Positions 1 through 64,000 of a DNA stretch of 64,000 bases are shown here, in pieces. The first letter of the stretch is position 1; every line of letters starts with the position of its first letter. Source of the DNA: Sediminibacterium sp. Gen4 (GTDB taxonomy: Bacteria; Bacteroidota; Bacteroidia; Chitinophagales; Chitinophagaceae); the NCBI GenBank assembly GCA_013391385.1, contig JACBFI010000001.1:95961-159960 (forward strand), read 5' to 3'. The position numbers were made by a program, and so were the translations under genes. The notes under the pieces are model-generated. The model searched no databases. It was given only the letters and a program-made list of their open reading frames with translations, and was not told the DNA's origin.

Positions 1-393
1 GGAGTCATCTTCTTTGATTCTAAAATAAACGCCTATAAAACCTGCGATTCCTGAATACGGAGCAGGATTTTGAAGTTGACTATACATTTTGACTTCAATA
101 GTACCATTTTCAAAATCATCGATACCTATAAGCTTCGCATAATGCGGTTCATCAACTGTCTTCTCAATGTTGGTTGAGTCGAAAGGAAGTGCTTTCAAAT
201 CTCTCTCAATTTTAATAACCTCTCTGCCCTGAAACTTGATTGTTTCACCGGTCACATTATGCAGTTCAAAAACCTGTTTCCCTAAATTAATTTTTCCCCA
301 TTTAGAGTTTACTTGTGTTGTAGATTGGGCATCACTTACAAATGATAAACTAAAAAGGAATAAAACTGCAAAAAAGATGTTTAAAACTTTCAT
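1..393 (-). CDS. Secreted protein, N-terminal part (cut by window start)
   Basis: Reading the minus strand from the ATG at 391-393 gives 131 codons without a stop up to the window edge, so only the N-terminus is visible. It begins with a typical signal peptide (MKVLNIFFAVLFLFSL, then ...SDAQS), so the product is exported. The mature part has alternating hydrophobic beta-strand character and the stretch YSGIAGFIGVYFRIKEDDS, which resembles the strand around the ligand face of concanavalin-A-like/DUF1080 jelly-roll domains. That family assignment is inference only, because the rest of the gene is missing. It is followed by the DinB-like gene on the same strand, but no operon link can be shown. 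Confidence 0.6.
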   Translation of the reverse strand, partial: MKVLNIFFAVLFLFSLSFVSDAQSTTQVNSKWGKINLGKQVFELHNVTGETIKFQGREVIKIERDLKALPFDSTNIEKTVDEPHYAKLIGIDDFENGTIEVKMYSQLQNPAPYSGIAGFIGVYFRIKEDDS

Positions 394-428
394 AAATATA
401 ATTGAGTATGAAGGCTCTACATAGAGAT

Positions 429-950
429 TTAAAATAATTTTTCCGCCGGAGGAACTACTCCTGCTAATCGTAAATAAGCTGTTGCCTGACCTCTGTGATG
501 AGTTTGATGTTCAAAACATTTTTCAATGGCAAGTTGTCTGCTCATATCAAATCTGTCAAAGAGCTTGACCGTTTTTGATAAGTTTTCGTTTGGATACTTT
601 TGGATGGCTGCAATAGCAAAATCATAGGCGCTCATCACTTTATTGATAACACTTTTTTTATTTTCATCATTTGATTTTTCCAACTCTCCAAATCCAATTG
701 TTGATTTTTCATCGGTAGCAGCTGCAATAAATCCATAAATAGCATCACTCAAGTGTAAAAACTGCGCAGCGAAAGAACGCATTTCTTTAGTTGGCTTTAA
801 ACTATACGCAGACTCCGGCATTGCATCCAGATACTCTTTTGTATAATTTTTTGCCCTCTGCCATTCTTTAACGATATCCTCATTATTATTTTGTGCTAAA
901 AGATTACTAATGATTAATATAGAAGTGAGTAGTGTACCTAATTTTTTCAT
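429..950 (-). CDS. DinB/YfiT-like putative metal-binding protein, exported
   Basis: The 173-residue product starts with a signal peptide (MKKLGTLLTSILIISNLLAQ). It then shows the four-helix DinB-like pattern with the three metal-ligand histidines at about H66 (FLHLSD), H148 and H152 (EHQTHHRGQ). The ending HRGQATAYLRLAG followed by a proline-rich tail is characteristic of the family. DinB-fold proteins include thiol transferases and metal-dependent hydrolases; the substrate here cannot be told. Export is common for Bacteroidetes members. The gene is divergent from an HxlR regulator and separated from it by about 90 bp, so HxlR control is plausible. A -7 box matching TAnnTTTG lies just upstream. 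Confidence 0.85.
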   Translation of the reverse strand: MKKLGTLLTSILIISNLLAQNNNEDIVKEWQRAKNYTKEYLDAMPESAYSLKPTKEMRSFAAQFLHLSDAIYGFIAAATDEKSTIGFGELEKSNDENKKSVINKVMSAYDFAIAAIQKYPNENLSKTVKLFDRFDMSRQLAIEKCFEHQTHHRGQATAYLRLAGVVPPAEKLF

Positions 951-966
951 GGCTTTTATTTTTTTA

Positions 967-974
967 CAAATCTA
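967..974 (-). promoter_or_regulatory. Bacteroidetes -7 promoter box for the DinB-like gene
   Basis: The minus strand reads TAGATTTG, a perfect match to the Bacteroidetes primary sigma -7 consensus TAnnTTTG, 16 bp upstream of the DinB-like start codon. This implies a very short leader. No clear -33 TTTG element was found at the usual distance. Confidence 0.5.
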
Positions 975-979
975 ATCAT

Positions 980-993
980 AATAGTGTACTATT
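980..993. promoter_or_regulatory. Candidate HxlR operator in the divergent promoter
   Basis: AATAGT-GT-ACTATT is a 6-2-6 inverted repeat lying between the divergent DinB-like and HxlR genes and directly upstream of the DinB-like -7 box. Three GTAAC direct repeats (994-998, 1016-1020, 1027-1031) follow. Position and symmetry suit an HxlR-type operator; binding is inferred. Confidence 0.35.
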
Positions 994-1040
994 GTAACTA
1001 ATTTAGTAAATACAAGTAACTTACAGGTAACCAGTTTTTT

Positions 1041-1382
1041 ATGAGAGCAATTACCAACCCCTATCAATGCCCCGTTACCAGAACTATGTCTATCATTGGT
1101 GGCAAATGGAAGCCTATTATATTAAATTGTATTGGTGAAAAGTCCATACGATTTGGTAAGCTTAATCAGTTAATCCCTGCTATTTCCAATAAAGTATTAT
1201 CCAACGAGTTAAAAGAATTGGAAGAACTGTCATTAATAGAACGCGAGGAGTTCAAAGAATTACCTCCGAGAGTTGAATATCGACTTACTAGGTCTGGTAA
1301 GAGTCTTATCCCTCTTTTACATGAGTTGGCTAACTGGGGGAATACCAATCTGGCAAAAAAGATTGAAAAAACGATTCAGTAA
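1041..1382 (+). CDS. HxlR-family winged-helix transcriptional regulator
   Basis: The 113-residue protein matches the HxlR family over its length: CPVTRTMSIIGGKWKPIIL near the N-terminus (with the conserved CPV cysteine that in some members is redox- or aldehyde-sensing), RFGKLNQLIPAISNKVLSNELKELE as the recognition region, and the wing PRVEYRLTRSGKSL followed by the WG dimerisation helix. HxlR proteins are small cytoplasmic dimers that control adjacent genes in response to electrophiles or redox change. It is divergent from the DinB-like gene, its most likely target along with the following oxidative-type enzymes. The signal is not known. Confidence 0.93.
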   Translation: MRAITNPYQCPVTRTMSIIGGKWKPIILNCIGEKSIRFGKLNQLIPAISNKVLSNELKELEELSLIEREEFKELPPRVEYRLTRSGKSLIPLLHELANWGNTNLAKKIEKTIQ

Positions 1383-1409
1383 AGTCGTACAGGACTACAT
1401 GACCCTATT

Positions 1410-1793
1410 TTATAAGGATCCTTCTTTTTTTGTTTTATAAATGATCGGAACTACATCCATCAATTCCAAAGACTGAACCATTTTGAGGGTGCCATTTTTA
1501 TACTTTTGAAAATGAGTGGTCTTAATATGACTTTCATACGCTTCTTTACTGGCATAGGTCTCAAAAACGGTCACATGATTGGGTTTGTCTTTTTCATAAA
1601 CCGCAAACATTCTGAGTACCCCTTTTTCAAGTTTTACAGAAGTTTCGATGCCTTCTTTTAAGAAAGATTGGTATTGTTTGAGTTGAGAGGTATCAACTAT
1701 GATTTTAGCAATGCGGACGTAGGGGTCTTGGGCATGTATTGTTTTGCTATTCAAGAAACCTAGTACTAATAGTATATAGATGTATGCTTTCAT
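1410..1793 (-). CDS. Exported antibiotic-biosynthesis-monooxygenase (ABM) domain protein
   Basis: The product is about 127 residues from the ATG at 1791-1793; a TTG six bases upstream is less likely. A signal peptide (MKAYIYILLVLGFLNSKTIHAQ) precedes one ABM ferredoxin-like domain: VRIAKIIVDTSQLKQYQSFL, the central GVLRMFAVYEKDKPNHVTVFE, and YASKEAYESHIKTTHFQKYK. Such domains bind quinols or small aromatics and act as dimers; many are cofactor-free monooxygenases of the YgiN type, though the reaction here is unknown. It lies downstream of the cupin gene on the same strand. A TACTTTTG -7 box (1797-1804, minus strand) sits immediately before the ATG, suggesting a nearly leaderless transcript of its own. 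Confidence 0.82.
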   Translation of the reverse strand: MKAYIYILLVLGFLNSKTIHAQDPYVRIAKIIVDTSQLKQYQSFLKEGIETSVKLEKGVLRMFAVYEKDKPNHVTVFETYASKEAYESHIKTTHFQKYKNGTLKMVQSLELMDVVPIIYKTKKEGSL

Positions 1794-1816
1794 ATTCAAA
1801 AGTAAGCAGCACTATA

Positions 1817-1850
1817 AACTTTTGGAAAGTTTTAAAATTTTCCAAAAGTT
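1817..1850. repeat. Palindromic repeat, copy 1 of the AACTTTTGGAAAGTT family
   Basis: AACTTTTGGAAA (1817-1828) and TTTCCAAAAGTT (1839-1850) form a 12-bp perfect inverted repeat whose spacer TTTTAAAA is itself palindromic. The same arm sequence occurs at 27269-27302. It lies between the cupin gene and the ABM gene, just upstream of the latter's promoter, so it could act as a terminator, an operator or a dispersed repeat. Confidence 0.7.
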
Positions 1851-1903
1851 AGATACTGCCATTACTTATTGTAATAAACGATATAGGGTAATTCTTTTAA
1901 GCC

Positions 1904-2380
1904 TTAATTCTTCTTCAACTTCTGGGCAACGCTGTCGTAATATTCTTGCGTTAATTTCTCCCCCCAAATCGTAGGTTGTGTTCCTCCATAAATGGCCAAA
2001 TAGGTTACATCACTTTCTTTGGTTGATGTATGCCAGTGTTCTACATCTTTGTTACATTTAATGACATCTCCTTTTCGCACAATGATGGGTTCTTTTCCCC
2101 TTTCTTGATAATAGCCTTGTCCCTCCAAAATGATCAGGACTTGCGCTGTTGTGTGCTTATGCCAGTCCAAAGTAGAGTTGGCGCGAAATGTTGCTTTACT
2201 GATATTATAGTTCATATCTGCATCTGCTTGCAATAAGCTACTCAACCATGCTTCACCGATATAATGGGTATTAGGTGCTTTAGGACCTTGTTCTAAGAAA
2301 GAGGTTACAGTATATGGATTTTTTTGTGCTGATACCAATATTGACATGCTCAAAAGAAAGAGCAATAAGAATGATTTCAT
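1904..2380 (-). CDS. Exported cupin-domain protein
   Basis: The start at 2378-2380 (MKSFLLLFLLSMSILVSAQ) is chosen because it opens a clean signal peptide; an ORF extension of 13 residues upstream looks spurious. The 158-residue product has one beta-barrel cupin. Motif 1 is seen in WHKHTTAQVLIILEGQGYY, with the two histidines and the glycine-rich turn. Motif 2 is seen in GDVIKCNKDVEHWHTS. The histidines indicate a bound divalent metal. The final segment IWGEKLTQEYYDSV is typical of secreted cupins found beside carboxymuconolactone or quinone-related enzymes. It precedes an ABM protein on the same strand, and the pair may work together on a small aromatic or quinone substrate (inference). Confidence 0.85.
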   Translation of the reverse strand: MKSFLLLFLLSMSILVSAQKNPYTVTSFLEQGPKAPNTHYIGEAWLSSLLQADADMNYNISKATFRANSTLDWHKHTTAQVLIILEGQGYYQERGKEPIIVRKGDVIKCNKDVEHWHTSTKESDVTYLAIYGGTQPTIWGEKLTQEYYDSVAQKLKKN

Positions 2381-2531
2381 GGTGAATGATTTTAAGTAGA
2401 TAAAAGTACCACAATACATTCATTATTTACTTTCAGAACAATAAGCAAAATTTTCTTTTTTAGTGAAGGGCTTTACCCTCCAAAAGTTGAAATGGAACAC
2501 TTTTTTCTTGTTCTGACCAACCAAAAAACAT

Positions 2532-4955
2532 TTACTGAACCGGCTTCAGCAATGAAATTTCTTTGGTGTGTTGCAGAATTTTTGGTTTTGAAAAATAAGA
2601 CGGAAAGAACTGATCCTTTGCCCACTTTTCGAATAAATTACGATAGTAAGGACTTTCAGGATCGCCTGATTGTCCCGGGGTATTGATCATGAGTGTTTGA
2701 TCCCAGTCTTTTGTATCGGCTACCATTCTAAAACTGGCACCACTTAACTGATTGTCGATACCACCATTTGCACCTAGCGTATGACCATTACCGCCTCTCG
2801 GAAGTGGACCATGATCTAATGTATTACGCAGTTCTGTTTCTACAAATGCTGATAGTGGATGGCGAATCAACGCATGTTTAAATTTTGTTTGTCCATATTG
2901 CCACTGGCTCATATCTGCACCCAATCTTTTTTTCAGTGCAGCAACTGCATCTTTAAATGTGGATGCCAGAAATTCATTTCTCAATTGTTCAGGTGACTTT
3001 CCTGTTTCTATAAAATAGGTTTCGGGTGATTTCAGCATTTTGATAATCGTGGTTAACTGCAAACTGATCAAGCCTCTTGCTGCTGCCGGTATAAATGTGG
3101 TTCCTGCCTGAATATATATTTGTCGCTCCCACTGCGCATAAATCGATGCTGCAATACTTTCCATACCCAATATATAGTTCCACTGATCAAAATATTTTTT
3201 TGCTGCAACAGATGCTTCATCAGAGAGTGTAACATTACTAAGTAAGGGTACCAGCTCGCTTGCAGGAATAGAGTAATAATCGTTTTGCAACTGCGCCATT
3301 TCCTCGATCGTGAATTTTTTATCTTGGCTCAATACCCTATTTACACGGTCGCCTCTATATGCATCTGCCCACGTATACCCTACTGCATCCCATCTTTTAT
3401 AGGAATTAGGTGTTACATTTTGATTAGCTGTTGCGAAGAATCCTTGTTCCGGATTGAGTACATGTGGACGTTCTTTAATAGGCAGATAACTATCCCATTC
3501 ATAACGACCATCACCGGGTATAGGAACATAACCACTAAAGTTTTTTCTAACTGGAACAATACCTACCGCCTGCCAGCCAATATTTCCTTTTTTATCTGCC
3601 CATATCATATTCTCTCCGGGTATATGACTGTAAGAGCAAGCTTCTCTGAATGATGCCCAGTCAGTTGCCTGATCAATTCGTAGCGAAGCAAGATAGGGTG
3701 CTCCTCCCGGTTCCATCCATGCACATTTAACAGCATAGGCTTTATGGTTAACCGAATCGATATAAGTAACAGGCCCATGCAGCGTATACAACAATCGAGC
3801 AGTTACAGTGGCTGCATTTTTTACGGCTATTTTTTCTTCGATTGATTGCATGTCTACCCATTTTCCCTTATGCTTGTACTGATTTAAGTTAGCGGGATTC
3901 AGATCATATACATACAAATCTTCGCCATCGGTTTCATAGATGGTGAGCCCCCATGCACCATATTCATTGTGTCCGATAGAAACACCGGGAATAACGGGCT
4001 CACCTCCACCCACCACATTCCAGCCGGGTGCTACGAGGTGTACCATATATCTTAATGAGGGGGCTGCAATTTTACGATGTGGGTCATTTGCCAATAAGGG
4101 AAAACCACTGGCCGATTTTTTCCCGCTCACAATCCAGTTATTACTTCCGTCTGTTGTTGGATTGAGTTCAAATGCTTCTTTCTCTCTTTTGATATTTGCC
4201 TCATTCAATAAAGCTGCTGCTGTTGTTGTTGGATTTACCAGGTCTTCTTTTACAAACACCACATCTTTACGATAAGCATTATAGAGTTCAAGAATTTGAG
4301 GGCTCAGCAGATCCACACGTATGCTGCTGTCCATTTTGAGATCGGGATCTTTCGGATGAAACCACATGATCTCTTTTACTTTCTCTACGCCTACTTTTTG
4401 AATAGCCAATGCAATATTGAGTTCCTGTGTAATATTGCCGAGTAAACCCTGGTGTCTTGATATCACTACTTCGGGAGTCCATTCTTTGGGTTGAATATTG
4501 AGCAGCTTAAATTCAACCGGCAATGCTGCTGGTGTTTGGTTGATCTCCCTGATATATGCATTGACCCCCGCTACATAGGCATTGATGATTTCTTTTCCCT
4601 GTGGATGATAATAGTTCAGTTCCTTATCCATATTACCCCTGAACTTGAATAGTCTGGTTCCGATGTCTCTTTTCAGTTCCCGTTCACCCAATATTTCGGC
4701 AACGGTTCCTGTTGCTTGCCGGCGCCATACTTCAAACTGAAAAAGCCTGTCTTTGGCTGCACAATACCCTTGTGCAAAAAAAAGGTCCTGTTGGTTGTTG
4801 GCATAAATATGATTCATACCCCATTCATCTCTCCACACTTCAACTGCTGCTTTCAGTCCTTTAAACTGAATCGTTGTTTTTTTCTGCGCAATAACTGTTG
4901 TGAATGATGCAGCAATTACAATCAATAACTGACTAAGGAAGACTATCTTTCGCAT
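2532..4955 (-). CDS. Penicillin acylase family (S45) periplasmic hydrolase
   Basis: The 807-residue precursor begins with a signal peptide (MRKIVFLSQLLIVIAASFTTVIAQ). It has the family's alpha chain (WRDEWGMNHIYANNQQDLFFAQGY) and then TTDGSNNWIVSGKKSASG, where S271 is the N-terminal nucleophile created by autocatalytic cleavage after Gly270. The downstream LLANDPHRK and PGVSIGHN are standard for S45 Ntn-hydrolases, as is the late HTLGANGG. Relatives cleave amide bonds of acylated compounds such as beta-lactams, acyl-homoserine lactones or cyclic lipopeptides; the substrate here is not predictable. Length is normal for the family. It appears monocistronic. Confidence 0.93.
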   Translation of the reverse strand: MRKIVFLSQLLIVIAASFTTVIAQKKTTIQFKGLKAAVEVWRDEWGMNHIYANNQQDLFFAQGYCAAKDRLFQFEVWRRQATGTVAEILGERELKRDIGTRLFKFRGNMDKELNYYHPQGKEIINAYVAGVNAYIREINQTPAALPVEFKLLNIQPKEWTPEVVISRHQGLLGNITQELNIALAIQKVGVEKVKEIMWFHPKDPDLKMDSSIRVDLLSPQILELYNAYRKDVVFVKEDLVNPTTTAAALLNEANIKREKEAFELNPTTDGSNNWIVSGKKSASGFPLLANDPHRKIAAPSLRYMVHLVAPGWNVVGGGEPVIPGVSIGHNEYGAWGLTIYETDGEDLYVYDLNPANLNQYKHKGKWVDMQSIEEKIAVKNAATVTARLLYTLHGPVTYIDSVNHKAYAVKCAWMEPGGAPYLASLRIDQATDWASFREACSYSHIPGENMIWADKKGNIGWQAVGIVPVRKNFSGYVPIPGDGRYEWDSYLPIKERPHVLNPEQGFFATANQNVTPNSYKRWDAVGYTWADAYRGDRVNRVLSQDKKFTIEEMAQLQNDYYSIPASELVPLLSNVTLSDEASVAAKKYFDQWNYILGMESIAASIYAQWERQIYIQAGTTFIPAAARGLISLQLTTIIKMLKSPETYFIETGKSPEQLRNEFLASTFKDAVAALKKRLGADMSQWQYGQTKFKHALIRHPLSAFVETELRNTLDHGPLPRGGNGHTLGANGGIDNQLSGASFRMVADTKDWDQTLMINTPGQSGDPESPYYRNLFEKWAKDQFFPSYFSKPKILQHTKEISLLKPVQ

Positions 4956-5011
4956 GCAAGTAGATTTGTTTTCAATTTAGTGAAAGAATTTTTAAAGATG
5001 GTGATAGGCAT

Positions 5012-5034
5012 GTTGATCGGGCGAACAATAACGG
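5012..5034. repeat. Solo arm of the 98-bp palindromic element (degenerate)
   Basis: The 23 bases here align without gaps to the right arm (7063-7085) of the palindromic element, with about five mismatches: GTTGATCGGGCGAACAATAA against GTTGGTCAGGCGACCAACAA over the first 20. No core sequence accompanies it. It lies in the gap between the penicillin acylase and the delta-60 gene. Confidence 0.4.
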
Positions 5035-5189
5035 CGAGGGTATCATCCGAGTATTATTAACATTAAACTAAGACAAATAAGATAAGTTTCACTTTTATGC
5101 GCTCAAAGAGCAGAGAAAATACCCAATAATAGCTATTGATAATTGCTAACAGAAACTTATTTTGAATTAAAATACACGCATACGAGCCC

Positions 5190-6947
5190 ATGAAAACATA
5201 TTACATCATCACATTATCATTGCTGCTTTATAGTAGCAAATCAATTTCGCAAACAATAGATAAAAACAATTCTTCACTTTACACAAAAAATGTCGGGGTA
5301 GATGTTAGTAGAATATCAAACAACCTTGTTCAGAAAAATAGCAACCTACTTACCAATATAGACTTTAACAACTCGCCAGAACCTAGTAAAACCAGTTATA
5401 TTACCAGGTTGAACGCCGACGGAACAATAGACAACACATTTAATCCCGGCACAGGCGCAAATAACACAGTTGCTGAAGTTGCGACACAGCCCGATGGGAA
5501 GTTAATCATTGCCGGATATTTCACTTCCTTCAGTGGAAAGAATAGTAATCACATCGTTCGACTTAATGCAAATGGTACGATAGATCATAGTTTTAACCCC
5601 GGAACCGGGGCGGATAATGGTGTGGATGCTTTAGCCTTACAACCGGACGGAAAGATCCTGATTGGCGGATCTTTTAATACTTACAATGGAACAAGCGTTA
5701 AACGCGTGGCTCGACTCAATGCGGATGGTACATTAGATAAAACTTTCAAACTAGATAAAGAAATAGATGGTCTTGTATTTACCATGTTACGTCAACCCAA
5801 TGGGAAAATACTGGTGGGTGGATATTTTAACTCGTTTAATGGTAAGGTAAGATTTGGTGGTATTACTCGGCTAAATGCTGATGGTAGCTTTGATAAAAGT
5901 TTTAATCCGGGTGAGGGCGCATTGTTCTCTTCTGTGTATGCTATTACCTTACAACCTGATGGGAAGATATTGATTGGTGGAGATTTTAGATTTTTCAATG
6001 GTATCATGAGAGACCATATTGCACGATTGAATGCAGATGGTAGTGTAGATGAAAGTTTTGATTCGAATAGAGGAGTCAATGAAAAAATAAATACCATTGC
6101 CTTACAAGCAGACGGAAAAATATTGATTGGTGGAGATTTTACGAAACACTTTAATACTAGTAGAAATAAAATAGCGCGACTGAATACTAATGGTAGTTTG
6201 GATAAAACCTTTGAAAGTTCCGTAGGGGCAAATTATACTGTACGTACGATCACCCTACAACCTGATGAAAAAATACTAGTGGGGGGCAATTTCACCAAAT
6301 ACAATGGAATCAACAGAAACCAAATCGCACGTTTGAATGCAGATGGTACTTTAACAAATGATACATTCAACCGTGGTACAGGAGCAAACGGGGATGTAAG
6401 AACGCTTGTTCTACAACCCGATGGGAAAATACTGGTTCTTCAATTTTTAGAAGTTATAGAGGATAAGACACAACCTTGTCCGAATCTTAAAAAGCTGGAA
6501 AATATTTGTATATATATTGATAGTCGAGGCAAAGACCCAAAACCAAAAGGTGATTATGTATACATGTACCAAAGAAGACTTTTAGACGCTGCTTGCGTAG
6601 ATGTTGAAAAGGATAGCGAAGAAGTGATTGGTGAAAAAATACGCAAGATGTGGGATGCTGCTTTTGCGCAACAGAAATTGAATTGTCATAGTATACAATT
6701 CTATCCCAGTGGTGGTAATATTTTAAAATTTGCCGTGTCTTCTAAATTCACGGAATTTATTGACGATGCGATTTGGTGGAAAGTAAATCTCAACTTTATA
6801 GATGAGGTAGATAAAGAAACCGTTTTAGATTATGTACGAGGTCAAATTGAAAAAAATAAAGGCACCAGTATTGTATCTACGCTCCAACATTATTACAAAA
6901 TTCTGAGAGAGGCGGGTGCGAAACATGCGGCCGAGTTAAAAAAGTAA
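5190..6947 (+). CDS. Delta-60 repeat protein with an unrelated C-terminal domain
   Basis: The product has 585 residues and a signal peptide (MKTYYIITLSLLLYSSKSISQ). From about residue 65 to 415 there are seven tandem repeats of about 50 residues of the form RLNADGTxDxxFNPGTGAN...LQPDGKILIGGxFxxFNG, the delta-60 repeat (TIGR02608) that builds a beta-propeller. The seventh repeat breaks off after QPDGKILV and runs into LQFLEVIED. It is followed by about 165 residues rich in charge (PCPNLKKLENICIYIDSRG ... YYKILREAGAKHAAELKK) that match no repeat pattern I recognise; the last segment looks ankyrin-like. Secreted delta-60 proteins are usually surface or T9SS cargo, but no T9SS tail is visible here. 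Confidence 0.85.
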   Translation: MKTYYIITLSLLLYSSKSISQTIDKNNSSLYTKNVGVDVSRISNNLVQKNSNLLTNIDFNNSPEPSKTSYITRLNADGTIDNTFNPGTGANNTVAEVATQPDGKLIIAGYFTSFSGKNSNHIVRLNANGTIDHSFNPGTGADNGVDALALQPDGKILIGGSFNTYNGTSVKRVARLNADGTLDKTFKLDKEIDGLVFTMLRQPNGKILVGGYFNSFNGKVRFGGITRLNADGSFDKSFNPGEGALFSSVYAITLQPDGKILIGGDFRFFNGIMRDHIARLNADGSVDESFDSNRGVNEKINTIALQADGKILIGGDFTKHFNTSRNKIARLNTNGSLDKTFESSVGANYTVRTITLQPDEKILVGGNFTKYNGINRNQIARLNADGTLTNDTFNRGTGANGDVRTLVLQPDGKILVLQFLEVIEDKTQPCPNLKKLENICIYIDSRGKDPKPKGDYVYMYQRRLLDAACVDVEKDSEEVIGEKIRKMWDAAFAQQKLNCHSIQFYPSGGNILKFAVSSKFTEFIDDAIWWKVNLNFIDEVDKETVLDYVRGQIEKNKGTSIVSTLQHYYKILREAGAKHAAELKK

Positions 6948-6987
6948 GGGTGATTTATATTCATGATTAGAGTTTATAAAATATCTG

Positions 6988-7085
6988 CCATTGTTGGTCG
7001 CCTGACCAACAATATGCATTTAGGGTGTATTCAAATAATATTTAGTTGTGCATATATATCTCGTTGGTCAGGCGACCAACAATGG
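6988..7085. repeat. 98-bp palindromic mobile-like element, copy 1
   Basis: Perfect 23-bp terminal inverted repeats (6988-7010 and 7063-7085) flank a core beginning ATGCATTTAGGGTGTATTCA. Each arm itself contains a GTTGGTC...GACCAAC hairpin, so the RNA or single strand would fold as a cruciform. A second copy with the same core lies at 25250-25344. The size, the inverted ends and the lack of coding capacity suit a MITE or REP-like element. Confidence 0.75.
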
Positions 7086-7100
7086 TAATATTACACAGCG

Positions 7101-7811
7101 TTATAGAGGTAAAAGTTTGATGTTTCGGAAGGATACCGGTTTTTGCCAGTCTTGTAATGCAATATGTCCTTTGGTAATCATAGCAAATTCAGGATATGCT
7201 TTAAAATGAGTTTGTGCTACTGCATCTTTCCAGTCTTGCGACGTTAGATCCTGTTTAGCTGTGCGTACTCCATTCAGATAAAATTCAATCACACCATTTA
7301 CTTGTTTTATTGTCGATTGGTTCCACTCTCCCGGTTTGTTGTTGGTAACTGTTGCAGGTTCTTTGGTGAATGCATACAGACTTCCCGGTTTCTTTTCAGG
7401 TTTATCAAAATCTACATGTGCTTTCTCCAATAACTGGTATTCGGGACCCGTCATCCAAGCTGCGATCAGTTCTTTCTTTTCCTGGACGTTGATGAATACA
7501 CCACTATTGCCGCCTTCACTTATTTTCCATTCAAATTGTAGTTCATAATTTTCATAGGACTGATCCGTTACCAGATCGGTTACTTCAAGCTCTGTTCTTT
7601 TGGTGGGGTTGCATTGCAGTTCACCATCTTTGGCCAGCCATACAGCAGGTAGACCATCTTTATTATAACCATGCCAGCCTTTGGTGGTTTTACCATCGAA
7701 TAATAATATCCAGCCTTGTTTTTTTTCTTCGCTGGTGAGTTGGTTTTGGGAACCGGTACAACCGATAAGAAATAGGATATTAATAAATGCTACTATTAAA
7801 CAAGTACGCAT
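7101..7811 (-). CDS. DUF1080 (3-keto-disaccharide hydrolase type) lipoprotein
   Basis: The 236-residue protein has a lipobox (MRTCLIVAFINILFLIGC, Cys18), so it is membrane-anchored. The rest is a single DUF1080 jelly-roll: GWILLFDGKTTKGWHGYNKDG at the start, YELQFEWKISEGGNSGVFINV in the middle and GHIALQDWQKPVSFRNIKLLPL at the end. Members hydrolyse 3-keto-glycosides or bind oligosaccharides in Bacteroidetes carbohydrate uptake. A second family member lies at 34691-35461. No SusCD pair or oxidoreductase is adjacent, so the substrate is unknown. Confidence 0.92.
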   Translation of the reverse strand: MRTCLIVAFINILFLIGCTGSQNQLTSEEKKQGWILLFDGKTTKGWHGYNKDGLPAVWLAKDGELQCNPTKRTELEVTDLVTDQSYENYELQFEWKISEGGNSGVFINVQEKKELIAAWMTGPEYQLLEKAHVDFDKPEKKPGSLYAFTKEPATVTNNKPGEWNQSTIKQVNGVIEFYLNGVRTAKQDLTSQDWKDAVAQTHFKAYPEFAMITKGHIALQDWQKPVSFRNIKLLPL

Positions 7812-7914
7812 ACGCTGTTAATTGGGCTTTTGAATTAATGGTTCCGGATACAATGAAGATACAAAAAAATTTATTGCATTATAAATCAATTACTTACAAC
7901 GAATTGACACAAAA

Positions 7915-7982
7915 AGTCATACCATAATCTTACTTTTTTACTATTTTAGTCATGTTATAATCTTACTTTTCATATAATTTTG
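7915..7982 (+). promoter_or_regulatory. Promoter and repeated operator of the mobile mystery pair
   Basis: Two 23-bp direct repeats (7915-7937 and 7948-7970) are identical except for three central bases and have a 33-bp period. Each reads AGTCAT-nnn-ATAATCTTACTTTT. They end just before a perfect -7 box TAATTTTG (7975-7982), so the second copy overlaps the expected -33 region. This layout is typical of autorepression by the downstream HTH protein. Confidence 0.6.
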
Positions 7983-8002
7983 TCAGACTATAGTATGATA
8001 TT

Positions 8003-8461
8003 ATGAATAAAAAAGCACTTCAGATACAGCACCTAAACGAAAAGATCTTGGCCTATTCAACCCTGTCTAAAATCGTTCAACCGCCAACAGGTTGGGTTAG
8101 GGCTTTGCGTGTTGCTTTGGGTATTTCTCTCGAGCAATTGGGTCGTAAGTTGGGTATTACCAAACAAAGTATGCAGGATATAGAAAAACGTGAACAGGAC
8201 GGTAGCATTACCATTAGGGCTTTGAGAGAAACCGCAGCTAAGCTTGACATGCAACTGGTATATGGTTTCGTACCGAAAGATGGTTCATTAGAAGCATTGA
8301 TTGAGCGAAAGGCAGAAGAAAAAGCAACGCAGATCGTATTGCATACAAGCAATACCATGCGCCTGGAAGACCAAGAAAATTCAGCTGAAAGAATTAAAAA
8401 GGCGATAGAAGAAAAAAAGAATCTGTTTAAGAACGAGCTACCTAAAATATTATGGGATTAG
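8003..8461 (+). CDS. Mobile mystery protein A (HTH antitoxin-like)
   Basis: The 152-residue cytoplasmic protein has an XRE-type helix-turn-helix at about 30-75 (LRVALGISLEQLGRKLGITKQSMQDIEKREQDGSITIRALRETAAKLDM). The flanking pattern GWVRALRVALG and the LVYGFVPKDGSLEALIERKAEEKA that follows the HTH are hallmarks of TIGR02612. The family always pairs with mobile mystery protein B, as here, where the next gene overlaps it by 10 bp. By analogy with HTH-Fic modules it probably neutralises the Fic partner and represses the operon through the repeats at 7915-7970 (inference). The pair is typically found on mobile DNA. Confidence 0.9.
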   Translation: MNKKALQIQHLNEKILAYSTLSKIVQPPTGWVRALRVALGISLEQLGRKLGITKQSMQDIEKREQDGSITIRALRETAAKLDMQLVYGFVPKDGSLEALIERKAEEKATQIVLHTSNTMRLEDQENSAERIKKAIEEKKNLFKNELPKILWD

Positions 8462-9051
8462 ATTTTGACTATGCGGATGGACAAACGCCTCTTGATGAGG
8501 ATGAGAAAGATGCGCTGCTCATCCCTTCTATTACGACGCGTGGTGAACTGGATGAGTTTGAACAGCTGAATATTGAAAATGCAATGGTGTTCTACTGGAG
8601 CAAACGCATCACTATGCATACATTTTTTACTGAAGCATTTATCAAAGCCGTACACAAAAAAATGTATGGTGATGTTTGGAATTGGGCCGGAGAATTTCGA
8701 AAAACAGACAAAAATATTGGTGTTGACAAATGGACTATTTCAATCGCGTTAAAAGAATTGCTGGATGATGCGCTTTACTGGGTACAACACAATGTATACA
8801 AACCCGAAGAAATTGCCATCCGCTTTAAACATCGGCTTGTAAGTATTCATTGTTTTCCGAATGGCAACGGCAGGCATAGTCGTTTTATGGCCGATCTGTT
8901 ATTGTACAGGGTATATAAACAAGAGAGACCATTTAGTTGGGGTGCTATTAGTCTTGTAAAACAAGAAGATGCAAGAGCTACATATTTAAAGGCTTTGAAA
9001 GAAGCAGATAGGGGAAATATGGAACCGTTGATTCTTTTTGCGAAGTCATAA
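8452..9051 (+). CDS. Mobile mystery protein B (Fic/DOC domain)
   Basis: The 199-residue protein is a Fic-fold enzyme. The active-site loop reads SIHCFPNGNGRHSRFMADLL, with H133 and N139-G140-R141 of the HxFx(D/E)GNGRxxR signature, preceded by the conserved MYGDVWNWAGEFRKTDKNIG flap region. The position that normally holds the Mg-binding acidic residue is N137, as is usual in TIGR02613. Fic proteins transfer AMP or related nucleotides to protein hydroxyls; the target here is unknown. Translation is coupled to the A protein by the overlapping start at 8452. Confidence 0.92.
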   Translation: MGLDFDYADGQTPLDEDEKDALLIPSITTRGELDEFEQLNIENAMVFYWSKRITMHTFFTEAFIKAVHKKMYGDVWNWAGEFRKTDKNIGVDKWTISIALKELLDDALYWVQHNVYKPEEIAIRFKHRLVSIHCFPNGNGRHSRFMADLLLYRVYKQERPFSWGAISLVKQEDARATYLKALKEADRGNMEPLILFAKS

Positions 9052-9207
9052 TGAACTTGATAAAGTGGGAGCAGCACTTGTCACGCTGAACAAGTTATTC
9101 TTATTGTAGTCTGTAAAACAGGGGTTATAGTATGTTATGAAAATTTAATGTAGTGTAAAGGCTAAAGAAAATAATTCTTGAATATAATGGATACAGAAAG
9201 CCAACGA

Positions 9208-9483
9208 TCAACCACCATGCTGCCAGCAATAACCGTTGTTTTTTGCTTTTCTTTTACACTGAGTTCCTTTTTTGGTGATTCCCTGGCAATGACCATCTTC
9301 ACTAACAGTACTCTTATTAGAGTATCCTTCCACTTCAGTGTTTGAGGTATGTGTTAAGGAATCCATTTTTTGTTCGAGACGAGTGATGCGTTCATTGAGT
9401 TGTTTCGACTCAGTAACTTTTCCATTTGGATTATCGCAGGAGTGCAAAAGAGAAACAATAATGATCAGCAGTATATTCCTCAT
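9208..9483 (-). CDS. Small lipoprotein with C-terminal Cys/His knuckle
   Basis: The 91-residue protein has a lipobox (MRNILLIIIVSLLHSC, Cys16) and a coiled-coil-like segment (LNERITRLEQKMDSL). Its C-terminus is GHCQGITKKGTQCKRKAKNN followed by GYCWQHGG, with C, C, C and H spaced as in a small zinc knuckle. The same Cys-His module occurs in DUF5763-type proteins. Its start codon overlaps the stop of the 337-residue gene by 4 bp, so the two are translationally coupled. The function is unknown. Confidence 0.7.
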   Translation of the reverse strand: MRNILLIIIVSLLHSCDNPNGKVTESKQLNERITRLEQKMDSLTHTSNTEVEGYSNKSTVSEDGHCQGITKKGTQCKRKAKNNGYCWQHGG

Positions 9484-10493
9484 TTTTGAGTATTAGTTAA
9501 TTGGATGGTTTGATTATGATCAACAGAAGTATTGTTTTTTACACTATCCTTCGATCCGAATTCTTTTTCCCAGATATAGCGTGTCATCACTCTCAAATGC
9601 CGAGTAGTTTCAATGGGATGTTTACCGCCGCTGGTAAAAAACTCTCTATTCTTATTACCAAAATAATGTACCACTCCAATTGATTTCTCTGTGATGGTAC
9701 TTAAATCGGTGATCTTTCTAAAATTTTTCCATCTCTCTTCATTAAATAGAACCTTATCATTGTTGTCTTCGTCACAATCAATCCTCTCATAGTGATCACC
9801 TGTCCAATACATACAGTTACCACTTTTATCATAGAACCAATAAATTCCTATTGAAAAAATCGAAACAAATAAGGCGACACCAATGATCAGCCATCTCTTA
9901 TCTATTGTCACACTCTTTTTTCCTGTTCTTTTCTCACTAACCGCATTTATTGGAACAACCGGTACTTGTTCATGAGTTGTTATTGCAATATTATTCTCCA
10001 ACTCATTTCGCTGGGATTGACCCAATATATCATCGCTCTTATCATCTGCTGCTGCTTCCATCTCTTGCGATACCTTTTCACCTACCTTATCATCACTATT
10101 TAAAATCGCTTTTTCCTTCTCGCTTAAAATTACATCCATTCCATACCGGTACGGTCTATGCGGAAAATCTATTAACCAGGCAAGTAGTTCTACATTTTTA
10201 TCTTCTGTACTAAGTGCTATGCCCTTCAAATAATTAGAGAATGCTTTAAACTTTTCTGTCGGAAAGTTTTCGATGGGAGTTAAGAATGAGCCATTCGCTG
10301 CGGCTGGTCCGAAAAAAGATCTAAGAACAGGTTCATCTTTTCTATCAGGTCTTTCCTTATAAACAGTAAGGCACTCTTTGCGGATACTTGCCGGTGTTGG
10401 CTGCTTCAACGCAGGAGAGAATTCGGGCGTACTGCGTAACAATTGATAAGTACGAAATACCAGTTTGATGTATGCCGGGTGAGTCAGCCGCAT
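9480..10493 (-). CDS. Membrane protein of unknown function
   Basis: The 337-residue protein is not recognised. A cytoplasmic-looking N-terminal half (RLTHPAYIKLVFRTYQLLRS ... HRPYRYGMDVILSEKEKA) is followed by one transmembrane helix at about 193-215 (RWLIIGVALFVSIFSIGIYWFY). The outer half contains GNCMYWTGDHYERIDCDED with two cysteines. The C-terminal region ends HLRVMTRYIWEKEFGSKDSV. Topology suggests an anchored regulator or sensor with a small periplasmic domain (inference). It forms a two-gene unit with the following lipoprotein by an ATGA-type overlap. Confidence 0.65.
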   Translation of the reverse strand: MRLTHPAYIKLVFRTYQLLRSTPEFSPALKQPTPASIRKECLTVYKERPDRKDEPVLRSFFGPAAANGSFLTPIENFPTEKFKAFSNYLKGIALSTEDKNVELLAWLIDFPHRPYRYGMDVILSEKEKAILNSDDKVGEKVSQEMEAAADDKSDDILGQSQRNELENNIAITTHEQVPVVPINAVSEKRTGKKSVTIDKRWLIIGVALFVSIFSIGIYWFYDKSGNCMYWTGDHYERIDCDEDNNDKVLFNEERWKNFRKITDLSTITEKSIGVVHYFGNKNREFFTSGGKHPIETTRHLRVMTRYIWEKEFGSKDSVKNNTSVDHNQTIQLTNTQK

Positions 10494-10870
10494 ATAATTT
10501 CTCTTCCTTCTAAATGTACATAATAACCGGAATTTTTGGAATTAGCGGATCAAAATAAGCTCCTAACCAGCGTTGAATTTTACGGTTTCCCGGAATCTTC
10601 GGAATCATTGGAATTACCGGAATCCATTGCTGATCAGGCTTTTAGGCGATGCTATGTTTGTATCATGATCGTTTGGTACCAGTTACAACATATCAAATGA
10701 TCTGCAGAGTGCAGCGATCGCAGCGAGGTTAGCAAGTATGGGAAGTTGCTGGCCAAACTGCGATCAACGCCCTTCCTTCCCATCGTAAGAAGCGCTTCTT
10801 ACAAAACAGTCTCTGCCGGGATCGCTACCCGGTACGGGCAATTTTTTACCACATTTTAAATCATTCAACA
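10494..10870. other. 377-bp intergenic region with 9-bp GGAAT phasing and an 18-bp palindrome
   Basis: No gene is seen. GGAAT recurs with exact 9-bp spacing at 10592, 10601, 10610 and 10619, and again at 10529 and 10538. Further right, 10785-10802 (GTAAGAAGCGCTTCTTAC) is a perfect 18-bp palindrome. The region must carry promoters for the leftward 337-residue gene and the rightward 62-residue gene. Confidence 0.5.
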
Positions 10871-11059
10871 ATGGTAGAACTATTGATATGGTTGGCTATA
10901 TTCTTATGTATTAACCCAACCCAGACACCCGATAAAAACGGTAACTACAAAAAGGGACATACTACAACTGTTTCAACTACCGATGATACGGGTGGTGAAA
11001 CAGGAAGTAATCCCAAACCACCAGTACCACCACCGCCACCACCTCCCACAGGAGGTTAA
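10871..11059 (+). CDS. Small proline-rich membrane peptide
   Basis: The 62-residue peptide has a short hydrophobic N-terminus (MVELLIWLAIFLCIN) acting as a signal or anchor, a polar Thr/Gly-rich middle and a C-terminus of PPVPPPPPPPTGG. It is followed at once by a strong terminator (11071-11094), which supports it being a real transcribed gene. No family is recognised. It is immediately upstream of a TPR histidine kinase, but the terminator separates the two transcripts. Confidence 0.55.
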   Translation: MVELLIWLAIFLCINPTQTPDKNGNYKKGHTTTVSTTDDTGGETGSNPKPPVPPPPPPPTGG

Positions 11060-11070
11060 CAGGCAACACA

Positions 11071-11094
11071 AAGGGCAGAAGTTATTCTGCCCTT
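11071..11094 (+). terminator. Rho-independent terminator
   Basis: AAGGGCAGAA (11071-11080) pairs with TTCTGCCCTT (11085-11094) as a perfect 10-bp stem with a GTTA loop followed by a T-run, 12 bp after the 62-residue gene. Confidence 0.9.
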
Positions 11095-11121
11095 TTTTAT
11101 ATATTTAAGAAAACTAAATTC

Positions 11122-12789
11122 TTGAAAGTATCAAAAGGCCAATTGTTTGTCTTATTCATCTTACTTCTTTGGGGTTGCGGCATCAAGAAAGATAATACAC
11201 CCGGGAAGTATACAGACTATGACAGAGGCAATTGGTATCATCACCTGGGAAAATTGGATTCTGCTTTCCTGATGTACAATAGATATGTTGATAATGCCGA
11301 TGATACACTTAAAAAAGGAACCGCATACAGGTTCATGGGTGATATGCAATGGGAAGCGGGCGATCTTCATGGCGCCGAAGAAAGTGCAACAGGCGCTATA
11401 CGAACACTTGATACACTGAATACCGAACACCATAGCGAGCTATGCTTTACCTATCGCTTACTAGGCAATATCAATGTTGATCTTCAGCATTATGATGAAG
11501 CCATCAATATGTATAACAAGGCGATGCGTTTTTCAACAGAGGATAACTTTCCGCTTGAGTTAATGAATGATAAGGCCGTTGCACTTCAAAAAAAAGGAGC
11601 ATACAATAAAGCCATTGCTATTTATGATTCCGTCCTACAACTAAAAATCAGCAATCCATCTCTTTTTGCAAGAATATTGGATAACAGGGCCACCACAAAG
11701 TGGCGGTTGAACTCCAGCCATCCGGTATTACCCGAATTCTGGCAGGCACTACGCATACGAACCGATAGCCAATATCATCGTGGCTTAAATGCCAGCTATG
11801 CCCATCTGTCTGATTATTATGAAAAAATAAAACCCGATTCTGCTTTATGGTATGCCAACAAAATGTTGCAACAGGCATATATCATCCAAAGCCCTGCTGA
11901 CAGGCTGGAAGCGATTGATAAGCTCATCAAACTTGATAATGCCGCGGCTTCAAAGAAATGGTATAATCAATTTAAAAAACTAAATGACAGCCTGCAGCTT
12001 GCCAGAGATACAACCAGGAATCGCTTTGCACTCATTAGATATGATTCCCAAAAAAGCAAAGCAGACAATCTTGCATTAAAATCAAAAGTCACCACACAAC
12101 GTCTATGGTTTTATGGATTGCTAGGGCTAGCGGCGATTGTAATTATTCTGCTTTGGAGCTGGTATAATAAACGCAAACGCCGCATCAAACAAGCAGCAGA
12201 ACTATCCATAAGAGATTCGAAATTAAAAACCTCTCAAAAAGTACATGATGTTGTGGCCAATGGGCTTTACGGAATCATGAACGAACTGGAACACAGTGAG
12301 GACATTAAACGGGATCCCTTACTGACAAGAATTGAATCGTTGTATGAAAAATCAAGGGACATCTCGAAAGAAGAAATGAGTTTCGCAGATGACAAAGATT
12401 ACGATAAACAGATCCATGCCCTGCTGAATGAATTTACTAATGAGCAAACCCGGGTATTTGTAGTGGGCAACCAACCCGTATTCTGGAACAAGGTAACCAG
12501 TGTTCAAAAAGACCAGCTTTTATTGATTCTTCGCGAGATCATGACCAATATGAAAAAACACAGTGGCGCAACCAACGTGGTCGTAAAATGTAAAGAAGAC
12601 AACAACAGCGGAACGATCAGCTATAGCGATGATGGAAAAGGGTTTCCTGCAGACATTCAATACGGCAACGGATTGAACAATACGGTTAACCGTATTCAAG
12701 CATTGAACGGGGAGATTATTTTTGGAAAAAGCGATAAAGGCGGTGCATCGATTGCCATCCGCTTTCCGCTTCAATCCAGTAAAGTATGA
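11122..12789 (+). CDS. TPR-containing sensor histidine kinase (lipoprotein-type N-terminus)
   Basis: The start is TTG at 11122, which opens a lipobox-bearing signal (LFVLFILLLWGC, Cys19). Periplasmic TPR repeats occupy about 30-310 (for example SELCFTYRLLGNINVDLQHYDEAINMYNKA). One transmembrane helix (about 335-355, LWFYGLLGLAAIVIILLWSW) leads to the cytoplasmic kinase. The phosphoacceptor region is KVHDVVANGLYGIMNELEHS and the ATPase has an N-box (REIMTNMKKHSG) and DDGKGFP/GNGLNN G-boxes, as in HisKA_3/NarX-type kinases. The response regulator that follows overlaps by 4 bp and is the obvious partner. The stimulus is unknown. Confidence 0.9.
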   Translation: MKVSKGQLFVLFILLLWGCGIKKDNTPGKYTDYDRGNWYHHLGKLDSAFLMYNRYVDNADDTLKKGTAYRFMGDMQWEAGDLHGAEESATGAIRTLDTLNTEHHSELCFTYRLLGNINVDLQHYDEAINMYNKAMRFSTEDNFPLELMNDKAVALQKKGAYNKAIAIYDSVLQLKISNPSLFARILDNRATTKWRLNSSHPVLPEFWQALRIRTDSQYHRGLNASYAHLSDYYEKIKPDSALWYANKMLQQAYIIQSPADRLEAIDKLIKLDNAAASKKWYNQFKKLNDSLQLARDTTRNRFALIRYDSQKSKADNLALKSKVTTQRLWFYGLLGLAAIVIILLWSWYNKRKRRIKQAAELSIRDSKLKTSQKVHDVVANGLYGIMNELEHSEDIKRDPLLTRIESLYEKSRDISKEEMSFADDKDYDKQIHALLNEFTNEQTRVFVVGNQPVFWNKVTSVQKDQLLLILREIMTNMKKHSGATNVVVKCKEDNNSGTISYSDDGKGFPADIQYGNGLNNTVNRIQALNGEIIFGKSDKGGASIAIRFPLQSSKV

Positions 12790-13451
12790 TTGATAAAGTT
12801 ATTATTGCCGAAGACCAGGAGTTTACTAATCTATCGGTGCAGAAGACCATGGAAGACCTGAAAGTGAAACAGTATGATTATGCATTTTACTGTGACGATG
12901 CCTTTGCCAAAATTCAACTCGCTCAAAAAAAGGGAGAACCTTATGACCTCCTGATCACCGATCTCTCTTTTGAGGATGATGGAACTCCTCAGCAGATCCA
13001 TGATGGAATTGAACTCATACGGGCTGTTCGTGCGATTCAACCTAGTATTCTCATTTTGATATTATCGGGACAGCATCGTCCTGTCGATATACACAACCTA
13101 TTTGAGCATAATGAGGTAGACGCCTATGTACGCAAAGCAAGACATGATGTGCAGGAATTAAAGTCGGCGATGCATGCACTTTCAAAAGGACAACGATACT
13201 ATCCCAGATCATTGGCACAACAGATTAAGCGATCAAATACCTACGAATTCACAGATTTCGATATTACGATTATCCGTTTGCTGAATGAGGGGTACCAGCA
13301 AAATGAAATACCTGCTTATCTTAAACAGCACAACATTAAACCTTCCAGCTTAAGCAGCATTGAAAAACGCCTGAGTCAGATCAGAGAAGAGTTGGGTTTT
13401 TTAAATAACCAACAGTTGATGGTGTTTTGTAGCAATGCGGGTTTATTATAA
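12786..13451 (+). CDS. Response regulator, partner of the TPR kinase
   Basis: The 221-residue protein has a receiver domain with the acidic pair E9-D10 and phosphoacceptor D59 (LLITDLSFEDDG), plus LSG near the conserved Ser/Thr. The conserved lysine is in YVRKARHD. The C-terminal region (FTDFDITIIRLLNEGYQQNEIPAYL ... SLSSIEKRLSQIREELGF) is an HTH of the LuxR-like type, with the recognition helix near SSIEKRL. The ATG overlaps the kinase stop (ATGA), so the two are coupled. Targets are unknown. Confidence 0.88.
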   Translation: MIDKVIIAEDQEFTNLSVQKTMEDLKVKQYDYAFYCDDAFAKIQLAQKKGEPYDLLITDLSFEDDGTPQQIHDGIELIRAVRAIQPSILILILSGQHRPVDIHNLFEHNEVDAYVRKARHDVQELKSAMHALSKGQRYYPRSLAQQIKRSNTYEFTDFDITIIRLLNEGYQQNEIPAYLKQHNIKPSSLSSIEKRLSQIREELGFLNNQQLMVFCSNAGLL

Positions 13452-13458
13452 ATGCGAT

Positions 13459-13550
13459 AGGTGTTAGGTATTAGGAGTTAGGCGTTAGGAAGAGATACTA
13501 CTGGTATTGTAAGATGGCGCTCCTAATCCCTAATACCTAATCCCTCACCC
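13459..13550. repeat. Intergenic TTAGG-rich imperfect inverted repeat
   Basis: GTGTTAGGTATTAGGAGTTA within 13459-13489 is answered by the complementary CTCCTAATCCCTAATACCTA within 13520-13550, giving a long imperfect stem. Such degenerate TTAGG/CCTAA runs follow genes in many Bacteroidetes. It may terminate the kinase-regulator transcript. Confidence 0.6.
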
Positions 13551-13707
13551 TTAATTGGCATTATAGCGAAAGAGCTATTTGCATCACTGGTAATTATTTT
13601 CAAAAAACATTTTATTCTTCCCTCTGGTTACGGTTTGCCGTAATAGAAATAGAAATCTGCCTATTAGTTTTGGATAGAGCCTGTCTTTATCAACCAAAAC
13701 GAATCTT

Positions 13708-14475
13708 ATGCTCACTGCCCTAAAGCAACAAAAGCTACTCAATTCCCTGAAAGCCTACCGCAAAGATTTTTTAGATGGCAACATCAAAGAGCTGGATGAA
13801 TCTGGTACCCGCATCATGATCAACCGTTTTCTTTCAGATGTATTGGGCTATAAGCAATTGGAAGAAATTAAAACAGAATACATGATCAAGGGTACATATG
13901 CCGATTATGTGATACAGGTAAATAAGAACAGGCATTTCCTCGTAGAAGTAAAAGCACTTTCTTTTCAGCTATCCGAAAAACATTTAAGGCAAACCGTCAA
14001 CTATGGCGCCAATGAAGGCATTGAATACGCCTTGCTCACCAACGGAAAGAATTTCGAATTCTATAAGATCATTTTTGAACAACCCATATCATCGCGCTTA
14101 ATATTTGCAATAGACCTGAGTGATGTTGCCAGCTTGAAAAATGCAGCCAATCATTTGCAACACCTGCATAAAGAAAGTGTGGTGAAAAATTCCTTTAAAC
14201 CACTCTGGAATAAATGCGAAGCCACTGACCCTTACAATATTGCAGGTATCATCTGCTCTGACGAAGTATTAAAATGTATTAAGAAGCTGATTAAAACCCG
14301 GTACAATGAAAAGTGTGAGGATGAGATTATACTGGCTGCGGTGCATAAGATTATTGCGGATAAGATGGATGTGGGGTTGATAAAGCCGTTTAAAACTACG
14401 AAAGTGAGGGTGAAGAAGGAGAAGAATATCGTAGAAAATAAACAGATAGAACCACCTATTATCTCAGCGCAATAA
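13708..14475 (+). CDS. Orphan HsdR-N-like PD-(D/E)XK nuclease-domain protein
   Basis: The 255-residue protein resembles the N-terminal domain of type I restriction R subunits. Helical ESGTRIMINRFLSDVLGYKQ is followed by the nuclease core, with YADYVIQ supplying the Asp and HFLVEVKAL the E-x-K, then Q at AEKHLRQTVNYGANEG-like spacing and YALLTNGKNFEFYKI. No helicase, methylase or specificity subunit is nearby. Stand-alone proteins of this kind are common in bacteria and their role is unclear; a DNA-cleaving or defence role is only inference. The C-terminal 40 residues are lysine-rich. Confidence 0.8.
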   Translation: MLTALKQQKLLNSLKAYRKDFLDGNIKELDESGTRIMINRFLSDVLGYKQLEEIKTEYMIKGTYADYVIQVNKNRHFLVEVKALSFQLSEKHLRQTVNYGANEGIEYALLTNGKNFEFYKIIFEQPISSRLIFAIDLSDVASLKNAANHLQHLHKESVVKNSFKPLWNKCEATDPYNIAGIICSDEVLKCIKKLIKTRYNEKCEDEIILAAVHKIIADKMDVGLIKPFKTTKVRVKKEKNIVENKQIEPPIISAQ

Positions 14476-14778
14476 GTCATCAAAAGATTGAATCGAAAAT
14501 AATAACAAGATAATATCGACAGGATCGAAATTAAAAAGATTGATGTCTGTAATGAAAACGGGTACAATAGAAATAGATATTATACCACTTGTCATAAGGA
14601 CTTTGATTATAGTGTGGCTTAATTTTTACTTGTTTACGTTTCATAAATAAGTAAAAAAAGACAGTGAAATAATTAATATAAATCAACGTAAGAATGATTA
14701 TTTTTATTTCACTAATTGATGTTTAGATCGACCCCCTTCGACTAACGATTTTTTATAGAACTAATTAATTTTTCTCGA
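14476..14778. other. 303-bp AT-rich intergenic region
   Basis: No gene, tRNA or strong hairpin is apparent. AGTGAAATAA and TTATTTCACT, about 50 bp apart before the next gene, could form a weak stem. The region should hold the promoter of the giant adhesin-like gene, but no consensus box was found. Confidence 0.4.
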
Positions 14779-17700
14779 ATGCGGGGTGTTTTTTTCATTA
14801 TTCTTATCTGCACGTTTATTCCGACTATTTTATACTCACAAACAATATCCTATTCGGGATCATTAAATATTTGTTCAGGGCAAACGAAAACACTTACCAT
14901 TGTTGATGCACCTCCTGGAGCAACTTTCAAATGGCTTAAAGATGATATTGAAATTATTCCAACTCAAACCGGCATTTCATTTAATGCAACTACATCCGGT
15001 AGTTACACAGCATTAATTAATAACTTAATAACTACTCCGCCTGTCGTTTTAGTCGTAAATACAAACCCAACAGCTAGTTTTACAGTTTCTTCACAAAATG
15101 ATTGTGCTAATGTAAATACAACATTTACAAGTACATCTACCGGTAGTACATTAACCTATGCCTGGAATTTTGGTGATCCTAATTCGGGAGCAGGTAATAC
15201 ATCAACTCTCCAAAATCCTGTAAAAGTATTTGTAGGTACACCTGGTAATAGTACGCAAACATTTTCTGTTTCTTTAACTGTAACAGATGTTAATGGTTGT
15301 ACAAATACCGTTACCAATAATATAGTGAAAAATCAACTACCTAGTACTGCACTAGGCGGAACAGGTATAAAAACATATAATGACCAAACGTATTATGCAA
15401 TATGTGGCTCAACGAGTGGTACATTTACTTTTTCAAATACATCTACTACATCAAGTACAAATACAAATTATAATATAACCTGGGGAAATGGGAACCCTAA
15501 TTATTCTGCAAACTCTTTTACTAGCACAACTCAAACATATAACACTGGAGTTTATACTTTAAACTATTCAGTAACTGGTGGAAATGGATGTGTTAATACG
15601 TCTGAAAAGAAGGTTTTCGTAGGATCAAATCCTAGTATTGGAACTTCAAATCCTGGATCTACATCAGTTTGTACTGGTCAAACATTAACATTCCCTATAA
15701 ATGATGCTATAAATAATACTCCGGGAACAACTTACACTGTCAATTTTCATGACGGGACTGCACCATCTGTTTTTACTCATCCGGCTCCAGCAAATGTTTC
15801 ACATACCTATCTATCAAATTCTTGTGGAATTAATAGTCTAACATATTCTAATTCTTTTTACGTTTCTATTGTTGCATCAAATGCTTGTGAAACATCTACA
15901 GGTTTTGCTGCTCCTATTTATGTATCAGATGCGCCAGTAGCAAATTTTTCAATATCTCCCAGTAGCCCAGTTTGTGTAAATACGGTTGTAAATTTTACGG
16001 GTAATGCCACTTCTATTAAAGTAGCATCTAATTCAGGCTGTGCTAATAGCCAATCTATTTGGAGTATCACGCCGTCAACAGGTTGGGTATTACAGTCTGG
16101 TAGTATTTTAGGTATTGATAATGGTTTCAATGACCCCTCATTATGGACAACGCCTGGATCAAACAATCTTTCAGTAAGATTTACTGCTGCTGGAACATAT
16201 ACAATAAAACTTAAAGTTGCGAATAGCACAAATTGCGGTTTTGATGAAATCACTAAAACAATTTGTGTCAATCCAATTCCTACCGCATCATTCACAGTTG
16301 ATCAAACCATAGGCTGTAACAATCTTTTAGTAAAAACTACAAATACAAGTCCTGCTCCATCTTGTGGAGTTAATACATATAATTGGAGTGTTTCCTATTC
16401 AGCAGCTTCCGGATGTTCTCCTTCTATTTCTTTAGTCAATTATGTAACGGGTAATAGCACCTCTGAAAATCCGGAATTCTCCTTTGTTAATCCTGGAACC
16501 TATACTATCAATTTGGTTGTAACAAGTCCGGGGGGCTGTGTCTCAACAGCTGCAACAAGAACTATTACCGTAAAATCAAAACCTACTGTAACATTAAATG
16601 GTATTCCCACATCCATTTGTGTAGGTTCTATTTCACCTTCTGCCACGGTTGCTAATTGTAATGCTACCACTACCCCCACATATAGCTGGACTTTTACAGG
16701 AGGTAGTCCGGCTAGCTCAACAAGTGCCTCACCGGGTAGTATTAGTTATGCTACACCAGGAACCTATACGATACAGTTAGATGTTACAAATGAATGTGGT
16801 ACAACAACGGTAACACGCTCTATTGAAATTAGACCAATACCTAATGCTACTGTACCTGCTAATCAGGAAATATGTACTGGTACATCAGTTGGATCATTCA
16901 CATTTACTGGAAATGTTACAGGAACAAGTTTTGCATGGACTAACAACCTCACATCTATCGGATTAGCCAGCTCTGGAAATACAGCTACTATTAATGCATT
17001 TACAGCAGTAAATAATACAAGTTCCCCGGTGGTTTCCACCATTTCAGTTACTCCTTCTGCCGGGGGCTGTGCAGGTCCTCCAAATTCGTTTACAATAACA
17101 GTAAATCCAAGACCTCCAGCACCGGGTGTTACAAGTCCTGTTGCATATTGCTTAAATGCAACATCATCTACACTCACTGCATCTACAGTTCCCGGAAATA
17201 CTGTTTTATGGTATAATAATATCGGATTAACTGGAGGCTCTACTACCGCTCCTACACCAAGTACCGCTGTTGCAGGCACTACTACTTATTATGTTACGCA
17301 AACAAATGCATTTACATGTAGAAGTAACTCTTCTGCAATTACTGTAAATGTTACCAATGCAATCTCCAATAATACTATTACAGCAGACCAAACTATTTGT
17401 GCCGGAACAAACCCTTCGAGTCTTACCGGGACACCAACGGGTGGTACGGGTTCATTTATTTACCAATGGGAGTTTTCTACAAACGGCGGTGCATCTTGGT
17501 CCAATGTACCTAGCGGAGGTACAGCCTTGTCTTATAACCCTGGGCTAATCAGTACTACCACTACTTATAGACGACAAGTTTCTAGTGGCGCCTGTAATTC
17601 AACCTCTAATTCTATTACTATTACGGTAGTACCCTCTTTAGCGAATACCGGCATAGGAAGTCCGCAAACAATTTGCCAAGGAAGTCCAGTAGCCTTATTA

Positions 17701-20700
17701 ACAGGCCAATTACCAACAGGTGGTAATGGCTCATATAGCTATCAATGGGAAAGTTCAACCAATAATAGCACTTGGTCTATAATTTCTGGCGCAACACTAC
17801 AAGATTATCAACCAACAGCAATTAGTTCAACTACCTATTTCAGAAGACGGGTAACAAGTGGTGTTTGTAATGTTGTTTCGTCAAGTGTTGCCGTTGTTGT
17901 TACGCCTGCATTATCCAATAATACGATTTCCAGTGATCAAACTATTTGTATTGGATCTTCAGCAAATACACTTACAGGAACTAACGTTGTAGGAGGAAGC
18001 GGAACACTAGCCTATCAATGGCAGTTTTCAACCGATAATGGCACATCATGGATCAATGTACCCTCAAATGGAAATAACAGCTCTTATAATCCGGGAGTAA
18101 TTTCCTCATCAACATCATATCGCAGAATAGTGAGTAGCGGTGCCTGTACACTTATTTCAAGTAATACCATTACCATTACAGTTTTACCTGCATTAACCAA
18201 CTTTTCTATTTCAACTGATCAGCAAATTTGTGAAGGCAATCCAACAGCGTTATTAGTAGGTCAATTACCAACAGGTGGTAATGGCTCATATAGCTATCAA
18301 TGGGAAAGTTCAACCAATAATAGTACATGGAATACCATTATTGGTGCAACTGTAAAAGATTATCAGCCACCTGTATTAACAACTACTACTTATTACCGTA
18401 GGAGAGTTACTAGTGGCGCTTGTTCGGTTATTTCTCCATCGGTTACCATTACTATCTATAATAATCCCAATGCTGGTACATTGTCGGCTTCGGTTATCAA
18501 TGTTTGTCAAGGTGCAACCGTTTCTGTATCCACTTCTGGCGTTGTAGGTGTCATTCAAAAATGGCAATATAACTTGACTCCCACAGATAATAATACGTGG
18601 ATAGATATTACTCAAACAAACAATACAGTATCATTTACCAATATTCAAAATAGTTTTGGTGTTAGAGTAATAGTGAAACAATCAGGCTCTTGTACAAACG
18701 AGGCAATTAGTGCCATTACACAAGTAAATACATCTCCAACAACAGTAGCAGGGGTTACATCTGGTAATGCAACCGTTTGTATTACAGGAAATAGTGGAAC
18801 CATCAACTTATCTGGTCAAACAGGATCGGTCATTCGTTGGGAGCGTTCAACTAATAATGGTTCTAGTTGGACTACTTTAAATAATACTACAAACTCTTTA
18901 AATTATTTAAACCTAACAACAACAACTTTGTACAGAGCTGTTGTGCAAAGTGGGGTTTGTCCACAAGCTAATTCTACTGCAAGCACAATAACTGTTGTAC
19001 CGGCAGTTACCCCTTCTAATGCTGGAATAGATCAAAGATTATGTAATCAAACACAAGCAACACTTAACGGTAATACGCCTTCATTTGGAACGGGAGTCTG
19101 GAGTCAGGTATCCGGATCCACTGTAACAATCACAAACCCGTCATTACGAAATACTACCATAACTGGATTACAGCCTGGACAAACATATAGATTTAGTTGG
19201 GTGATCACTGGTCCTGGGGCTTGTCCTAGTTCTTCTGATGATGTTGAGATTGTGAATACACCTGCTATTACAACAGCAAATGCCGGACCAGATAAAATTG
19301 TTTGTGCATTCATTTCTGGAAATGATTCTGTTTCACTTTCAGGGAATAATTTACTGAATCCCACATTTGAAACCGGCACATGGACATTACTTAGCCCAGT
19401 TCCTGCTGGTAGTTCTAGTACAATTCGCAACCTAAATAGTCCTACATCTGTATTTGTGTTTAATAGATCAGGTACTTACAGATTAGTGTGGTCAATTAGT
19501 AATAATGCTTGTGTAACAACAAGAGATACTACAGAAGTAATTGTATTTGACAAGCCAATAACCGGTCCATTGGTTGCTTCTGCTAGCAAAGCTTGTGTTG
19601 GCAATGATATTCTAATAGCTGCGGGAAATTCATTTAGAGGTGTTGTTTCAAAATGGCAATATTCATTTAATCCTGCTATACCCTCAACCTGGATAGATAC
19701 ATCTGTAAACTCAACAACGATTAATTTTATAAATGTTCAAAAAAGTTTTTCAGCCAGAATCATTTCAATTTCGGCCGGTGTATCAAGAGGTTGTAATTTA
19801 TCGGATACATCGGTAATTCCCATAGAGGTAGTTCCTGACTTTAATAATATTATTGATACTACCGATCTGACAGTATGTCCAGGACAAGCAGTTGCCATTG
19901 CAGGCCAATTACCCATTGGAGCATATAATGTTTTTGATTACCAATGGCAACAAAGTAAAGACGGTAAAACTGATTGGGTGGATATTCCTGGTCAAACCGG
20001 AGCCAATTTAAATATGACTCCATTGTCAACAATCTATGTAAGAAGACTCGTCATTGTATCTCCCTGTATCAAGGCTAGTTCTTTGGTTTACATTTTTGTT
20101 AGACCCTCTGTTGGAAATTTTTTAATGTCAGACAGTGTTGGAACCTGCTTCCCATTCGATGTAACTTTTACCAATCTGGTACTACCTTCCTCAAAAACAA
20201 CTTGGAATTTCGGTGATGGTGCATTCAATGAGGGTGATGTGGTTTCGCATACTTACAGGTCAACAGGGACTTTTCAAGTGGTTATGACAGCTCAATATCC
20301 CGGCGGATGTAGGTTTGAAGCAACAAGAACTGTTACCATAACAGGACCTAAAGGTATTTTTCAGCATAATATTACTCCGGTATGTTTAAATGATGCCGCA
20401 AGATTTGAAGTGGCGGCTCCAGGCGTGGATTCTATTCGATGGAATTTTGGTGATGGGACTGTACGGGTCTCTACTGAAAAAATTGTTTCCCATAAGTATG
20501 CTGCAGCAGGACCTTATTTCCCAACAGTTGATCTACTTGCAGGACCAGAAGGCAAGTGTAGAAGTCGGTTAAATGGCATTGATTCTATAAGAGTAGATAA
20601 TGTTACTGGTGGATTTACAAATACAATTGAACAGGGTTGCGGTAATACCATTGTAGCTTTTACAGATAGGTCTACAGCTTTTTATGGAGTGAAGTCAATA

Positions 20701-21636
20701 CAGTGGGATTTTGGAGATGGAAATAGTAGCAATAATAAAAACCCTATCCATACGTACAACGCTCCTAGTACCTGGCAGGTAAGACAAATTACAGAAGGTA
20801 ATAGTGGTTGTAAGGATACTATTCGTAGATCAATACCCATTACCATTTGGGATATTCCAAAAGTGAATACGAATAAAGACTCCATTGCTTGTGTAGGTCA
20901 AGTAGTTCCTTTCGCTGCTAATGTTTTTTCACTTGATCCGATTAAAAGTACGGTTTGGAATTTCTCTTCTGGGTCTACTGTTACTACATTAAATGCGCCT
21001 ACTATTTATCAGTTTCCCGGAAATTATTTAACTGTTTTTGTTGTTACTACCATTCATAACTGTTCCGATACCGTACGACTTCCTATAAGGGTTTTCCCTT
21101 CTTTATCAATTGATCTGGGACCCGATAAACTCTTACCTACCGGAACGCTACTTCCATTAAATAGTACCATCACAAATGGACCTGTTGCTGAATGGGAATG
21201 GAAGCCAAATAATAATATTACCTGTAGTACCTGTCCACTACCAATAGCAACAATAAAAAATAATATTACCTATACTGTTAAAGGTGTAACAACTAATGGA
21301 TGTATTGCAACAGACAGTATTAACATAAAAGTATTTTGTGAAAGTGCACAGGTCTTTATTCCGAATGTGTTTACGCCTGATGGAGATGGACTAAACGATA
21401 TATTAATGGTTAGGGCTTCAGGAATTCGTTCCGTAAAATCATTTAGGATATTTAATAGATGGGGAGGTGTGGTATTTGAAAAATCGAATTTCCAGCCGAA
21501 TGATAAATCTCAGGGCTGGAATGGCCTTATAAAAGGTGTAAAAGCATCTCCCGATGTATATGTATATACCTGCGAAGTGATTTGTGAAAATAATACAACC
21601 TATACATACAAAGGGAATATTACATTAGTCAAATGA
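14779..21636 (+). CDS. Giant PKD/Ig-like repeat surface protein with T9SS type-B C-terminus
   Basis: The 2285-residue product has a signal peptide (MRGVFFIILICTFIPTILYSQ). PKD-like domains appear near the start (TYAWNFGDPNSGAGNTSTLQ) and again at about 1800-2050 (TTWNFGDGAFNEGDVVSHTY, SIQWDFGDGNSSNNKNPIHT). A long central run of Ig-like units of about 90 residues carries the recurring pattern QTIC...YQWE-STN...YRR-V-SG-C. The last 90 residues (FIPNVFTPDGDGLNDILMVR ... FRIFNRWGGVVFEK ... YTYKGNITLVK) are the CHU_C/gliding-motility type-B sorting domain recognised by the type IX system. The protein is therefore exported by T9SS and shed or surface-attached, probably as an adhesin or matrix component. 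The PorP/SprF gene follows after 6 bp. Confidence 0.95.
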   Translation: MRGVFFIILICTFIPTILYSQTISYSGSLNICSGQTKTLTIVDAPPGATFKWLKDDIEIIPTQTGISFNATTSGSYTALINNLITTPPVVLVVNTNPTASFTVSSQNDCANVNTTFTSTSTGSTLTYAWNFGDPNSGAGNTSTLQNPVKVFVGTPGNSTQTFSVSLTVTDVNGCTNTVTNNIVKNQLPSTALGGTGIKTYNDQTYYAICGSTSGTFTFSNTSTTSSTNTNYNITWGNGNPNYSANSFTSTTQTYNTGVYTLNYSVTGGNGCVNTSEKKVFVGSNPSIGTSNPGSTSVCTGQTLTFPINDAINNTPGTTYTVNFHDGTAPSVFTHPAPANVSHTYLSNSCGINSLTYSNSFYVSIVASNACETSTGFAAPIYVSDAPVANFSISPSSPVCVNTVVNFTGNATSIKVASNSGCANSQSIWSITPSTGWVLQSGSILGIDNGFNDPSLWTTPGSNNLSVRFTAAGTYTIKLKVANSTNCGFDEITKTICVNPIPTASFTVDQTIGCNNLLVKTTNTSPAPSCGVNTYNWSVSYSAASGCSPSISLVNYVTGNSTSENPEFSFVNPGTYTINLVVTSPGGCVSTAATRTITVKSKPTVTLNGIPTSICVGSISPSATVANCNATTTPTYSWTFTGGSPASSTSASPGSISYATPGTYTIQLDVTNECGTTTVTRSIEIRPIPNATVPANQEICTGTSVGSFTFTGNVTGTSFAWTNNLTSIGLASSGNTATINAFTAVNNTSSPVVSTISVTPSAGGCAGPPNSFTITVNPRPPAPGVTSPVAYCLNATSSTLTASTVPGNTVLWYNNIGLTGGSTTAPTPSTAVAGTTTYYVTQTNAFTCRSNSSAITVNVTNAISNNTITADQTICAGTNPSSLTGTPTGGTGSFIYQWEFSTNGGASWSNVPSGGTALSYNPGLISTTTTYRRQVSSGACNSTSNSITITVVPSLANTGIGSPQTICQGSPVALLTGQLPTGGNGSYSYQWESSTNNSTWSIISGATLQDYQPTAISSTTYFRRRVTSGVCNVVSSSVAVVVTPALSNNTISSDQTICIGSSANTLTGTNVVGGSGTLAYQWQFSTDNGTSWINVPSNGNNSSYNPGVISSSTSYRRIVSSGACTLISSNTITITVLPALTNFSISTDQQICEGNPTALLVGQLPTGGNGSYSYQWESSTNNSTWNTIIGATVKDYQPPVLTTTTYYRRRVTSGACSVISPSVTITIYNNPNAGTLSASVINVCQGATVSVSTSGVVGVIQKWQYNLTPTDNNTWIDITQTNNTVSFTNIQNSFGVRVIVKQSGSCTNEAISAITQVNTSPTTVAGVTSGNATVCITGNSGTINLSGQTGSVIRWERSTNNGSSWTTLNNTTNSLNYLNLTTTTLYRAVVQSGVCPQANSTASTITVVPAVTPSNAGIDQRLCNQTQATLNGNTPSFGTGVWSQVSGSTVTITNPSLRNTTITGLQPGQTYRFSWVITGPGACPSSSDDVEIVNTPAITTANAGPDKIVCAFISGNDSVSLSGNNLLNPTFETGTWTLLSPVPAGSSSTIRNLNSPTSVFVFNRSGTYRLVWSISNNACVTTRDTTEVIVFDKPITGPLVASASKACVGNDILIAAGNSFRGVVSKWQYSFNPAIPSTWIDTSVNSTTINFINVQKSFSARIISISAGVSRGCNLSDTSVIPIEVVPDFNNIIDTTDLTVCPGQAVAIAGQLPIGAYNVFDYQWQQSKDGKTDWVDIPGQTGANLNMTPLSTIYVRRLVIVSPCIKASSLVYIFVRPSVGNFLMSDSVGTCFPFDVTFTNLVLPSSKTTWNFGDGAFNEGDVVSHTYRSTGTFQVVMTAQYPGGCRFEATRTVTITGPKGIFQHNITPVCLNDAARFEVAAPGVDSIRWNFGDGTVRVSTEKIVSHKYAAAGPYFPTVDLLAGPEGKCRSRLNGIDSIRVDNVTGGFTNTIEQGCGNTIVAFTDRSTAFYGVKSIQWDFGDGNSSNNKNPIHTYNAPSTWQVRQITEGNSGCKDTIRRSIPITIWDIPKVNTNKDSIACVGQVVPFAANVFSLDPIKSTVWNFSSGSTVTTLNAPTIYQFPGNYLTVFVVTTIHNCSDTVRLPIRVFPSLSIDLGPDKLLPTGTLLPLNSTITNGPVAEWEWKPNNNITCSTCPLPIATIKNNITYTVKGVTTNGCIATDSINIKVFCESAQVFIPNVFTPDGDGLNDILMVRASGIRSVKSFRIFNRWGGVVFEKSNFQPNDKSQGWNGLIKGVKASPDVYVYTCEVICENNTTYTYKGNITLVK
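17707..18323 (+). repeat. 62-bp identical internal duplication in the giant surface protein
   Basis: The 62 bases at 17707-17768 and 18262-18323 are identical. The offset is 555 bp (185 codons), equal to two Ig-like units. This shows that an A-B pair of domains was duplicated as a block or kept alike by gene conversion. Confidence 0.9.
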
Positions 21637-21642
21637 TACCCT

Positions 21643-22701
21643 ATGAGAAAAATCTTAGTAATCATATTATTTTGTTCTCCGCAATTGTTATTATCGCAGG
21701 ACTTTTCATTTTCACAGTTCTATGAAATGCCCATGTTGCGCAATCCGGCTTTATCGGGAATATTTAATGGAGATATTAGAGTTAGTTCTGTTTATAGAAA
21801 TCAGTGGGGAAGTATTTCGGTTCCTTTTCAAACAAGAGCGATTGGAGTTGAGTATAAAAAATCAATCAACGAGCAAAGCAATAGTTATTACACGTTGGGA
21901 TTACAAATGACTTATGACAAAGCCGGTGATCTCGCACTTAAAAGAACACAGATTTTACCAGTAATCACCTATCATCAGTCTTTAAGTAATAATAATGATA
22001 CCTACTTATCTGGGTCATTCATGCTTGGGAGGGTACAAAGTAATTTTGATCCTTCAAAAGCCATGTTAGACGATCAATTTGTAAATGGAAGTTACTCACC
22101 CGGTAATGTATCGTCACAAACATTTACCAATACAGGTAGATCTTATACTGATATGTCTGCGGGACTTGTATTCTCTTCGAATTATGGAGAAGATTCCCGA
22201 TTCTATATTGGTACAGCTCTTTATCATCTGAATAAACCCAAATTGAATTTTTTTGATAATGATGCTAATGTTTCACAAGCACCAAAGGTTGTGTTTAATG
22301 CAGGGTTAAGTACGCCTGTTACAGAACGAAGTCAAATTATTGCTTATGTAGACTATTATCAACAAGCTGGGAATAAACAATTATTTGGAGGAATGTTGTA
22401 TGAATCATCTATTACTTCTTATTTGGATGACGCAGACAATATTAAACTTTCTTTTGGTACTTTCTATCGATGGAATGATGCTTTAATACCTGCTTTCAAA
22501 ATACAGGCGTTTAAATTAATGCTAGGTCTTAGTTATGACATCAACGTATCTCAATTAAGAACTGCTTCACAATTAAGGGGAGGAATGGAAATTACACTTT
22601 CATTTCTGGGTTTTTTAAAAGGGGAGTCTTCTTCTAGAAATAAAGTTCGGTGTCCGAGATTTGGAGGGAGTAATAATATTGGGTGGTGGTACTCAAAATA
22701 A
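21643..22701 (+). CDS. PorP/SprF-family outer-membrane protein
   Basis: The 352-residue protein has a signal peptide ending at LLLSQ. The family's opening QDFSFSQFYEMPMLRNPALSG is unmistakable, followed by VSSVYRNQWGSISVPFQT and YKKSINEQSN. The rest alternates as beta-strands of an outer-membrane barrel and ends with GGMEITLSFLGF. PorP/SprF proteins anchor or export T9SS type-B cargo and are usually encoded next to that cargo, as here, 6 bp after the CHU_C protein. The two genes almost certainly form one operon. Confidence 0.95.
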   Translation: MRKILVIILFCSPQLLLSQDFSFSQFYEMPMLRNPALSGIFNGDIRVSSVYRNQWGSISVPFQTRAIGVEYKKSINEQSNSYYTLGLQMTYDKAGDLALKRTQILPVITYHQSLSNNNDTYLSGSFMLGRVQSNFDPSKAMLDDQFVNGSYSPGNVSSQTFTNTGRSYTDMSAGLVFSSNYGEDSRFYIGTALYHLNKPKLNFFDNDANVSQAPKVVFNAGLSTPVTERSQIIAYVDYYQQAGNKQLFGGMLYESSITSYLDDADNIKLSFGTFYRWNDALIPAFKIQAFKLMLGLSYDINVSQLRTASQLRGGMEITLSFLGFLKGESSSRNKVRCPRFGGSNNIGWWYSK

Positions 22702-22775
22702 AGGCAATCTTACACTTGAGAACTAGAAGAGGTTATCTATAGGAATAATTAATATTAAAATTAAAAGTTTCAATA

Positions 22776-22982
22776 ATGAATAAAGTATTTTACTGGTGCG
22801 TAGAAGTCCTCGAAGTATGGGCTGCACAAATGGGAATAACTTATGAAGAAATAAATGTCTGGCTGTTTGTTATAATAATGCCAGCAATCCTAATCATTCA
22901 AGCGATTATCATATTCATTTTGGCACATAAGTTATTAAAAATGAAAAAGAAAATAACAACGACTCCATTTAAAAAGAAATAA
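22776..22982 (+). CDS. Small single-span membrane protein
   Basis: The 68-residue protein has one long hydrophobic helix (VWLFVIIMPAILIIQAIIIF) after an amphipathic start (FYWCVEVLEVWAAQMGITYE) and a basic C-terminus (KMKKKITTTPFKKK), giving an N-out/C-in anchor. No family is recognised. It lies 74 bp after the PorP/SprF gene on the same strand. Confidence 0.55.
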   Translation: MNKVFYWCVEVLEVWAAQMGITYEEINVWLFVIIMPAILIIQAIIIFILAHKLLKMKKKITTTPFKKK

Positions 22983-23066
22983 AAATGGCACTCAAATCAT
23001 TAAACATATTCATTCATTTGCTCAGACAATCAAAAACCATAAGAGAAGCACCATCTTTTTATTTAT

Positions 23067-24104
23067 TTAAAAACGCTGAATAGTGAATTTACTATAGACA
23101 TCATATTCAACTATTATCTTGGCATTTACTTTAAAATCCGCTACAATTGGAATTTCAATACGTTTTTTATCCGCTTCGATTATCATTAATGCAGTATTAG
23201 GAGGTATTTCACCTAAATTATCAGCTGTTGCAATTATCTCGTATTTTTTTATTGAATCATTAAAATTTATTTCAAAGGAAATTGCTTGCGTACTGACTCT
23301 TTTTTTATTAATAATAATATGTGAGTTTAAAAAAACGGATATGGTATCATTATCTATGACACCATTATCAAAAAAAAGAATCTTAATATTTTTCGAATTG
23401 ACGTGGACTATTGCACTTATCTTGTTTTCTCTTTTAATTAATACTTCAGGTTTTATACTTTCAAATAAATTAACCTCAGGCGGTTTCATTTGAGGAATAT
23501 TAGTTAATGTATCTACTTTTTTAGAAATAGAATCTTTATCCGTAGTTATTGTATTTGAAGATTTGGTATTTATTAAATTTTTTGTTTCACTTTTATTTAA
23601 AACTTTTTTCAAAAAAGATTCTATTGGAAAAGTGGATGTACTCACTTTTTTAAGAAATATACTTCCTTCGAAGCAGGATTGGTTTGATATGGGTTTATTA
23701 CTAGTAAATGCACCTATTAATAACTCTTCTCCTTTTGTATTTCTTGCATATTTCAAATTACAAATCATCAGACAAACTTCTGTTTTATCATTTTTTTCAA
23801 CCTCTGTAATTTTAGACTCTTTAATAAAAACAGAAGTAAAATTCTTTGAGATTTGTCCGGTGAAATCTGCTTTTCCAAAGTATTCCTTTACCTTATAAGT
23901 ATAAGTGACCCCTCGTAAACTGCCATCGGAATTTTGTAAAATCTGCAATTCGAATTTAAACTCAGTATTACTTTTTAGACTCGTTTTATCATCAATAACA
24001 AATTGACCTCTCCAAATACCTGTTAACTGCTGGGCATTCAATAAAAGGGAGAAATGCAAAAAAATAATAGATATTAAAAATTTCAATTTAAATTTTCTAA
24101 TCAT
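23067..24104 (-). CDS. Exported two-domain protein of unknown function
   Basis: The 345-residue protein has a signal peptide (FLISIIFLHFSLLLNAQ). The N-terminal domain (about 25-165; LTGIWRGQFVIDD, LRGVTYTYKVKEYFGKADFT) looks like a beta-barrel of the lipocalin-like kind seen in Chitinophagaceae. A Ser/Thr-rich linker follows. The C-terminal domain (about 230-340; KILFFDNGVIDNDTISVFLN, IATADNLGEIPPNTALMIIE) is a beta-sandwich that I have seen as a recurrent C-terminal module in Bacteroidetes secreted proteins. No catalytic motif is visible. A terminator (24110-24131) separates it from the upstream DUF2752 gene. Confidence 0.65.
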   Translation of the reverse strand: MIRKFKLKFLISIIFLHFSLLLNAQQLTGIWRGQFVIDDKTSLKSNTEFKFELQILQNSDGSLRGVTYTYKVKEYFGKADFTGQISKNFTSVFIKESKITEVEKNDKTEVCLMICNLKYARNTKGEELLIGAFTSNKPISNQSCFEGSIFLKKVSTSTFPIESFLKKVLNKSETKNLINTKSSNTITTDKDSISKKVDTLTNIPQMKPPEVNLFESIKPEVLIKRENKISAIVHVNSKNIKILFFDNGVIDNDTISVFLNSHIIINKKRVSTQAISFEINFNDSIKKYEIIATADNLGEIPPNTALMIIEADKKRIEIPIVADFKVNAKIIVEYDVYSKFTIQRF

Positions 24105-24109
24105 AAAAA

Positions 24110-24131
24110 GGGAGGAATCGCAATTCCTCCC
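24110..24131 (-). terminator. Rho-independent terminator after the DUF2752 gene
   Basis: GGGAGGAAT (24110-24118) and ATTCCTCCC (24123-24131) form a perfect 9-bp stem with a 4-base loop. On the minus strand it is followed by a short U-rich tract, 6 bp downstream of the DUF2752 stop. Confidence 0.8.
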
Positions 24132-24136
24132 AGAAT

Positions 24137-24517
24137 TTATTTAATTTCTTTAACTAGATGTTTTATTTTTTTTCTTTCTTGAAAAAACCAACTAGCCCAA
24201 AGAATGGAAAATATAGGTAAAACAATAAAACTACCCATATTATAAGCAAAAGCTTTTTCAAAATTTAGATGAAGCAAATGTTTACATGCACGTGTAAGAC
24301 CACAAGCATAACATTCTTCATTAAAAAACACCTTTGATAAACAAATGCTTTCGCGATTATCAAAATAGTTTTCTGGCAAGAATATTATAATAATTGGCAA
24401 TACAATTAATATAAATAATTTAATTCCTGACTTATAAACCCTTTGTTTAGGAGTCAAGTTAAATTTTAAGAAAGCAAGCTTATTTGCCCATTTAGAGCGT
24501 TGATGCATAAGAACCAT
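24137..24517 (-). CDS. DUF2752 membrane protein
   Basis: The product has up to 126 residues; the start at 24517 overlaps the TM2 gene by 26 bp and an internal ATG at 24508 is equally possible. The signature CYACGLTRACKHLLHLNFEK is the DUF2752 motif (usually CPxCGxTRA). It lies between two hydrophobic helices (KLFILIVLPIIIIFLP and GSFIVLPIFSILWASWF). The family is an inner-membrane protein of unknown function often encoded beside TM2-domain proteins, as here. Confidence 0.85.
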   Translation of the reverse strand: MVLMHQRSKWANKLAFLKFNLTPKQRVYKSGIKLFILIVLPIIIIFLPENYFDNRESICLSKVFFNEECYACGLTRACKHLLHLNFEKAFAYNMGSFIVLPIFSILWASWFFQERKKIKHLVKEIK

Positions 24518-24992
24518 TTTTAGGAGTTAAATCACCAGTTATAATTCTTATTAAATCAATGAGCCACCAAATACCACAACCGCCTGCGGTAAGCAGTTGA
24601 ACTACTCCTTGCCAAGTATATCCAAGATAGAATCTATGTATACCTAATCCTCCTACTAGGATAACTAGAATTAATGCAACTACTTGACTTTTACCACCAG
24701 CAGCATTTGTGCTATCAGCTCCAAGTTGAGCAATTTTCTTGTTGAAAATCTTAAGAGCAATTTTTTCTTTAAAGCTAAGTTTCTCGCCTTTAACTTCAGA
24801 AGCAATACTAATAAGTTTCTTAGAAGTTAAGGTCTTACCTTCTTTAGTCGCTTCATTAATTAACAGTGTAGCTTTTGCATGTTTAGCTTTAAGATCTTCC
24901 ATCTTTGAATCCGTAATCGGAACAGAAGATGTCAAGCTGATTGTTAGGACTAACATTAGAAGTCCTGTTAAGAGGAATTTTACTTTTTGCAT
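24492..24992 (-). CDS. TM2-domain membrane protein
   Basis: The 166-residue protein has a signal-like N-terminus (FLLTGLLMLVLTISLTSSVP), a charged helical linker, and a C-terminal TM2 domain of two helices around the DRF-like turn: ALILVILVGGLGIHRFYLGY and GVVQLLTAGGCGIWWLIDLI, ending ITGDLTPKNGS. TM2 proteins are inner-membrane proteins of unclear role. The downstream DUF2752 gene overlaps its end, so both are co-expressed. Confidence 0.9.
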   Translation of the reverse strand: MQKVKFLLTGLLMLVLTISLTSSVPITDSKMEDLKAKHAKATLLINEATKEGKTLTSKKLISIASEVKGEKLSFKEKIALKIFNKKIAQLGADSTNAAGGKSQVVALILVILVGGLGIHRFYLGYTWQGVVQLLTAGGCGIWWLIDLIRIITGDLTPKNGSYASTL

Positions 24993-25080
24993 GTTTGTTG
25001 TTTTTTGCCCCTACTCATTTGGCTTTTCGGTTACGCCCCGTTTTTAATGGTTGCTGGACTCCATAGATATGTAAACCTGT
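24993..25080 (-). other. Possible structured leader of the TM2 gene
   Basis: On the minus strand this stretch carries GC-rich blocks unusual for the local AT-rich DNA: GGAGTCCAGCAACC, then ACGGGGCGTAACCGAAAAGCC and GAGTAGGGGC just before the ATG. The second block is split here as ACGGGGCGTAAC and CGAAAAGCC. It looks like a small structured RNA, but I could not match it to a known riboswitch. Confidence 0.25.
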
Positions 25081-25249
25081 ATTATTTTCAAATACTGTTT
25101 ATTTAGTTAATTATTTGCTTACTAATACGGAGGGGAGGAACTAAATTGAACATGTAAGTAAAAATTAAATTGTAAAATGATTTAATTACTTCTTTATGTT
25201 TTTTGGAACAAAGAGGGTCGACTAATTTTAACCTATCACTTCTGCTTCG

Positions 25250-25344
25250 CTGTTGTTGATCACCTAACTAATAACATGCATTTAGGGTGTATTCAAATAA
25301 TATTTGGTCGCAGATATGTGCTTTGGTCAAGCGACCAACAACGG
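25250..25344. repeat. 98-bp palindromic element, copy 2 (degenerate)
   Basis: The 95 bases align along their full length with copy 1 at 6988-7085. The core from ATGCATTTAGGGTGTATTCA through AATAATATTT is identical and both arms are recognisable, the left one more diverged. It sits between the TM2 gene and the 68-residue gene, in DNA with no gene from 24993 to 25462. Confidence 0.72.
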
Positions 25345-25462
25345 CTAGATCATCATCCCCAAATCAGCATCGCTCCAATTCAATATAAAGTAAGCCGTAA
25401 TATTTTATATGACTTAACGGTTTCCCGTAAAATTGTACATAGTACAACTGATATTTTTAAGC

Positions 25463-25669
25463 ATGAAAAACTATTACGTCAATAACCTTGCACAAAGAAA
25501 TGGCGATCATGAAGTGCATCTTGAACATTGCAGTTTCCTTCCTTCATCGCAAAACAGAACTTATTTAGGCACTTTCTCTAACTGTAGTGATGCCGTTAAA
25601 GAAGCGAAAAAACATTATAAGCAAGTGAATGGATGTTATTACTGTTCAAAAGAATGCCATACCCAGTAA
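25463..25669 (+). CDS. Small conserved Cys/His-rich protein
   Basis: The ATG at 25463 is preferred over the upstream start at 25433 because the family begins MKNYYVNNLAQRNGDHEVH. The 68-residue protein continues with CSFLPSSQNRTYLGTFSNCSDAVKEAKK and ends NGCYYCSKECHTQ. The Cys and His spacing (EHC, NC, CYYC, CH) suggests a bound metal. Similar short proteins are frequent in Bacteroidetes; the function is unknown. Confidence 0.75.
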   Translation: MKNYYVNNLAQRNGDHEVHLEHCSFLPSSQNRTYLGTFSNCSDAVKEAKKHYKQVNGCYYCSKECHTQ

Positions 25670-25975
25670 ATCAGCATTAGCATTTTATCTACCATATCAA
25701 TCTTAAATAGTCACTAAGACTTTGTTTAGAATAGCACTAAATCGTAGAGTTGTTTATAAGTGGGCTAAAAACATGGGGGTATTTAGACCCTAACAACTAT
25801 TGATTTATTCGTTTTTCTTTCAAAAGAAACCTCGATTATTTGTCGGGGTTCTTTTTTGTTTTTGTTGGTCGGGCAGCAGCCAGATAAAATAAAATGACCC
25901 TATGCCTTGGTACCAGACATAAGGTCATTAAAAAATCTAAGTTTGAGCCTTTGCCACTCAAGACTGCTACATATG
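25670..25975. other. 306-bp intergenic region between convergent genes
   Basis: No gene is seen. An imperfect hairpin AACCTCGA/GTCGGGGTT followed by a long T-run (about 25828-25860) may end the rightward 68-residue gene, and the hairpin at 25893-25929 ends the leftward gene. The stretch GTTGGTCGGGC at 25864 weakly resembles an arm of the 98-bp element. Confidence 0.4.
25893..25929 (-). terminator. Terminator hairpin for the 253-residue gene
   Basis: AATGACCCTATG (25893-25904) and CATAAGGTCATT (25918-25929) pair with one wobble. The minus strand then runs into TTTTATTTTA. It lies about 47 bp after the stop at 25976. Confidence 0.65.
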
Positions 25976-26737
25976 TTACACGTTCGTATCTACTCTGTGT
26001 AAAATACAAGCATTGTGTGATCCGTTTTTAATGGAATACATTTTACCATTGATCTCTTGTACAAATTCGATGGTTACTGCTAACATAACCGGGTGTTCAC
26101 TGTTTTCAGATAAGGATACACTGATATTGAGTGGATCAACAACCCCACTCAAAGCATATGCTATGTATTCCGATGCCGCAGATACAGACTCTTTTACACC
26201 TGTTTCAAAGTTGATAGCGGCAGCAGCCATTAAGAAACGGAAATGCGTTGCGCCATCCGGTTTTTTCAATTTCTTTTCAACTTGAAAACTATCTACTTCA
26301 AGTGTACAGACACCTGTAACACGGTTAAAAGAACTACGGATACCTCCATCAAAAGTTTGTTCAAAGGGAGCGGCTTTATTGAAGTCGAAACCTTCGAGAA
26401 TTTGCAATTCACCATCCAGTACATTCCGAAATCCACGATCGCTTACTTGATCGAGTTTAACGGCTTTGAGCATGACGGTGTTTAAGCGATTGTTCATACG
26501 GCTGTCTTTTGAACCACTGATGGCATCACTCAATGCCATACGCAGCAGTTTAGATGCGCTAACTGCGCGTGCAAATTCTGCCATATTTTCTCGGGTTCTT
26601 TGAAATGCCGGACTGGTTGCAACGGTTTCTTTAGAAACTCCTTTTACTTTTTGTACACTGTAACCGTTGGCGGTACGGTAAAAGGTCAGGTTTTCAATTC
26701 TGCCTTCCAGTGGTAATATGCCTACTTGTTTTGCCAT
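25976..26737 (-). CDS. Bacteroidetes-specific conserved protein of unknown function
   Basis: The 253-residue protein belongs to a family I recognise only by pattern: MAKQVGILPLEGRIENLTFY, RTANGYSVQKVKGV, then SPAFQRTRENMAEFARAV with KLLRMALSD. Members begin MAKQ-GI--L-G-I-NL-FY and contain FQRTREN-AEF-RA. The remainder is beta-rich. There is no signal peptide, so it is cytoplasmic. The function is not known. It has its own promoter region full of hairpins and its own terminator. Confidence 0.7.
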   Translation of the reverse strand: MAKQVGILPLEGRIENLTFYRTANGYSVQKVKGVSKETVATSPAFQRTRENMAEFARAVSASKLLRMALSDAISGSKDSRMNNRLNTVMLKAVKLDQVSDRGFRNVLDGELQILEGFDFNKAAPFEQTFDGGIRSSFNRVTGVCTLEVDSFQVEKKLKKPDGATHFRFLMAAAAINFETGVKESVSAASEYIAYALSGVVDPLNISVSLSENSEHPVMLAVTIEFVQEINGKMYSIKNGSHNACILHRVDTNV

Positions 26738-27176
26738 TTTGTTTGTTTTTTAATGTTTTGAAAATTGTTTGTCTGTTGAATGGTTATGCTGCAGTCATTA
26801 CATTCAACAGTTGCATGCATGACAAAACAAACCTAGTATTGAACAATTATGGTTAGGGCTGGTAGGGCTGGTATCAGCCCTGTTAACCTATTGATTATCA
26901 GATAGTAGCTTTCGATAATTTCTGAATCTACAATACCTTAATTTGTTATTACACTTACTTGTTTTCTGCAGCAAACAAGTAAGTAGAGTCCTGCTTGCGA
27001 TCACAAACCTAGATACTGAAGCCATATGAAAAGGGTGGCAGGGGTGGTGCCACCCCTTGCAAGTATTTGATTATAAGAAGATTGGTGAAAAATATTTTTT
27101 TTGCTATTTTTTTCCTGAATGTGTCTATTCCTGAAATCACTTTACAGAGGGTACGGAATTAAAATGTGGATAAGGC
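26738..27176. promoter_or_regulatory. Hairpin-rich promoter region with duplicated -7/hairpin modules
   Basis: On the minus strand two perfect -7 boxes TAGGTTTG occur at 26828-26835 and 27004-27011. Each is followed on the plus strand by a similar sequence (CTAGTATTGAA and CTAGATACTGAA) and a G-rich hairpin (26850-26887 and 27040-27057). Perfect stems also lie at 26773-26782/26801-26810 (10 bp) and 26954-26964/26973-26983 (11 bp). The nearer box probably drives the 253-residue gene. Confidence 0.5.
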
Positions 27177-27236
27177 GAACTATAGGTGAACCCCTAGTGA
27201 ACCCTTACTGAACCTTTGGTGAATCCCCCTGTGAAC
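27177..27236. repeat. Iteron-like array of 11-bp repeats upstream of higBA
   Basis: GAA(C/T) occurs at 27177, 27188, 27199, 27210, 27221 and 27233, with spacings of 11, 11, 11, 11 and 12 bp. The loose consensus is GGTGAACCCTT. One unit per helical turn places all copies on one face of the DNA, the pattern of multi-site protein binding. Confidence 0.6.
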
Positions 27237-27268
27237 TTATAGTGGGTATAAAATATTTTATGACTGTC

Positions 27269-27302
27269 AACTTTTGGAAAGTTTCGGAACTTTCCAAAAG
27301 TT
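27269..27302. repeat. Palindromic repeat, copy 2 of the AACTTTTGGAAAGTT family
   Basis: AACTTTTGGAAAGTT (27269-27283) and AACTTTCCAAAAGTT (27288-27302) are a perfect 15-bp inverted repeat with a TCGG loop. The arms match those at 1817-1850. It lies 79 bp upstream of the higB start and may be an operator or a dispersed element. Confidence 0.8.
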
Positions 27303-27369
27303 ACATCGCAAAAAGATCATTAAGCATTTGAAGGGTATTTAAAAAGTTTTCTAATAGTAAACTTTTTAT

Positions 27370-27377
27370 TATCTTTG
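27370..27377 (+). promoter_or_regulatory. -7 promoter box of higBA
   Basis: TATCTTTG matches TAnnTTTG exactly and ends 4 bp before the GTG start, so the transcript would be leaderless or nearly so. Confidence 0.5.
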
Positions 27378-27381
27378 TATC

Positions 27382-27693
27382 GTGTTTAATATCATCACCA
27401 GAAAAACCTTACTGGAGTACTGTAGGAAATACCCGGCTGCCGCAACAGCTTTGCAGGAGTGGTATCATGAACTGGTGAATGCTGATTTTAAAAACTTTAA
27501 TGAGTTAAAAAAAGTCTATGGAAATGCGAGTCTGGTTGCGGATGACAGGGTTGTCTTTAATATTATGGGAAATAAATACAGATTGGTGGTAAGAATGGTG
27601 TTTGATTATAAAGCCATTCAGATAAAATGGTTTGGTACACATGCTGAATACGATAAGATAGATGTTACAACCATTCCTTTTAAAAAGAAATAA
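27382..27693 (+). CDS. higB: HigB-type mRNA interferase toxin
   Basis: The start is GTG at 27382; no nearby in-frame ATG exists, and the family begins at this point (xNIITRKTLLEYCRKYPAAA). The 103-residue protein matches PF09907: ALQEWYHELVNADFKNFNEL, VVFNIMGNKYRLVVRMVFDY and IKWFGTHAEYDKID with the conserved THAEYDKI. HigB cleaves mRNA on the ribosome and is blocked by the HigA protein encoded 2 bp downstream. A promoter box lies 4 bp before the start codon. Confidence 0.93.
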   Translation: MFNIITRKTLLEYCRKYPAAATALQEWYHELVNADFKNFNELKKVYGNASLVADDRVVFNIMGNKYRLVVRMVFDYKAIQIKWFGTHAEYDKIDVTTIPFKKK

Positions 27694-27695
27694 GT

Positions 27696-28052
27696 ATGGA
27701 ACTTAAAATCATAAAAACAAAAAAGCAATACCAGGAATACCTCGATTGGGTTGATAAACAATTTGATCGCCGCATTAAGCCCAACAGTGCTGAAGGTGAG
27801 AAAGTTCAGGTAGCCCTTTTGTTGATCAAACAGTATGAAGATGTTCATTATCCTGTTCCTGTGCCCGATCCTATAGAAGTCATTAAATTAAAGATGCAGG
27901 ATTTGGGTTTGAAAAATAAAGATTTAGTTGGGAAATTTGGTAGCAAGGGATATGTATCGGCATTACTGAACAAGCGTAAACCACTCACACTGGAACTGGC
28001 AAAGTTGTTTCACAGGGAGTTGAGTATTCCTGCGGAAGTATTGTTGGCATAA
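27696..28052 (+). CDS. higA: HigA-type antitoxin, XRE-family HTH
   Basis: The 118-residue protein has an N-terminal toxin-binding half (KKQYQEYLDWVDKQFDRRIK ... EGEKVQVALLLIKQYEDVHYP) and a C-terminal helix-turn-helix (DLGLKNKDLVGKFGSKGYVSALLNKRKPLTLELAKLFHRELSIPAEVLL). The pattern PDPIEVIKLKMQDLGL is typical of HigA partners of PF09907 toxins. It probably also represses the operon; the 11-bp array (27177-27236) and the palindrome (27269-27302) are candidate operators. A strong terminator follows. Confidence 0.93.
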   Translation: MELKIIKTKKQYQEYLDWVDKQFDRRIKPNSAEGEKVQVALLLIKQYEDVHYPVPVPDPIEVIKLKMQDLGLKNKDLVGKFGSKGYVSALLNKRKPLTLELAKLFHRELSIPAEVLLA

Positions 28053-28088
28053 CAGTATTTTGGTTAAAGAATCCGATAAAAGAAAAAA

Positions 28089-28119
28089 AAGCCTTGTAAA
28101 GTAAATTTTTACAAGGCTT
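28089..28119. terminator. Bidirectional terminator between higBA and the tRNA array
   Basis: AAGCCTTGTAAA (28089-28100) pairs perfectly with TTTACAAGGCTT (28108-28119). A T-rich run follows on the plus strand and an A-run precedes it, so it can stop both higBA and leftward transcription from the tRNA array. Confidence 0.88.
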
Positions 28120-28140
28120 CTTTTTCTGCCTTATTAGTCG

Positions 28141-28250
28141 CCAAAAAGCAAAGCCGGACTTGAATACCGACGATGCTGTCTACACCCCGACCGTAGCGTC
28201 GGAACCAGCGACCCTCTGATTAATCCGCCTCAGGCGGGAGCTATTTGGGA
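28141..28250 (-). pseudogene. Decayed tRNA-Asn copy A with two palindrome insertions
   Basis: Recognisable tRNA-Asn pieces remain: GGACTTGAA of the T arm, CCAGCGACCCTCTGATTAA and AGCTATTTGGGA of the 5' acceptor side. A hairpin (CCGACG...CGTCGG, about 28167-28202) splits the T arm. TCCGCCTCAGGCGGG (28224-28238) replaces everything from the anticodon to the D arm, which looks like a deletion between the two palindromes still present in copy B. It cannot fold as a tRNA. Confidence 0.7.
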
Positions 28251-28259
28251 ATAAAAAAA

Positions 28260-28279
28260 TCCCCACATTGCTGTGAGGA
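28260..28279 (-). terminator. Terminator after decayed tRNA copy B
   Basis: On the minus strand TCCTCACA-GCAA-TGTGGGGA is a hairpin followed by a run of T, the same layout as the terminator after the intact tRNA-Asn. Confidence 0.65.
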
Positions 28280-28284
28280 CTTCG

Positions 28285-28376
28285 CTCCCAAAGCTGGACT
28301 TGAACCAGCGACCCTCTGATTAATCCGCCTCAGGCGGAATGCTCTAACCCCTCCTCAGGCGGGAGCTATTTGGGAA
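28285..28376 (-). pseudogene. Decayed tRNA-Asn copy B with two palindrome insertions
   Basis: The 3' half (acceptor, T arm, variable region) is identical to the intact tRNA-Asn. The anticodon is replaced by the perfect palindrome TCCGCCTCAGGCGGA (28324-28338), and part of the D arm is replaced by the related CTCCTCAGGCGGG (28351-28363). No anticodon remains, so it is not a working tRNA. Confidence 0.75.
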
Positions 28377-28390
28377 GTATAAAAAAGAAA

Positions 28391-28414
28391 AAGCCTCACA
28401 TTTCTGCGAGGCTT
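28391..28414 (-). terminator. Terminator of tRNA-Asn
   Basis: On the minus strand AAGCCTC...GAGGCTT form a 7-bp stem directly after the tRNA, followed by a T-rich tract. Confidence 0.8.
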
Positions 28415-28417
28415 TTG

Positions 28418-28492
28418 CTCCCAAAGCTGGACTTGAACCAGCGACCCTCTGATTAACAGTCAGATGCTCTAACCAACTGAGCTATTTGGGAG
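28418..28492 (-). tRNA. tRNA-Asn (anticodon GUU)
   Basis: The minus strand starts CTCCCAA and ends TTGGGAG, a 7-bp acceptor stem. AGCTCAGTTGGTTAGAGC is the D arm, CTGACTGTTAATCAG the anticodon arm with GTT, and GCTGGTTCAAGTCCAGC the T arm. Length is 75. CCA is not encoded. It is the intact head of a three-unit array whose other two members are decayed. Confidence 0.96.
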
Positions 28493-28546
28493 TCTAGTGG
28501 TGTTCTTAAAGCTTGGCTTTAATATACCGTTTCCCTTTCGGGGTGG

Positions 28547-28576
28547 CAAAAATAGGGAAAAATGCAATCTGGCAAA
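28547..28576 (-). promoter_or_regulatory. Promoter of tRNA-Asn
   Basis: The minus strand shows TTTG (28573-28576), 18 bp, then TATTTTTG (28547-28554), a perfect -7 box. It lies 55 bp upstream of the tRNA. Confidence 0.6.
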
Positions 28577-28596
28577 ATCTATATCCAAAAATTTGG

Positions 28597-28932
28597 TCAA
28601 AAAGCCACATATAAACCGTCTTCCCGACGCTCCAAAGGGTAGGTTTTCAGGTAATAACCCTCTCCACTGGTATTTCTGCCGTTTTTAATATTAAACCGAT
28701 AACGGTGCAAGGGGCATACCACCTGCCCCGTAGCATCTATAAAACCATCCGCCATCACCCCACTGGCATGCGGACATTTATGCGCAAAAGCAAAATATTG
28801 ATCTTCAAAACGGGCGAGGGTTATTTTTTTACCAGCTACTTCCATCAAACACATATGGTTCGACTGCCACTCGAGCGATTCAGGTGCAGCACTTACTAAA
28901 TGCCATTGCGGTGTGGAGCTAAAAAAAGACAT
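28597..28932 (-). CDS. Rieske [2Fe-2S] domain protein
   Basis: The 111-residue soluble protein is a stand-alone Rieske ferredoxin. Cluster ligands are C53-x-H55 (HKCPHASG) and C73-x2-H76 (VVCPLHRYRF). The second box in full is CPLHRYRFNIKNG, and strands such as MCLMEVAGKKITLARFEDQY complete the fold. It probably acts as an electron carrier to an oxygenase not in this window. Its ATG is directly after the hflX stop codon on the same strand, so it may be co-transcribed with hflX. Confidence 0.93.
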   Translation of the reverse strand: MSFFSSTPQWHLVSAAPESLEWQSNHMCLMEVAGKKITLARFEDQYFAFAHKCPHASGVMADGFIDATGQVVCPLHRYRFNIKNGRNTSGEGYYLKTYPLERREDGLYVAF

Positions 28933-30141
28933 TTAGAAGTGTACAGTTTTATACGGATAACGAATCTGGTACATATCCCGAACCCTGCTCAAAATCAACT
29001 CACGTAAAGCATCAATATTTTTTCTTTCCAAAGCGGAGATGAATACACAATTATGATCTGTTGCACGTTCCCATTTTTCACGCAACTCCAATAATATCTC
29101 CTGCTTTACTTCATCTTCCAGCCACTCATCGAAATTCTTTTCTTCATAGAGATCCATTTTATTGAAAATGGTGAGTATGGGTTTATCAAAAGCTTTCAGT
29201 TCCTGTAAAGTTTTATTCACCACACCAATCTGATCTTCATATTGCGGATGCGATGCATCTACTACATGTAATAAAATATCCGCTTCTCTTACTTCATCCA
29301 AGGTGCTTTTAAAACTCTCCACCAAATGGTGTGGCAGTTTACGAATAAACCCTACGGTATCACTCAATAAAAAAGGTGTGTTTTCAAAAACGATCTTACG
29401 TGTGGTGGTATCGAGTGTGGCGAATAATTTATTTTCTGCAAACACATCACTCTTACTCAACAGATTCATCAAGGTACTCTTCCCCACATTCGTATATCCT
29501 ACTAATGATACACGAATCAGCTCCCCTCTCTCTTTGCGTTGTGTGAATGATTGTTTGTCGATCTCTGCTAACCTTTTTCTCAACAAAGAAATCTTATCTT
29601 TTACAATACGTCTGTCTGTTTCAATTTCCGTTTCACCCGGGCCTCTGGTACCAATACCACCCCCTTGTCGTTCCAAGTGTTTCCACATCCCTTTCAATCT
29701 TGGTAGCAAGTATTGATATTGTGCCAACTCTACCTGCACCTTAGCTTGAGCCGTTCTCGCCCTGCGCGCAAAAATGTCGAGGATCAAGTCACTTCGATCA
29801 ATGGTTTTTACACCCAATTCTTTTTCAATATTGGTAATTTGTGAGCCTGTTAATTCATCATCAAAAATGACCAGATCAATTTTCTTTCCGCTTACATAAG
29901 TTTTGATCTCTTCCAATTTTCCTTTCCCTACAAAAGTTCTGCTATCAGGATGTGGCAATTTCTGTGTGAATTTGCGAACGGTTTGCGCACCGGCTGTTTC
30001 TGCTAAAAACGCCAACTCATCCAGGTATTCATATACCTGCTCTTGGGTTTGTTCCTTCTGAATCAATCCTACTAAAACCGCAGTTTCTTCTCCCTTAATT
30101 TTATGTTGCTTCTCAATCAAAGTCTTTTCCTCTTTTTGCAA
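28933..30141 (-). CDS. hflX: GTPase HflX (ribosome splitting/rescue)
   Basis: The 402-residue protein carries the HflX N-terminal domain (TFVGKGKLEEIK, LVIFDDELTGSQITNIEKEL, IDRSDLILDIFARRARTAQA), the GTP-independent glycine-rich linker GGGIGTRGPGETEIETDRR and the GTPase motifs. These are G1 SLVGYTNVGKSTLMN, G3 DTVGFIRKLP and G4 TIFNKMD, followed by SALERKN. HflX binds the 50S subunit and rescues stalled or heat-damaged ribosomes. Length is normal. Confidence 0.97.
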   Translation of the reverse strand: MQKEEKTLIEKQHKIKGEETAVLVGLIQKEQTQEQVYEYLDELAFLAETAGAQTVRKFTQKLPHPDSRTFVGKGKLEEIKTYVSGKKIDLVIFDDELTGSQITNIEKELGVKTIDRSDLILDIFARRARTAQAKVQVELAQYQYLLPRLKGMWKHLERQGGGIGTRGPGETEIETDRRIVKDKISLLRKRLAEIDKQSFTQRKERGELIRVSLVGYTNVGKSTLMNLLSKSDVFAENKLFATLDTTTRKIVFENTPFLLSDTVGFIRKLPHHLVESFKSTLDEVREADILLHVVDASHPQYEDQIGVVNKTLQELKAFDKPILTIFNKMDLYEEKNFDEWLEDEVKQEILLELREKWERATDHNCVFISALERKNIDALRELILSRVRDMYQIRYPYKTVHF

Positions 30142-30322
30142 AGGTAACCTTTGCTTTTTGCTTAAAAATATATGATTAGGTGTTTTAACTTCAAAACATC
30201 GTCACAAAAGGCTTTCCCTCTATTTACTTTTTTGTCTCATAAGTGACAAAACTTCAAAATTCGTTACCGTATATGGTTTGGAGTTGCTTCTACTATACAT
30301 TTTGCTTGCAGCCATAAAACAA

Positions 30323-30493
30323 CCCTTCGTCGCAATTCCCGACTGTAAGTCGGGATGCTCCTCAGGGTGACAAAACACTATGAGTAAAAAAGTTGATGAG
30401 ATTGGCGAAGCCAATCTCATCAACCCTTATGCCCCCTCTTACCCGTCACCCTGAGGAGCATCCCGATCGCAGATCGAGAATTGCGACGAAGGG
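30323..30493. repeat. 171-bp composite palindrome between hflX and the barrel gene
   Basis: The left arm 30323-30371 and right arm 30445-30493 are imperfect inverted repeats of 49 bp containing CTCAGGGTGAC/GTCACCCTGAG. Nested between them is a perfect 15-bp hairpin (30392-30406 and 30410-30424, GTTGATGAGATTGGC, loop GAA). No gene is credible from 30142 to 30626. GTCACCCTGAG-type repeats are known intergenic elements in Bacteroidetes. Confidence 0.8.
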
Positions 30494-30574
30494 GCTTTTT
30501 TTCTAAGGCCAAAACTTAAAGCAATAGTATTATGTGTTCGTGTATTTATTCTTCCTTATCCTATAAAAAATAAA

Positions 30575-30606
30575 AACCCCGCTTACACCTAGGTTTCAGC
30601 GGGGTT
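30575..30606 (-). terminator. Terminator of the outer-membrane barrel gene
   Basis: AACCCCGCT (30575-30583) and AGCGGGGTT (30598-30606) form a perfect 9-bp stem. The minus strand continues with TTTTTA. It is 20 bp after the stop codon. Confidence 0.85.
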
Positions 30607-30626
30607 GGAATAATATATGTTTCTGA

Positions 30627-31367
30627 TTATAATCCGCTAATGGTAATACCGATAGAGAATTTTCTCATGGATGGACCGGTTCCATCTTTCAATACGCTAT
30701 TCAACTGATAACCTGCATCCAACGACAAACTACCATATCCAACTCTTGCTGTGGCGGCCAGCATGGTTCCATTGATGAAACGCTTACTGCTTTGTTTTTC
30801 AACATAAGAAGTACCATAAATGCTTTGTCCGTTTTTGTTCACATAGTTCTTACCTTTTGTGTAAGACTTCAGTAAGGTACCTAGCTTTAACCCCACAGCT
30901 GCTTTCCATGATTTACCCGGATTTTCCGGATTGGAATAGTAACGCAGTTCCAAAGGAATTTCAAAATAGATGGTGGTCAATTTACTTTTACTAAAATGAT
31001 CTGCACTATCAACATTGGTAAATGGCAATCTTGCTGCAGGAGATTTAATATCTACACGTGTGTTATTGAAAAAGATATTACTGGTTCCCAAACCCGCACC
31101 TAAACCCAGACTCATTTTCTTGTTGGTCTTGAAGGGTTTATCGATCATAAAATAGATATTGAAATGTCGGCTAAAACCATTTCCGGTACGAACACTATCC
31201 GGACGGTTTGTCCATGAATCACCTCCATACTGAATCATGAAATGATCGGCAGGGCGACCACTAAGGTCTATTTTACTCCAATCTGTTTTGGTCTTGGTTG
31301 TTTTCTTCTGAGCGTTGGCCAGCAGGGTTCCTGAAATAGCCAATAAGAGTACTACTAATTTTTTCAT
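30627..31367 (-). CDS. Outer-membrane beta-barrel (porin-like, PorT-type) protein
   Basis: The ATG at 31365-31367 gives a clean signal peptide (MKKLVVLLLAISGTLLANAQ); a start 21 bp upstream is not needed. The 246-residue product has alternating strands with aromatic ends, for example HFNIYFMIDKPFKTNKKMSL, TTIYFEIPLELRYYSNPENP and ARVGYGSLSLDAGYQL, ending KFSIGITISGL. This is the small-barrel pattern of the Bacteroidetes PorT/OMP_b-brl_2 group. No enzyme motif is seen; a structural or assembly role is inferred. Confidence 0.78.
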   Translation of the reverse strand: MKKLVVLLLAISGTLLANAQKKTTKTKTDWSKIDLSGRPADHFMIQYGGDSWTNRPDSVRTGNGFSRHFNIYFMIDKPFKTNKKMSLGLGAGLGTSNIFFNNTRVDIKSPAARLPFTNVDSADHFSKSKLTTIYFEIPLELRYYSNPENPGKSWKAAVGLKLGTLLKSYTKGKNYVNKNGQSIYGTSYVEKQSSKRFINGTMLAATARVGYGSLSLDAGYQLNSVLKDGTGPSMRKFSIGITISGL

Positions 31368-31504
31368 TGTCTCGTTTCGTTGCGCCAATATATGGCAATA
31401 GGGCGCAAAAATAACAGAAATGGCTGCACAGAAGTGGTTAAAAATTAGTCAAATCCCGCTTTTATCTCATTTTCTATGCCGATTATGGCAATAAACGCGT
31501 AGAA

Positions 31505-32164
31505 TCAAGCTGTTCTTTGTATCAAACCGGCTTTTAGCGCATAGGTAATAACAGATGCCACACTTTTGGCTCCCAGTTTATCCATGATACGCATCCGGTA
31601 GCTTTCAATCGTTCTTTTGCCTATTTCTAATCGCTCCGCAATTTCTTTACTGGTCAGTTCCCGGCAGATCAAAACAATGATCTGTTTTTCAATTTCGGTT
31701 AATGTCACATGTTGTGGCCCCTTTTTATGATGGTATCTGCCTGCAATAATGCGGGTTAGCTTTTCTGTTATATCCGGAGAGAAATAAGGCTTGTACTCAT
31801 ACACGGCTTTGATAGCCGTAATGAGTTCTTCTTCCCGTATTCCTTTCAATAAAAAACCTTAGGCACCGGCTTCAAGCATATCAATAATTAAATGATCTTC
31901 ACTAAAAGAACTGAGTGCAATAATTCTGGCACCGGGATACATTCTACAAAGTTTCTTCGTAGTCTCAATACCATCCATGTACGGCATTTTTACATCGGTA
32001 ATGATCACTTCCGGAGCATATTGCTTTGCCCTTAGCAGTAACTCTTTTCCATTCGATGCTTCAGCCTTGAGTACAATTTCAGGGTGATAGGATAACATAT
32101 CTTTTAATCCTTCACGAAAAACGAGATGATCATCGGCTATTATCACTGAGATCTTTCCATTCAT
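31505..32164 (-). pseudogene. NarL/FixJ response regulator interrupted by one in-frame stop
   Basis: The receiver (1-101: DDH, phosphoacceptor D57 in VIITDVKMPYMDG) and the LuxR-type HTH (TEIEKQIIVLICRELTSKEI, AERLEIGKRTIESYRMRI) are both complete and in the same frame. They are separated only by TAA at codon 102 in LEAGA-stop-GFLLKG, where relatives have a Lys or another residue. No frameshift is present. It is either a recent pseudogene, a readthrough site or a base error. No sensor kinase gene adjoins it. Confidence 0.85.
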
Positions 32165-32248
32165 AGTATTGAATTTGAAAGCACACGATATTACCGGTGA
32201 TATACTACTAATTAGTATACCAACTCCCTTGCGAAATACATGCGCTGA

Positions 32249-34414
32249 TTATGCATTGATTTCCGTAGCTGCCATAGTGAATCTGATATCACCATAACTA
32301 ATTGTCTCGGGCAAATTTTCTTTTAAAAGCCGTAGACTTGCTTTACCATATTTTGCGATTGCCGCCTGGATCAGTTCTTGCTTGTTGGGGGATACAAAAT
32401 TAGTAATGTCCAGCTTCCCGGAAGAAATATAGTATGATAAATGTGTTTCTATGGTACTGATTGAAAGTGTTCTTTGTATTGCGACCTCCTCAATGCTCAT
32501 CCCTTTTTGATACAGATCCAGTGAAATCTTTTTAGTATCAGTTTCTCTTTCTCTGGGTAGTTTACTTTTCCGTTCCCGCTTGGGTTGTTTCAGCTCTATT
32601 CTGGTATCCAATCCATGTTCGTTGCAATAATCCTGTACCTGCGTTAAAAAAGCTTCGCCATACTTTTCAATTTTATAGACACCAAATCCCGATATCTTAC
32701 TCAGGTCTTCTGTTGTAAAAGGAAGATAGGTAGCCAGATCAATCAAACTGCTATCACTAAAAATCAAATAAGCGGGTACATTTTCTTCATGTGCTATTGT
32801 ATTACGCAGCTTTTTCAGTTGCTCAAATAATTCCTTTTCATATGGCAATTGCTGATAAACAACAGGCTCTTTAGTAGTGGTAGTGATCTGAATAGGTGCA
32901 TGTAAGAATACTTTTTCACCCTGAAATAAAACGCCCTTACTTTTTTCTGTGAGTTGTAATACGGGATACTGGTTATCGCTCATTTGCAAATAGCCACTCG
33001 ATAAAAGTTCACGGGTATAATGCATCCATTCATCTCTGGGTTTGTCTTTGCCAATACCATATACTTTCAACTCTTTATGCTCAGGTCTTATTTTCTCACT
33101 ATTACTTCCTCGCAACAAATCAACAATATACCCCAAACCGAATCTTTCATTCACGCGTGCTACGGCACTCATGATCTTCTGCGCTACAATGGTTTGATCA
33201 GATAATTCCGGTTTGTGAATACAGGTATCACAGGTACCACAATAATCGGGCGCCTGTTCTCCAAAATAATTGAGTAAGTATTTTCTTCTGCATTGTTTGG
33301 TTTCACAGAAAGCCACCATTTTATCGAGCTTATCCAAAAGAATTTTTGTTTGCTCCGGATTGTTATCGATCTGCGCAAAATTTTTCAACTTCATCACATC
33401 ACCGGGTCCATAGAATAAAATGGCTTCACTCGGTAACCCATCTCTTCCGGCTCTGCCTGTCTCTTGGTAATACCCTTCAATATTTTTAGGAAGATCAGCA
33501 TGAATCACATAACGCACATTACTTTTATTGATTCCCATACCAAAAGCAATGGTTGCGACCATGATATTGATATCATCTTTTAGAAACAAATCCTGTCGCT
33601 GATCGCGTGTTGTTTTATCCAATCCTGCGTGATACGCTTCTGCATTGAATCCATCTGCCTTCAAATCCTCTGCTAATTTTTCAGTTGCATTTCTACTCAA
33701 ACAATAAATGATACCGCTATCCTCTTTATGCTGTTCCAAATAATCTACCAATTCATCATAATAATTACGCTTGGGTTTCACATAATAGGTGATATTGGGT
33801 CGATTGAAACTGTTTTCAAAAACACGATAGTCTTTGAGTTGGAGTTGATCAATAATATCCCTTTTAGTCAGACCATCCGCAGTTGCAGTCAGCGCAATCA
33901 CCGGAACAGAAGGAAACTGAATTTTCAGTTCATGTAAAATGCGGTATTCCGGTCTGAAATCATGTCCCCACTGACTGATACAATGTGCTTCATCAATGGC
34001 AAATAAGGCGGGTGATGCTTGCTCTTTCAAAAACTGAAGCAGGTTGATCTCTGATCCCACCAAACGTTCCGGTGCTACATAGAGCAACTTCAATTCATTG
34101 TTACGCAACTGTTGTAAAATGGCTTCCCGCTCAGACGGATGTTGTGTACTGTTAAGAAAAGCCGCTTTAACGCCCGATAACAATAATGCATCTACCTGAT
34201 CTTTCATGAGTGCGATCAAGGGACTCACTACGATAGTCACCCCTTCCAGACACAATGCAGGTACCTGATAACACAAACTCTTACCACCACCCGTGGGCAT
34301 CAATACCACTGCATCTTTCCCACTTAGCAAATGATCAATGATCGCTTCCTGATTATGCCGGAACGAAGTATAACCAAAAACAGATTGTAAAATACTTGCA
34401 GGTTGTACCATCAT
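32249..34414 (-). CDS. recQ: ATP-dependent DNA helicase RecQ
   Basis: The 721-residue protein has motif I VVLMPTGGGKSLCYQVPAL, DEAH in FAIDEAHCISQWGHDFRPEY, motif VI HADLPKNIEGYYQETGRAGR, the zinc-binding region (CRRKYLLNYFGE and CGTCDTC), RQC, and an HRDC domain (LRNTIAHEENVPAYLIFSDSSL). A C-terminal HTH (SLDLYQKGMSIEEVAIQRTL) follows, as in many Bacteroidetes RecQ. It unwinds recombination and replication intermediates. Translation could start at either of two adjacent ATGs. Confidence 0.97.
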   Translation of the reverse strand: MMVQPASILQSVFGYTSFRHNQEAIIDHLLSGKDAVVLMPTGGGKSLCYQVPALCLEGVTIVVSPLIALMKDQVDALLLSGVKAAFLNSTQHPSEREAILQQLRNNELKLLYVAPERLVGSEINLLQFLKEQASPALFAIDEAHCISQWGHDFRPEYRILHELKIQFPSVPVIALTATADGLTKRDIIDQLQLKDYRVFENSFNRPNITYYVKPKRNYYDELVDYLEQHKEDSGIIYCLSRNATEKLAEDLKADGFNAEAYHAGLDKTTRDQRQDLFLKDDINIMVATIAFGMGINKSNVRYVIHADLPKNIEGYYQETGRAGRDGLPSEAILFYGPGDVMKLKNFAQIDNNPEQTKILLDKLDKMVAFCETKQCRRKYLLNYFGEQAPDYCGTCDTCIHKPELSDQTIVAQKIMSAVARVNERFGLGYIVDLLRGSNSEKIRPEHKELKVYGIGKDKPRDEWMHYTRELLSSGYLQMSDNQYPVLQLTEKSKGVLFQGEKVFLHAPIQITTTTKEPVVYQQLPYEKELFEQLKKLRNTIAHEENVPAYLIFSDSSLIDLATYLPFTTEDLSKISGFGVYKIEKYGEAFLTQVQDYCNEHGLDTRIELKQPKRERKSKLPRERETDTKKISLDLYQKGMSIEEVAIQRTLSISTIETHLSYYISSGKLDITNFVSPNKQELIQAAIAKYGKASLRLLKENLPETISYGDIRFTMAATEINA

Positions 34415-34506
34415 GAATACCTGAATTGATCAGATGCGCAAGATAAGGGCAGAAAGGTGAGGATGGCAATAGGTATTTTTACGCAATTTTTGCGAGGCTT
34501 GAAGCG

Positions 34507-34598
34507 ACAAGCCGCAAGCTACAAGCTACAAGTAAGGATCAAGCGGCAATATGTAATATTCAAAATTCCTTGTGGCTTGCGGCGTGTAGCTTGCAGCT
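34507..34598. repeat. Intergenic CAAGCTACAAG-type inverted repeat
   Basis: The arms 34507-34537 (CCGCAAGCTACAAGCTACAAG core) and 34568-34598 (CTTGTGGCTTGCGGCGTGTA) are imperfect inverted copies around an AT-rich loop. The left core is 21 bases, written here only as its recurring CAAGCTACAAG unit pattern. Related degenerate runs continue to 34690. It lies between recQ and the DUF1080 gene. Confidence 0.6.
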
Positions 34599-34690
34599 GT
34601 TCATGATTACTTGAATATTGCCCCTTACTCCTTCCTTGTTCTCCGAAGGAGTCCTTTGGACCTTGTTTCTTTATTCTTGTTTCTTGTTCC

Positions 34691-35461
34691 CTACAGTTCC
34701 CTCACCCAAATATTCCGATAACTCAACGGATTACCACCATCATTACCATGGTCTTGTAAAATCAAAGGTTCTTTATCGCCATGCTTTTTGTAGCTGGCCG
34801 GACCAATCCATTCTGTTCCTCCCTTGATCTCTACATTGTTTTGTACCAATACTCCATTGTGGAATACTGTGATGCGTGCTGGTGTTTGTATTTGTCCGTC
34901 TGCATAAAACTGTGGTGCAGTAAAAATCACATCATAAGATTGCCACTCTCCGGGTTTTCTGCTTGCATTCACCAGCGGAATATGTTGTTTGTAGATGCTG
35001 GCTGCTTGTCCGTTCACGTAGGTGGGATTATTATAAGAATCCAACACCTGCAGTTCATATTTCCCCATGAAGAAAATACCACTGTTACCGCGTGACTGTC
35101 CATTACCTGCAATCACCGCAGGTGCTTTCCATTCTATGTGCAACTGGCAACTACCAAAGCCTTGTTTGGTTTCAATATCACCCGACATTTTCACTACGGT
35201 CAATGATCCGTCTTTTTCAATTTTCCAACCGGGTTGTCCGCCACCTTTTTTTTGAAAACTGTTGAGGTCTTTTCCGTTAAAAAGTATAATCGCATCTGAA
35301 GGTGCATCTGCATTTGTTTTACCGGGCGTAACCACTGGGGGAACGGGCTCCCATTGTTCTGTTTTTTTAGATTCTTTCATCAGACTGTCTATATTCAGTC
35401 TTTGTGCCTGTGTAAGGGTTCCGCACAGAATGGCAGTCATCAGCAGTAGCTGTTTTTTCAT
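34691..35461 (-). CDS. Exported DUF1080 (3-keto-disaccharide hydrolase type) protein
   Basis: The 256-residue protein has a signal peptide ([20 protein letters not shown]). The jelly-roll starts at about 55 ([20 protein letters not shown]), with [32 protein letters not shown] and [15 protein letters not shown] as the family blocks, ending [14 protein letters not shown]. It is a periplasmic sugar-active or sugar-binding domain protein of the same family as 7101-7811. The conserved family residues look intact. Confidence 0.93.
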
Positions 35462-35534
35462 ATGTTCCTTGCTTTGTAGTTGATAAATGAGGGTATAATT
35501 TAAGAAGATTTTATGAGATACCCTGATCTGCTTT

Positions 35535-36488
35535 TTATGCAGCGGTTTCAGTTTGCTTCAGAACATGAATAGCAATACCTTTTTGCTGATCAGGCTCCTC
35601 TGGGTATTCATTTACTTGCAAGCGAATTCTTTGTGTGATATCATTCAAGGCTGTTATTCTTTGTACAGTGTATGGGATCGTATCCAACCCCGAAACAAAT
35701 TTTAAGATATAGTTATAGATACCAATGATATTACCCGCTAATACAGTAGTACCCGCTACCTGATTGGTGATCAAAAGTGATAATGCAATCACTACCATTA
35801 CCATCAATTCCATCATTCCAAAATTCCATGCTTCCTGATCACTGATTCGTATTTGCCATTTACGAAGATTATTGAAATGTTTGCGAATAGCATTGGAATC
35901 ACCGGAAGAAATAACATTGACTTGTTTTTCTAACTCGTCATTCTTCAGTTGCGTCAAACGTTTCATTTTCTTGCCATAAAAATAACTGATGGCCATAACA
36001 GGCAAGAGTATAGCGAGACAAAGCAGTACAACTGAGGATTGATAAAAGAATAGTAAGATCATAGACCCCAGAATATTATAGACTGCCTCAATGATATATA
36101 CCAGATCGAATTCCAGAAAATCTACAAACTCTCTGGCAAGCGTTGAGTGAGCACTTAGTTTAGAAACTTCTTTGGCTTTTATTTTTCGCGAAAGAAAATG
36201 AGTCACTAGTGAAGTATAAATAGCAGAATAGGTACGGGTATCATAACGATGTCGAATAGTACCAATTACCAACCATACAAAATGTACCAATGACAATAAT
36301 ATCAATCCTCTGTAGGAATGTTCCATCAAATCATTGATCGCCATTCCCAGAAAAAAAGGACGTAATAAAGCCCCTGTCATTTCCAATGAAAACAACACAT
36401 AGGTAATGCCTAATCTCATTTTGTGCGCTTGCACCAACTTACCCAAAACATTCATTCTAATCATACACATCAGTTCATTACAATACAT
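35535..36488 (-). CDS. ABC-type six-helix membrane domain protein without ATPase
   Basis: The product has up to 317 residues; an internal Met12 (36455) is a plausible alternative start. It has six hydrophobic helices in the arrangement of an ABC exporter membrane domain (ABC_membrane_6 type): for example [56 protein letters not shown] and [19 protein letters not shown]. The coupling-helix region [20 protein letters not shown] is recognisable. There is no Walker A or ABC signature anywhere in it, and no ATPase gene is adjacent. It is the last gene of the SET/ATP-grasp run, 74 bp after the fusion gene. Confidence 0.75.
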
Positions 36489-36562
36489 TCACAATCGCCT
36501 GTATCAGACCATTGAAGCAAAAAAATTGGGTTAGTAGTTGGACAATTGAACCAGCGCTTCGT

Positions 36563-38029
36563 TTAAGAACGACGAGTACTTTCTCTTTGTGTTATGGTAT
36601 TACTCGTTGTGCCGGTGATCCGTTTTCTGCAGTTGGTGGAACCGCATTGGCATTCAAATGGCTCCATGTGTTCATCCAAGAATGTGGCGTAATCGAGGGT
36701 TAGTTCTTCACCTTTTTCTATGTGTCGGATGGCGATGACATTCAAGCCATCATAAGCAGTATTTGGTTGGCAACTGTGGTTTTGCGGAGCCCATGCTGCC
36801 GGATCATTATCCCAGAGCAAAAATACTTCATTGCTTACCGGATAAGCATAGCGACGAAAAATTTCTTTTTCAACATCATTCCAATGTGTTTCTACATGAC
36901 GTTTTGTGACCATGCGTTGAGACTGTTCTTCGCCCATGAAAATCACTTCATTACACATGATAGATCGTGTTGCATAAATACCGAAACCGGACAATGCATT
37001 TCCTTTGATCTGATATTTTTTCTGCATGCGTAAGTGACGTGAAATTCCTTCTTCAATCATTTTTTTTAAAAATCCGGCCTGACCAATTCCATCATATTGT
37101 AAAATATAATCTGCCGATCCTTCATATCCATCTGTATAAAAAACAGAACAGGTAAAATTGATTTCCAGGAAATACAACTGCTGATTTGCATCCATTCTAA
37201 AATCCAATCTCGCATAGCCCACGCCATTGAACCCTTTGAAGATCTTAATAGCAGCTTCTTTTAACGCATCACTGATTCTAGTATCCTTACAAGGAATATT
37301 GGCAGAAGGATGTAAGGCTGATGTTTTTAATGCATAGGTCTTGAATTGATACCCTTCCGGAAAAATAAATTCAACCGGTTGAAAAGCCGTAGCGGTTTTT
37401 CCATTGGCATCAGCCATCACTAAAACCGTGAACTCTCTTCCTTCAATATATTGTTCGATCAATAACTGTGGATATTCCGGCAATAATAGTTGTACCTGTT
37501 GCAACAACTCTTCTCTATTGTGTACCAGGGAATGTTCATCAATGCCAAGACTGTCTCCCGCTTTAGAAGGTTTCACAAACAATGGAAAAGGAATATCAAT
37601 CGTATTCAAATCATTTAAATCATTCACCAGTGCATAAGCCGGTGTAGCAACGCCCTCGCAATAAGCCAAATACTTCATGATCTCTTTGGATGGATCATAC
37701 AATTTGGTATTAGGTCCTGTGTATGGTAGTCCTAATAACTCCAAAGTATAGATTACGTCAATGGAAGGAACTTCCCATTCCAGATAGCCTTCACAAAGGT
37801 TGATGAATACATCATAATTTTTGTATTGTAACGCTTTCAGCTGTTTGTAGGTAGTGAGTTTATTGAGAAATATATGATCTACCTCTGCACCGGGGAGTAA
37901 CGAAGAAAGATCTCTTGGCGGATCATAATTTTTATAATCAACATTGGTAGTGCTGTAATCGGGTTGCAGTACACAAATTTTTTTGCCTTTTGCCCAGTTG
38001 TTGTTTGCTGTATCTGCTGTTGTTTTCAC
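36563..38029 (-). CDS. ATP-grasp ligase fused to a SET domain
   Basis: The product has 488 residues. Residues 15-325 form a D-Ala-D-Ala-ligase-like ATP-grasp: K153 in PLFVKPSKAGDSLGI, IEQYIEGREF at 191, and the metal site ARLDFRMD with FLEIN (E289, N291). Residues 335-470 are a SET domain: SGFGIYA at 347, NHSCQPN at 417, GEELTLDY at 440 and a post-SET CQCGSTNCRK zinc cluster at 460. ATP-grasp enzymes join a carboxylate to an amine or thiol, and SET domains methylate lysine side chains or other amines using SAM. The fusion implies that both acts target one product. It sits 10 bp after the stand-alone ATP-grasp gene. Confidence 0.88.
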   Translation of the reverse strand: MKTTADTANNNWAKGKKICVLQPDYSTTNVDYKNYDPPRDLSSLLPGAEVDHIFLNKLTTYKQLKALQYKNYDVFINLCEGYLEWEVPSIDVIYTLELLGLPYTGPNTKLYDPSKEIMKYLAYCEGVATPAYALVNDLNDLNTIDIPFPLFVKPSKAGDSLGIDEHSLVHNREELLQQVQLLLPEYPQLLIEQYIEGREFTVLVMADANGKTATAFQPVEFIFPEGYQFKTYALKTSALHPSANIPCKDTRISDALKEAAIKIFKGFNGVGYARLDFRMDANQQLYFLEINFTCSVFYTDGYEGSADYILQYDGIGQAGFLKKMIEEGISRHLRMQKKYQIKGNALSGFGIYATRSIMCNEVIFMGEEQSQRMVTKRHVETHWNDVEKEIFRRYAYPVSNEVFLLWDNDPAAWAPQNHSCQPNTAYDGLNVIAIRHIEKGEELTLDYATFLDEHMEPFECQCGSTNCRKRITGTTSNTITQRESTRRS

Positions 38030-38039
38030 GAAACTTTAT

Positions 38040-39194
38040 TTAATATCCTGCATACACTGGAGCCATTTGGTATTTCTCCGTTTGTTTTAATTGATAACGT
38101 TTCACCGCTTCTGTAAGAATGTTTTGTATCAGCGTAGTAAAACTTTCTTCATTCACTTTTAAGATGGCACCGATAGAGGTGTAATCTTCATCCTCACTCA
38201 ATCCGCATTGCGCATTCACTTCGAGTACATACAATTCTCCGGTATTAGCATCTTGTCGGATATCCACTCTTGTATAACCCGTTCCTTTTACTGACAGGAA
38301 TGCAGCCAGACTCAGTGCTTTTATTTGGTCTTGAAGTGATGTAGGCGCTTTTTGGTATTCATAAAAATTTTCATCGGAAGGCATGGGTGTTTCTTCTTCA
38401 TAGATCTCCCATAAACGATCGAATGACAGGAATTTTTCTTTTTCCGGAAGAGAAGGATGAAATACTCTTTCCACTGCATCATACACCCTGCAGTGATCCG
38501 GTTCATACCAAGAACCTACAATCATGGTTGTGAATTCGGGACCCTGAATAAATTGTTCTGCTATGATTCCATCAGCTGCCAAATTCCATCCACGGTAGCC
38601 TTTGAACATTTGCATCACTTGCTCTTTCAGCTCTTGTTCATTACTCACCACATTGCGAATACCCACGCCCATGCTACCACCGGAAACAGCAGGTTTTACA
38701 ATTAAGGGAGACCCCAATGCTTCCACTACTTGTTTGGTGGCATCTTCCGGTAACAAAATGGTTTTCCATGCTGCGGTAGCAACGCCTGCTGCATCAAATG
38801 CTTTTTTCATTGGGATTTTAGAAGTGGTGATCCGATAAAAATATTCATCTGCACCTGTATAGATCAAACCCGAGGATGCCAACAACTGTACCACTGAAAT
38901 ACCCGGTGTTCCATTGATTTCATCACCATCACAAAGATTGAGTACAATAGGAAAACTTTTTCCGTTTTGTTTTTCATCCTGAATAGTTGCGATGATGGTT
39001 GCATAATCTTCCATTGTTACCGGCTGCCATTGCCAATCCATATTCAATGCAGCAAAAACACGTGTATACTCACCAATACTCTGTGAAAAATCGTAGTAAT
39101 AATCAATGTTTGGATCATTTGTTACCAAAGAAGGAGCCAGTACCCAAATCTTTAAACGACTGTATTCTTCTGCAGTTAATAAATTCATCAACAT
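38040..39194 (-). CDS. ATP-grasp ligase (D-Ala-D-Ala ligase-like)
   Basis: The 384-residue cytoplasmic enzyme has a pre-ATP-grasp domain (1-115), then K167 in SPLIVKPAVSGGSMGVG, E213 in IIAEQFIQGPEF, and the metal-binding TRVDIRQD (D311) and LEVNAQCGLSEDED (E325, N327). All key residues are present. It is longer than D-alanine ligase (about 310-350) and carries an insert at 240-285. It is too diverged to be the cell-wall Ddl enzyme. It is 7 bp after the small SET gene and 10 bp before the ATP-grasp-SET fusion, so it works in the same pathway. The substrate is unknown. Confidence 0.88.
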   Translation of the reverse strand: MLMNLLTAEEYSRLKIWVLAPSLVTNDPNIDYYYDFSQSIGEYTRVFAALNMDWQWQPVTMEDYATIIATIQDEKQNGKSFPIVLNLCDGDEINGTPGISVVQLLASSGLIYTGADEYFYRITTSKIPMKKAFDAAGVATAAWKTILLPEDATKQVVEALGSPLIVKPAVSGGSMGVGIRNVVSNEQELKEQVMQMFKGYRGWNLAADGIIAEQFIQGPEFTTMIVGSWYEPDHCRVYDAVERVFHPSLPEKEKFLSFDRLWEIYEEETPMPSDENFYEYQKAPTSLQDQIKALSLAAFLSVKGTGYTRVDIRQDANTGELYVLEVNAQCGLSEDEDYTSIGAILKVNEESFTTLIQNILTEAVKRYQLKQTEKYQMAPVYAGY

Positions 39195-39201
39195 GTAAAT
39201 C

Positions 39202-39696
39202 TTATCTGTTTTTCAATTGCAGGTGTATAAATGAATTCAAACGATAGGCTTGCAAAATTTCTTCTCTCAATGCAGCAGCACCTTCAATAATACCTAAACA
39301 ATTTTTAGCGCCACAAGTACAGTTAAATGCACTCGCCATCTTCCATTCTGTAGAGGGATAAAAAAATACCATTTCATCATCCGGTTGAACTGCCTTCAAC
39401 GCTATCAATTGTAAATTATCTGTATCAAAGAATACATTGGGATCACAACTATGATTGGTATACTGCAAACATTCTGGTGATAATAGGATGTGTTTTTTCA
39501 AACCCAATTGTAAAGTTTTATAACTAGGCGTATCTACAATTTCAGCAGCACCGAATTCACAAATGATTTCTCCCTGATCAAAAAAAGCAGTGGCGTGTAA
39601 AGAAAATTGTCCAGTTGCGGGGTTTCTAACTACCCTTGCAAAATCTACCCGATCATTCTTGAGCGGTTCGGGAATCACGAGTGGGAGTGGTATCAT
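39202..39696 (-). CDS. Stand-alone SET-domain methyltransferase
   Basis: The 164-residue protein is one SET domain: ATGQFSLHATAFFDQGEII at the start, TNHSCDPNVFF (the SAM/pseudoknot motif), DDEMVFFYPSTEW in place of the usual GEELTxDY, and a post-SET cluster CTCGAKNCLG. The conserved Asn-His-Ser-Cys and Tyr are present. It is first in the four-gene minus-strand run. SET proteins in bacteria are uncommon outside chlamydiae and a few phyla; a protein or peptide lysine target is inferred. Confidence 0.87.
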   Translation of the reverse strand: MIPLPLVIPEPLKNDRVDFARVVRNPATGQFSLHATAFFDQGEIICEFGAAEIVDTPSYKTLQLGLKKHILLSPECLQYTNHSCDPNVFFDTDNLQLIALKAVQPDDEMVFFYPSTEWKMASAFNCTCGAKNCLGIIEGAAALREEILQAYRLNSFIHLQLKNR

Positions 39697-39852
39697 GCCG
39701 GGTTTATCGTTGGTTGCTTAAAGTTCTCCAATAGAACAGTATACCTGTATGAATTACAACGTTTATTAGTCCACATTTTGAATATGAATTATCAACAATG
39801 AACAGCTTGTTACAGGATTTGATAACTTGCCGGTAAAGAATCACTGACCATT

Positions 39853-40326
39853 ATGCCACAACATACCCCGGAACAAGCATTTGCTGCATTGAACCTGAGC
39901 TTACCTCCCGCTCCTGAACCGCTCGGCGTGTATAAGCCTTGCTTAGTAGATGGCGAGTACCTGTATTTATCCGGACACGGTACTTTACAAAATGATGGTA
40001 GCTGGATTGTAGGTATTGTTGGATTGGACATGGACAAAGAAGCGGCTAAACTGGCGGCCCGACAAGTAGGATTGGCCATGATTGCCACCATTAAAAAAAA
40101 CATAGGGAGTCTTGATAAAATCAAGCGTGTGATCAAAGTTTTAGGGATGGTTAATGCTGTTCAGGGTTTTGCAGATCATCCTTTTGTGATCAATGGTTGT
40201 AGTGAATTGTTTGCTGCGATCTGGGGACCCGATAATGGTATTGGAGTGAGAAGTGCCGTAGGCATGAGCTCCTTACCTGGAAATATTCCTGTTGAAATTG
40301 AAGCCATTTTTGAACTACATGTATGA
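39853..40326 (+). CDS. RidA (YjgF/YER057c) family enamine/imine deaminase-like protein
   Basis: The 157-residue protein fits the longer RidA-like subgroup: LYLSGHGTLQNDGSWIVGIV, AARQVGLAMIATIKKNIGSL, and the late block FVINGCSELFAAIWGPDNGI followed by VRSAVGMSSLPGNIPVEIEA, where the family Arg sits. RidA hydrolyses reactive 2-aminoacrylate-type enamines released by PLP enzymes. Here its stop overlaps by 4 bp the start of a PLP enzyme of the D-serine dehydratase/D-threonine aldolase fold, a very fitting partner. It is divergent from the SET/ATP-grasp genes (156-bp gap). Confidence 0.93.
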   Translation: MPQHTPEQAFAALNLSLPPAPEPLGVYKPCLVDGEYLYLSGHGTLQNDGSWIVGIVGLDMDKEAAKLAARQVGLAMIATIKKNIGSLDKIKRVIKVLGMVNAVQGFADHPFVINGCSELFAAIWGPDNGIGVRSAVGMSSLPGNIPVEIEAIFELHV

Positions 40327-41441
40327 ACAATCATCAAGATACCTGGTATACCATAACTGATCCATCTGTATTGGATACACCCGCTTTATTGGTTTATCCT
40401 GAACGGGTACAATACAATATTGATGCGGCTATTCGTTTGGTAGGCAACCCTTCAAGACTCAGACCACATATCAAAACACATAAAACAAAAGAAGTTACTG
40501 AGTTATTGATGCGTTCAGGAGTAGAACAATTCAAATGTGCTACCATTGCTGAAGCAGAGTTATTGGGAATCTGTAAAGCAAGAGATGTGTTACTGGCATA
40601 CCAACCTGTTGGACCTAAGTTGAAACGTTTTCTTTCACTCATCGCACATTATCCTGATACACAGTATGCATGTTTGACCGATACGATTGCTGCTGCACAA
40701 GAAATAGCACTTGCTGCCCAAGAAGCGAATATTGTTCTTACTGTTTATATCGATCTGAATGTGGGAATGAACAGAACCGGTATTGCACCGGAAGTTGCAT
40801 TGAGTCTAGTTGATTTTTGTCTACAACAATCATCTATTCAACTTGCCGGATTGCATGCTTATGATGGACATATCCGTCATCCTGACCCCATAGAAAGAAA
40901 ACAAATTTGTGATGCTGCATTTGCTAGAACAAAGGCTTTACAAAAAAAGATACAAGACCAATATGGCATCACACTATCTATCATTGCCGGCGGTAGTCCC
41001 AGTTTCCCCATTCATGCACAAAGAGAAAACATGGTTTGCAGTCCCGGTACATTTGTGTATTGGGATCATGGTTATGCTTCTCTGTTTCCCGAACAGCCTT
41101 TTATTCCTGCAGCATTGGTTTTAACAAGAATCATTTCTTTACCTGCTCCCGGAATGATCTGTACAGATCTTGGACATAAATCCATTGCGGCTGAAAACCC
41201 ATTGGAGAAAAGAGTCGTTTTTTTAAATGCTCCGGAATTAAAAGCTGTTTCACAAAGTGAGGAACATTTGGTGTTGGCAGCACCGGAAAATCATACTTAC
41301 CGACCCGGTGATATTTTATATGGATTACCGATGCATATTTGTCCAACCTGTGCTTTATATGAAAGAGCGATCACAATTATCGATCATCAAAAAGCCGGGG
41401 AATGGATGATTACTGCACGCGATAGAAAAATTCAATACTGA
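40323..41441 (+). CDS. PLP enzyme of the D-threonine aldolase/D-serine dehydratase family
   Basis: The 372-residue protein is a fold-type III PLP enzyme. RPHIKTHKTKEV at 47-58 holds the PLP lysine. VYIDLNVGMNRTGIAP and LAGLHAYDGHIRHPDP line the barrel, and GGSPSFP binds phosphate. The C-terminal metal site is MHICPTC, with H338 and C340. A His-x-Cys pair is that of zinc D-serine dehydratase (DSD1 type), whereas D-threonine aldolases have His-x-Asp. Dehydratase chemistry is therefore favoured and would make aminoacrylate for the overlapping RidA. The amino acid substrate is not certain. Confidence 0.88.
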   Translation: MNNHQDTWYTITDPSVLDTPALLVYPERVQYNIDAAIRLVGNPSRLRPHIKTHKTKEVTELLMRSGVEQFKCATIAEAELLGICKARDVLLAYQPVGPKLKRFLSLIAHYPDTQYACLTDTIAAAQEIALAAQEANIVLTVYIDLNVGMNRTGIAPEVALSLVDFCLQQSSIQLAGLHAYDGHIRHPDPIERKQICDAAFARTKALQKKIQDQYGITLSIIAGGSPSFPIHAQRENMVCSPGTFVYWDHGYASLFPEQPFIPAALVLTRIISLPAPGMICTDLGHKSIAAENPLEKRVVFLNAPELKAVSQSEEHLVLAAPENHTYRPGDILYGLPMHICPTCALYERAITIIDHQKAGEWMITARDRKIQY

Positions 41442-41481
41442 GCACAAGCTACCGCTATAACCAACTATAAATCAATTAATA

Positions 41482-41513
41482 TTTGGTTCAGTACCAAACT
41501 GGCATCCTATTTG
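41482..41513 (+). promoter_or_regulatory. Promoter of the Gly/Asn-rich secreted protein gene
   Basis: TTTG (41482-41485), a 20-bp spacer and CCTATTTG (41506-41513) fit the -33/-7 layout with a six-of-eight -7 match. The start codon is at 41541. Confidence 0.45.
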
Positions 41514-41540
41514 CACTATATAGGTATAAAACTTTAAAAT

Positions 41541-42017
41541 ATGAAGAAAGCCCTATTACTCCTGTTGATCTCGTTTGGCTATTTAAGTCAGCAGAATGCT
41601 GATGCACAAATACGTATCAATGCCAATATCAATATTGGAAACCAGCCTTTATGGGGACCTGTGGGATATGATTATGTTGATTATTACTACATGCCTGATA
41701 TTGATGTGTATTACCATGTTCCACAGCGTCAGTTTATTTATCTGGATCGTGGAAAATGGATTTTTGCCGCTTCCTTACCGGGTAGATACAGGGGTTATAA
41801 TTTATATGCAGTACCCAAGATCGTGATCAATGAACCTAGGCCTTACCTGAGAGCAGATGTATATCGTGTGAAATATAAAAATTGGAAAGGGCCTAAACAA
41901 GTTGTGATCAGAGACAGTGATGATGATCGTTATAGAAATCATCCCGGCAGAGGTAATGGTAATGGAAATGGCCGCGGCAACGGTAATGGAAATGGTAAAG
42001 GAAAAAATAAAGGATAA
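41541..42017 (+). CDS. Secreted protein with Gly-Asn-rich basic tail
   Basis: The 158-residue protein has a signal peptide (MKKALLLLLISFGYLSQQNADAQ). The middle (YYYMPDIDVYYHVPQRQFIY, LDRGKWIFAASLPGRYRGYN) is Tyr-rich and beta-like, and resembles short periplasmic proteins common in Chitinophagaceae. The C-terminus (RGNGNGNGRGNGNGNGKGKN) is low-complexity and basic. The function is unknown. A bidirectional terminator follows. Confidence 0.7.
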   Translation: MKKALLLLLISFGYLSQQNADAQIRINANINIGNQPLWGPVGYDYVDYYYMPDIDVYYHVPQRQFIYLDRGKWIFAASLPGRYRGYNLYAVPKIVINEPRPYLRADVYRVKYKNWKGPKQVVIRDSDDDRYRNHPGRGNGNGNGRGNGNGNGKGKNKG

Positions 42018-42036
42018 AAGATATACCCCCTTGATG

Positions 42037-42069
42037 AAAAAAGCTGTTCGTTAATCGGGCAGCTTTTTT
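42037..42069. terminator. Bidirectional terminator between convergent genes
   Basis: AAAAAAGCTG (42037-42046) pairs with CAGCTTTTTT (42060-42069) around a 13-base loop. It serves the secreted protein gene on the plus strand and the subtilase on the minus strand, whose stop codon touches its edge. Confidence 0.8.
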
Positions 42070-44881
42070 ATTGTACAATAAGCCGTCCATTCAGTGTTCG
42101 ATTATTGGCTTGCATAATCACATAAAAATAAACGCCTCTTTGCAAAAGCGGCATGCGAAGCTGATTACGAAATCCTGTAAGCGATTCTTTCATCACCAAT
42201 CTGCCAAACACATCGTACAAACGAAACTCTCGATTATCAGGATCCGCATCCATAATATTTAAAGCAGCACCCGGTTGTATCGGATTGGGAAATACATAAT
42301 AGGCTGCTGTACCAAAAAGAAGTACTTGCTCCGGTTGTGTATAATAAGTAGCTCCATTTTGCAGTTCAATTTTTGCACGATACACATTCAATCCATTATT
42401 GGCAGGAGTAGTAATTATTAGCTGGTTATTAGTAACAGGTGCTATTTCGCGAAACGCTGCAAATCCGGAAGCGGTTAATTTTTCAAATACCACTTTTACA
42501 ACCTGATAAGTTGTACCCAGCTGTAAACTAAGTCTTGCAGCATTCGTACCGGAGGGGTCTGCAATAAATCCACTGATATAACAAGCCACTTGTTGTTGTC
42601 TATAATCAAATGTGTAAGCACGTCTTCCTTCTATTTGCGATGGTAGTATGGGTGCTACACTGAAAAAACTATACGGATTATTCTGCTTCAATTGAATCAA
42701 AGCGGTATCGCTAAGTGTAATAAAAGATTCGAGGTATTTTTCTCCGAGTCTGTACACCCGATAACTATCTACTTTCGCTTTTTGCCAATAGATGAGGAAT
42801 GAATCTGCACAATTAAACCCTGTATTGATCAGTAAATTTGTTGAGATCCCGGCGGTATCACTTAGCCAGAATCTTTGTGCTGTTTTCATACGCAACTGAA
42901 TAGCAGCAGTGGTATCCGGTGGTTGCCACTGAAAATAGGGTTGGGCAAGATTCACTCCATGTGCTACTGTTTGCCAATGACCATCATTTAATCTGTATTC
43001 TAAAGTAGCTGTATCTGTTATTGTACTTTCCCAGCGCAGGGTATTTTTTCTTGCAGGTTCCAGCAAATCCCCTTTTACAGGATAACTAAATACAAAATGT
43101 GAAACCGTATCAAACTGCCAGGCAACCGCAAATTCCTGTTTAGATAATGGAATGGATGCACCAATAATTTTAATGTTATAGTTACCTGAAGGAGGTGTGG
43201 CAATGGTTATTTGTTCATGGTTATTGAGCGTATCTCTTTTTCTTACTGCAGGTTTACGCAGCGAATCTACATGTGGAAAGGAATTCAAAACCCAGGGTTG
43301 CCATGTTTGCGATGTTGCCGGATGTTCTAATACCAAGTCCAAATCATTCACCAACGCCTTGTAGGAATTGGCTTGTCCTTGTTGATCTGTCCAGCTAAGT
43401 GTTACTTTCAAATTAACAGCCCCATTGGGTATAGTGATTGAATGCAATCGCTGTTCTTGATCATTGACCAAGTCATGCAAAAACCTATTTTCTTGAATGG
43501 TTTGTATAGCCCTGTAAGCATTCACCATTCCATATCCCGAAATAAAATCAGGGCCTGAAGTTCCTACATCATCTGCACTATTGAACAGTATGGCTCTTGT
43601 GGTTGCTGATTCAATGCTGCGATTGTTTTTTTGCTGATAGGCTTGTTGTACCAATGCGGCAATACCGGAAACAATGGCTGCTGCACCGGAAGAACCATCC
43701 TCGCCTAATGCTACCAGTTCGGGTTTTAGTCTACCATCATAAGCAGGGCCACGTGAGCTGAGTAAAGGAACCACACCAAAAGAATCTGCAGCACCAACTG
43801 CAATACTGTTTTTAGACATTTTAAAACTACCTGTTAGATTGGCAAAGCCGTTGATGCCTGCATAATTCCCTGATGAAGAACTTTGCGTTCCCTGATTACC
43901 TGCAGAAAAAATATGAATGGGTGATGAAGGCTGCGTCATCTGCTGATCATAAGCAGCAGCATCAGCACCATAATAATTTTCTATTCCTGTTCCATAAGAG
44001 TGATTCTGAACCGTGATGGCTGGAGTGGGAAGGGGAGGAAAAAAATCAGGTAAGAGATTAGCGAAATCAGATGAAGTAATAAGAGCGCCGTATGCAAAGC
44101 CTTTTCCGGTATAAAAACTATTGCCACCACCTGCCGCAATGGTGGCCATTGTTGTAGCATGTGTTTCCATTCTGGGCGATGCCGATGATGAAAAAATGTA
44201 TCGGCCTTTAAAATCAATATCTGCTGTATCTAATTTGTTTTCTTTGATGGAAATAATTCTACCACTACCATTGATCGATGGCCATGTACGATGTGCGAGA
44301 TTGCCTTTATTGGCAGATAGATCAAACCCGGTCAATTCTCTTTCTACCCTTGGTGTAGATACGGGCGCAATGAATACAATAGAAGGATCTGGTATTACAT
44401 GATCTTCCATCCATTTCCATGAGGTTTTGATTTGGATGTATTTGCCGGATACATGCATCACCGTTACCGAATCCCTTGATGCTACCCATTGCTTTACGAT
44501 GGCTGTATCGATGGTTTCAATCAGCCATGTTTGTTGTAAATGATCGTTATCAGTTGCTGTTGGCATGATAAAGCCCGAAGGAAATTTCCAAAGATCATTC
44601 ACAGACATCAACTTGCCCTGAGGTAAAAGAGACGCAAGGATTTTAGGGTCCTGTATCCGTACAATGGCAATGGTATCTGCCAGTTTTCTGAGAACCTGTG
44701 TATGGGGAGGTAGTTTTCCGGTGCATGCAAATACGTTTTTTGTTGAATCTTTTTTGAACGAATACGCATTAGATGATTCAACAAAACTTTTCAGCACATC
44801 CGGGATGATTTGTCTGCGCATAGATTGAGACTGGACAGACAGAGCAACAAATAAGGATAAACAAACCAAAGCACTTCTCAT
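42068..44881 (-). CDS. Subtilisin-family (S8) peptidase with T9SS type-A tail
   Basis: The 937-residue protein has a signal peptide (SALVCLSLFVALSVQSQS). The S8 domain lies at about 185-465: H241 in METHATTMATIAAGGG, oxyanion N329 in FSAGNQG, and S398 in GEDGSSGAAAIVSGIAALVQ. The position of the catalytic Asp appears to be E214 (IISIKENKLDTADIDFKGR). Fibronectin-like segments follow. The last 80 residues (YVFPNPIQPGAALNI, FRLYDVFGRLVMKE, GVYFYVIMQANNRTLNGRLI) are a type-A T9SS sorting domain. It is an exported, surface-delivered protease. Confidence 0.93.
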   Translation of the reverse strand: MRSALVCLSLFVALSVQSQSMRRQIIPDVLKSFVESSNAYSFKKDSTKNVFACTGKLPPHTQVLRKLADTIAIVRIQDPKILASLLPQGKLMSVNDLWKFPSGFIMPTATDNDHLQQTWLIETIDTAIVKQWVASRDSVTVMHVSGKYIQIKTSWKWMEDHVIPDPSIVFIAPVSTPRVERELTGFDLSANKGNLAHRTWPSINGSGRIISIKENKLDTADIDFKGRYIFSSSASPRMETHATTMATIAAGGGNSFYTGKGFAYGALITSSDFANLLPDFFPPLPTPAITVQNHSYGTGIENYYGADAAAYDQQMTQPSSPIHIFSAGNQGTQSSSSGNYAGINGFANLTGSFKMSKNSIAVGAADSFGVVPLLSSRGPAYDGRLKPELVALGEDGSSGAAAIVSGIAALVQQAYQQKNNRSIESATTRAILFNSADDVGTSGPDFISGYGMVNAYRAIQTIQENRFLHDLVNDQEQRLHSITIPNGAVNLKVTLSWTDQQGQANSYKALVNDLDLVLEHPATSQTWQPWVLNSFPHVDSLRKPAVRKRDTLNNHEQITIATPPSGNYNIKIIGASIPLSKQEFAVAWQFDTVSHFVFSYPVKGDLLEPARKNTLRWESTITDTATLEYRLNDGHWQTVAHGVNLAQPYFQWQPPDTTAAIQLRMKTAQRFWLSDTAGISTNLLINTGFNCADSFLIYWQKAKVDSYRVYRLGEKYLESFITLSDTALIQLKQNNPYSFFSVAPILPSQIEGRRAYTFDYRQQQVACYISGFIADPSGTNAARLSLQLGTTYQVVKVVFEKLTASGFAAFREIAPVTNNQLIITTPANNGLNVYRAKIELQNGATYYTQPEQVLLFGTAAYYVFPNPIQPGAALNIMDADPDNREFRLYDVFGRLVMKESLTGFRNQLRMPLLQRGVYFYVIMQANNRTLNGRLIVQ

Positions 44882-45102
44882 GTATATAGGAGACTGGAAT
44901 ATTAAAGATAGGTAAATCGTTTTTTCAGTTATCTACGTATCTAAAATAAGAACGGACTGCAATTTTTTTCGTGTTTGTGAATCAGTTTGCTGTTTTGCAA
45001 CAGCGTTGCCCAAATTTGCTTTCGTCTGATTCATACATTGCTTAAATTCAGTCTGAAATCCAATGATGCTGTAAACCATTTGTAAAATCCAAACTAAAAC
45101 AC

Positions 45103-45915
45103 ATGAGAAAAAACATGCGCCTTTCTTTAGCTGTTATTGCTTTATTGATAACAGCTGTTTCCTGTCAAAAAGCAGTTGCTCCTGAGCAAGAAATCCAAAA
45201 AGAAATCTCACAAGATGTTATTAACAGTGTAAGAGCACTGGGCTTCTCTGCTGATAATATTATCGCCGAAGAAGGCGGTTATATTGTTGAAGGAGATATT
45301 TTTATTCCTACCAATGAATTGAAGCGCTCTTTAAATGGAGCCATTTTGCGCGTTGGTGAAGTGGAGCAGTACCGAACTACGAACTTGGTAACACGCTTAC
45401 CAAGAACCATTACTGTTGCATTGACCAGCAGAATTGATGCAGCCATTTATGGTCCTGTTCTGGATGAAGTGGTTCGTCGATTTAATGCTGAAAATTTACA
45501 AATTACTCTTCAGAGAGTAAGTTCAGGAGCCAATATCACTTTCGATCGTGCAAGTGGTAGCTATCTGGCTTCTGCAGGTTTCCCAACTGCAAGCGGAGAT
45601 CCTTTTAATTCTGTAAAAGTAAATACCAGAGCAATCGGCTCCGGAACCTCTTCTACCTTTATCAATTATGCAGCAACCATTTTTGCGCATGAGTTAGGAC
45701 ATTGTATTGGTTTCCGTCATACAGATTATATGAACCGTGCCTATAGTTGTGGTGGCTCTGCTGTAAATGAAGGTGCTTCTACTGTTGGAGCTATTCATAT
45801 TCCCGGCACACCTACCGGACCCGATCCTAATTCATGGATGTTAGCTTGTATTGGCAGCGGTGTAAACCGTCCATTCAACGCCAACGATAAAACAGCATTG
45901 GCTTATTTGTATTAA
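45103..45915 (+). CDS. M57-type (protease B) zinc metallopeptidase lipoprotein
   Basis: The 270-residue protein has a lipobox (LLITAVSC, Cys21). The catalytic motif FAHELGHCIGFRHTDYMNRA supplies H196, E197, H200 and H206, the extended HExxHxxGxxH zinc site of the dual-action HEIGH metallo-peptidases (PF12388). LPRTITVALTSRIDAAIYGP and VSSGANITFDRASGSY are the usual upstream strands. It is probably secreted or surface-anchored and degrades protein. Size is normal. Confidence 0.93.
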   Translation: MRKNMRLSLAVIALLITAVSCQKAVAPEQEIQKEISQDVINSVRALGFSADNIIAEEGGYIVEGDIFIPTNELKRSLNGAILRVGEVEQYRTTNLVTRLPRTITVALTSRIDAAIYGPVLDEVVRRFNAENLQITLQRVSSGANITFDRASGSYLASAGFPTASGDPFNSVKVNTRAIGSGTSSTFINYAATIFAHELGHCIGFRHTDYMNRAYSCGGSAVNEGASTVGAIHIPGTPTGPDPNSWMLACIGSGVNRPFNANDKTALAYLY

Positions 45916-45958
45916 TACTTAAGACCTCATTATCTAACAAACTAGAATGGTTTACAGC

Positions 45959-45989
45959 AAGAAGGGCGACAGAATCTGTCGCCCTTCTT
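45959..45989 (+). terminator. Terminator of the M57 peptidase gene
   Basis: AAGAAGGGCGAC (45959-45970) pairs perfectly with GTCGCCCTTCTT (45978-45989), followed by TTATTTC. It could also stop leftward transcription, but the nearest minus-strand gene ends at 46010. Confidence 0.9.
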
Positions 45990-46009
45990 TATTTCAGTAT
46001 AAAAGATAG

Positions 46010-46477
46010 TTACGCTTCTTTCTCTTTTCTTCTGCTATTTCTTCCAACCGCATAATGTGGTTTTAAGTCTTTATAAATTTGACCGAACTGCTCGCTACCG
46101 GATAGTGCTGCATTTTTTGAGTTATGGAAATAAGCCCTTGTTTGCTTTAAGATTTCATTTCCCAACAATAGTTTCGCATCTTCCATTTTGGTTTTTACTT
46201 CTTCCAATTCATGTAATAACTCATTGTATTGTTTATATAACTGAATATAATTGTTACAAGTGTTGACATCTACATAAGAAGGAACTGTAGCGGGATTTTT
46301 ACGCATAGATAAAACCGCCTTCTCCACAAACTCTTTCTTTTTATCATTCAACTTGAACATACTTCTGCGTTCGGCAGGCTTTAATTTGATATTCTGCGGA
46401 AGCATATTTCTGAGTGCGGCAATATGCTGCCTGAACGACATTAACTCTGATCCTACAAAGCTTCTGAAAGAGGCCAT
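46010..46477 (-). CDS. Conserved helical protein of unknown function
   Basis: The 155-residue cytoplasmic protein is alpha-helical and highly charged: MASFRSFVGSELMSFRQHIA, KLKPAERRSMFKLNDKKKEF, YKQYNELLHELEEVKTKMED and a basic C-terminus (RNSRRKEKEA). A coiled coil at about 75-105 is likely. I recognise no family. The gene stands alone, with its own start 60 bp from the neighbouring transporter's end. Confidence 0.65.
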   Translation of the reverse strand: MASFRSFVGSELMSFRQHIAALRNMLPQNIKLKPAERRSMFKLNDKKKEFVEKAVLSMRKNPATVPSYVDVNTCNNYIQLYKQYNELLHELEEVKTKMEDAKLLLGNEILKQTRAYFHNSKNAALSGSEQFGQIYKDLKPHYAVGRNSRRKEKEA

Positions 46478-46542
46478 AAGACGTTATTTTTTACTATAAC
46501 GTTCATTCAAATTAGAAAATTGCTCATTCTGCGCATTTTAAT

Positions 46543-46989
46543 CTAGCCCTTACGATTAATGAGGTAAGCACCCCCAATCAACATCAATACACCCATTATT
46601 TTACCCCAGTTAATGGGACTTTGCTTAAATCCAAATAGCCCGAAATGATCAAATACAAGGGCAAATAATAGCTGTCCGGCAATCACCAACGCAAATACAT
46701 TGGCTGAACCGATCTGTTGAACGGAAAAAATAATGACAGTTACAAAGAACGCCCCAAGTAAGCCCCCAGAAAATTTATACCACTCTATTTGTTGTAATTG
46801 TTGGGTACTCGGTAATGTTTGTTTAGTAAGCAGAATGATCAATGCCAGTGCAATGGTTCCTACCACAAAAGAAATAAATGCCGCCACCCACTGATTGTTC
46901 ACGGCTGTTTTTAACTGACTGTTCACGCCCGCTTGCGTGGTAATCGTTAATCCCGCCAACAGGGGCAGGATATAAACCAGGTATTTCAT
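46543..46989 (-). CDS. Small DMT-family (DUF606/YdcZ-like) membrane transporter
   Basis: The 148-residue protein has five hydrophobic helices with the DUF606 signature: YILPLLAGLTITTQAGVNSQ, AAFISFVVGTIALALIILLT, WYKFSGGLLGAFFVTVIIFS, QQIGSANVFALVIAGQLLFA and GKIMGVLMLIGGAYLINRKG. DUF606 proteins are half-size members of the drug/metabolite transporter superfamily that dimerise. The substrate is unknown. It is 23 bp from the end of the helicase gene on the same strand. Confidence 0.9.
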   Translation of the reverse strand: MKYLVYILPLLAGLTITTQAGVNSQLKTAVNNQWVAAFISFVVGTIALALIILLTKQTLPSTQQLQQIEWYKFSGGLLGAFFVTVIIFSVQQIGSANVFALVIAGQLLFALVFDHFGLFGFKQSPINWGKIMGVLMLIGGAYLINRKG

Positions 46990-47012
46990 GAAATGATGTT
47001 TGGTATAAAAGT

Positions 47013-48254
47013 TTATGACTGTCTTTGTCTCCCGCCTCTTGGTGGACCCGATCTTCTGTTTCCGTTGGATCTTCTGTTTTGTCCGCCTTGTCTGGGTGCA
47101 CGGGGATGATAAGCAGGCGTTGCGCCAAATTCTTCAGGTACGGTTCCTTTTAAAACCGGCTCACCGAGTAGTGTTTCAATGGCGGCAAATTTGTTTTGTT
47201 CTTTTTCGCTTACCAGTGTAAAAGCCGTGCCCTTGCTGGCTGCACGGGCTGTTCTGCCGATACGGTGTACATAGTCTTCTCCATCATTGGGCACATCAAA
47301 ATTGATAACAAGATCAATATCTTCTATATCAATACCCCTGCTCAAAATATCTGTAGCCACCAATATATTCAGCTTCTTATTTCTGAAGTCTTGTAGTACC
47401 TGCTCTCGTTTGGTTTGATCTAGGTCAGAATGAATTTCTTCTGCAGAAAGTTTAGCACGCTTCAATTCTGTTGTCAGTTGTTTTACATTTTGTTTCTTGG
47501 AACAGAAAACAATGACATTTTGAAACTTATTACTACCCAGCATATCTTTTATGATGGGAATCTTTTGTGGTTCGTATACAATAAAAGCTTTTTGAACGAT
47601 TTGTTCCGGTGGCTTAGAAATGGCGATATTGATTTCTACCGGTTCGCGTAAAATCTTTCTCGCCAGCTCTCTCATTTTCATCGGCATGGTGGCTGAGAAA
47701 AGCAGGTTCTGTCTTTCTTTGGGCAGAAAAGAAATGATCTTCATGATATCATCATTGAATCCCATATCCAGCATTCTATCTGCTTCATCCAATACCAAAT
47801 ACTTCAAGCCTTTGAGCTTTACATAGCCCATGTTCAGGTGTGCAATCATTCTTCCCGGTGTACAAACCACAATATCTACACCCTGTGTCAAAGCTTTCTT
47901 TTCTGCATTAAAAGAATCCCCTCCACTTCCTCCATATACCGCAATAGAACTTACATCTGTGAAGTAAGAAAGCCCTTCGAGACTTTCTGCAATTTGAATG
48001 GCCAGTTCACGTGTGGGAACAATGATCATGGCATTGATCTCATGGGAGTCATGTGGAACCGTTAATAAACGATGTATCAGTGGCAGTAAAAAAGCAGCTG
48101 TTTTTCCGGTACCGGTTTGTGCAGAAGCAATGATATCTTTTCCTTCTAAAATGGGTACCATCACCTGTTGTTGAACCGGTGTGGCGGTTTCATAACCCAT
48201 GGCATCAATACCATCTAAAATGCGTTGATCAAGCCCTAAATCTGTAAACTTCAA
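47013..48254 (-). CDS. rhlE: DEAD-box RNA helicase, RhlE type
   Basis: The 413-residue protein has the Q-motif ATPVQQQVMVPILEGKDII, motif I ASAQTGTGKTAAFLLPL, DEAD in LVLDEADRMLDMGFNDDIM, SAT in LLFSATMPMKM, and VI VHRIGRTARAASKG. The C-terminus is short, basic and RG-rich (GGQNRRSNGNRRSGPPRGGR), as in RhlE/DbpA-type proteins of Bacteroidetes. It remodels RNA in ribosome assembly or mRNA decay. The exact RhlE subgroup is inferred from size and tail. Confidence 0.93.
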   Translation of the reverse strand: MKFTDLGLDQRILDGIDAMGYETATPVQQQVMVPILEGKDIIASAQTGTGKTAAFLLPLIHRLLTVPHDSHEINAMIIVPTRELAIQIAESLEGLSYFTDVSSIAVYGGSGGDSFNAEKKALTQGVDIVVCTPGRMIAHLNMGYVKLKGLKYLVLDEADRMLDMGFNDDIMKIISFLPKERQNLLFSATMPMKMRELARKILREPVEINIAISKPPEQIVQKAFIVYEPQKIPIIKDMLGSNKFQNVIVFCSKKQNVKQLTTELKRAKLSAEEIHSDLDQTKREQVLQDFRNKKLNILVATDILSRGIDIEDIDLVINFDVPNDGEDYVHRIGRTARAASKGTAFTLVSEKEQNKFAAIETLLGEPVLKGTVPEEFGATPAYHPRAPRQGGQNRRSNGNRRSGPPRGGRQRQS

Positions 48255-48332
48255 ATTGGTCTGTATTTAATTGAATTCCTGTAAAGATACTGTTTAATGT
48301 TCGCGTCTTAGAAAACAAACTAGAACCAGCCG

Positions 48333-49406
48333 TTACAGTCTCTCATACAAAGCTCTTAATTTCTCTCGGGTCATGATCTTCTCCCAGTCTTTTCCCAAAG
48401 CATTCTCCCACAAGGGTTTCATGCCTAATGAAACATTGATCATCACATCAAACTGTTCATCTGTGAGTCCTTTACAGATCCCTTGAGGAATATCGATCTT
48501 ATTCTTTTCAACCATGTATTTGAATTCTTTCACCCCTGCCGGATAGTATTCTTCCAGATGATTCATCACAATACAATTACCAATTCCATGCTTGGTGCCG
48601 AGTAAATAGCTGAGTCCATAACTCACCGCATGGGCAACACCCACTTGAGAATACGCAATACTCATTCCTCCGGCATAGGAGGCCATCATCAGCTGATCAT
48701 CACTCTCATCATCCCAATGATCTTTGGTGACAAATACTTTCTGACAAAGCTCCAATGCTTTCTCGCCATAACTTTTACTAAATTCATTCAGGTAAGTTCC
48801 TTCCAAACTTTCGATGCAGTGTATATAACAATCCATTCCGGTATAAAAACGTTGGTTCACCGGTGCATCTTTGGTTAATTCCGGATCTAATACGATTTGA
48901 TCAAAGGGGGTGAAATCGCTGTTCATCCCCAGTTTTCTGGTGGGGCCGGTCAGTACAGTGGTTCTACTTACTTCAGCTCCTGTTCCACTCAATGTAGGAA
49001 TACCTGCTTTATAAACTCCCGGAAATTTCACCAGATCCCATCCCTGATAATCGGCAGAAGAGCCGGGATTATTCATCATGAGAGATACTGCTTTCGCCAA
49101 GTCCATGGTAGAACCTCCACCAATACCTATGATACCACTAACGGTTCCGAAGCTTTCTTTGAGCTCATTGGCCAATGCATCAACCTGTGTTGTTTTAGGC
49201 TCGTAAGTAACATCCGCAAAAATGATCTTGTCTTTACCACGTAAGGGTATTCTGTTCACCAATGGCTTACCCTCGAAGAAATGATCTACCAGAAAAATCA
49301 TGGGTGCATCTGCTTTTCTTCGAGGTGCCAGGATATCATCTAACTGGTTAAAAGCCCCTCTACCAAAAACAACATAATCCACCATTTTAAAATTGCGAAA
49401 GCTCAT
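48333..49406 (-). CDS. Iron-containing alcohol dehydrogenase, KdnB-like (Kdo 8-oxidase)
   Basis: The 357-residue enzyme belongs to the Fe-ADH family: GIIGIGGGSTMDLAKAVSLM binds NAD(P), and metal ligands are in YTGMDCYIHCIESL, HAVSYGLSYLLG and TKHGIGN. Over its length it closely follows the pattern of Shewanella KdnB, 3-deoxy-alpha-D-manno-octulosonate 8-oxidase, for example ADYQGWDLVKFPGVYKAGIP, FTPFDQIVLDPEL and SYSQVG-like ...MSIAYSQVG. KdnB oxidises C8 of Kdo before amination by KdnA. KdnA is not in the window, but kdsB lies 11 kb away on the same strand. It has its own perfect -7 box. Confidence 0.85.
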   Translation of the reverse strand: MSFRNFKMVDYVVFGRGAFNQLDDILAPRRKADAPMIFLVDHFFEGKPLVNRIPLRGKDKIIFADVTYEPKTTQVDALANELKESFGTVSGIIGIGGGSTMDLAKAVSLMMNNPGSSADYQGWDLVKFPGVYKAGIPTLSGTGAEVSRTTVLTGPTRKLGMNSDFTPFDQIVLDPELTKDAPVNQRFYTGMDCYIHCIESLEGTYLNEFSKSYGEKALELCQKVFVTKDHWDDESDDQLMMASYAGGMSIAYSQVGVAHAVSYGLSYLLGTKHGIGNCIVMNHLEEYYPAGVKEFKYMVEKNKIDIPQGICKGLTDEQFDVMINVSLGMKPLWENALGKDWEKIMTREKLRALYERL

Positions 49407-49435
49407 ATCAAAAGTTTTGAATCCTTATAATAGTA

Positions 49436-49443
49436 CAAACATA
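49436..49443 (-). promoter_or_regulatory. -7 promoter box of the KdnB-like gene
   Basis: The minus strand reads TATGTTTG, a perfect TAnnTTTG match 29 bp upstream of the start codon. The rest of the 312-bp gap to 49718 has a small hairpin (AGCCTTG/CAAGGCT, 49469-49489) and no gene. Confidence 0.55.
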
Positions 49444-49718
49444 GTCAGAACCATTTACTTCCTAAAGAAGCCTTGCTCAAAACAAGGCTGCTAGCTTAAA
49501 TTTCGACTAAATTTTATTGGATCAAAGTTATTCTATGGTTTTACGGAATAATTTTGAAAAAATTGTATCTCCCTTATACCTCAGGTAATAATTAGCCGAC
49601 TGTTTCGTTATTGACTGTTTTATAAGAAACCGGCAATTTTGAGAACATATTATGTTCAGATTACGTAAATTAATGTCTTAAATATCCCCTAACGGGAACA
49701 CTCATTATTATTTGCCCA

Positions 49719-50852
49719 ATGATTTTAACTGGGACTAGTACGTTCTGCTTTACACTCCTCTCTGGATCCATTGGAAGGGATTTCCTCAAATTCTTGAGTC
49801 CTGAAAATCTCATGATGGGTGTTAAGATCATGTCAGTATGCATTTTATTGATCGTAGCGTTGATATACATACAAACAATCGCTAAAAAAAGGCTTTTCTT
49901 TCACACAGTACGTATCAAAAGCAATATTGAGGTATGGATCAGTCATATCATTTTGGAAGAAACCATAGAAGGTATTGATATCCCTAAAAAATTCTTCCGC
50001 ATGTTGAATGACCCTAAAGCCAGACAAGTGGCCATTGATGAGTTGATCAAGTGCAAGAAAAATTTCTCCGGCGCTGTTGCAGATAATATTGTTGCCTTAT
50101 ACAATAAGTTGGGACTTCGGGAAGATTCTTTGTTAAAAATGAAGAATAAGCGAAAATGGTATATACAGGCCAGAGGAATTCAGGAATTGTATTTAATGGA
50201 TCAAAAAAATCTATTGACAAAAATTTATCGGGAAACCAATAGTAAACATGAGTTTGTTCGTTCTGAAGCACAGATCGCCGTAATTCACCTGACAGGTTTT
50301 AATGGTCTGCGTTTTTTAGATGTGATCACTTATCCGCTAACCTTATGGCAACAGATCAAATTACTGGAACAGCTGAAATTGTTTGGTAAAAAAGAAGATC
50401 TGTCAGACAGAATACCTAAATGGCTATCTTCCAAAAATGATACCGTTGTCGTGTTTGCGTTAAGGCTTGCAGCAGAATATCAGCAATATGCTATTAAAAA
50501 TAATGTTATAGACTGTCTTGTTCATCCGGCTAAAATTGTTCGTACACAAGCTATTAAAACCCTTATTGTATTATCTGATGAACGGACGCCATCCATGCTC
50601 GTGGGTTATTTTACAAAAGAAGATTTTGAGAATCAAGTGCACATTCTCAATAGTCTTCTGAATATGGCTACCGATGATCAAAAAGATTTTATGATCAGAT
50701 TGTTAGATGCGCCTGATAACATTATTAAAGTAAAAGCGGCTACTGTATTGGTCAATAATTGTACCAATGGTATTCAAATCATTGAACAAAAAGCAGCAAT
50801 AGAGCCGGAACCTTTTGAAAGAATACTCAGACATGTAAAAAGCGTGAAATGA
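49719..50852 (+). CDS. HEAT-repeat-like membrane protein of the envelope-polymer locus
   Basis: The product has up to 377 residues; an ATG at 49812 (Met32), directly before the transmembrane helix, may be the true start. One helix at about 33-53 (GVKIMSVCILLIVALIYIQT) anchors a long cytoplasmic alpha-solenoid: paired helices such as VRSEAQIAVIHLTGFNGLRF, VVVFALRLAAEYQQYAIKNN, VRTQAIKTLIVLSDERTPSM and IIKVKAATVLVNNCTNGI are HEAT-like. It overlaps the glycosyltransferase gene by 4 bp, so it is probably a scaffold or regulator of that enzyme (inference). Confidence 0.78.
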   Translation: MILTGTSTFCFTLLSGSIGRDFLKFLSPENLMMGVKIMSVCILLIVALIYIQTIAKKRLFFHTVRIKSNIEVWISHIILEETIEGIDIPKKFFRMLNDPKARQVAIDELIKCKKNFSGAVADNIVALYNKLGLREDSLLKMKNKRKWYIQARGIQELYLMDQKNLLTKIYRETNSKHEFVRSEAQIAVIHLTGFNGLRFLDVITYPLTLWQQIKLLEQLKLFGKKEDLSDRIPKWLSSKNDTVVVFALRLAAEYQQYAIKNNVIDCLVHPAKIVRTQAIKTLIVLSDERTPSMLVGYFTKEDFENQVHILNSLLNMATDDQKDFMIRLLDAPDNIIKVKAATVLVNNCTNGIQIIEQKAAIEPEPFERILRHVKSVK

Positions 50853-53800
50853 ACTGGGACTTAGTATTAAATATTGCTTTTGATGTACTCACGTATGGGA
50901 TCTTCATTTATTCCACGCTATTATTATTGTCGTATCTCGCCATTGCTATTTTTTCCATAGGAGAAACGAGAAAATATATTCATAAAAATAGTTTTACAGA
51001 TTATAGGATTCTTGCTTCATCCACACATGCACCGTCTGTCAGTATTCTTGCACCGGCTTATAATGAGGGAATGACCATTGTAGAAAATATCAGATCGCTA
51101 CTCTCCATATACTACGTAAACCTTGAAGTGATCGTTATCAATGATGGTAGTAAGGATGATTGTTTACAAAAAATGATTCAAGCCTACGACCTGGAGAAAA
51201 TTGATTATTTCGTTGACTATAAAATTCAGACCAAAGAAGTAAGAGGTGTTTATAAGAGCCGTAATCCTATTTATCATAAACTATTGGTAGTAGATAAAGT
51301 AAATGGTGGTAAGGCTGATGCATTAAATGTGGGCATTAACATATCTTCCAATAAATACCTTGTTTGTATAGATGTAGATTGTATTCTGGAACAGGATGCT
51401 TTATTAAAAATGGTAAAGCCGTTCCTCGAACAAACCGATGAACGTGTAATTGCTTCCGGTGGTGTGGTTCGTATTGCCAACTCTTGTATTGTTGAAGATG
51501 GTCGTTTGGTAAAGGTAAAATTGGCGGAAGATTATTTGCCAAGAATGCAGATACTCGAATATATCCGTGCATTCATTTTAGGAAGAATGGCTTGGAGCCG
51601 ATTAAATGGATTGATGTTGATATCAGGGGCGTTCGGTGCTTTTGATAAGGAAATTGCCATCAAATGCGGTGGCTATGATCATAATACGGTAGGAGAAGAC
51701 ATGGAATTGGTGGTGCGCATGCGTCGTTACATGGAAGAGCGCAATGAAAAATACCGTGTAACGTATATTCCCGATCCGCTTTGTTGGACAGAAGCTCCGA
51801 ACTCTTTTAATATTTTAGGCAGGCAACGGAATCGATGGACCAGAGGCACCATTGAAACATTGAAGTTTCACAAAAAAATGTTCTTCAACCCGAAATATGG
51901 ATTGCTGGGGATGCTAAGCTATCCTTATTGGTTTTTCTTTGAAATGTGCGCGCCGGTTATTGAATTCTTTGGTTTTGTTTGTTTCTTTTTATTTGCTGCT
52001 TTTGGTATGCTCGATTGGGGGTTCTTCTTTGCGTATTTATTATTCATTGTTTCATTTGGATACCTGTATTCTGCCTTCGCCATACTCATGGAAGTAATTA
52101 CGTATCATCAATACAAACGAAGGATTGATATTCTGATTTTATTACTGACAGCACTTACAGAACCTTTTTACTTCCATCCGTTTGTGGTATGGAGTGCTAT
52201 CAAAGGTTATATTGACTACATCAGAAAAAAGAAGAGTTGGGGCGAAATGACCCGACAAGGTTTTGCGAAGAAAACAGCTGATACACCACAACCCATTGCA
52301 GTTGCAGAAGAAGTAGTGCCGGTTGTTGAAGCCGCACCTGTTGTGGAAGTCGTTCCTGAACCAATACCTGTTGTTACAGAAGAAGCTCCCGTGAAAATAT
52401 CTTGGTACAGAAGAAAAGTAGTGCCTGTTTTGAATCAAATACCGGATGTGTTGTTCCAATCTTTCCGTTATTATTTAGGTCATATACTTGCTTTATTGCT
52501 TTTATTCATCATAGCCAGAGGCATTGAAATTGGATTGGATTATAAAGAGCATGGAGAACCTGAATTTTTCAAACAAGTAATTCTTTATGGTTTAGCGAAA
52601 GATGTTGCATTCATTTCTGCGTTAACCATTTGGTGTTTTGTTCCATTTACACTGATCTATGTATTCAGTAAGAAAGCAGCACATATCTCTTTTATTATTT
52701 TAGGTTCACTTGCGGTGTTAATTCAGTTGGCATTGTCGCAGTACTTTATACAATCATTTGTACCCTTAGGCGCAGATCTCTGGACTTACTCTTGGGAAGA
52801 TATTCAACAAACGGTGGGTGCATCTGCTGGGTTATCACTGATTACCATCATTGGATTGGTTGCCGTTGGTGCTTTATCGATTTTTGTATTGATAAAACTC
52901 CCGAAAAGATTGCAAGCCAATGATGGTATCGCCGTATTTTTTATTCTGATGGTCATAACTGCTGGTATTAGAGATTTGAATACAGTCACTGCCGATCTCC
53001 AACCTGGTAGAGAATACAGTAATAATTTATCCCTCAACAAATCTTATTATTTCTATTCGTCTAGCTTCAATAGATTTTTCCCGAAAGAATTGGAAGAAGA
53101 TATTTATCGTGATGATTATCAGTCTGACAATATTTTCGCTGACGCAGAAATTGATGAAAAAAATTATCCTTTTTTACATAAAACAGATAGTACCAAAAAT
53201 GTGTTAGCTAACTTCTTTTCTAAAGAAGACTCTATGCCCCCGAATATTGTGATAGTGATGGTAGAGGGATTGGGTAGGGCTTTTAGTAATCAAAATGCAT
53301 ATTTAGGCAGCTTCACACCATTCCTGGATTCGCTCTCCGATAATAGTTTATACTGGGAGAATTTCTTGAGTACAGGTGGTAGGACGTTTACAGTACTTCC
53401 TTCACTGTTAGCTTCACTTCCTTTTGCAAGTAATGGATTTAATGAATTAGACGATCAGATGCCTGCGCATTTATCTATCGCCAATTTGCTACGATACAAT
53501 AATTATAGGACATCCTTCTTTTATGGTGGGGATGCTGAATTCGATAATATGCGAGTATTCCTGAAAAAAACAGGGGTCGAAAATATTTATGATGAAACAT
53601 CATTTTCTGCTGCCAAATATCAACGACTTCCCATCTCCCCCTCGGGCGTAAGCTGGGGATATGATGATGCTTCGCTTTTCAATTATATGCTTTCAAAAAC
53701 TAGAGATGATAGTACTCGCCCTCATCTCAGTATTGTTTTAACGGTATCTACTCATAGTTCTTTCATAATTAATAATCAAGAAGAGTATATTAATCTTTTT

Positions 53801-54445
53801 GAAAAAAGAATGGGAGAGCTGAAGTTCTCTGCTCAACAAAAAGAAAATTATAGGAATTATGAAAAGCAATATGCGAGCATTCTCTATGCGGATCAATCTA
53901 TCAAAAACTTTATCAGCGCATATAGTAAAAGAAAAGATTTTACTAGAACAGTATTCATTATAACCGGCGACCACCGAATGCCGGAAATTCCTATGAGTAC
54001 GAAACTAGATCGCTACCATGTACCATTGATAGTATATTCACCCATGCTAAAGAAACCCGAGAAGTTTTCGTCGATTTCCAGTCATTTTGATATTGCGCCA
54101 ACATTAACAGCTTGGTTAAAGTATAGCTATGGCTTAACAATACCCGATATAAATGCATGGCTAGGTACAGGTATAGATACAAGCAAAAAGTTCCGAAATA
54201 ATCATTCTATTCCGTTGAAACAAACAAAACCCGAATTAAATGATTTTGTAAGAGGTTCTTATATGCTGAGTGGAGACAACTTGTTCAAGATCAGTAGTAA
54301 TATGGATTTAGAACCAGATCCGACTAATAATATGAAGTTTCAAATGAAGTCTTTTTTCAACGATTTCAAAAGAAAGAATCTTCAGTTTACGCAAGAAAAG
54401 AAACTAGTTCCGGATAGTCTTATTCAAAAATATACCCGCTATTGA
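50849..54445 (+). CDS. Family 2 glycosyltransferase fused to an LTA-synthase-like phosphotransferase
   Basis: The 1198-residue membrane protein joins two enzymes. Residues 1-470 are a processive GT2: APAYNEG at 68, VIVINDGSKDD, the DxD-like CIDVDCILEQDA, VGEDMELVVRMRR and RQRNRWTRGT, flanked by helices as in PgaC/cellulose synthase. A Pro/Val/Glu-rich linker (about 475-520) leads to a four- to five-helix membrane unit and then an alkaline-phosphatase-fold domain (about 790-1130). There IVIVMVEGLGR and ITGDHRMPEIP bind metal and GGRTFTVLPSLLAS supplies the Thr nucleophile, as in LtaS/MdoB. It may build a polysaccharide and decorate it with phosphoglycerol- or phosphoethanolamine-type groups. 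Confidence 0.9.
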   Translation: MNWDLVLNIAFDVLTYGIFIYSTLLLLSYLAIAIFSIGETRKYIHKNSFTDYRILASSTHAPSVSILAPAYNEGMTIVENIRSLLSIYYVNLEVIVINDGSKDDCLQKMIQAYDLEKIDYFVDYKIQTKEVRGVYKSRNPIYHKLLVVDKVNGGKADALNVGINISSNKYLVCIDVDCILEQDALLKMVKPFLEQTDERVIASGGVVRIANSCIVEDGRLVKVKLAEDYLPRMQILEYIRAFILGRMAWSRLNGLMLISGAFGAFDKEIAIKCGGYDHNTVGEDMELVVRMRRYMEERNEKYRVTYIPDPLCWTEAPNSFNILGRQRNRWTRGTIETLKFHKKMFFNPKYGLLGMLSYPYWFFFEMCAPVIEFFGFVCFFLFAAFGMLDWGFFFAYLLFIVSFGYLYSAFAILMEVITYHQYKRRIDILILLLTALTEPFYFHPFVVWSAIKGYIDYIRKKKSWGEMTRQGFAKKTADTPQPIAVAEEVVPVVEAAPVVEVVPEPIPVVTEEAPVKISWYRRKVVPVLNQIPDVLFQSFRYYLGHILALLLLFIIARGIEIGLDYKEHGEPEFFKQVILYGLAKDVAFISALTIWCFVPFTLIYVFSKKAAHISFIILGSLAVLIQLALSQYFIQSFVPLGADLWTYSWEDIQQTVGASAGLSLITIIGLVAVGALSIFVLIKLPKRLQANDGIAVFFILMVITAGIRDLNTVTADLQPGREYSNNLSLNKSYYFYSSSFNRFFPKELEEDIYRDDYQSDNIFADAEIDEKNYPFLHKTDSTKNVLANFFSKEDSMPPNIVIVMVEGLGRAFSNQNAYLGSFTPFLDSLSDNSLYWENFLSTGGRTFTVLPSLLASLPFASNGFNELDDQMPAHLSIANLLRYNNYRTSFFYGGDAEFDNMRVFLKKTGVENIYDETSFSAAKYQRLPISPSGVSWGYDDASLFNYMLSKTRDDSTRPHLSIVLTVSTHSSFIINNQEEYINLFEKRMGELKFSAQQKENYRNYEKQYASILYADQSIKNFISAYSKRKDFTRTVFIITGDHRMPEIPMSTKLDRYHVPLIVYSPMLKKPEKFSSISSHFDIAPTLTAWLKYSYGLTIPDINAWLGTGIDTSKKFRNNHSIPLKQTKPELNDFVRGSYMLSGDNLFKISSNMDLEPDPTNNMKFQMKSFFNDFKRKNLQFTQEKKLVPDSLIQKYTRY

Positions 54446-55641
54446 CCTTTTTTAATACTGTCATAATAATCATTCAGTATAGTGGTTACAAGAGGACGGT
54501 ACAAGCGCCAAAAAAAGCTTTTACGTTCGAGCGGTTCTCTTTCTGTATACATCATCCATTTAAATAAAGCCACGCCTTTGAAATAAGAAGAAGAGAGAGA
54601 AATAGGATTATCACAAAAATCTGCTGAAAAATAAAAGAAACGATAGTCCGTATTTATATGTGTAGTAATCGCCGGGAAACTTGACGGTATTTTGTATTGC
54701 GCTAATTCTGTCTGCCCGACTTCATTCACATCTATCCTAAAATCTGAGATCACATGATTTATATTCTTATTGACACTTATGATATCAAACCAAAAAGAAT
54801 ATTTCATTTTATCCGGCATACCATAATGATCCATCCCTTCTTGAGAAGCATAAATATAGGGCAGCCCCGTTTTCAAGTGCTTTTCATTTTCTAAAATCAC
54901 TACCAGATCATTATCTGCATTAATAAATGCCACTCCCCCTTTTTTAAAAGGCCACTGATTATTGTGTGTTCTTTTATAATTTTTAATTAACCAGCCAGGC
55001 AGTTCTTTATTGATGGTAGTATCAAATGATTCAAAATATCGACCAATCCAACCTGACCAGTGAATACCAAAAGTTTGTTCAAATTTATTCCTGATGGCAG
55101 GCTCTGTTGGAGAGCCAATAGAGTTAAACTCGGTGATGATGAGTTTTCTTTTTTGTTTCATTAACTCCAGAAAATAAAGATCTTGTTTACTCATACCACC
55201 ATATACGATACCGGATCTGTCTTGTATATTACCTTGCTTAAACCATTCATTCCGAAAAACACCGTAGGCATCTGTAATATAAGCTGCATCTGCGTCTACA
55301 CTTAGCTTCTGTAACTGTGTAGAATCAAAGCGTTCCAATCCTTTGAGTTTGTACTTTTCATCTTCCAATGGGAAAAAGCCAAAATAATCTTTATCAGGCT
55401 CATAACGGTCTGTATTGTTTTTCAAGAATTTTTCCTGATTCAATACCCAATGTAAAGAAAGGTGTTCTTGTCCGGGGTGCTCCACTACTGTTTTATCAAC
55501 AATAGCAATCAGTAGTTTTCTTCCGGGTAGAAAAAACCAAACTACCAACATCCAGAAAGGCAATAGAAATATAACAATAGCGAGTAGCCCTCGCCAAGAA
55601 ATTTTAATACGGGCTTTTTTATTTAAAACCTTCTCAGACAT
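54439..55641 (-). CDS. Membrane-anchored protein of unknown function in the polymer locus
   Basis: The 400-residue protein has one N-terminal helix at about 18-38 (LLAIVIFLLPFWMLVVWFFL) and a large extracytoplasmic domain with no motif I recognise. Visible blocks include YFGFFPLEDEKYKLKGLERF, DADAAYITDAYGVFRNEWFK, GMSKQDLYFLELMKQKRKLI (LIITEFNSIGSPTEP follows) and WPFKKGGVAFINADNDLVVI. The pattern of alternating strands and helices could be a glycosidase/deacetylase-like or Rossmann-like fold. Its 3' end overlaps the GT2-LtaS gene by 7 bp (convergent), and its start overlaps the YaiO gene by 19 bp. Confidence 0.7.
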   Translation of the reverse strand: MSEKVLNKKARIKISWRGLLAIVIFLLPFWMLVVWFFLPGRKLLIAIVDKTVVEHPGQEHLSLHWVLNQEKFLKNNTDRYEPDKDYFGFFPLEDEKYKLKGLERFDSTQLQKLSVDADAAYITDAYGVFRNEWFKQGNIQDRSGIVYGGMSKQDLYFLELMKQKRKLIITEFNSIGSPTEPAIRNKFEQTFGIHWSGWIGRYFESFDTTINKELPGWLIKNYKRTHNNQWPFKKGGVAFINADNDLVVILENEKHLKTGLPYIYASQEGMDHYGMPDKMKYSFWFDIISVNKNINHVISDFRIDVNEVGQTELAQYKIPSSFPAITTHINTDYRFFYFSADFCDNPISLSSSYFKGVALFKWMMYTEREPLERKSFFWRLYRPLVTTILNDYYDSIKKGQ

Positions 55642-56885
55642 CCAATACTGAATTGATATTGATTACCGATAGTTTTCGGCAGATACTCTTGATTCAACCA
55701 GCTACCATCAATAACCAGTACATTAAACTTGGCAAACTTTTTTCTGAAAACAAATCCTGCTTTATAAGAAGTTAATTGTTGTACTCCATTTAACTGAATT
55801 ACATTGAGCCTGTCATCGGGTGAAACTCCATAACCGATATTGAAACCCAACATATCATCAGCACTGGCATAATAGTAACGTGCAGATAAATTATAAGAAG
55901 AGGAAACTGTACTGGTGAATGTACTCGGTGTTATATAGGCTCTGGCACCAAATAACCAGCTCTTGTAGTATTTACCAATATATCCGGTATATACATAAGT
56001 AGGATCTCCGGAAAATTTCAGATAACGTACACCTAATTCTGCCTCATAACTTTTAGGAAGATTTGCATACAAAGAAAATCCACCACGCCATCCCGGAAAA
56101 ACGCCAACATTATCAGAATAAGCCAATCCCACATAACTGTAGAAAGTATTAGAAATACGAGGATAAGCTTCTAGCTCATATTGATACCCATTGGATGCAA
56201 AACGATTGGCATAATTGAATCGTCCTATTATAGAACCGATACCTGTATTTCTACCATAATCCACACTCACCATATGCCATGGATCAGAGAATTGTTTATC
56301 GAAGGTGACAAAATCATAACTCACTCCAATTCTGTTTTTCACTGCATTTTCTCTGATACGATTGGCCAATGCTCTGGCTTCTGTATTGTTTTTATTCAGT
56401 GATAATACTGCCTGAACTGCTTTATCAGCTTCATTGAATCTTCGCATGGAATTCAATACCCTTGCTTTCTTCAGGTATAATCCTTCTGATTTGGGATTAT
56501 ACTTAATGCCTTCTTCACAAATGGTCAAAGATTTTTCATCCTCATCATTCCAGAATGTCATATCTGCATATGCCATACATGCATCTTCATAACCCGGATT
56601 TTGTTTCAATACTTCTTCAAAACAAATCCTTGCGCTGTCATAATTTTTCGTCCAGGTATAGATCCTTCCTAAAAAAACACGGAGATCGGAGTAATTGGGA
56701 CTTTTTTCAATGGCTTTATACAAATAGGCTTTAGCCTGCGGATAATTATTTTCATCAAATGCAGCTTTACGAGCGGCTTTCAGTAGCCCATCTGAACTGC
56801 TGGTATCGATTTGAGCAACAACAGGAGATACCGAGATGGCTAATGCTACAAAAAGAATTCGTCCGATATTTATCATGAAAGACAT
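55623..56885 (-). CDS. TPR plus YaiO-type outer-membrane beta-barrel protein
   Basis: The 420-residue protein has a signal peptide (IGRILFVALAISVSPVVAQ). TPRs occupy about 30-175 (YPQAKAYLYKAIEKSPNYSD, YDSARICFEEVLKQNPGYED). A barrel of the YaiO family then begins at about 190 (NRIGVSYDFVTFDKQFSDPW, HMVSVDYGRNTGIGSIIGRF) and ends with the aromatic terminus QFSIGCLRRF. In Escherichia coli yaiO neighbours a GT2 gene, and TPR-barrel proteins secrete exopolysaccharide (PgaA type). It is the likely outer-membrane exit for the polymer made by the fused GT2. Confidence 0.88.
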   Translation of the reverse strand: MSFMINIGRILFVALAISVSPVVAQIDTSSSDGLLKAARKAAFDENNYPQAKAYLYKAIEKSPNYSDLRVFLGRIYTWTKNYDSARICFEEVLKQNPGYEDACMAYADMTFWNDEDEKSLTICEEGIKYNPKSEGLYLKKARVLNSMRRFNEADKAVQAVLSLNKNNTEARALANRIRENAVKNRIGVSYDFVTFDKQFSDPWHMVSVDYGRNTGIGSIIGRFNYANRFASNGYQYELEAYPRISNTFYSYVGLAYSDNVGVFPGWRGGFSLYANLPKSYEAELGVRYLKFSGDPTYVYTGYIGKYYKSWLFGARAYITPSTFTSTVSSSYNLSARYYYASADDMLGFNIGYGVSPDDRLNVIQLNGVQQLTSYKAGFVFRKKFAKFNVLVIDGSWLNQEYLPKTIGNQYQFSIGCLRRF

Positions 56886-56902
56886 ACAATCAATATTAAG
56901 GA

Positions 56903-57271
56903 TCAGGATTTTCCTAATCGTGTCATGAGTCTTTTTACACGAATAGATAGCTCATTCAAACTAAATGGTTTGGTGATATAATCATCAGCGCCTAATTCAA
57001 AAGCTTCCATTACTACTTTTTCCTGCTCCATGGCAGATAAAATAATGATGGGCACTTGCTTTTCTCCTTTTTTCAGCATGGCAGTTAACTCCAAACCCGA
57101 TGCATAAGGCATCATAATATCTGAAATAACCAAGTCAGGTTGCTCAGATTCAATTTTTGAGATAGCTTCTCTTCCGTCTATTGTAGCAATAACGTCGTAA
57201 CCCTCTTTCTTAAGCTTCAGCTCAATTGTTTTCAATAACATGGGTTCATCTTCTGCAACCAGGATTTTCAT
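56903..57271 (-). CDS. Single-domain response regulator (CheY-like)
   Basis: The 122-residue protein is a receiver only: acidic pocket EDE at 7-9, phosphoacceptor D51 (LVISDIMMPYASG), Ser at IIILSAMEQ and Lys in DYITKPFSLNEL. There is no output domain. It lies between the hybrid kinase (57321) and the YaiO gene on the same strand and may regulate polymer production through protein contacts or phosphotransfer. Confidence 0.93.
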   Translation of the reverse strand: MKILVAEDEPMLLKTIELKLKKEGYDVIATIDGREAISKIESEQPDLVISDIMMPYASGLELTAMLKKGEKQVPIIILSAMEQEKVVMEAFELGADDYITKPFSLNELSIRVKRLMTRLGKS

Positions 57272-57320
57272 ATTTGTCTTTCAGACTTTAAGATACTTAA
57301 TAAAAATACGAGATTTCGGG

Positions 57321-60300
57321 TTATCGACCCATGATCTGCTCTTTTTCGTCTATCAATTGGATTTTCATCTGATCAAATAAAGTACAGACTTCCGTTACTT
57401 TAGCGGGTATCTGATCGATATCTTTTCTCTCTCTTGCACCCGCTTCAATCTTTCCTAATAATTCAGAAATATGGGTTGCCTGTAACATCGCAAGTGCCCC
57501 CTTCAATTTGTGCGCTAATTGATAAAGGGCATCCCACTCTGCTTTTTTAGATAGTTCAGCAAGTTCGGTCATCTGAGCAGGTGTATTTTCCAGGAATAAG
57601 TTCAATACATCCAATAGCGAGTCTTTGTCATCTAGGCCCTCGAGTAAAGAGAGGTCATATAGTTTCTGGCTATTCATGGCATCATAGTTATCAGGTTCGC
57701 TTTTCTCTTTGATAAGGAGTCGTATTAATCTTTTGTAGAGATCATCAAAATCAAAAGGTTTCAGCATGAAATCATTCATCCCCACTTGTACTGAACGATC
57801 ACGATCATCTTTTAATGCGGTAGCCGTCATGGCAATGATAGGAATTTGCAATTGTAAGGTTTTCCGGATGTATTCCGTTGCTTCATATCCATCCATCACC
57901 GGCATTTGAAGGTCCATGATGATCAAATCATATTCGTTCTTCTTTTGTTCCAAAAGATCAATAGCTACCTTGCCGTTATTGGCAATATCTACTGTTCCAC
58001 CCACTTTTTTCAAAACATAACTTACCAGTTTTTGGTTGACTTCATTGTCTTCCACCACTAGAAAATGTTTATCCTTTAATAGTTGTGATTCATCTCTTTC
58101 CGCTGATGGCTCTTGTTGCACTTCATAAGGAACTTGAATAATGAATTCGGCTCCACCACCTGATTTATTCGCAAATTGAATGCTTCCACCTTGTAACTCC
58201 AATAGTCCTTTACAAATGGACAAGCCCAATCCGGCACCCCCATAATTTCTGGCGATTTCCGGTCCGGCCTGCATAAATGGCTCAAAAATGATATTTGCTT
58301 TTTCTTCGGGTACCCCCATTCCGGTATCAGATATGGTAAATCGAATGGTAGCTTTATTACCAGCCTGTTGAACCACATCTGTCTTCATGCGTACTTCTCC
58401 ACTCACCGTAAACTTCACAGCATTACCAATAATGTTCACCAAAACCTGATTCAAACGATAGGGATCTCCAATAACAGTTTCCGGTAACCCCATATCATGA
58501 TCAAAAATGAGTCCCAATTCTTTTTGTGCTACCTCATGTTCAAACTGAGATTTGACCTGACTCAACACATCTCGAATTTGAAAAGGAACTTTATCCAATG
58601 TAATTTTCCCGGCTTTGATCTTGGAAAAATCAAGAATATCATTCACAATGACCAATAGATTATTCACTGATCTTTTGATCATAGAAGTGAATTCTTTTTG
58701 CTGACCATTAAGTTCTGTCTGCAATAGCAAATTTGTCATACCCTGAATACCATTCATTGGTGTTCGGATTTCATGACTCATATTCGCTAAGAATTGTTCT
58801 TGCAACTGTTTGGCTTCTTCTGCATTTTTCCTTGCTTCTATCAGCTTTTGCTGATACAAAACCCTGTCCGTAATATCTGTAGCAATACCACCAATACCGA
58901 AGATTTTTTTTCTATGATCGAGTAGTGGAAACTTAATCACCAATAAATTTTTTCTTCCTTCCGGACCAAATATCCACTCTTCGCTTTCTACCGGCTTACG
59001 GGTATTGATCACTTCTTCATCCAATCTTTTGTAGTGATCTCCCGTTTCCTTCTCGCTAAAATCATAATCTGTTTTCCCGATCACCATCTCATCCGTAACA
59101 CCCATCATTTCCTTGAATCGTTTGTTGATGGTAATATATTTCCCGTCTAAGCCTTTGATAAAAATGAGGGATGTAGTATTCTCTAATATGGCTTCCAGTC
59201 GCAGTTGGTTTTCTTTTCTTCGTTGTTCCGATTCTTTGAGTTCTAATTCTATTTGCTTTTTCTCCGTTATATCTCTCACCATACACTGAAAGCCCTGTAT
59301 CCTTTCATCTTTGAAAATGAGTTGTGATGTTTGTTCTACCCATTTCTGGTTGCCGGCTTTTGTTCTGATTACAAACTCTAGAGACGTAGACGCTGTTTTA
59401 CTTTGAAATTGTTGTGTATAATGATTGAATACTTGTTGCATCCAAGAAGGATGCAATAGAAAAGAAAAATCTTTCCCAATAAGTTCTTCCACTGAATATC
59501 CTGTTAGATCTCCAACTTGTTGATTCGCAAATGTGATAATGCCATTAATGTCTGTAGTATACATCACCATACTGGCATTCTCAATAAGATTTTTGTAACG
59601 TTCATCGCTGTATCCTACACTTTCTTCCGCTTTTTTTCTACGCGAGATATCTCTATTGAGTTGCACAATCAATGCCAATACAATGATAAACGCAATGATG
59701 GCGCCAATGATTGCCGCATAAATACTGTTTGAATAATTCTGTGCATTTGCTTGTAATCTTTGACCAAGAACAAGTTCACCACATACCGTTAACCTATTGA
59801 GAATATTAAATATAGCCTGAGACTGTTGTGGTCCTTCACCCGTTGAGGAGAGTCTTTTTTTAATGATTTCTTTGGTTGTGCTATCAGTAAGCACTGCTTT
59901 TTGGAAGCGCTCTTTATTCTTGATGAGTTCTTCCAATGAGTTTAACGATGAAGGAGAGAAAGCTGTGTCATTTTTAGTTTTAGATACTATTTGTGTAAAT
60001 AAAGCATTTGTTTTTCCATGAAATTGCTCAATAATGGGTTCCCAGTTTTTATCATTCGTAATCAACAAACTTCTTGTAGCCGACTCAGCTTGTCCTAGTG
60101 AGCTTTTTAATTCAGCAATATCTTTTAAAACAGAATAAGTAAAGTCAACAGAGGTCCTGGTTTTATCAAGGTCTTTTTTGATGAGATAGAGCACAATACC
60201 AAAACTGATCAATGTAAGTACTGCAAAAAAGAACAGCCATCGAACCCTTCCATGCATTACAACCGACCTGTTTTTGTTATTATTACTCATGATCACATTG

Positions 60301-60359
60301 TTGGTAAAATGATAATGGGGGTCTTGTAAAGATAAAGTTTTGCCCTTTGAGAACAGCAT
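57321..60359 (-). CDS. CHASE3 hybrid histidine kinase with PAS, REC and HPt domains
   Basis: The product has up to 1012 residues; Met24 (60290) is an alternative start. Two helices (about 38-60 and 212-232) enclose a CHASE3 sensor. Two PAS domains (about 250-375 and 390-515) and a HisKA follow, with His near 547 (FLANMSHEIRTPMNGIQGM). The HATPase has NIIGNAVKFT, DTGMGVP and GGAGLGLSICKGL. The receiver has Asp in YDLIIMDLQMPVMDGYEA. The C-terminal HPt has LAHKLKGALAMLQ. It is a complete phosphorelay and sits next to the single-domain regulator, its probable target. The stimulus is unknown. Confidence 0.95.
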   Translation of the reverse strand: MLFSKGKTLSLQDPHYHFTNNVIMSNNNKNRSVVMHGRVRWLFFFAVLTLISFGIVLYLIKKDLDKTRTSVDFTYSVLKDIAELKSSLGQAESATRSLLITNDKNWEPIIEQFHGKTNALFTQIVSKTKNDTAFSPSSLNSLEELIKNKERFQKAVLTDSTTKEIIKKRLSSTGEGPQQSQAIFNILNRLTVCGELVLGQRLQANAQNYSNSIYAAIIGAIIAFIIVLALIVQLNRDISRRKKAEESVGYSDERYKNLIENASMVMYTTDINGIITFANQQVGDLTGYSVEELIGKDFSFLLHPSWMQQVFNHYTQQFQSKTASTSLEFVIRTKAGNQKWVEQTSQLIFKDERIQGFQCMVRDITEKKQIELELKESEQRRKENQLRLEAILENTTSLIFIKGLDGKYITINKRFKEMMGVTDEMVIGKTDYDFSEKETGDHYKRLDEEVINTRKPVESEEWIFGPEGRKNLLVIKFPLLDHRKKIFGIGGIATDITDRVLYQQKLIEARKNAEEAKQLQEQFLANMSHEIRTPMNGIQGMTNLLLQTELNGQQKEFTSMIKRSVNNLLVIVNDILDFSKIKAGKITLDKVPFQIRDVLSQVKSQFEHEVAQKELGLIFDHDMGLPETVIGDPYRLNQVLVNIIGNAVKFTVSGEVRMKTDVVQQAGNKATIRFTISDTGMGVPEEKANIIFEPFMQAGPEIARNYGGAGLGLSICKGLLELQGGSIQFANKSGGGAEFIIQVPYEVQQEPSAERDESQLLKDKHFLVVEDNEVNQKLVSYVLKKVGGTVDIANNGKVAIDLLEQKKNEYDLIIMDLQMPVMDGYEATEYIRKTLQLQIPIIAMTATALKDDRDRSVQVGMNDFMLKPFDFDDLYKRLIRLLIKEKSEPDNYDAMNSQKLYDLSLLEGLDDKDSLLDVLNLFLENTPAQMTELAELSKKAEWDALYQLAHKLKGALAMLQATHISELLGKIEAGARERKDIDQIPAKVTEVCTLFDQMKIQLIDEKEQIMGR

Positions 60360-60389
60360 TCATCTGAACGATATAGCATTAAAAATACT

Positions 60390-61124
60390 TTATTGTTGAT
60401 GCAGGTATTGCTCCGCTCTTTTTAAATCTTCTGGCGTATCAATCTCAACACCCATGTATCCGGTCACCACCATTTTGATGGGTATGCCGTATTCCAGATA
60501 ACGTAAGCACTCAATTTTCTCTGCAGCTTCCAATGCCGTCATTGGCCAGTTGGTAAAACTGATCAGTGCTTCTTTCCGAAATGCATATACACCAATATGT
60601 TCAAAATAAGTAATGGCTACATCTGTACTTCTTGGATAGGGTATCACACTTCTTGAGAATAACAAAGCATTATTATTTCTATCCACCACCACTTTCACGT
60701 AGTTAGGATCTTGGATAAATGCTTGCTCTTTCAACACTTGCATCAGAGAAGCTACCTGTACAGACTTGCCTGATTCTCCTTTAAAAACATCCAATAGTTT
60801 TTCCAAAGGTGCTCTTTGAACAAAAGGTTCATCCCCTTGCACATTTACGACAATATCCATATCCATGTCTGCCACAGCTTCTGCAATTCGGTCGCTACCG
60901 CTTTCATGTTGCTTTTTACTCATGATGGCTTTACCGCCATTGGAGACTATTTCCTGATAAATAATATCGCTATCCGTTACCACATATACTTCGTCAAACA
61001 ACCCTGTTGCCAAAGTATTATCATAAGTGTGTCTGATTACCGGCTTATTTCCCAATACCTGCATAAGTTTTGCAGGAAAACGAGTGGCGGCATATCGGGC
61101 AGGAATAAACGCTGCGATCTTCAT
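60390..61124 (-). CDS. kdsB: CMP-Kdo synthetase (3-deoxy-manno-octulosonate cytidylyltransferase)
   Basis: The 244-residue enzyme has the KdsB pattern: FIPARYAATRFPAKLMQVLG at the N-terminus, YVVTDSD, HESGSDRIAEA, VNVQGDEPFV and FEHIGVYAFRKEAL. It activates Kdo with CTP for lipopolysaccharide core assembly. Length and motifs are normal. A KdnB-like oxidase at 48333-49406 suggests that modified Kdo could also be a substrate. Confidence 0.96.
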   Translation of the reverse strand: MKIAAFIPARYAATRFPAKLMQVLGNKPVIRHTYDNTLATGLFDEVYVVTDSDIIYQEIVSNGGKAIMSKKQHESGSDRIAEAVADMDMDIVVNVQGDEPFVQRAPLEKLLDVFKGESGKSVQVASLMQVLKEQAFIQDPNYVKVVVDRNNNALLFSRSVIPYPRSTDVAITYFEHIGVYAFRKEALISFTNWPMTALEAAEKIECLRYLEYGIPIKMVVTGYMGVEIDTPEDLKRAEQYLHQQ

Positions 61125-61160
61125 GAAACTATTTTCAGCAAAGATGAGCTTTTCTTAGGT

Positions 61161-61991
61161 TTAGTAATCGGTCTTTACAGATCGATCAAAAGGTATTTTC
61201 AATTGGTAAGAAAGATCTTCATCGGTACGATCATCCAGTACATCCAATCCATAGCGCAATTGTTCTACGGGTGTATAGTTAAAAGTGCCAAAGAGTCTGT
61301 CCCAGATCGAAAAGATATTGCCATAATTCGAATCCGTTTGCGGACGTACATAATGATGATGCACTTTATGCATATCCGGAGAAACAATGACCCAACTGAT
61401 GGCTTTGTCTAACCATAAAGGCAATCGAATATTGGCGTGATTGAATTGTGATAATACCGCACTCAGACTTTGGTACATCATCACCAGCCACATGGGCGCA
61501 CCACAGACCAGCACACCAATGGTTGTAAACACAGCACGAAATACACTCTCGCCCGGATGATGACGATTGGCGGTAGTAGTGTCTACATGGGTATCTGCAT
61601 GATGTACCATATGGAATTTCCACATCCACTTGAACTTATGCTCAATAAAATGAATGAACCAGGCACCAATCAAATCCAATAACAATAATCCACCGATCAT
61701 GAATACCCATACAGGCATTTCTACCAGTTGAAGCAATCCAAATTGATGAGCAACAGCCCAGTCACTGGATTTAACGATCACCAAAGCAAAAGCAAAATTG
61801 ATAACAATGGTTGTGATGGTAAAAAAGATATTGATAGACGCGTGTTTCCATTTGTTGTATCGGAAACCAAAAAGTGGAATCACACCCTCTATCAACCAAA
61901 AAAAAGTAATTCCTCCGGCAAGAATCAATGCACGGTGCAAACTGGGGATGGTATCAAAATATTGAATGATATTCTCAAGCATAGCTAGCAA
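61161..61991 (-). CDS. Sterol desaturase/fatty acid hydroxylase family membrane protein
   Basis: The product has up to 276 residues, with two possible starts, Met1 and Met4. Four to five hydrophobic helices carry the di-iron histidine boxes: HFIEHKFKWMWKFHMVHHAD, NRHHPGE and the late HANIRLPLW with SPDMHKVHHHYVRPQTDSNY. All eight or so His ligands are present. Relatives hydroxylate or desaturate lipids, including carotenoids and sphingolipids; the substrate is not known. It is near kdsB, which may hint at a lipid A or membrane-lipid role. Confidence 0.92.
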   Translation of the reverse strand: MLAMLENIIQYFDTIPSLHRALILAGGITFFWLIEGVIPLFGFRYNKWKHASINIFFTITTIVINFAFALVIVKSSDWAVAHQFGLLQLVEMPVWVFMIGGLLLLDLIGAWFIHFIEHKFKWMWKFHMVHHADTHVDTTTANRHHPGESVFRAVFTTIGVLVCGAPMWLVMMYQSLSAVLSQFNHANIRLPLWLDKAISWVIVSPDMHKVHHHYVRPQTDSNYGNIFSIWDRLFGTFNYTPVEQLRYGLDVLDDRTDEDLSYQLKIPFDRSVKTDY

Positions 61992-62047
61992 TTGTGTATT
62001 TACTAATGTACAAATTAATCAGCAGCCCACGTTTGCTTGTATAAAAA

Positions 62048-62072
62048 AGTCCCGCTCGAAAAAAGCAGGACT
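62048..62072 (-). terminator. Terminator of dnaN
   Basis: AGTCCCGCT (62048-62056) and AGCAGGACT (62064-62072) pair with one mismatch. The minus strand then continues with TTTTTTAT. It lies 22 bp after the dnaN stop. Confidence 0.8.
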
Positions 62073-62093
62073 CAAACATATTTTTAGAAATGA

Positions 62094-63209
62094 TTAGTTG
62101 TTTAGCATCAATGGCATCACCAGCATCAGCAAGTCTTCCCCTTCTGCTTGTTCTGTAGGTTTAATCAAACCTGCTTTGGTGGGGGTAGACAATTCCATCT
62201 TTACGTCTTCCGTATCTGCAGCACTTAGCATTTCAATCAGGAATTTGGCGTTGAATGCAATTTGAAGGTCTTCACCATCGTATTGACAGCTCATACGCTC
62301 ATTTCCTTCAAAACTGAAATCGATATCCTGAGCCGCCATCTGTAACTCACTTCCGGTAATACTTAGCGCTACCTGATTGGTACTTTTGTTACTGAATACA
62401 TTTACACGGCGTAAAGCATTCTGAAAATCAGCTTTATTTACGATCAACTTGTACGGATTATCGGCAGGGATCACCACTTTATAATCAGGGAAACGCGCAT
62501 CGATCAATCGACAGATCATTTGAGTGGAGCCATGATTCACAAAAAGATGATTGCTGTTATAGCTCACAGTAATGGCATCATCGTTATCGGGTAAAGCATT
62601 CTTTAACAGGTTCAATGGTTTTTTAGGCACGATGAAAGAATCTGTTTTAGAAGCATGTGCGTCTGTACGTTTATACCTCACCAGACGATGTGCATCGGTA
62701 GCCACAAATTGAACCCCATCTTTAGAAAGTTCAAAGAAAACACCTGTCATGGCAGGTCTGAGGTCATCATTACTTACCGCAAACAGCGTTTTATTGATGG
62801 CAGTCAGCAATCCGCTACTGGTCATGTCAAAACCCGTGGTATCATCTGCTGCAGGTTCTTTAGGGAAGTTGTCAGGATTTTCTCCCATGACCTTATACTT
62901 ACCATTATCGCTGGTGATCTCCACCGCAAAATTCTTGTCGATATTGAATGTAAGTGGTTGATCTGCAATGTTTTTTAACGAATCCATGAGGATTTTTGCG
63001 GGAATACAAACCTTTCCATTGGCCTTACTTTCCACATCCATTTGAACACGCATAACGGTTTCCAGATCGGTTGCTACAACACTCAGTTTCTTATCCTGAA
63101 TTTCAAATAGGAAATCTTCCAGAATGGGTAATACGGTATTGGCATTAATAACACCGCTGATCTGTTGCAGGTGTTTCAAAAGAGAGGAGGAAGAAACGAT
63201 AAATTTCAT
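62094..63209 (-). CDS. dnaN: DNA polymerase III beta subunit (sliding clamp)
   Basis: The 371-residue protein has the three-domain clamp pattern: MKFIVSSSSLLKHLQQISGV and NTVLPILEDFLFEIQDKKLS at the start, FVATDAHRLVRYKRTDAH in the middle domain, and the C-terminal AMTGVFFEL/LLMLVMPLMLNN ending with the MP-hydrophobic peptide-groove residues. It encircles DNA as a dimer and tethers replicases. Length is normal. Confidence 0.98.
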   Translation of the reverse strand: MKFIVSSSSLLKHLQQISGVINANTVLPILEDFLFEIQDKKLSVVATDLETVMRVQMDVESKANGKVCIPAKILMDSLKNIADQPLTFNIDKNFAVEITSDNGKYKVMGENPDNFPKEPAADDTTGFDMTSSGLLTAINKTLFAVSNDDLRPAMTGVFFELSKDGVQFVATDAHRLVRYKRTDAHASKTDSFIVPKKPLNLLKNALPDNDDAITVSYNSNHLFVNHGSTQMICRLIDARFPDYKVVIPADNPYKLIVNKADFQNALRRVNVFSNKSTNQVALSITGSELQMAAQDIDFSFEGNERMSCQYDGEDLQIAFNAKFLIEMLSAADTEDVKMELSTPTKAGLIKPTEQAEGEDLLMLVMPLMLNN

Positions 63210-63231
63210 TCTGCTGAATTTAGATACGCAA

Positions 63232-63239
63232 CAAACCTA
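63232..63239 (-). promoter_or_regulatory. -7 promoter box of dnaN
   Basis: The minus strand reads TAGGTTTG, a perfect TAnnTTTG match 22 bp upstream of the dnaN start codon. Confidence 0.55.
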
Positions 63240-63322
63240 AGGCAAAATGTTAACATTCCGTAACCAAAATTCAGGGGTCATCTGGACAGGAAAAATAGAT
63301 TGTGAATGAGTTGTGGATTGGA

Positions 63323-63739
63323 TCAGGAAACGGAGCCGATACCCTCTAACAATTCCTGATAACGCATGCGTGTAATGGGCTTTACAATATAATCCGTCAC
63401 TGAATTGTATTGACGAGAGCGGCGGATATCAGCGTCATCTACAGAAGAGCTAACCACGTATAAAGCCATGGATTTGGGAAAGTGGTTGCGGATCTTTTCA
63501 TATTCTTCGAGAAACTCCCAACCATTCATGATGGGCATATTGATATCCAGAAAAATAACATCCGGTAAATTCTCAGGATCTTTGCTGTTTTCGCCGGAGA
63601 AAAAAGCGATGGCTTCACTGCCATCATAAAAAGAGCGGATATCTTTGGTCATACCTGTAGCCTCCAGCATTTTCTTGGCGGTGAATTGATAGATCTTATC
63701 ATCGTCTATCAAACAAACGGTATGTTGTATCTGACTCAT
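63323..63739 (-). CDS. Single-domain response regulator (receiver only)
   Basis: The 138-residue protein is a receiver: IDDDKIYQF with the acidic pocket, phosphoacceptor Asp in VIFLDINMPIMNGWEFLEEY, VVSSSVDDADI with the Ser switch and DYIVKPITRM with the Lys. It resembles the PAS-kinase-linked Rcp1-type regulators (long beta4-alpha4 segment with SSVDDADIRRSRQY). No output domain is present, so it signals by protein contacts. No kinase adjoins it in the window. Confidence 0.94.
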   Translation of the reverse strand: MSQIQHTVCLIDDDKIYQFTAKKMLEATGMTKDIRSFYDGSEAIAFFSGENSKDPENLPDVIFLDINMPIMNGWEFLEEYEKIRNHFPKSMALYVVSSSVDDADIRRSRQYNSVTDYIVKPITRMRYQELLEGIGSVS

Positions 63740-63775
63740 TTAGGAAGTATTTCCGAAAACGTTTCCGGACAATAA

Positions 63776-63783
63776 CAAATATA
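63776..63783 (-). promoter_or_regulatory. -7 promoter box of the response regulator
   Basis: The minus strand reads TATATTTG, a perfect TAnnTTTG match 36 bp upstream of the start codon. Confidence 0.5.
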
Positions 63784-63813
63784 ATTAATAAAACAGTAAT
63801 TTAATCAGCTCTC

Positions 63814-64000
63814 ATGTTTTCGAAAAGACTAACTCCCGAACAGGCATGGCAAAAGATCAAACATTTTTGTGCCTATCAGGAAAGATGCCATTTCGAAACC
63901 AAAGAAAAACTATTTGGCTTTGGGCTCTCCAAAACCGATGTTGAGACCCTTATTAGCAGACTTATAGAGGAAGATTACCTAAATGAAGCGCGTTTTGCGG
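63814..64000 (+). CDS. recX: RecX regulatory protein, N-terminal part (cut by window end)
   Basis: The ATG at 63814 opens 62 codons to the window edge. LTPEQAWQKIKHFCAYQERC is followed by HFETKEKLFGFGLSKTDVET and LIEEDYLNEARFA, which is the RecX first-repeat pattern (YQERCHxE-KL-GL---V--I---LIEE-YLNE-RFA). RecX binds and regulates RecA filaments. The gene is divergent from the response regulator. Confidence 0.92.
   Translation, partial: MFSKRLTPEQAWQKIKHFCAYQERCHFETKEKLFGFGLSKTDVETLISRLIEEDYLNEARFA

Follow-up and report, generated by a model that had tools for sequence, protein, structure and literature searches.

Gene content of the locus

Do the six neighbouring genes in this region of the Sediminibacterium sp. 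Gen4 genome, which encode SET, ATP-grasp, membrane, RidA-family and PLP-dependent proteins, belong to one pathway, and what might such a pathway make? The initial annotation had proposed that all of them take part in the ligation, N-methylation and possible export of a small amino-acid-derived compound or peptide. The genes are the following:

35535-36488, minus strand: ABC_membrane_3-family membrane protein (317 aa; PF13748)
36563-38029, minus strand: ATP-grasp-SET fusion, GS (488 aa; GTG start; ligase at about 14-341, SET domain with post-SET cysteines at about 339-475)
38040-39194, minus strand: ATP-grasp ligase, G1 (384 aa; Ddl fold; Leu-Trp at the Ddl Lys-Tyr positions)
39202-39696, minus strand: stand-alone SET protein, SET1, BurB-like (164 aa; TLQ...HI, YPSTE, NHSCDPN and the cysteines C-x-C-G...C)
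39853-40326, plus strand: RidA-family protein (PF14588); outside the conserved unit
40323-41441, plus strand: PLP enzyme, D-serine dehydratase / D-threonine aldolase-like (Ala_racemase_N and D-ser_dehydrat domains); outside the conserved unit

An ORF check of the window, i.e. the whole stretch of 64,000 nucleotides that was analysed, confirmed the six ORFs at the positions first annotated, with gaps of 7 bp (SET/ATP-grasp), 10 bp (ATP-grasp/fusion) and 74 bp (fusion/membrane protein), a distance of 156 bp between the SET and RidA starts and an overlap of 4 bp between the RidA and PLP ORFs. In Pfam, the two ATP-grasp proteins matched PF07478 at 77.8 and 65.0 bits (cut-off 24), and PF00856 (SET) was assigned to the fusion at 40.4 and to SET1 at 32.3 bits (cut-off 22.4). 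Pfam further placed PF13748 (ABC_membrane_3) on the membrane protein (147.4 bits, cut-off 27), PF14588 on the RidA protein (42.2, cut-off 35), and both PF01168 (60.6, cut-off 24.1) and PF14031 (61.2, cut-off 22) on the PLP enzyme. The ORF coordinates and Pfam scores agree with the gene arrangement and family assignments of the initial annotation. A promoter/terminator scan of the region gave 14 promoter-like sites, where 20.4 were expected.

Conservation of the minus-strand unit

The genome sampling stayed within Bacteroidota, many species of which carry the operon, and the family sample comprised 244 genomes. The fusion was found in 74 of these genomes and G1 in 75; all 74 fusion genomes also carry G1, and a strong SET1 homologue is present in 70 of the 74. 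The order SET-ATP-grasp-fusion, in part followed by the membrane protein, is kept in much of the family with near-perfect co-occurrence, as had been predicted for Chitinophagaceae, and the clustering is not confined to this strain. Because order and co-occurrence recur across many genera, the minus-strand genes are a conserved unit, beyond what chance would produce. Further genes that repeatedly adjoin the unit in some members of the family were not seen beside it in green sulfur loci and resemble general synteny. Among 72,556 plasmid records, none had one place covering 80% of the fusion.

The SET and fusion genes were also found in green sulfur bacteria, adjoining a full ABC exporter which in the five loci concerned carries both the transmembrane and the nucleotide-binding domain. 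Searches of green sulfur, f24 and f54 genomes returned the fusion itself as the sole match to G1, and in the f24 and f54 genomes the same was true for SET1; the gene set is therefore not fixed.

The expectation that the RidA and PLP genes would travel with the unit was not borne out. Genome-wide counts for the pair refer to the PLP gene, RidA having been assessed at the loci. A PLP homologue (E 1e-40) occurs in 98 of the 244 genomes, 31 with the fusion and 67 without it (Fisher p 0.78). Among those 31, the two genes lie less than 10 kb apart only in the genome of Sediminibacterium sp. Gen4 itself; they are on different contigs in 26 and on the same contig, 1.1-3.6 Mb apart, in four (G004, G160, G213, G216). 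Within the same genus, the core and the PLP gene of G216 are 2.3 Mb apart, and the PLP gene occurs in G087 and G164, which lack the core. Of the 23 loci on named contigs that extend 4 kb or more upstream, 2 (L034, L035) contain a RidA or PLP gene, and the pair was seen beside the unit only in Sediminibacterium sp. Gen4 and close kin. Elsewhere, 10 of 19 loci have RidA next to the PLP gene, so the pair is a unit of its own. With PLP presence independent of the fusion and adjacency restricted to close kin, we rejected the pair as part of the pathway; it is an unrelated neighbour.

Homologues of the membrane protein (E 1e-25) occur in 31 of the 244 genomes, each time together with the fusion or an ATP-grasp gene, and in only 30 of the 74 fusion-bearing genomes. 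The 317-aa chain has an ABC-family transmembrane domain and no ABC_tran or other nucleotide-binding domain. The absence of an ATPase domain in Sediminibacterium sp. Gen4 and the patchy distribution of the homologues both leave the exporter suggested at the outset without support. Common descent with the green sulfur exporter was considered and rejected, since BLAST gave no meaningful similarity between the two (E 1.2) and their sole link is that the window protein matches PF00664 weakly (E 6.4e-8).

The ATP-grasp proteins

G1 and the ligase half of the fusion have the Ddl fold, and their closest families are the D-Ala-D-Ala and Van-type ligases. Nevertheless, the best scores against the Ddl/Van models stay far below the cut-offs, at 87.3 versus 245.65 bits for the fusion (among the best 25 of 43 families) and 87.9 versus 243 bits for G1 (among the best 25 of 52), whereas the genome's own Ddl, encoded elsewhere, clears four Ddl cut-offs. 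Of the catalytic triad (E15, S150 and Y216 in E. coli DdlB), the serine is retained and the tyrosine is replaced by Thr in the window fusion and by Trp in G1 and the distant fusions; in the proteins of the window the glutamate is aligned with Asn or Asp, within a loop that is difficult to align reliably. These scores, the incomplete triad and the separate Ddl led us to reject a cell-wall Ddl identity, an assignment which would have spoken against the pathway.

The SET domains

Among proteins of solved structure, the closest relative of SET1 is BurB (PDB 9l4t, 9l4v), the only bacterial SET recognised among these matches, so that the proximity may reflect bacterial origin and not substrate; the single-sequence match spans 93 of the 164 SET1 residues. 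In an alignment of SET1 and its plasmid relatives, the motifs TLQ...H[ILA] and YxxTE are each present in 13 of 14 rows, as compared with none of 13 fusion SETs, 6 paralogues, 3 small SETs and one Leptospira SET; the motifs were chosen after viewing the alignment, and those of BurB itself were read from the SET1/BurB alignment. The small SETs of green sulfur bacteria lie on the BurB side of the SET-tree branch and yet have no BurB-type motifs. SET1 has NHSCxPN, the catalytic tyrosine and the post-SET zinc cysteines; BurB likewise has HSCxPN, the tyrosine and the cysteines, thus these core motifs do not separate protein from small-molecule SET enzymes. BurB-like genes sharing the two motifs of SET1 adjoin amino-acid enzymes. 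The BurB-like character of SET1 makes it plausible that a small amino-acid compound is methylated. The N-methylation originally proposed found no backing, as BurB, the nearest enzyme, performs S-methylation.

In the fusion, the SET half has retained NHSCxPN (with NHxC invariant), the tyrosine of DY and the post-SET cysteines. It was compared by sequence only, the fold-match list of the fusion being filled by the Ddl domain, and it matches BurB at 3.4e-11 versus KMT2D at 4.2e-9. In trees, the fusion SETs group with chromosomal SET paralogues and the Leptospira SET with modest support (90/78). Given this grouping and the missing BurB motifs, the fusion SET could act on protein.

A possible pathway and its alternatives

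Taken together, gene conservation, co-occurrence, domain identity, the retained ATP-grasp and SET core residues and the kinship of SET1 with BurB incline us to the view that the minus-strand genes are a dedicated operon for a small methylated amino-acid compound, possibly an exported one. Of the pathway as first proposed, amino-acid ligation and methylation are upheld by the conserved unit, the non-Ddl ligases and the BurB-like SET; the RidA/PLP pair drops out, and N-methylation and the exporter were not borne out. We infer the substrates, the order of steps, the bond formed, the methylated atom and the transport as follows. SET1 would methylate a free amino acid or a ligase product with SAM. 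G1 and the ligase half of the fusion would activate a carboxylate as acyl phosphate and couple it to an amine, giving one or two amide bonds, and the SET half of the fusion would methylate either the substrate or the product of the ligase half to which it is joined. The product might then be moved by the membrane protein, or by the full ABC exporter in green sulfur bacteria. More tentatively, the products might constitute an undescribed class of metabolites, i.e. amino acids ligated by Ddl-fold enzymes and methylated by SET (class V) domains, with ligase and methyltransferase in one chain. In that case, a sizeable share of those bacterial SET genes that stand alone and are labelled "protein-lysine" might encode amino-acid methyltransferases.

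The operon might instead encode a protein-modification system, with amino acids attached to a protein by the ATP-grasp enzymes and lysines of that protein methylated by the SET domains. Methylation of protein lysines is the best-known activity of SET domains, and the core residues of the fusion SET and its KMT2D match would fit such a role. Known Ddl-type ligases act on free amino acids, however, the stand-alone SET is BurB-like and no protein partner common to the lineages was seen at the compared loci; we therefore regard this system as unlikely, even though SET-like and TTL-like (ATP-grasp-like) domains are joined in the eukaryotic TTLL12 (PMC3520985).

The kinship with BurB, which converts Met to S-methylmethionine and has the TLQ and YxSTE motifs in common with SET1, might also mean that SET1 is itself a methionine S-methyltransferase and that the ligases couple S-methylmethionine into a stored or exported sulfonium dipeptide. 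This seems quite improbable, since BurB grips Met via main-chain atoms, so that the motifs do not fix the substrate, the match is partial and the operon has none of the decarboxylase, transaminase and dehydrogenase that follow in the BurB route. That spare D-Ala-D-X ligases alter peptidoglycan, with the SETs acting on the same precursors, would suit the fold and the closest families of the ligases, but is very improbable given scores far below every listed Ddl/Van model, the Thr or Trp at the triad tyrosine and the true Ddl elsewhere.

If the preferred reading, a methylated amino-acid compound, holds, the operon would offer a tractable four-gene route to a new methylated metabolite, recurrent in Chitinophagaceae as well as in some green sulfur bacteria. 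The usual interpretation of SET enzymes is that they methylate proteins. In 2020, BurB was presented as an exception, natural-product methyltransferases having previously come only from classes I and III (PMC7496086). By linking a BurB-like SET and a second, ligase-fused SET to amide-bond chemistry, the operon would extend this exception towards an enzyme class.

Comparison with known systems

In the open-access literature (PMC), we found no described cluster of SET and Ddl-like ATP-grasp genes and no pathway with this gene set; the reviews in which Aravind and colleagues treat the evolution of amidoligases and SET proteins could mention such genes.

BurB, the methionine S-methyltransferase of Burkholderia thailandensis, is like SET1 a small stand-alone SET protein (about 165-172 aa) with the motifs TLQ...H[IL], YxSTE and C-x-C-G...C. 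It opens the DMSP / malleicyprol route together with a decarboxylase, a transaminase and a dehydrogenase, whereas SET1 is accompanied by ATP-grasp ligases and by a second SET domain within a fusion. From the Ddl/Van ligases, G1 and the fusion differ, besides their low scores, in the lost catalytic tyrosine, the lack of a Glu aligned with the N-terminal one, an invariant Cys after E-x-N and the fusion to SET. BacD, a Ddl-like small-molecule ligase, is also an ATP-grasp amino-acid ligase, but the similarity is weak (E 5e-5) and bac clusters are not known to contain a SET gene. The ATP-grasp protein of Thioflavicoccus pTHIMO01 belongs to a metabolite-type gene group, adjoining diaminopropionate and ornithine-cyclodeaminase-like genes; its similarity is weak as well, and its gene stretch contains no SET gene.

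ATP-grasp enzymes and a transporter also occur together in graspetide RiPP clusters. The ligases of the operon differ from these in being Ddl-like, and no precursor peptide was recognised in a single ad hoc survey of ORFs of 22-90 codons lying on the same strand no more than 1.2 kb away, in which the 12 largest ORF clusters (up to 6 members of each inspected) resemble shadows of neighbouring genes. TTLL12 resembles the fusion in that a single chain unites a SET-type domain with an ATP-grasp-like ligase domain, although their order is reversed and the ligase is of the TTL and not the Ddl type. TTLL12 is reported to have been inactive in vitro for both expected reactions (PMC3520985); unlike it, the fusion retains its core residues.

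Genes and their distribution in Chitinophagaceae

The six ORFs in the window, with their gaps and overlaps, match the initial annotation, and the Pfam matches of all of them exceed the respective cut-offs.

Genes of the window, identified by ORF and Pfam
39202-39696, minus strand: SET1, stand-alone SET-domain gene
38040-39194, minus strand: G1, stand-alone ATP-grasp ligase with Ddl fold
36563-38029, minus strand: GS, ATP-grasp-SET fusion
35535-36488, minus strand: ABC, ABC_membrane_3-family protein without nucleotide-binding domain
39853-41441, plus strand: RidA and DSD (PLP enzyme) pair

GS, G1, SET1, ABC and DSD were used as queries against 244 genomes of the Chitinophagaceae. GS is carried by 74 genomes (E 1e-20) and G1 by 75 (E 1e-30), each in 37 of 101 genera, the genus counts being a safer measure than Fisher values, which are inflated because related genomes are not independent. 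All GS genomes have G1, and the sole genome with G1 and no GS (G133) has its G1 at a contig edge. SET1 gave matches in 91 genomes at E 1e-5, strong ones (E 3.8e-32 or better) in 72; among the matches listed, the weaker ones correspond either to the SET portion of GS or to further SET paralogues. SET1 and GS occur together in 70 genomes, GS without SET1 in four (G139, G156, G197, G205) and SET1 without GS in two (G133, G135). Homologues of ABC (E 1e-25) were found in 31 genomes, every one carrying GS or G1, namely in 30 of 74 GS genomes versus 1 of the remaining 170.

RidA and DSD had also been counted as members of the SET/ATP-grasp unit, which was not borne out. The two genes recur in the family as a unit of their own, independently of the SET operon, and we take them to resemble a D-amino-acid dehydratase/aldolase of the ordinary type accompanied by its enamine deaminase.

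Conservation of gene order

Gene order was determined in 29 loci (L005-L033) from the best-scoring of the 74 family genomes, our own genome excluded, and in 32 loci on named contigs (L034-L065; L066, a fragment only, was excluded); the two sets may have species in common. In the first set, G1 is the immediate upstream neighbour of GS, in the same orientation, in 28/29 loci; of the 28 loci with room for it, 25 have SET1 upstream of G1; and ABC lies immediately downstream of GS in 13/28. The corresponding values for the second set are 31/31, 21/27 and 14/26.

Several loci depart from this order. L088 reads G1-GS-ABC-SET1, in L094 one opposite-strand gene separates G1 and GS, and in G021 SET1 and GS are 1.7 Mb apart. 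Six draft genomes have SET1 and GS on separate contigs, in some possibly through a contig break, and in G448, from another family, SET1 and G1 share a contig and a 4 bp overlap, with GS on a different contig. That SET1, G1 and GS are retained in the same genome despite separation makes a joint function more likely.

In one clade of the Chitinophagaceae (L057-L059, L064), G1 and GS nearly abut and SET1 is absent nearby; a DUF1295 membrane protein is encoded upstream of G1, preceded by an amino-acid permease where the contig extends, and in L058 and L059 an M28 peptidase gene follows.

Occurrence beyond the family

GS (E 1e-28) is present in 17 of 395 Bacteroidota genomes, 5 from the Chitinophagaceae and 12 from families f18, f24, f28 and f54. 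The f18 genus consists of green sulfur bacteria: a search of five genomes from its class, four belonging to the genus itself and one to f16, detected the FMO protein in all five. Within this class GS is confined to the f18 genus (9/98 genomes). Five of these nine loci (L083-L087) show the order SET1, GS, full ABC exporter (580-694 aa, PF00664 and PF00005), short SET. The short SET, located 3' of the exporter, is 118-120 aa long and the third SET protein of the locus. In the f18, f24 and f54 genomes searched, the sole G1 match is GS itself. The f24 locus (L080 5135-12099) has GS among N-formylglutamate amidohydrolase-like, MATCAP/DUF1704 and gamma-glutamyltranspeptidase genes.

Relationship of the SET domains to BurB

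The closest solved protein to SET1 is BurB, the SET-domain methionine S-methyltransferase of Burkholderia thailandensis. BurB methylates free methionine, which it holds mainly via main-chain contacts (PMC12542666). The SET domain of GS keeps the core residues, yet is of another type than SET1; its closest solved protein is likewise BurB, by a smaller margin. For the small green-sulfur SET, BurB (2.6e-10) and a histone enzyme (1.3e-9) are nearly tied. Two motifs, chosen after inspection of the alignment, each occur in 13 of 14 rows of SET1 and its plasmid relatives and in 0 of 23 other SETs. In the tree, SET1, its plasmid relatives and the small green-sulfur SETs are separated from the GS SET, chromosomal paralogues and a Leptospira SET (support 90/78, branches long).

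Plasmid relatives of SET1 were found in 8 of 72,556 records, four of them Streptomyces, and the neighbourhoods of five records, including one Streptomyces, were viewed.

Plasmid SET genes near amino-acid or metabolite genes
L123: 5917-6438
L124: 5866-6387
L133: 1124-1780
L134: 3974-4432
L102: 6707-7306

These genes have BurB motifs in common. Four are annotated as protein-lysine N-methyltransferases, which may be wrong, and the Rhizobium one as hypothetical. BurB has a close homologue in the Eleftheria SET (249 bits). On the Eleftheria terrae plasmid (L123 1-12402) it adjoins polyketide, aminotransferase and aldehyde dehydrogenase genes, and the group may represent a bur-like sulfonium pathway in an organism other than Burkholderia. 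The Sphingomonas gene overlaps an annotated diaminopimelate decarboxylase gene, the remaining stretch being signalling genes; the Tabrizicola gene is followed by GHMP kinase, PLP enzyme and DMT transporter genes; the Rhizobium gene is flanked by asparagine-synthase-related and SAM-decarboxylase genes; and the Streptomyces gene adjoins one for a SulP transporter, while an aminotransferase is encoded 1.9 kb away on the opposite strand. This neighbourhood pattern was judged by eye, with no control.

A possible pathway and its relation to known systems

The simplest account of the unit, whose genes and linkage are observed, would be a small-molecule pathway. Ligases of the Ddl fold generally couple free amino acids. 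A BurB-like SET1 could methylate an amino acid, GS might couple ligation with methylation, and the product would be handled by a dedicated membrane protein (ABC), the place of which is occupied in green sulfur bacteria by a full exporter. Nitrogen, proposed by the initial annotation, is one choice for the methylated atom, sulfur another.

No description of a set of SET, Ddl-like ATP-grasp and membrane protein was found in the open-access literature. The parts are of known kinds; their combination, together with the GS fusion, is new to us.
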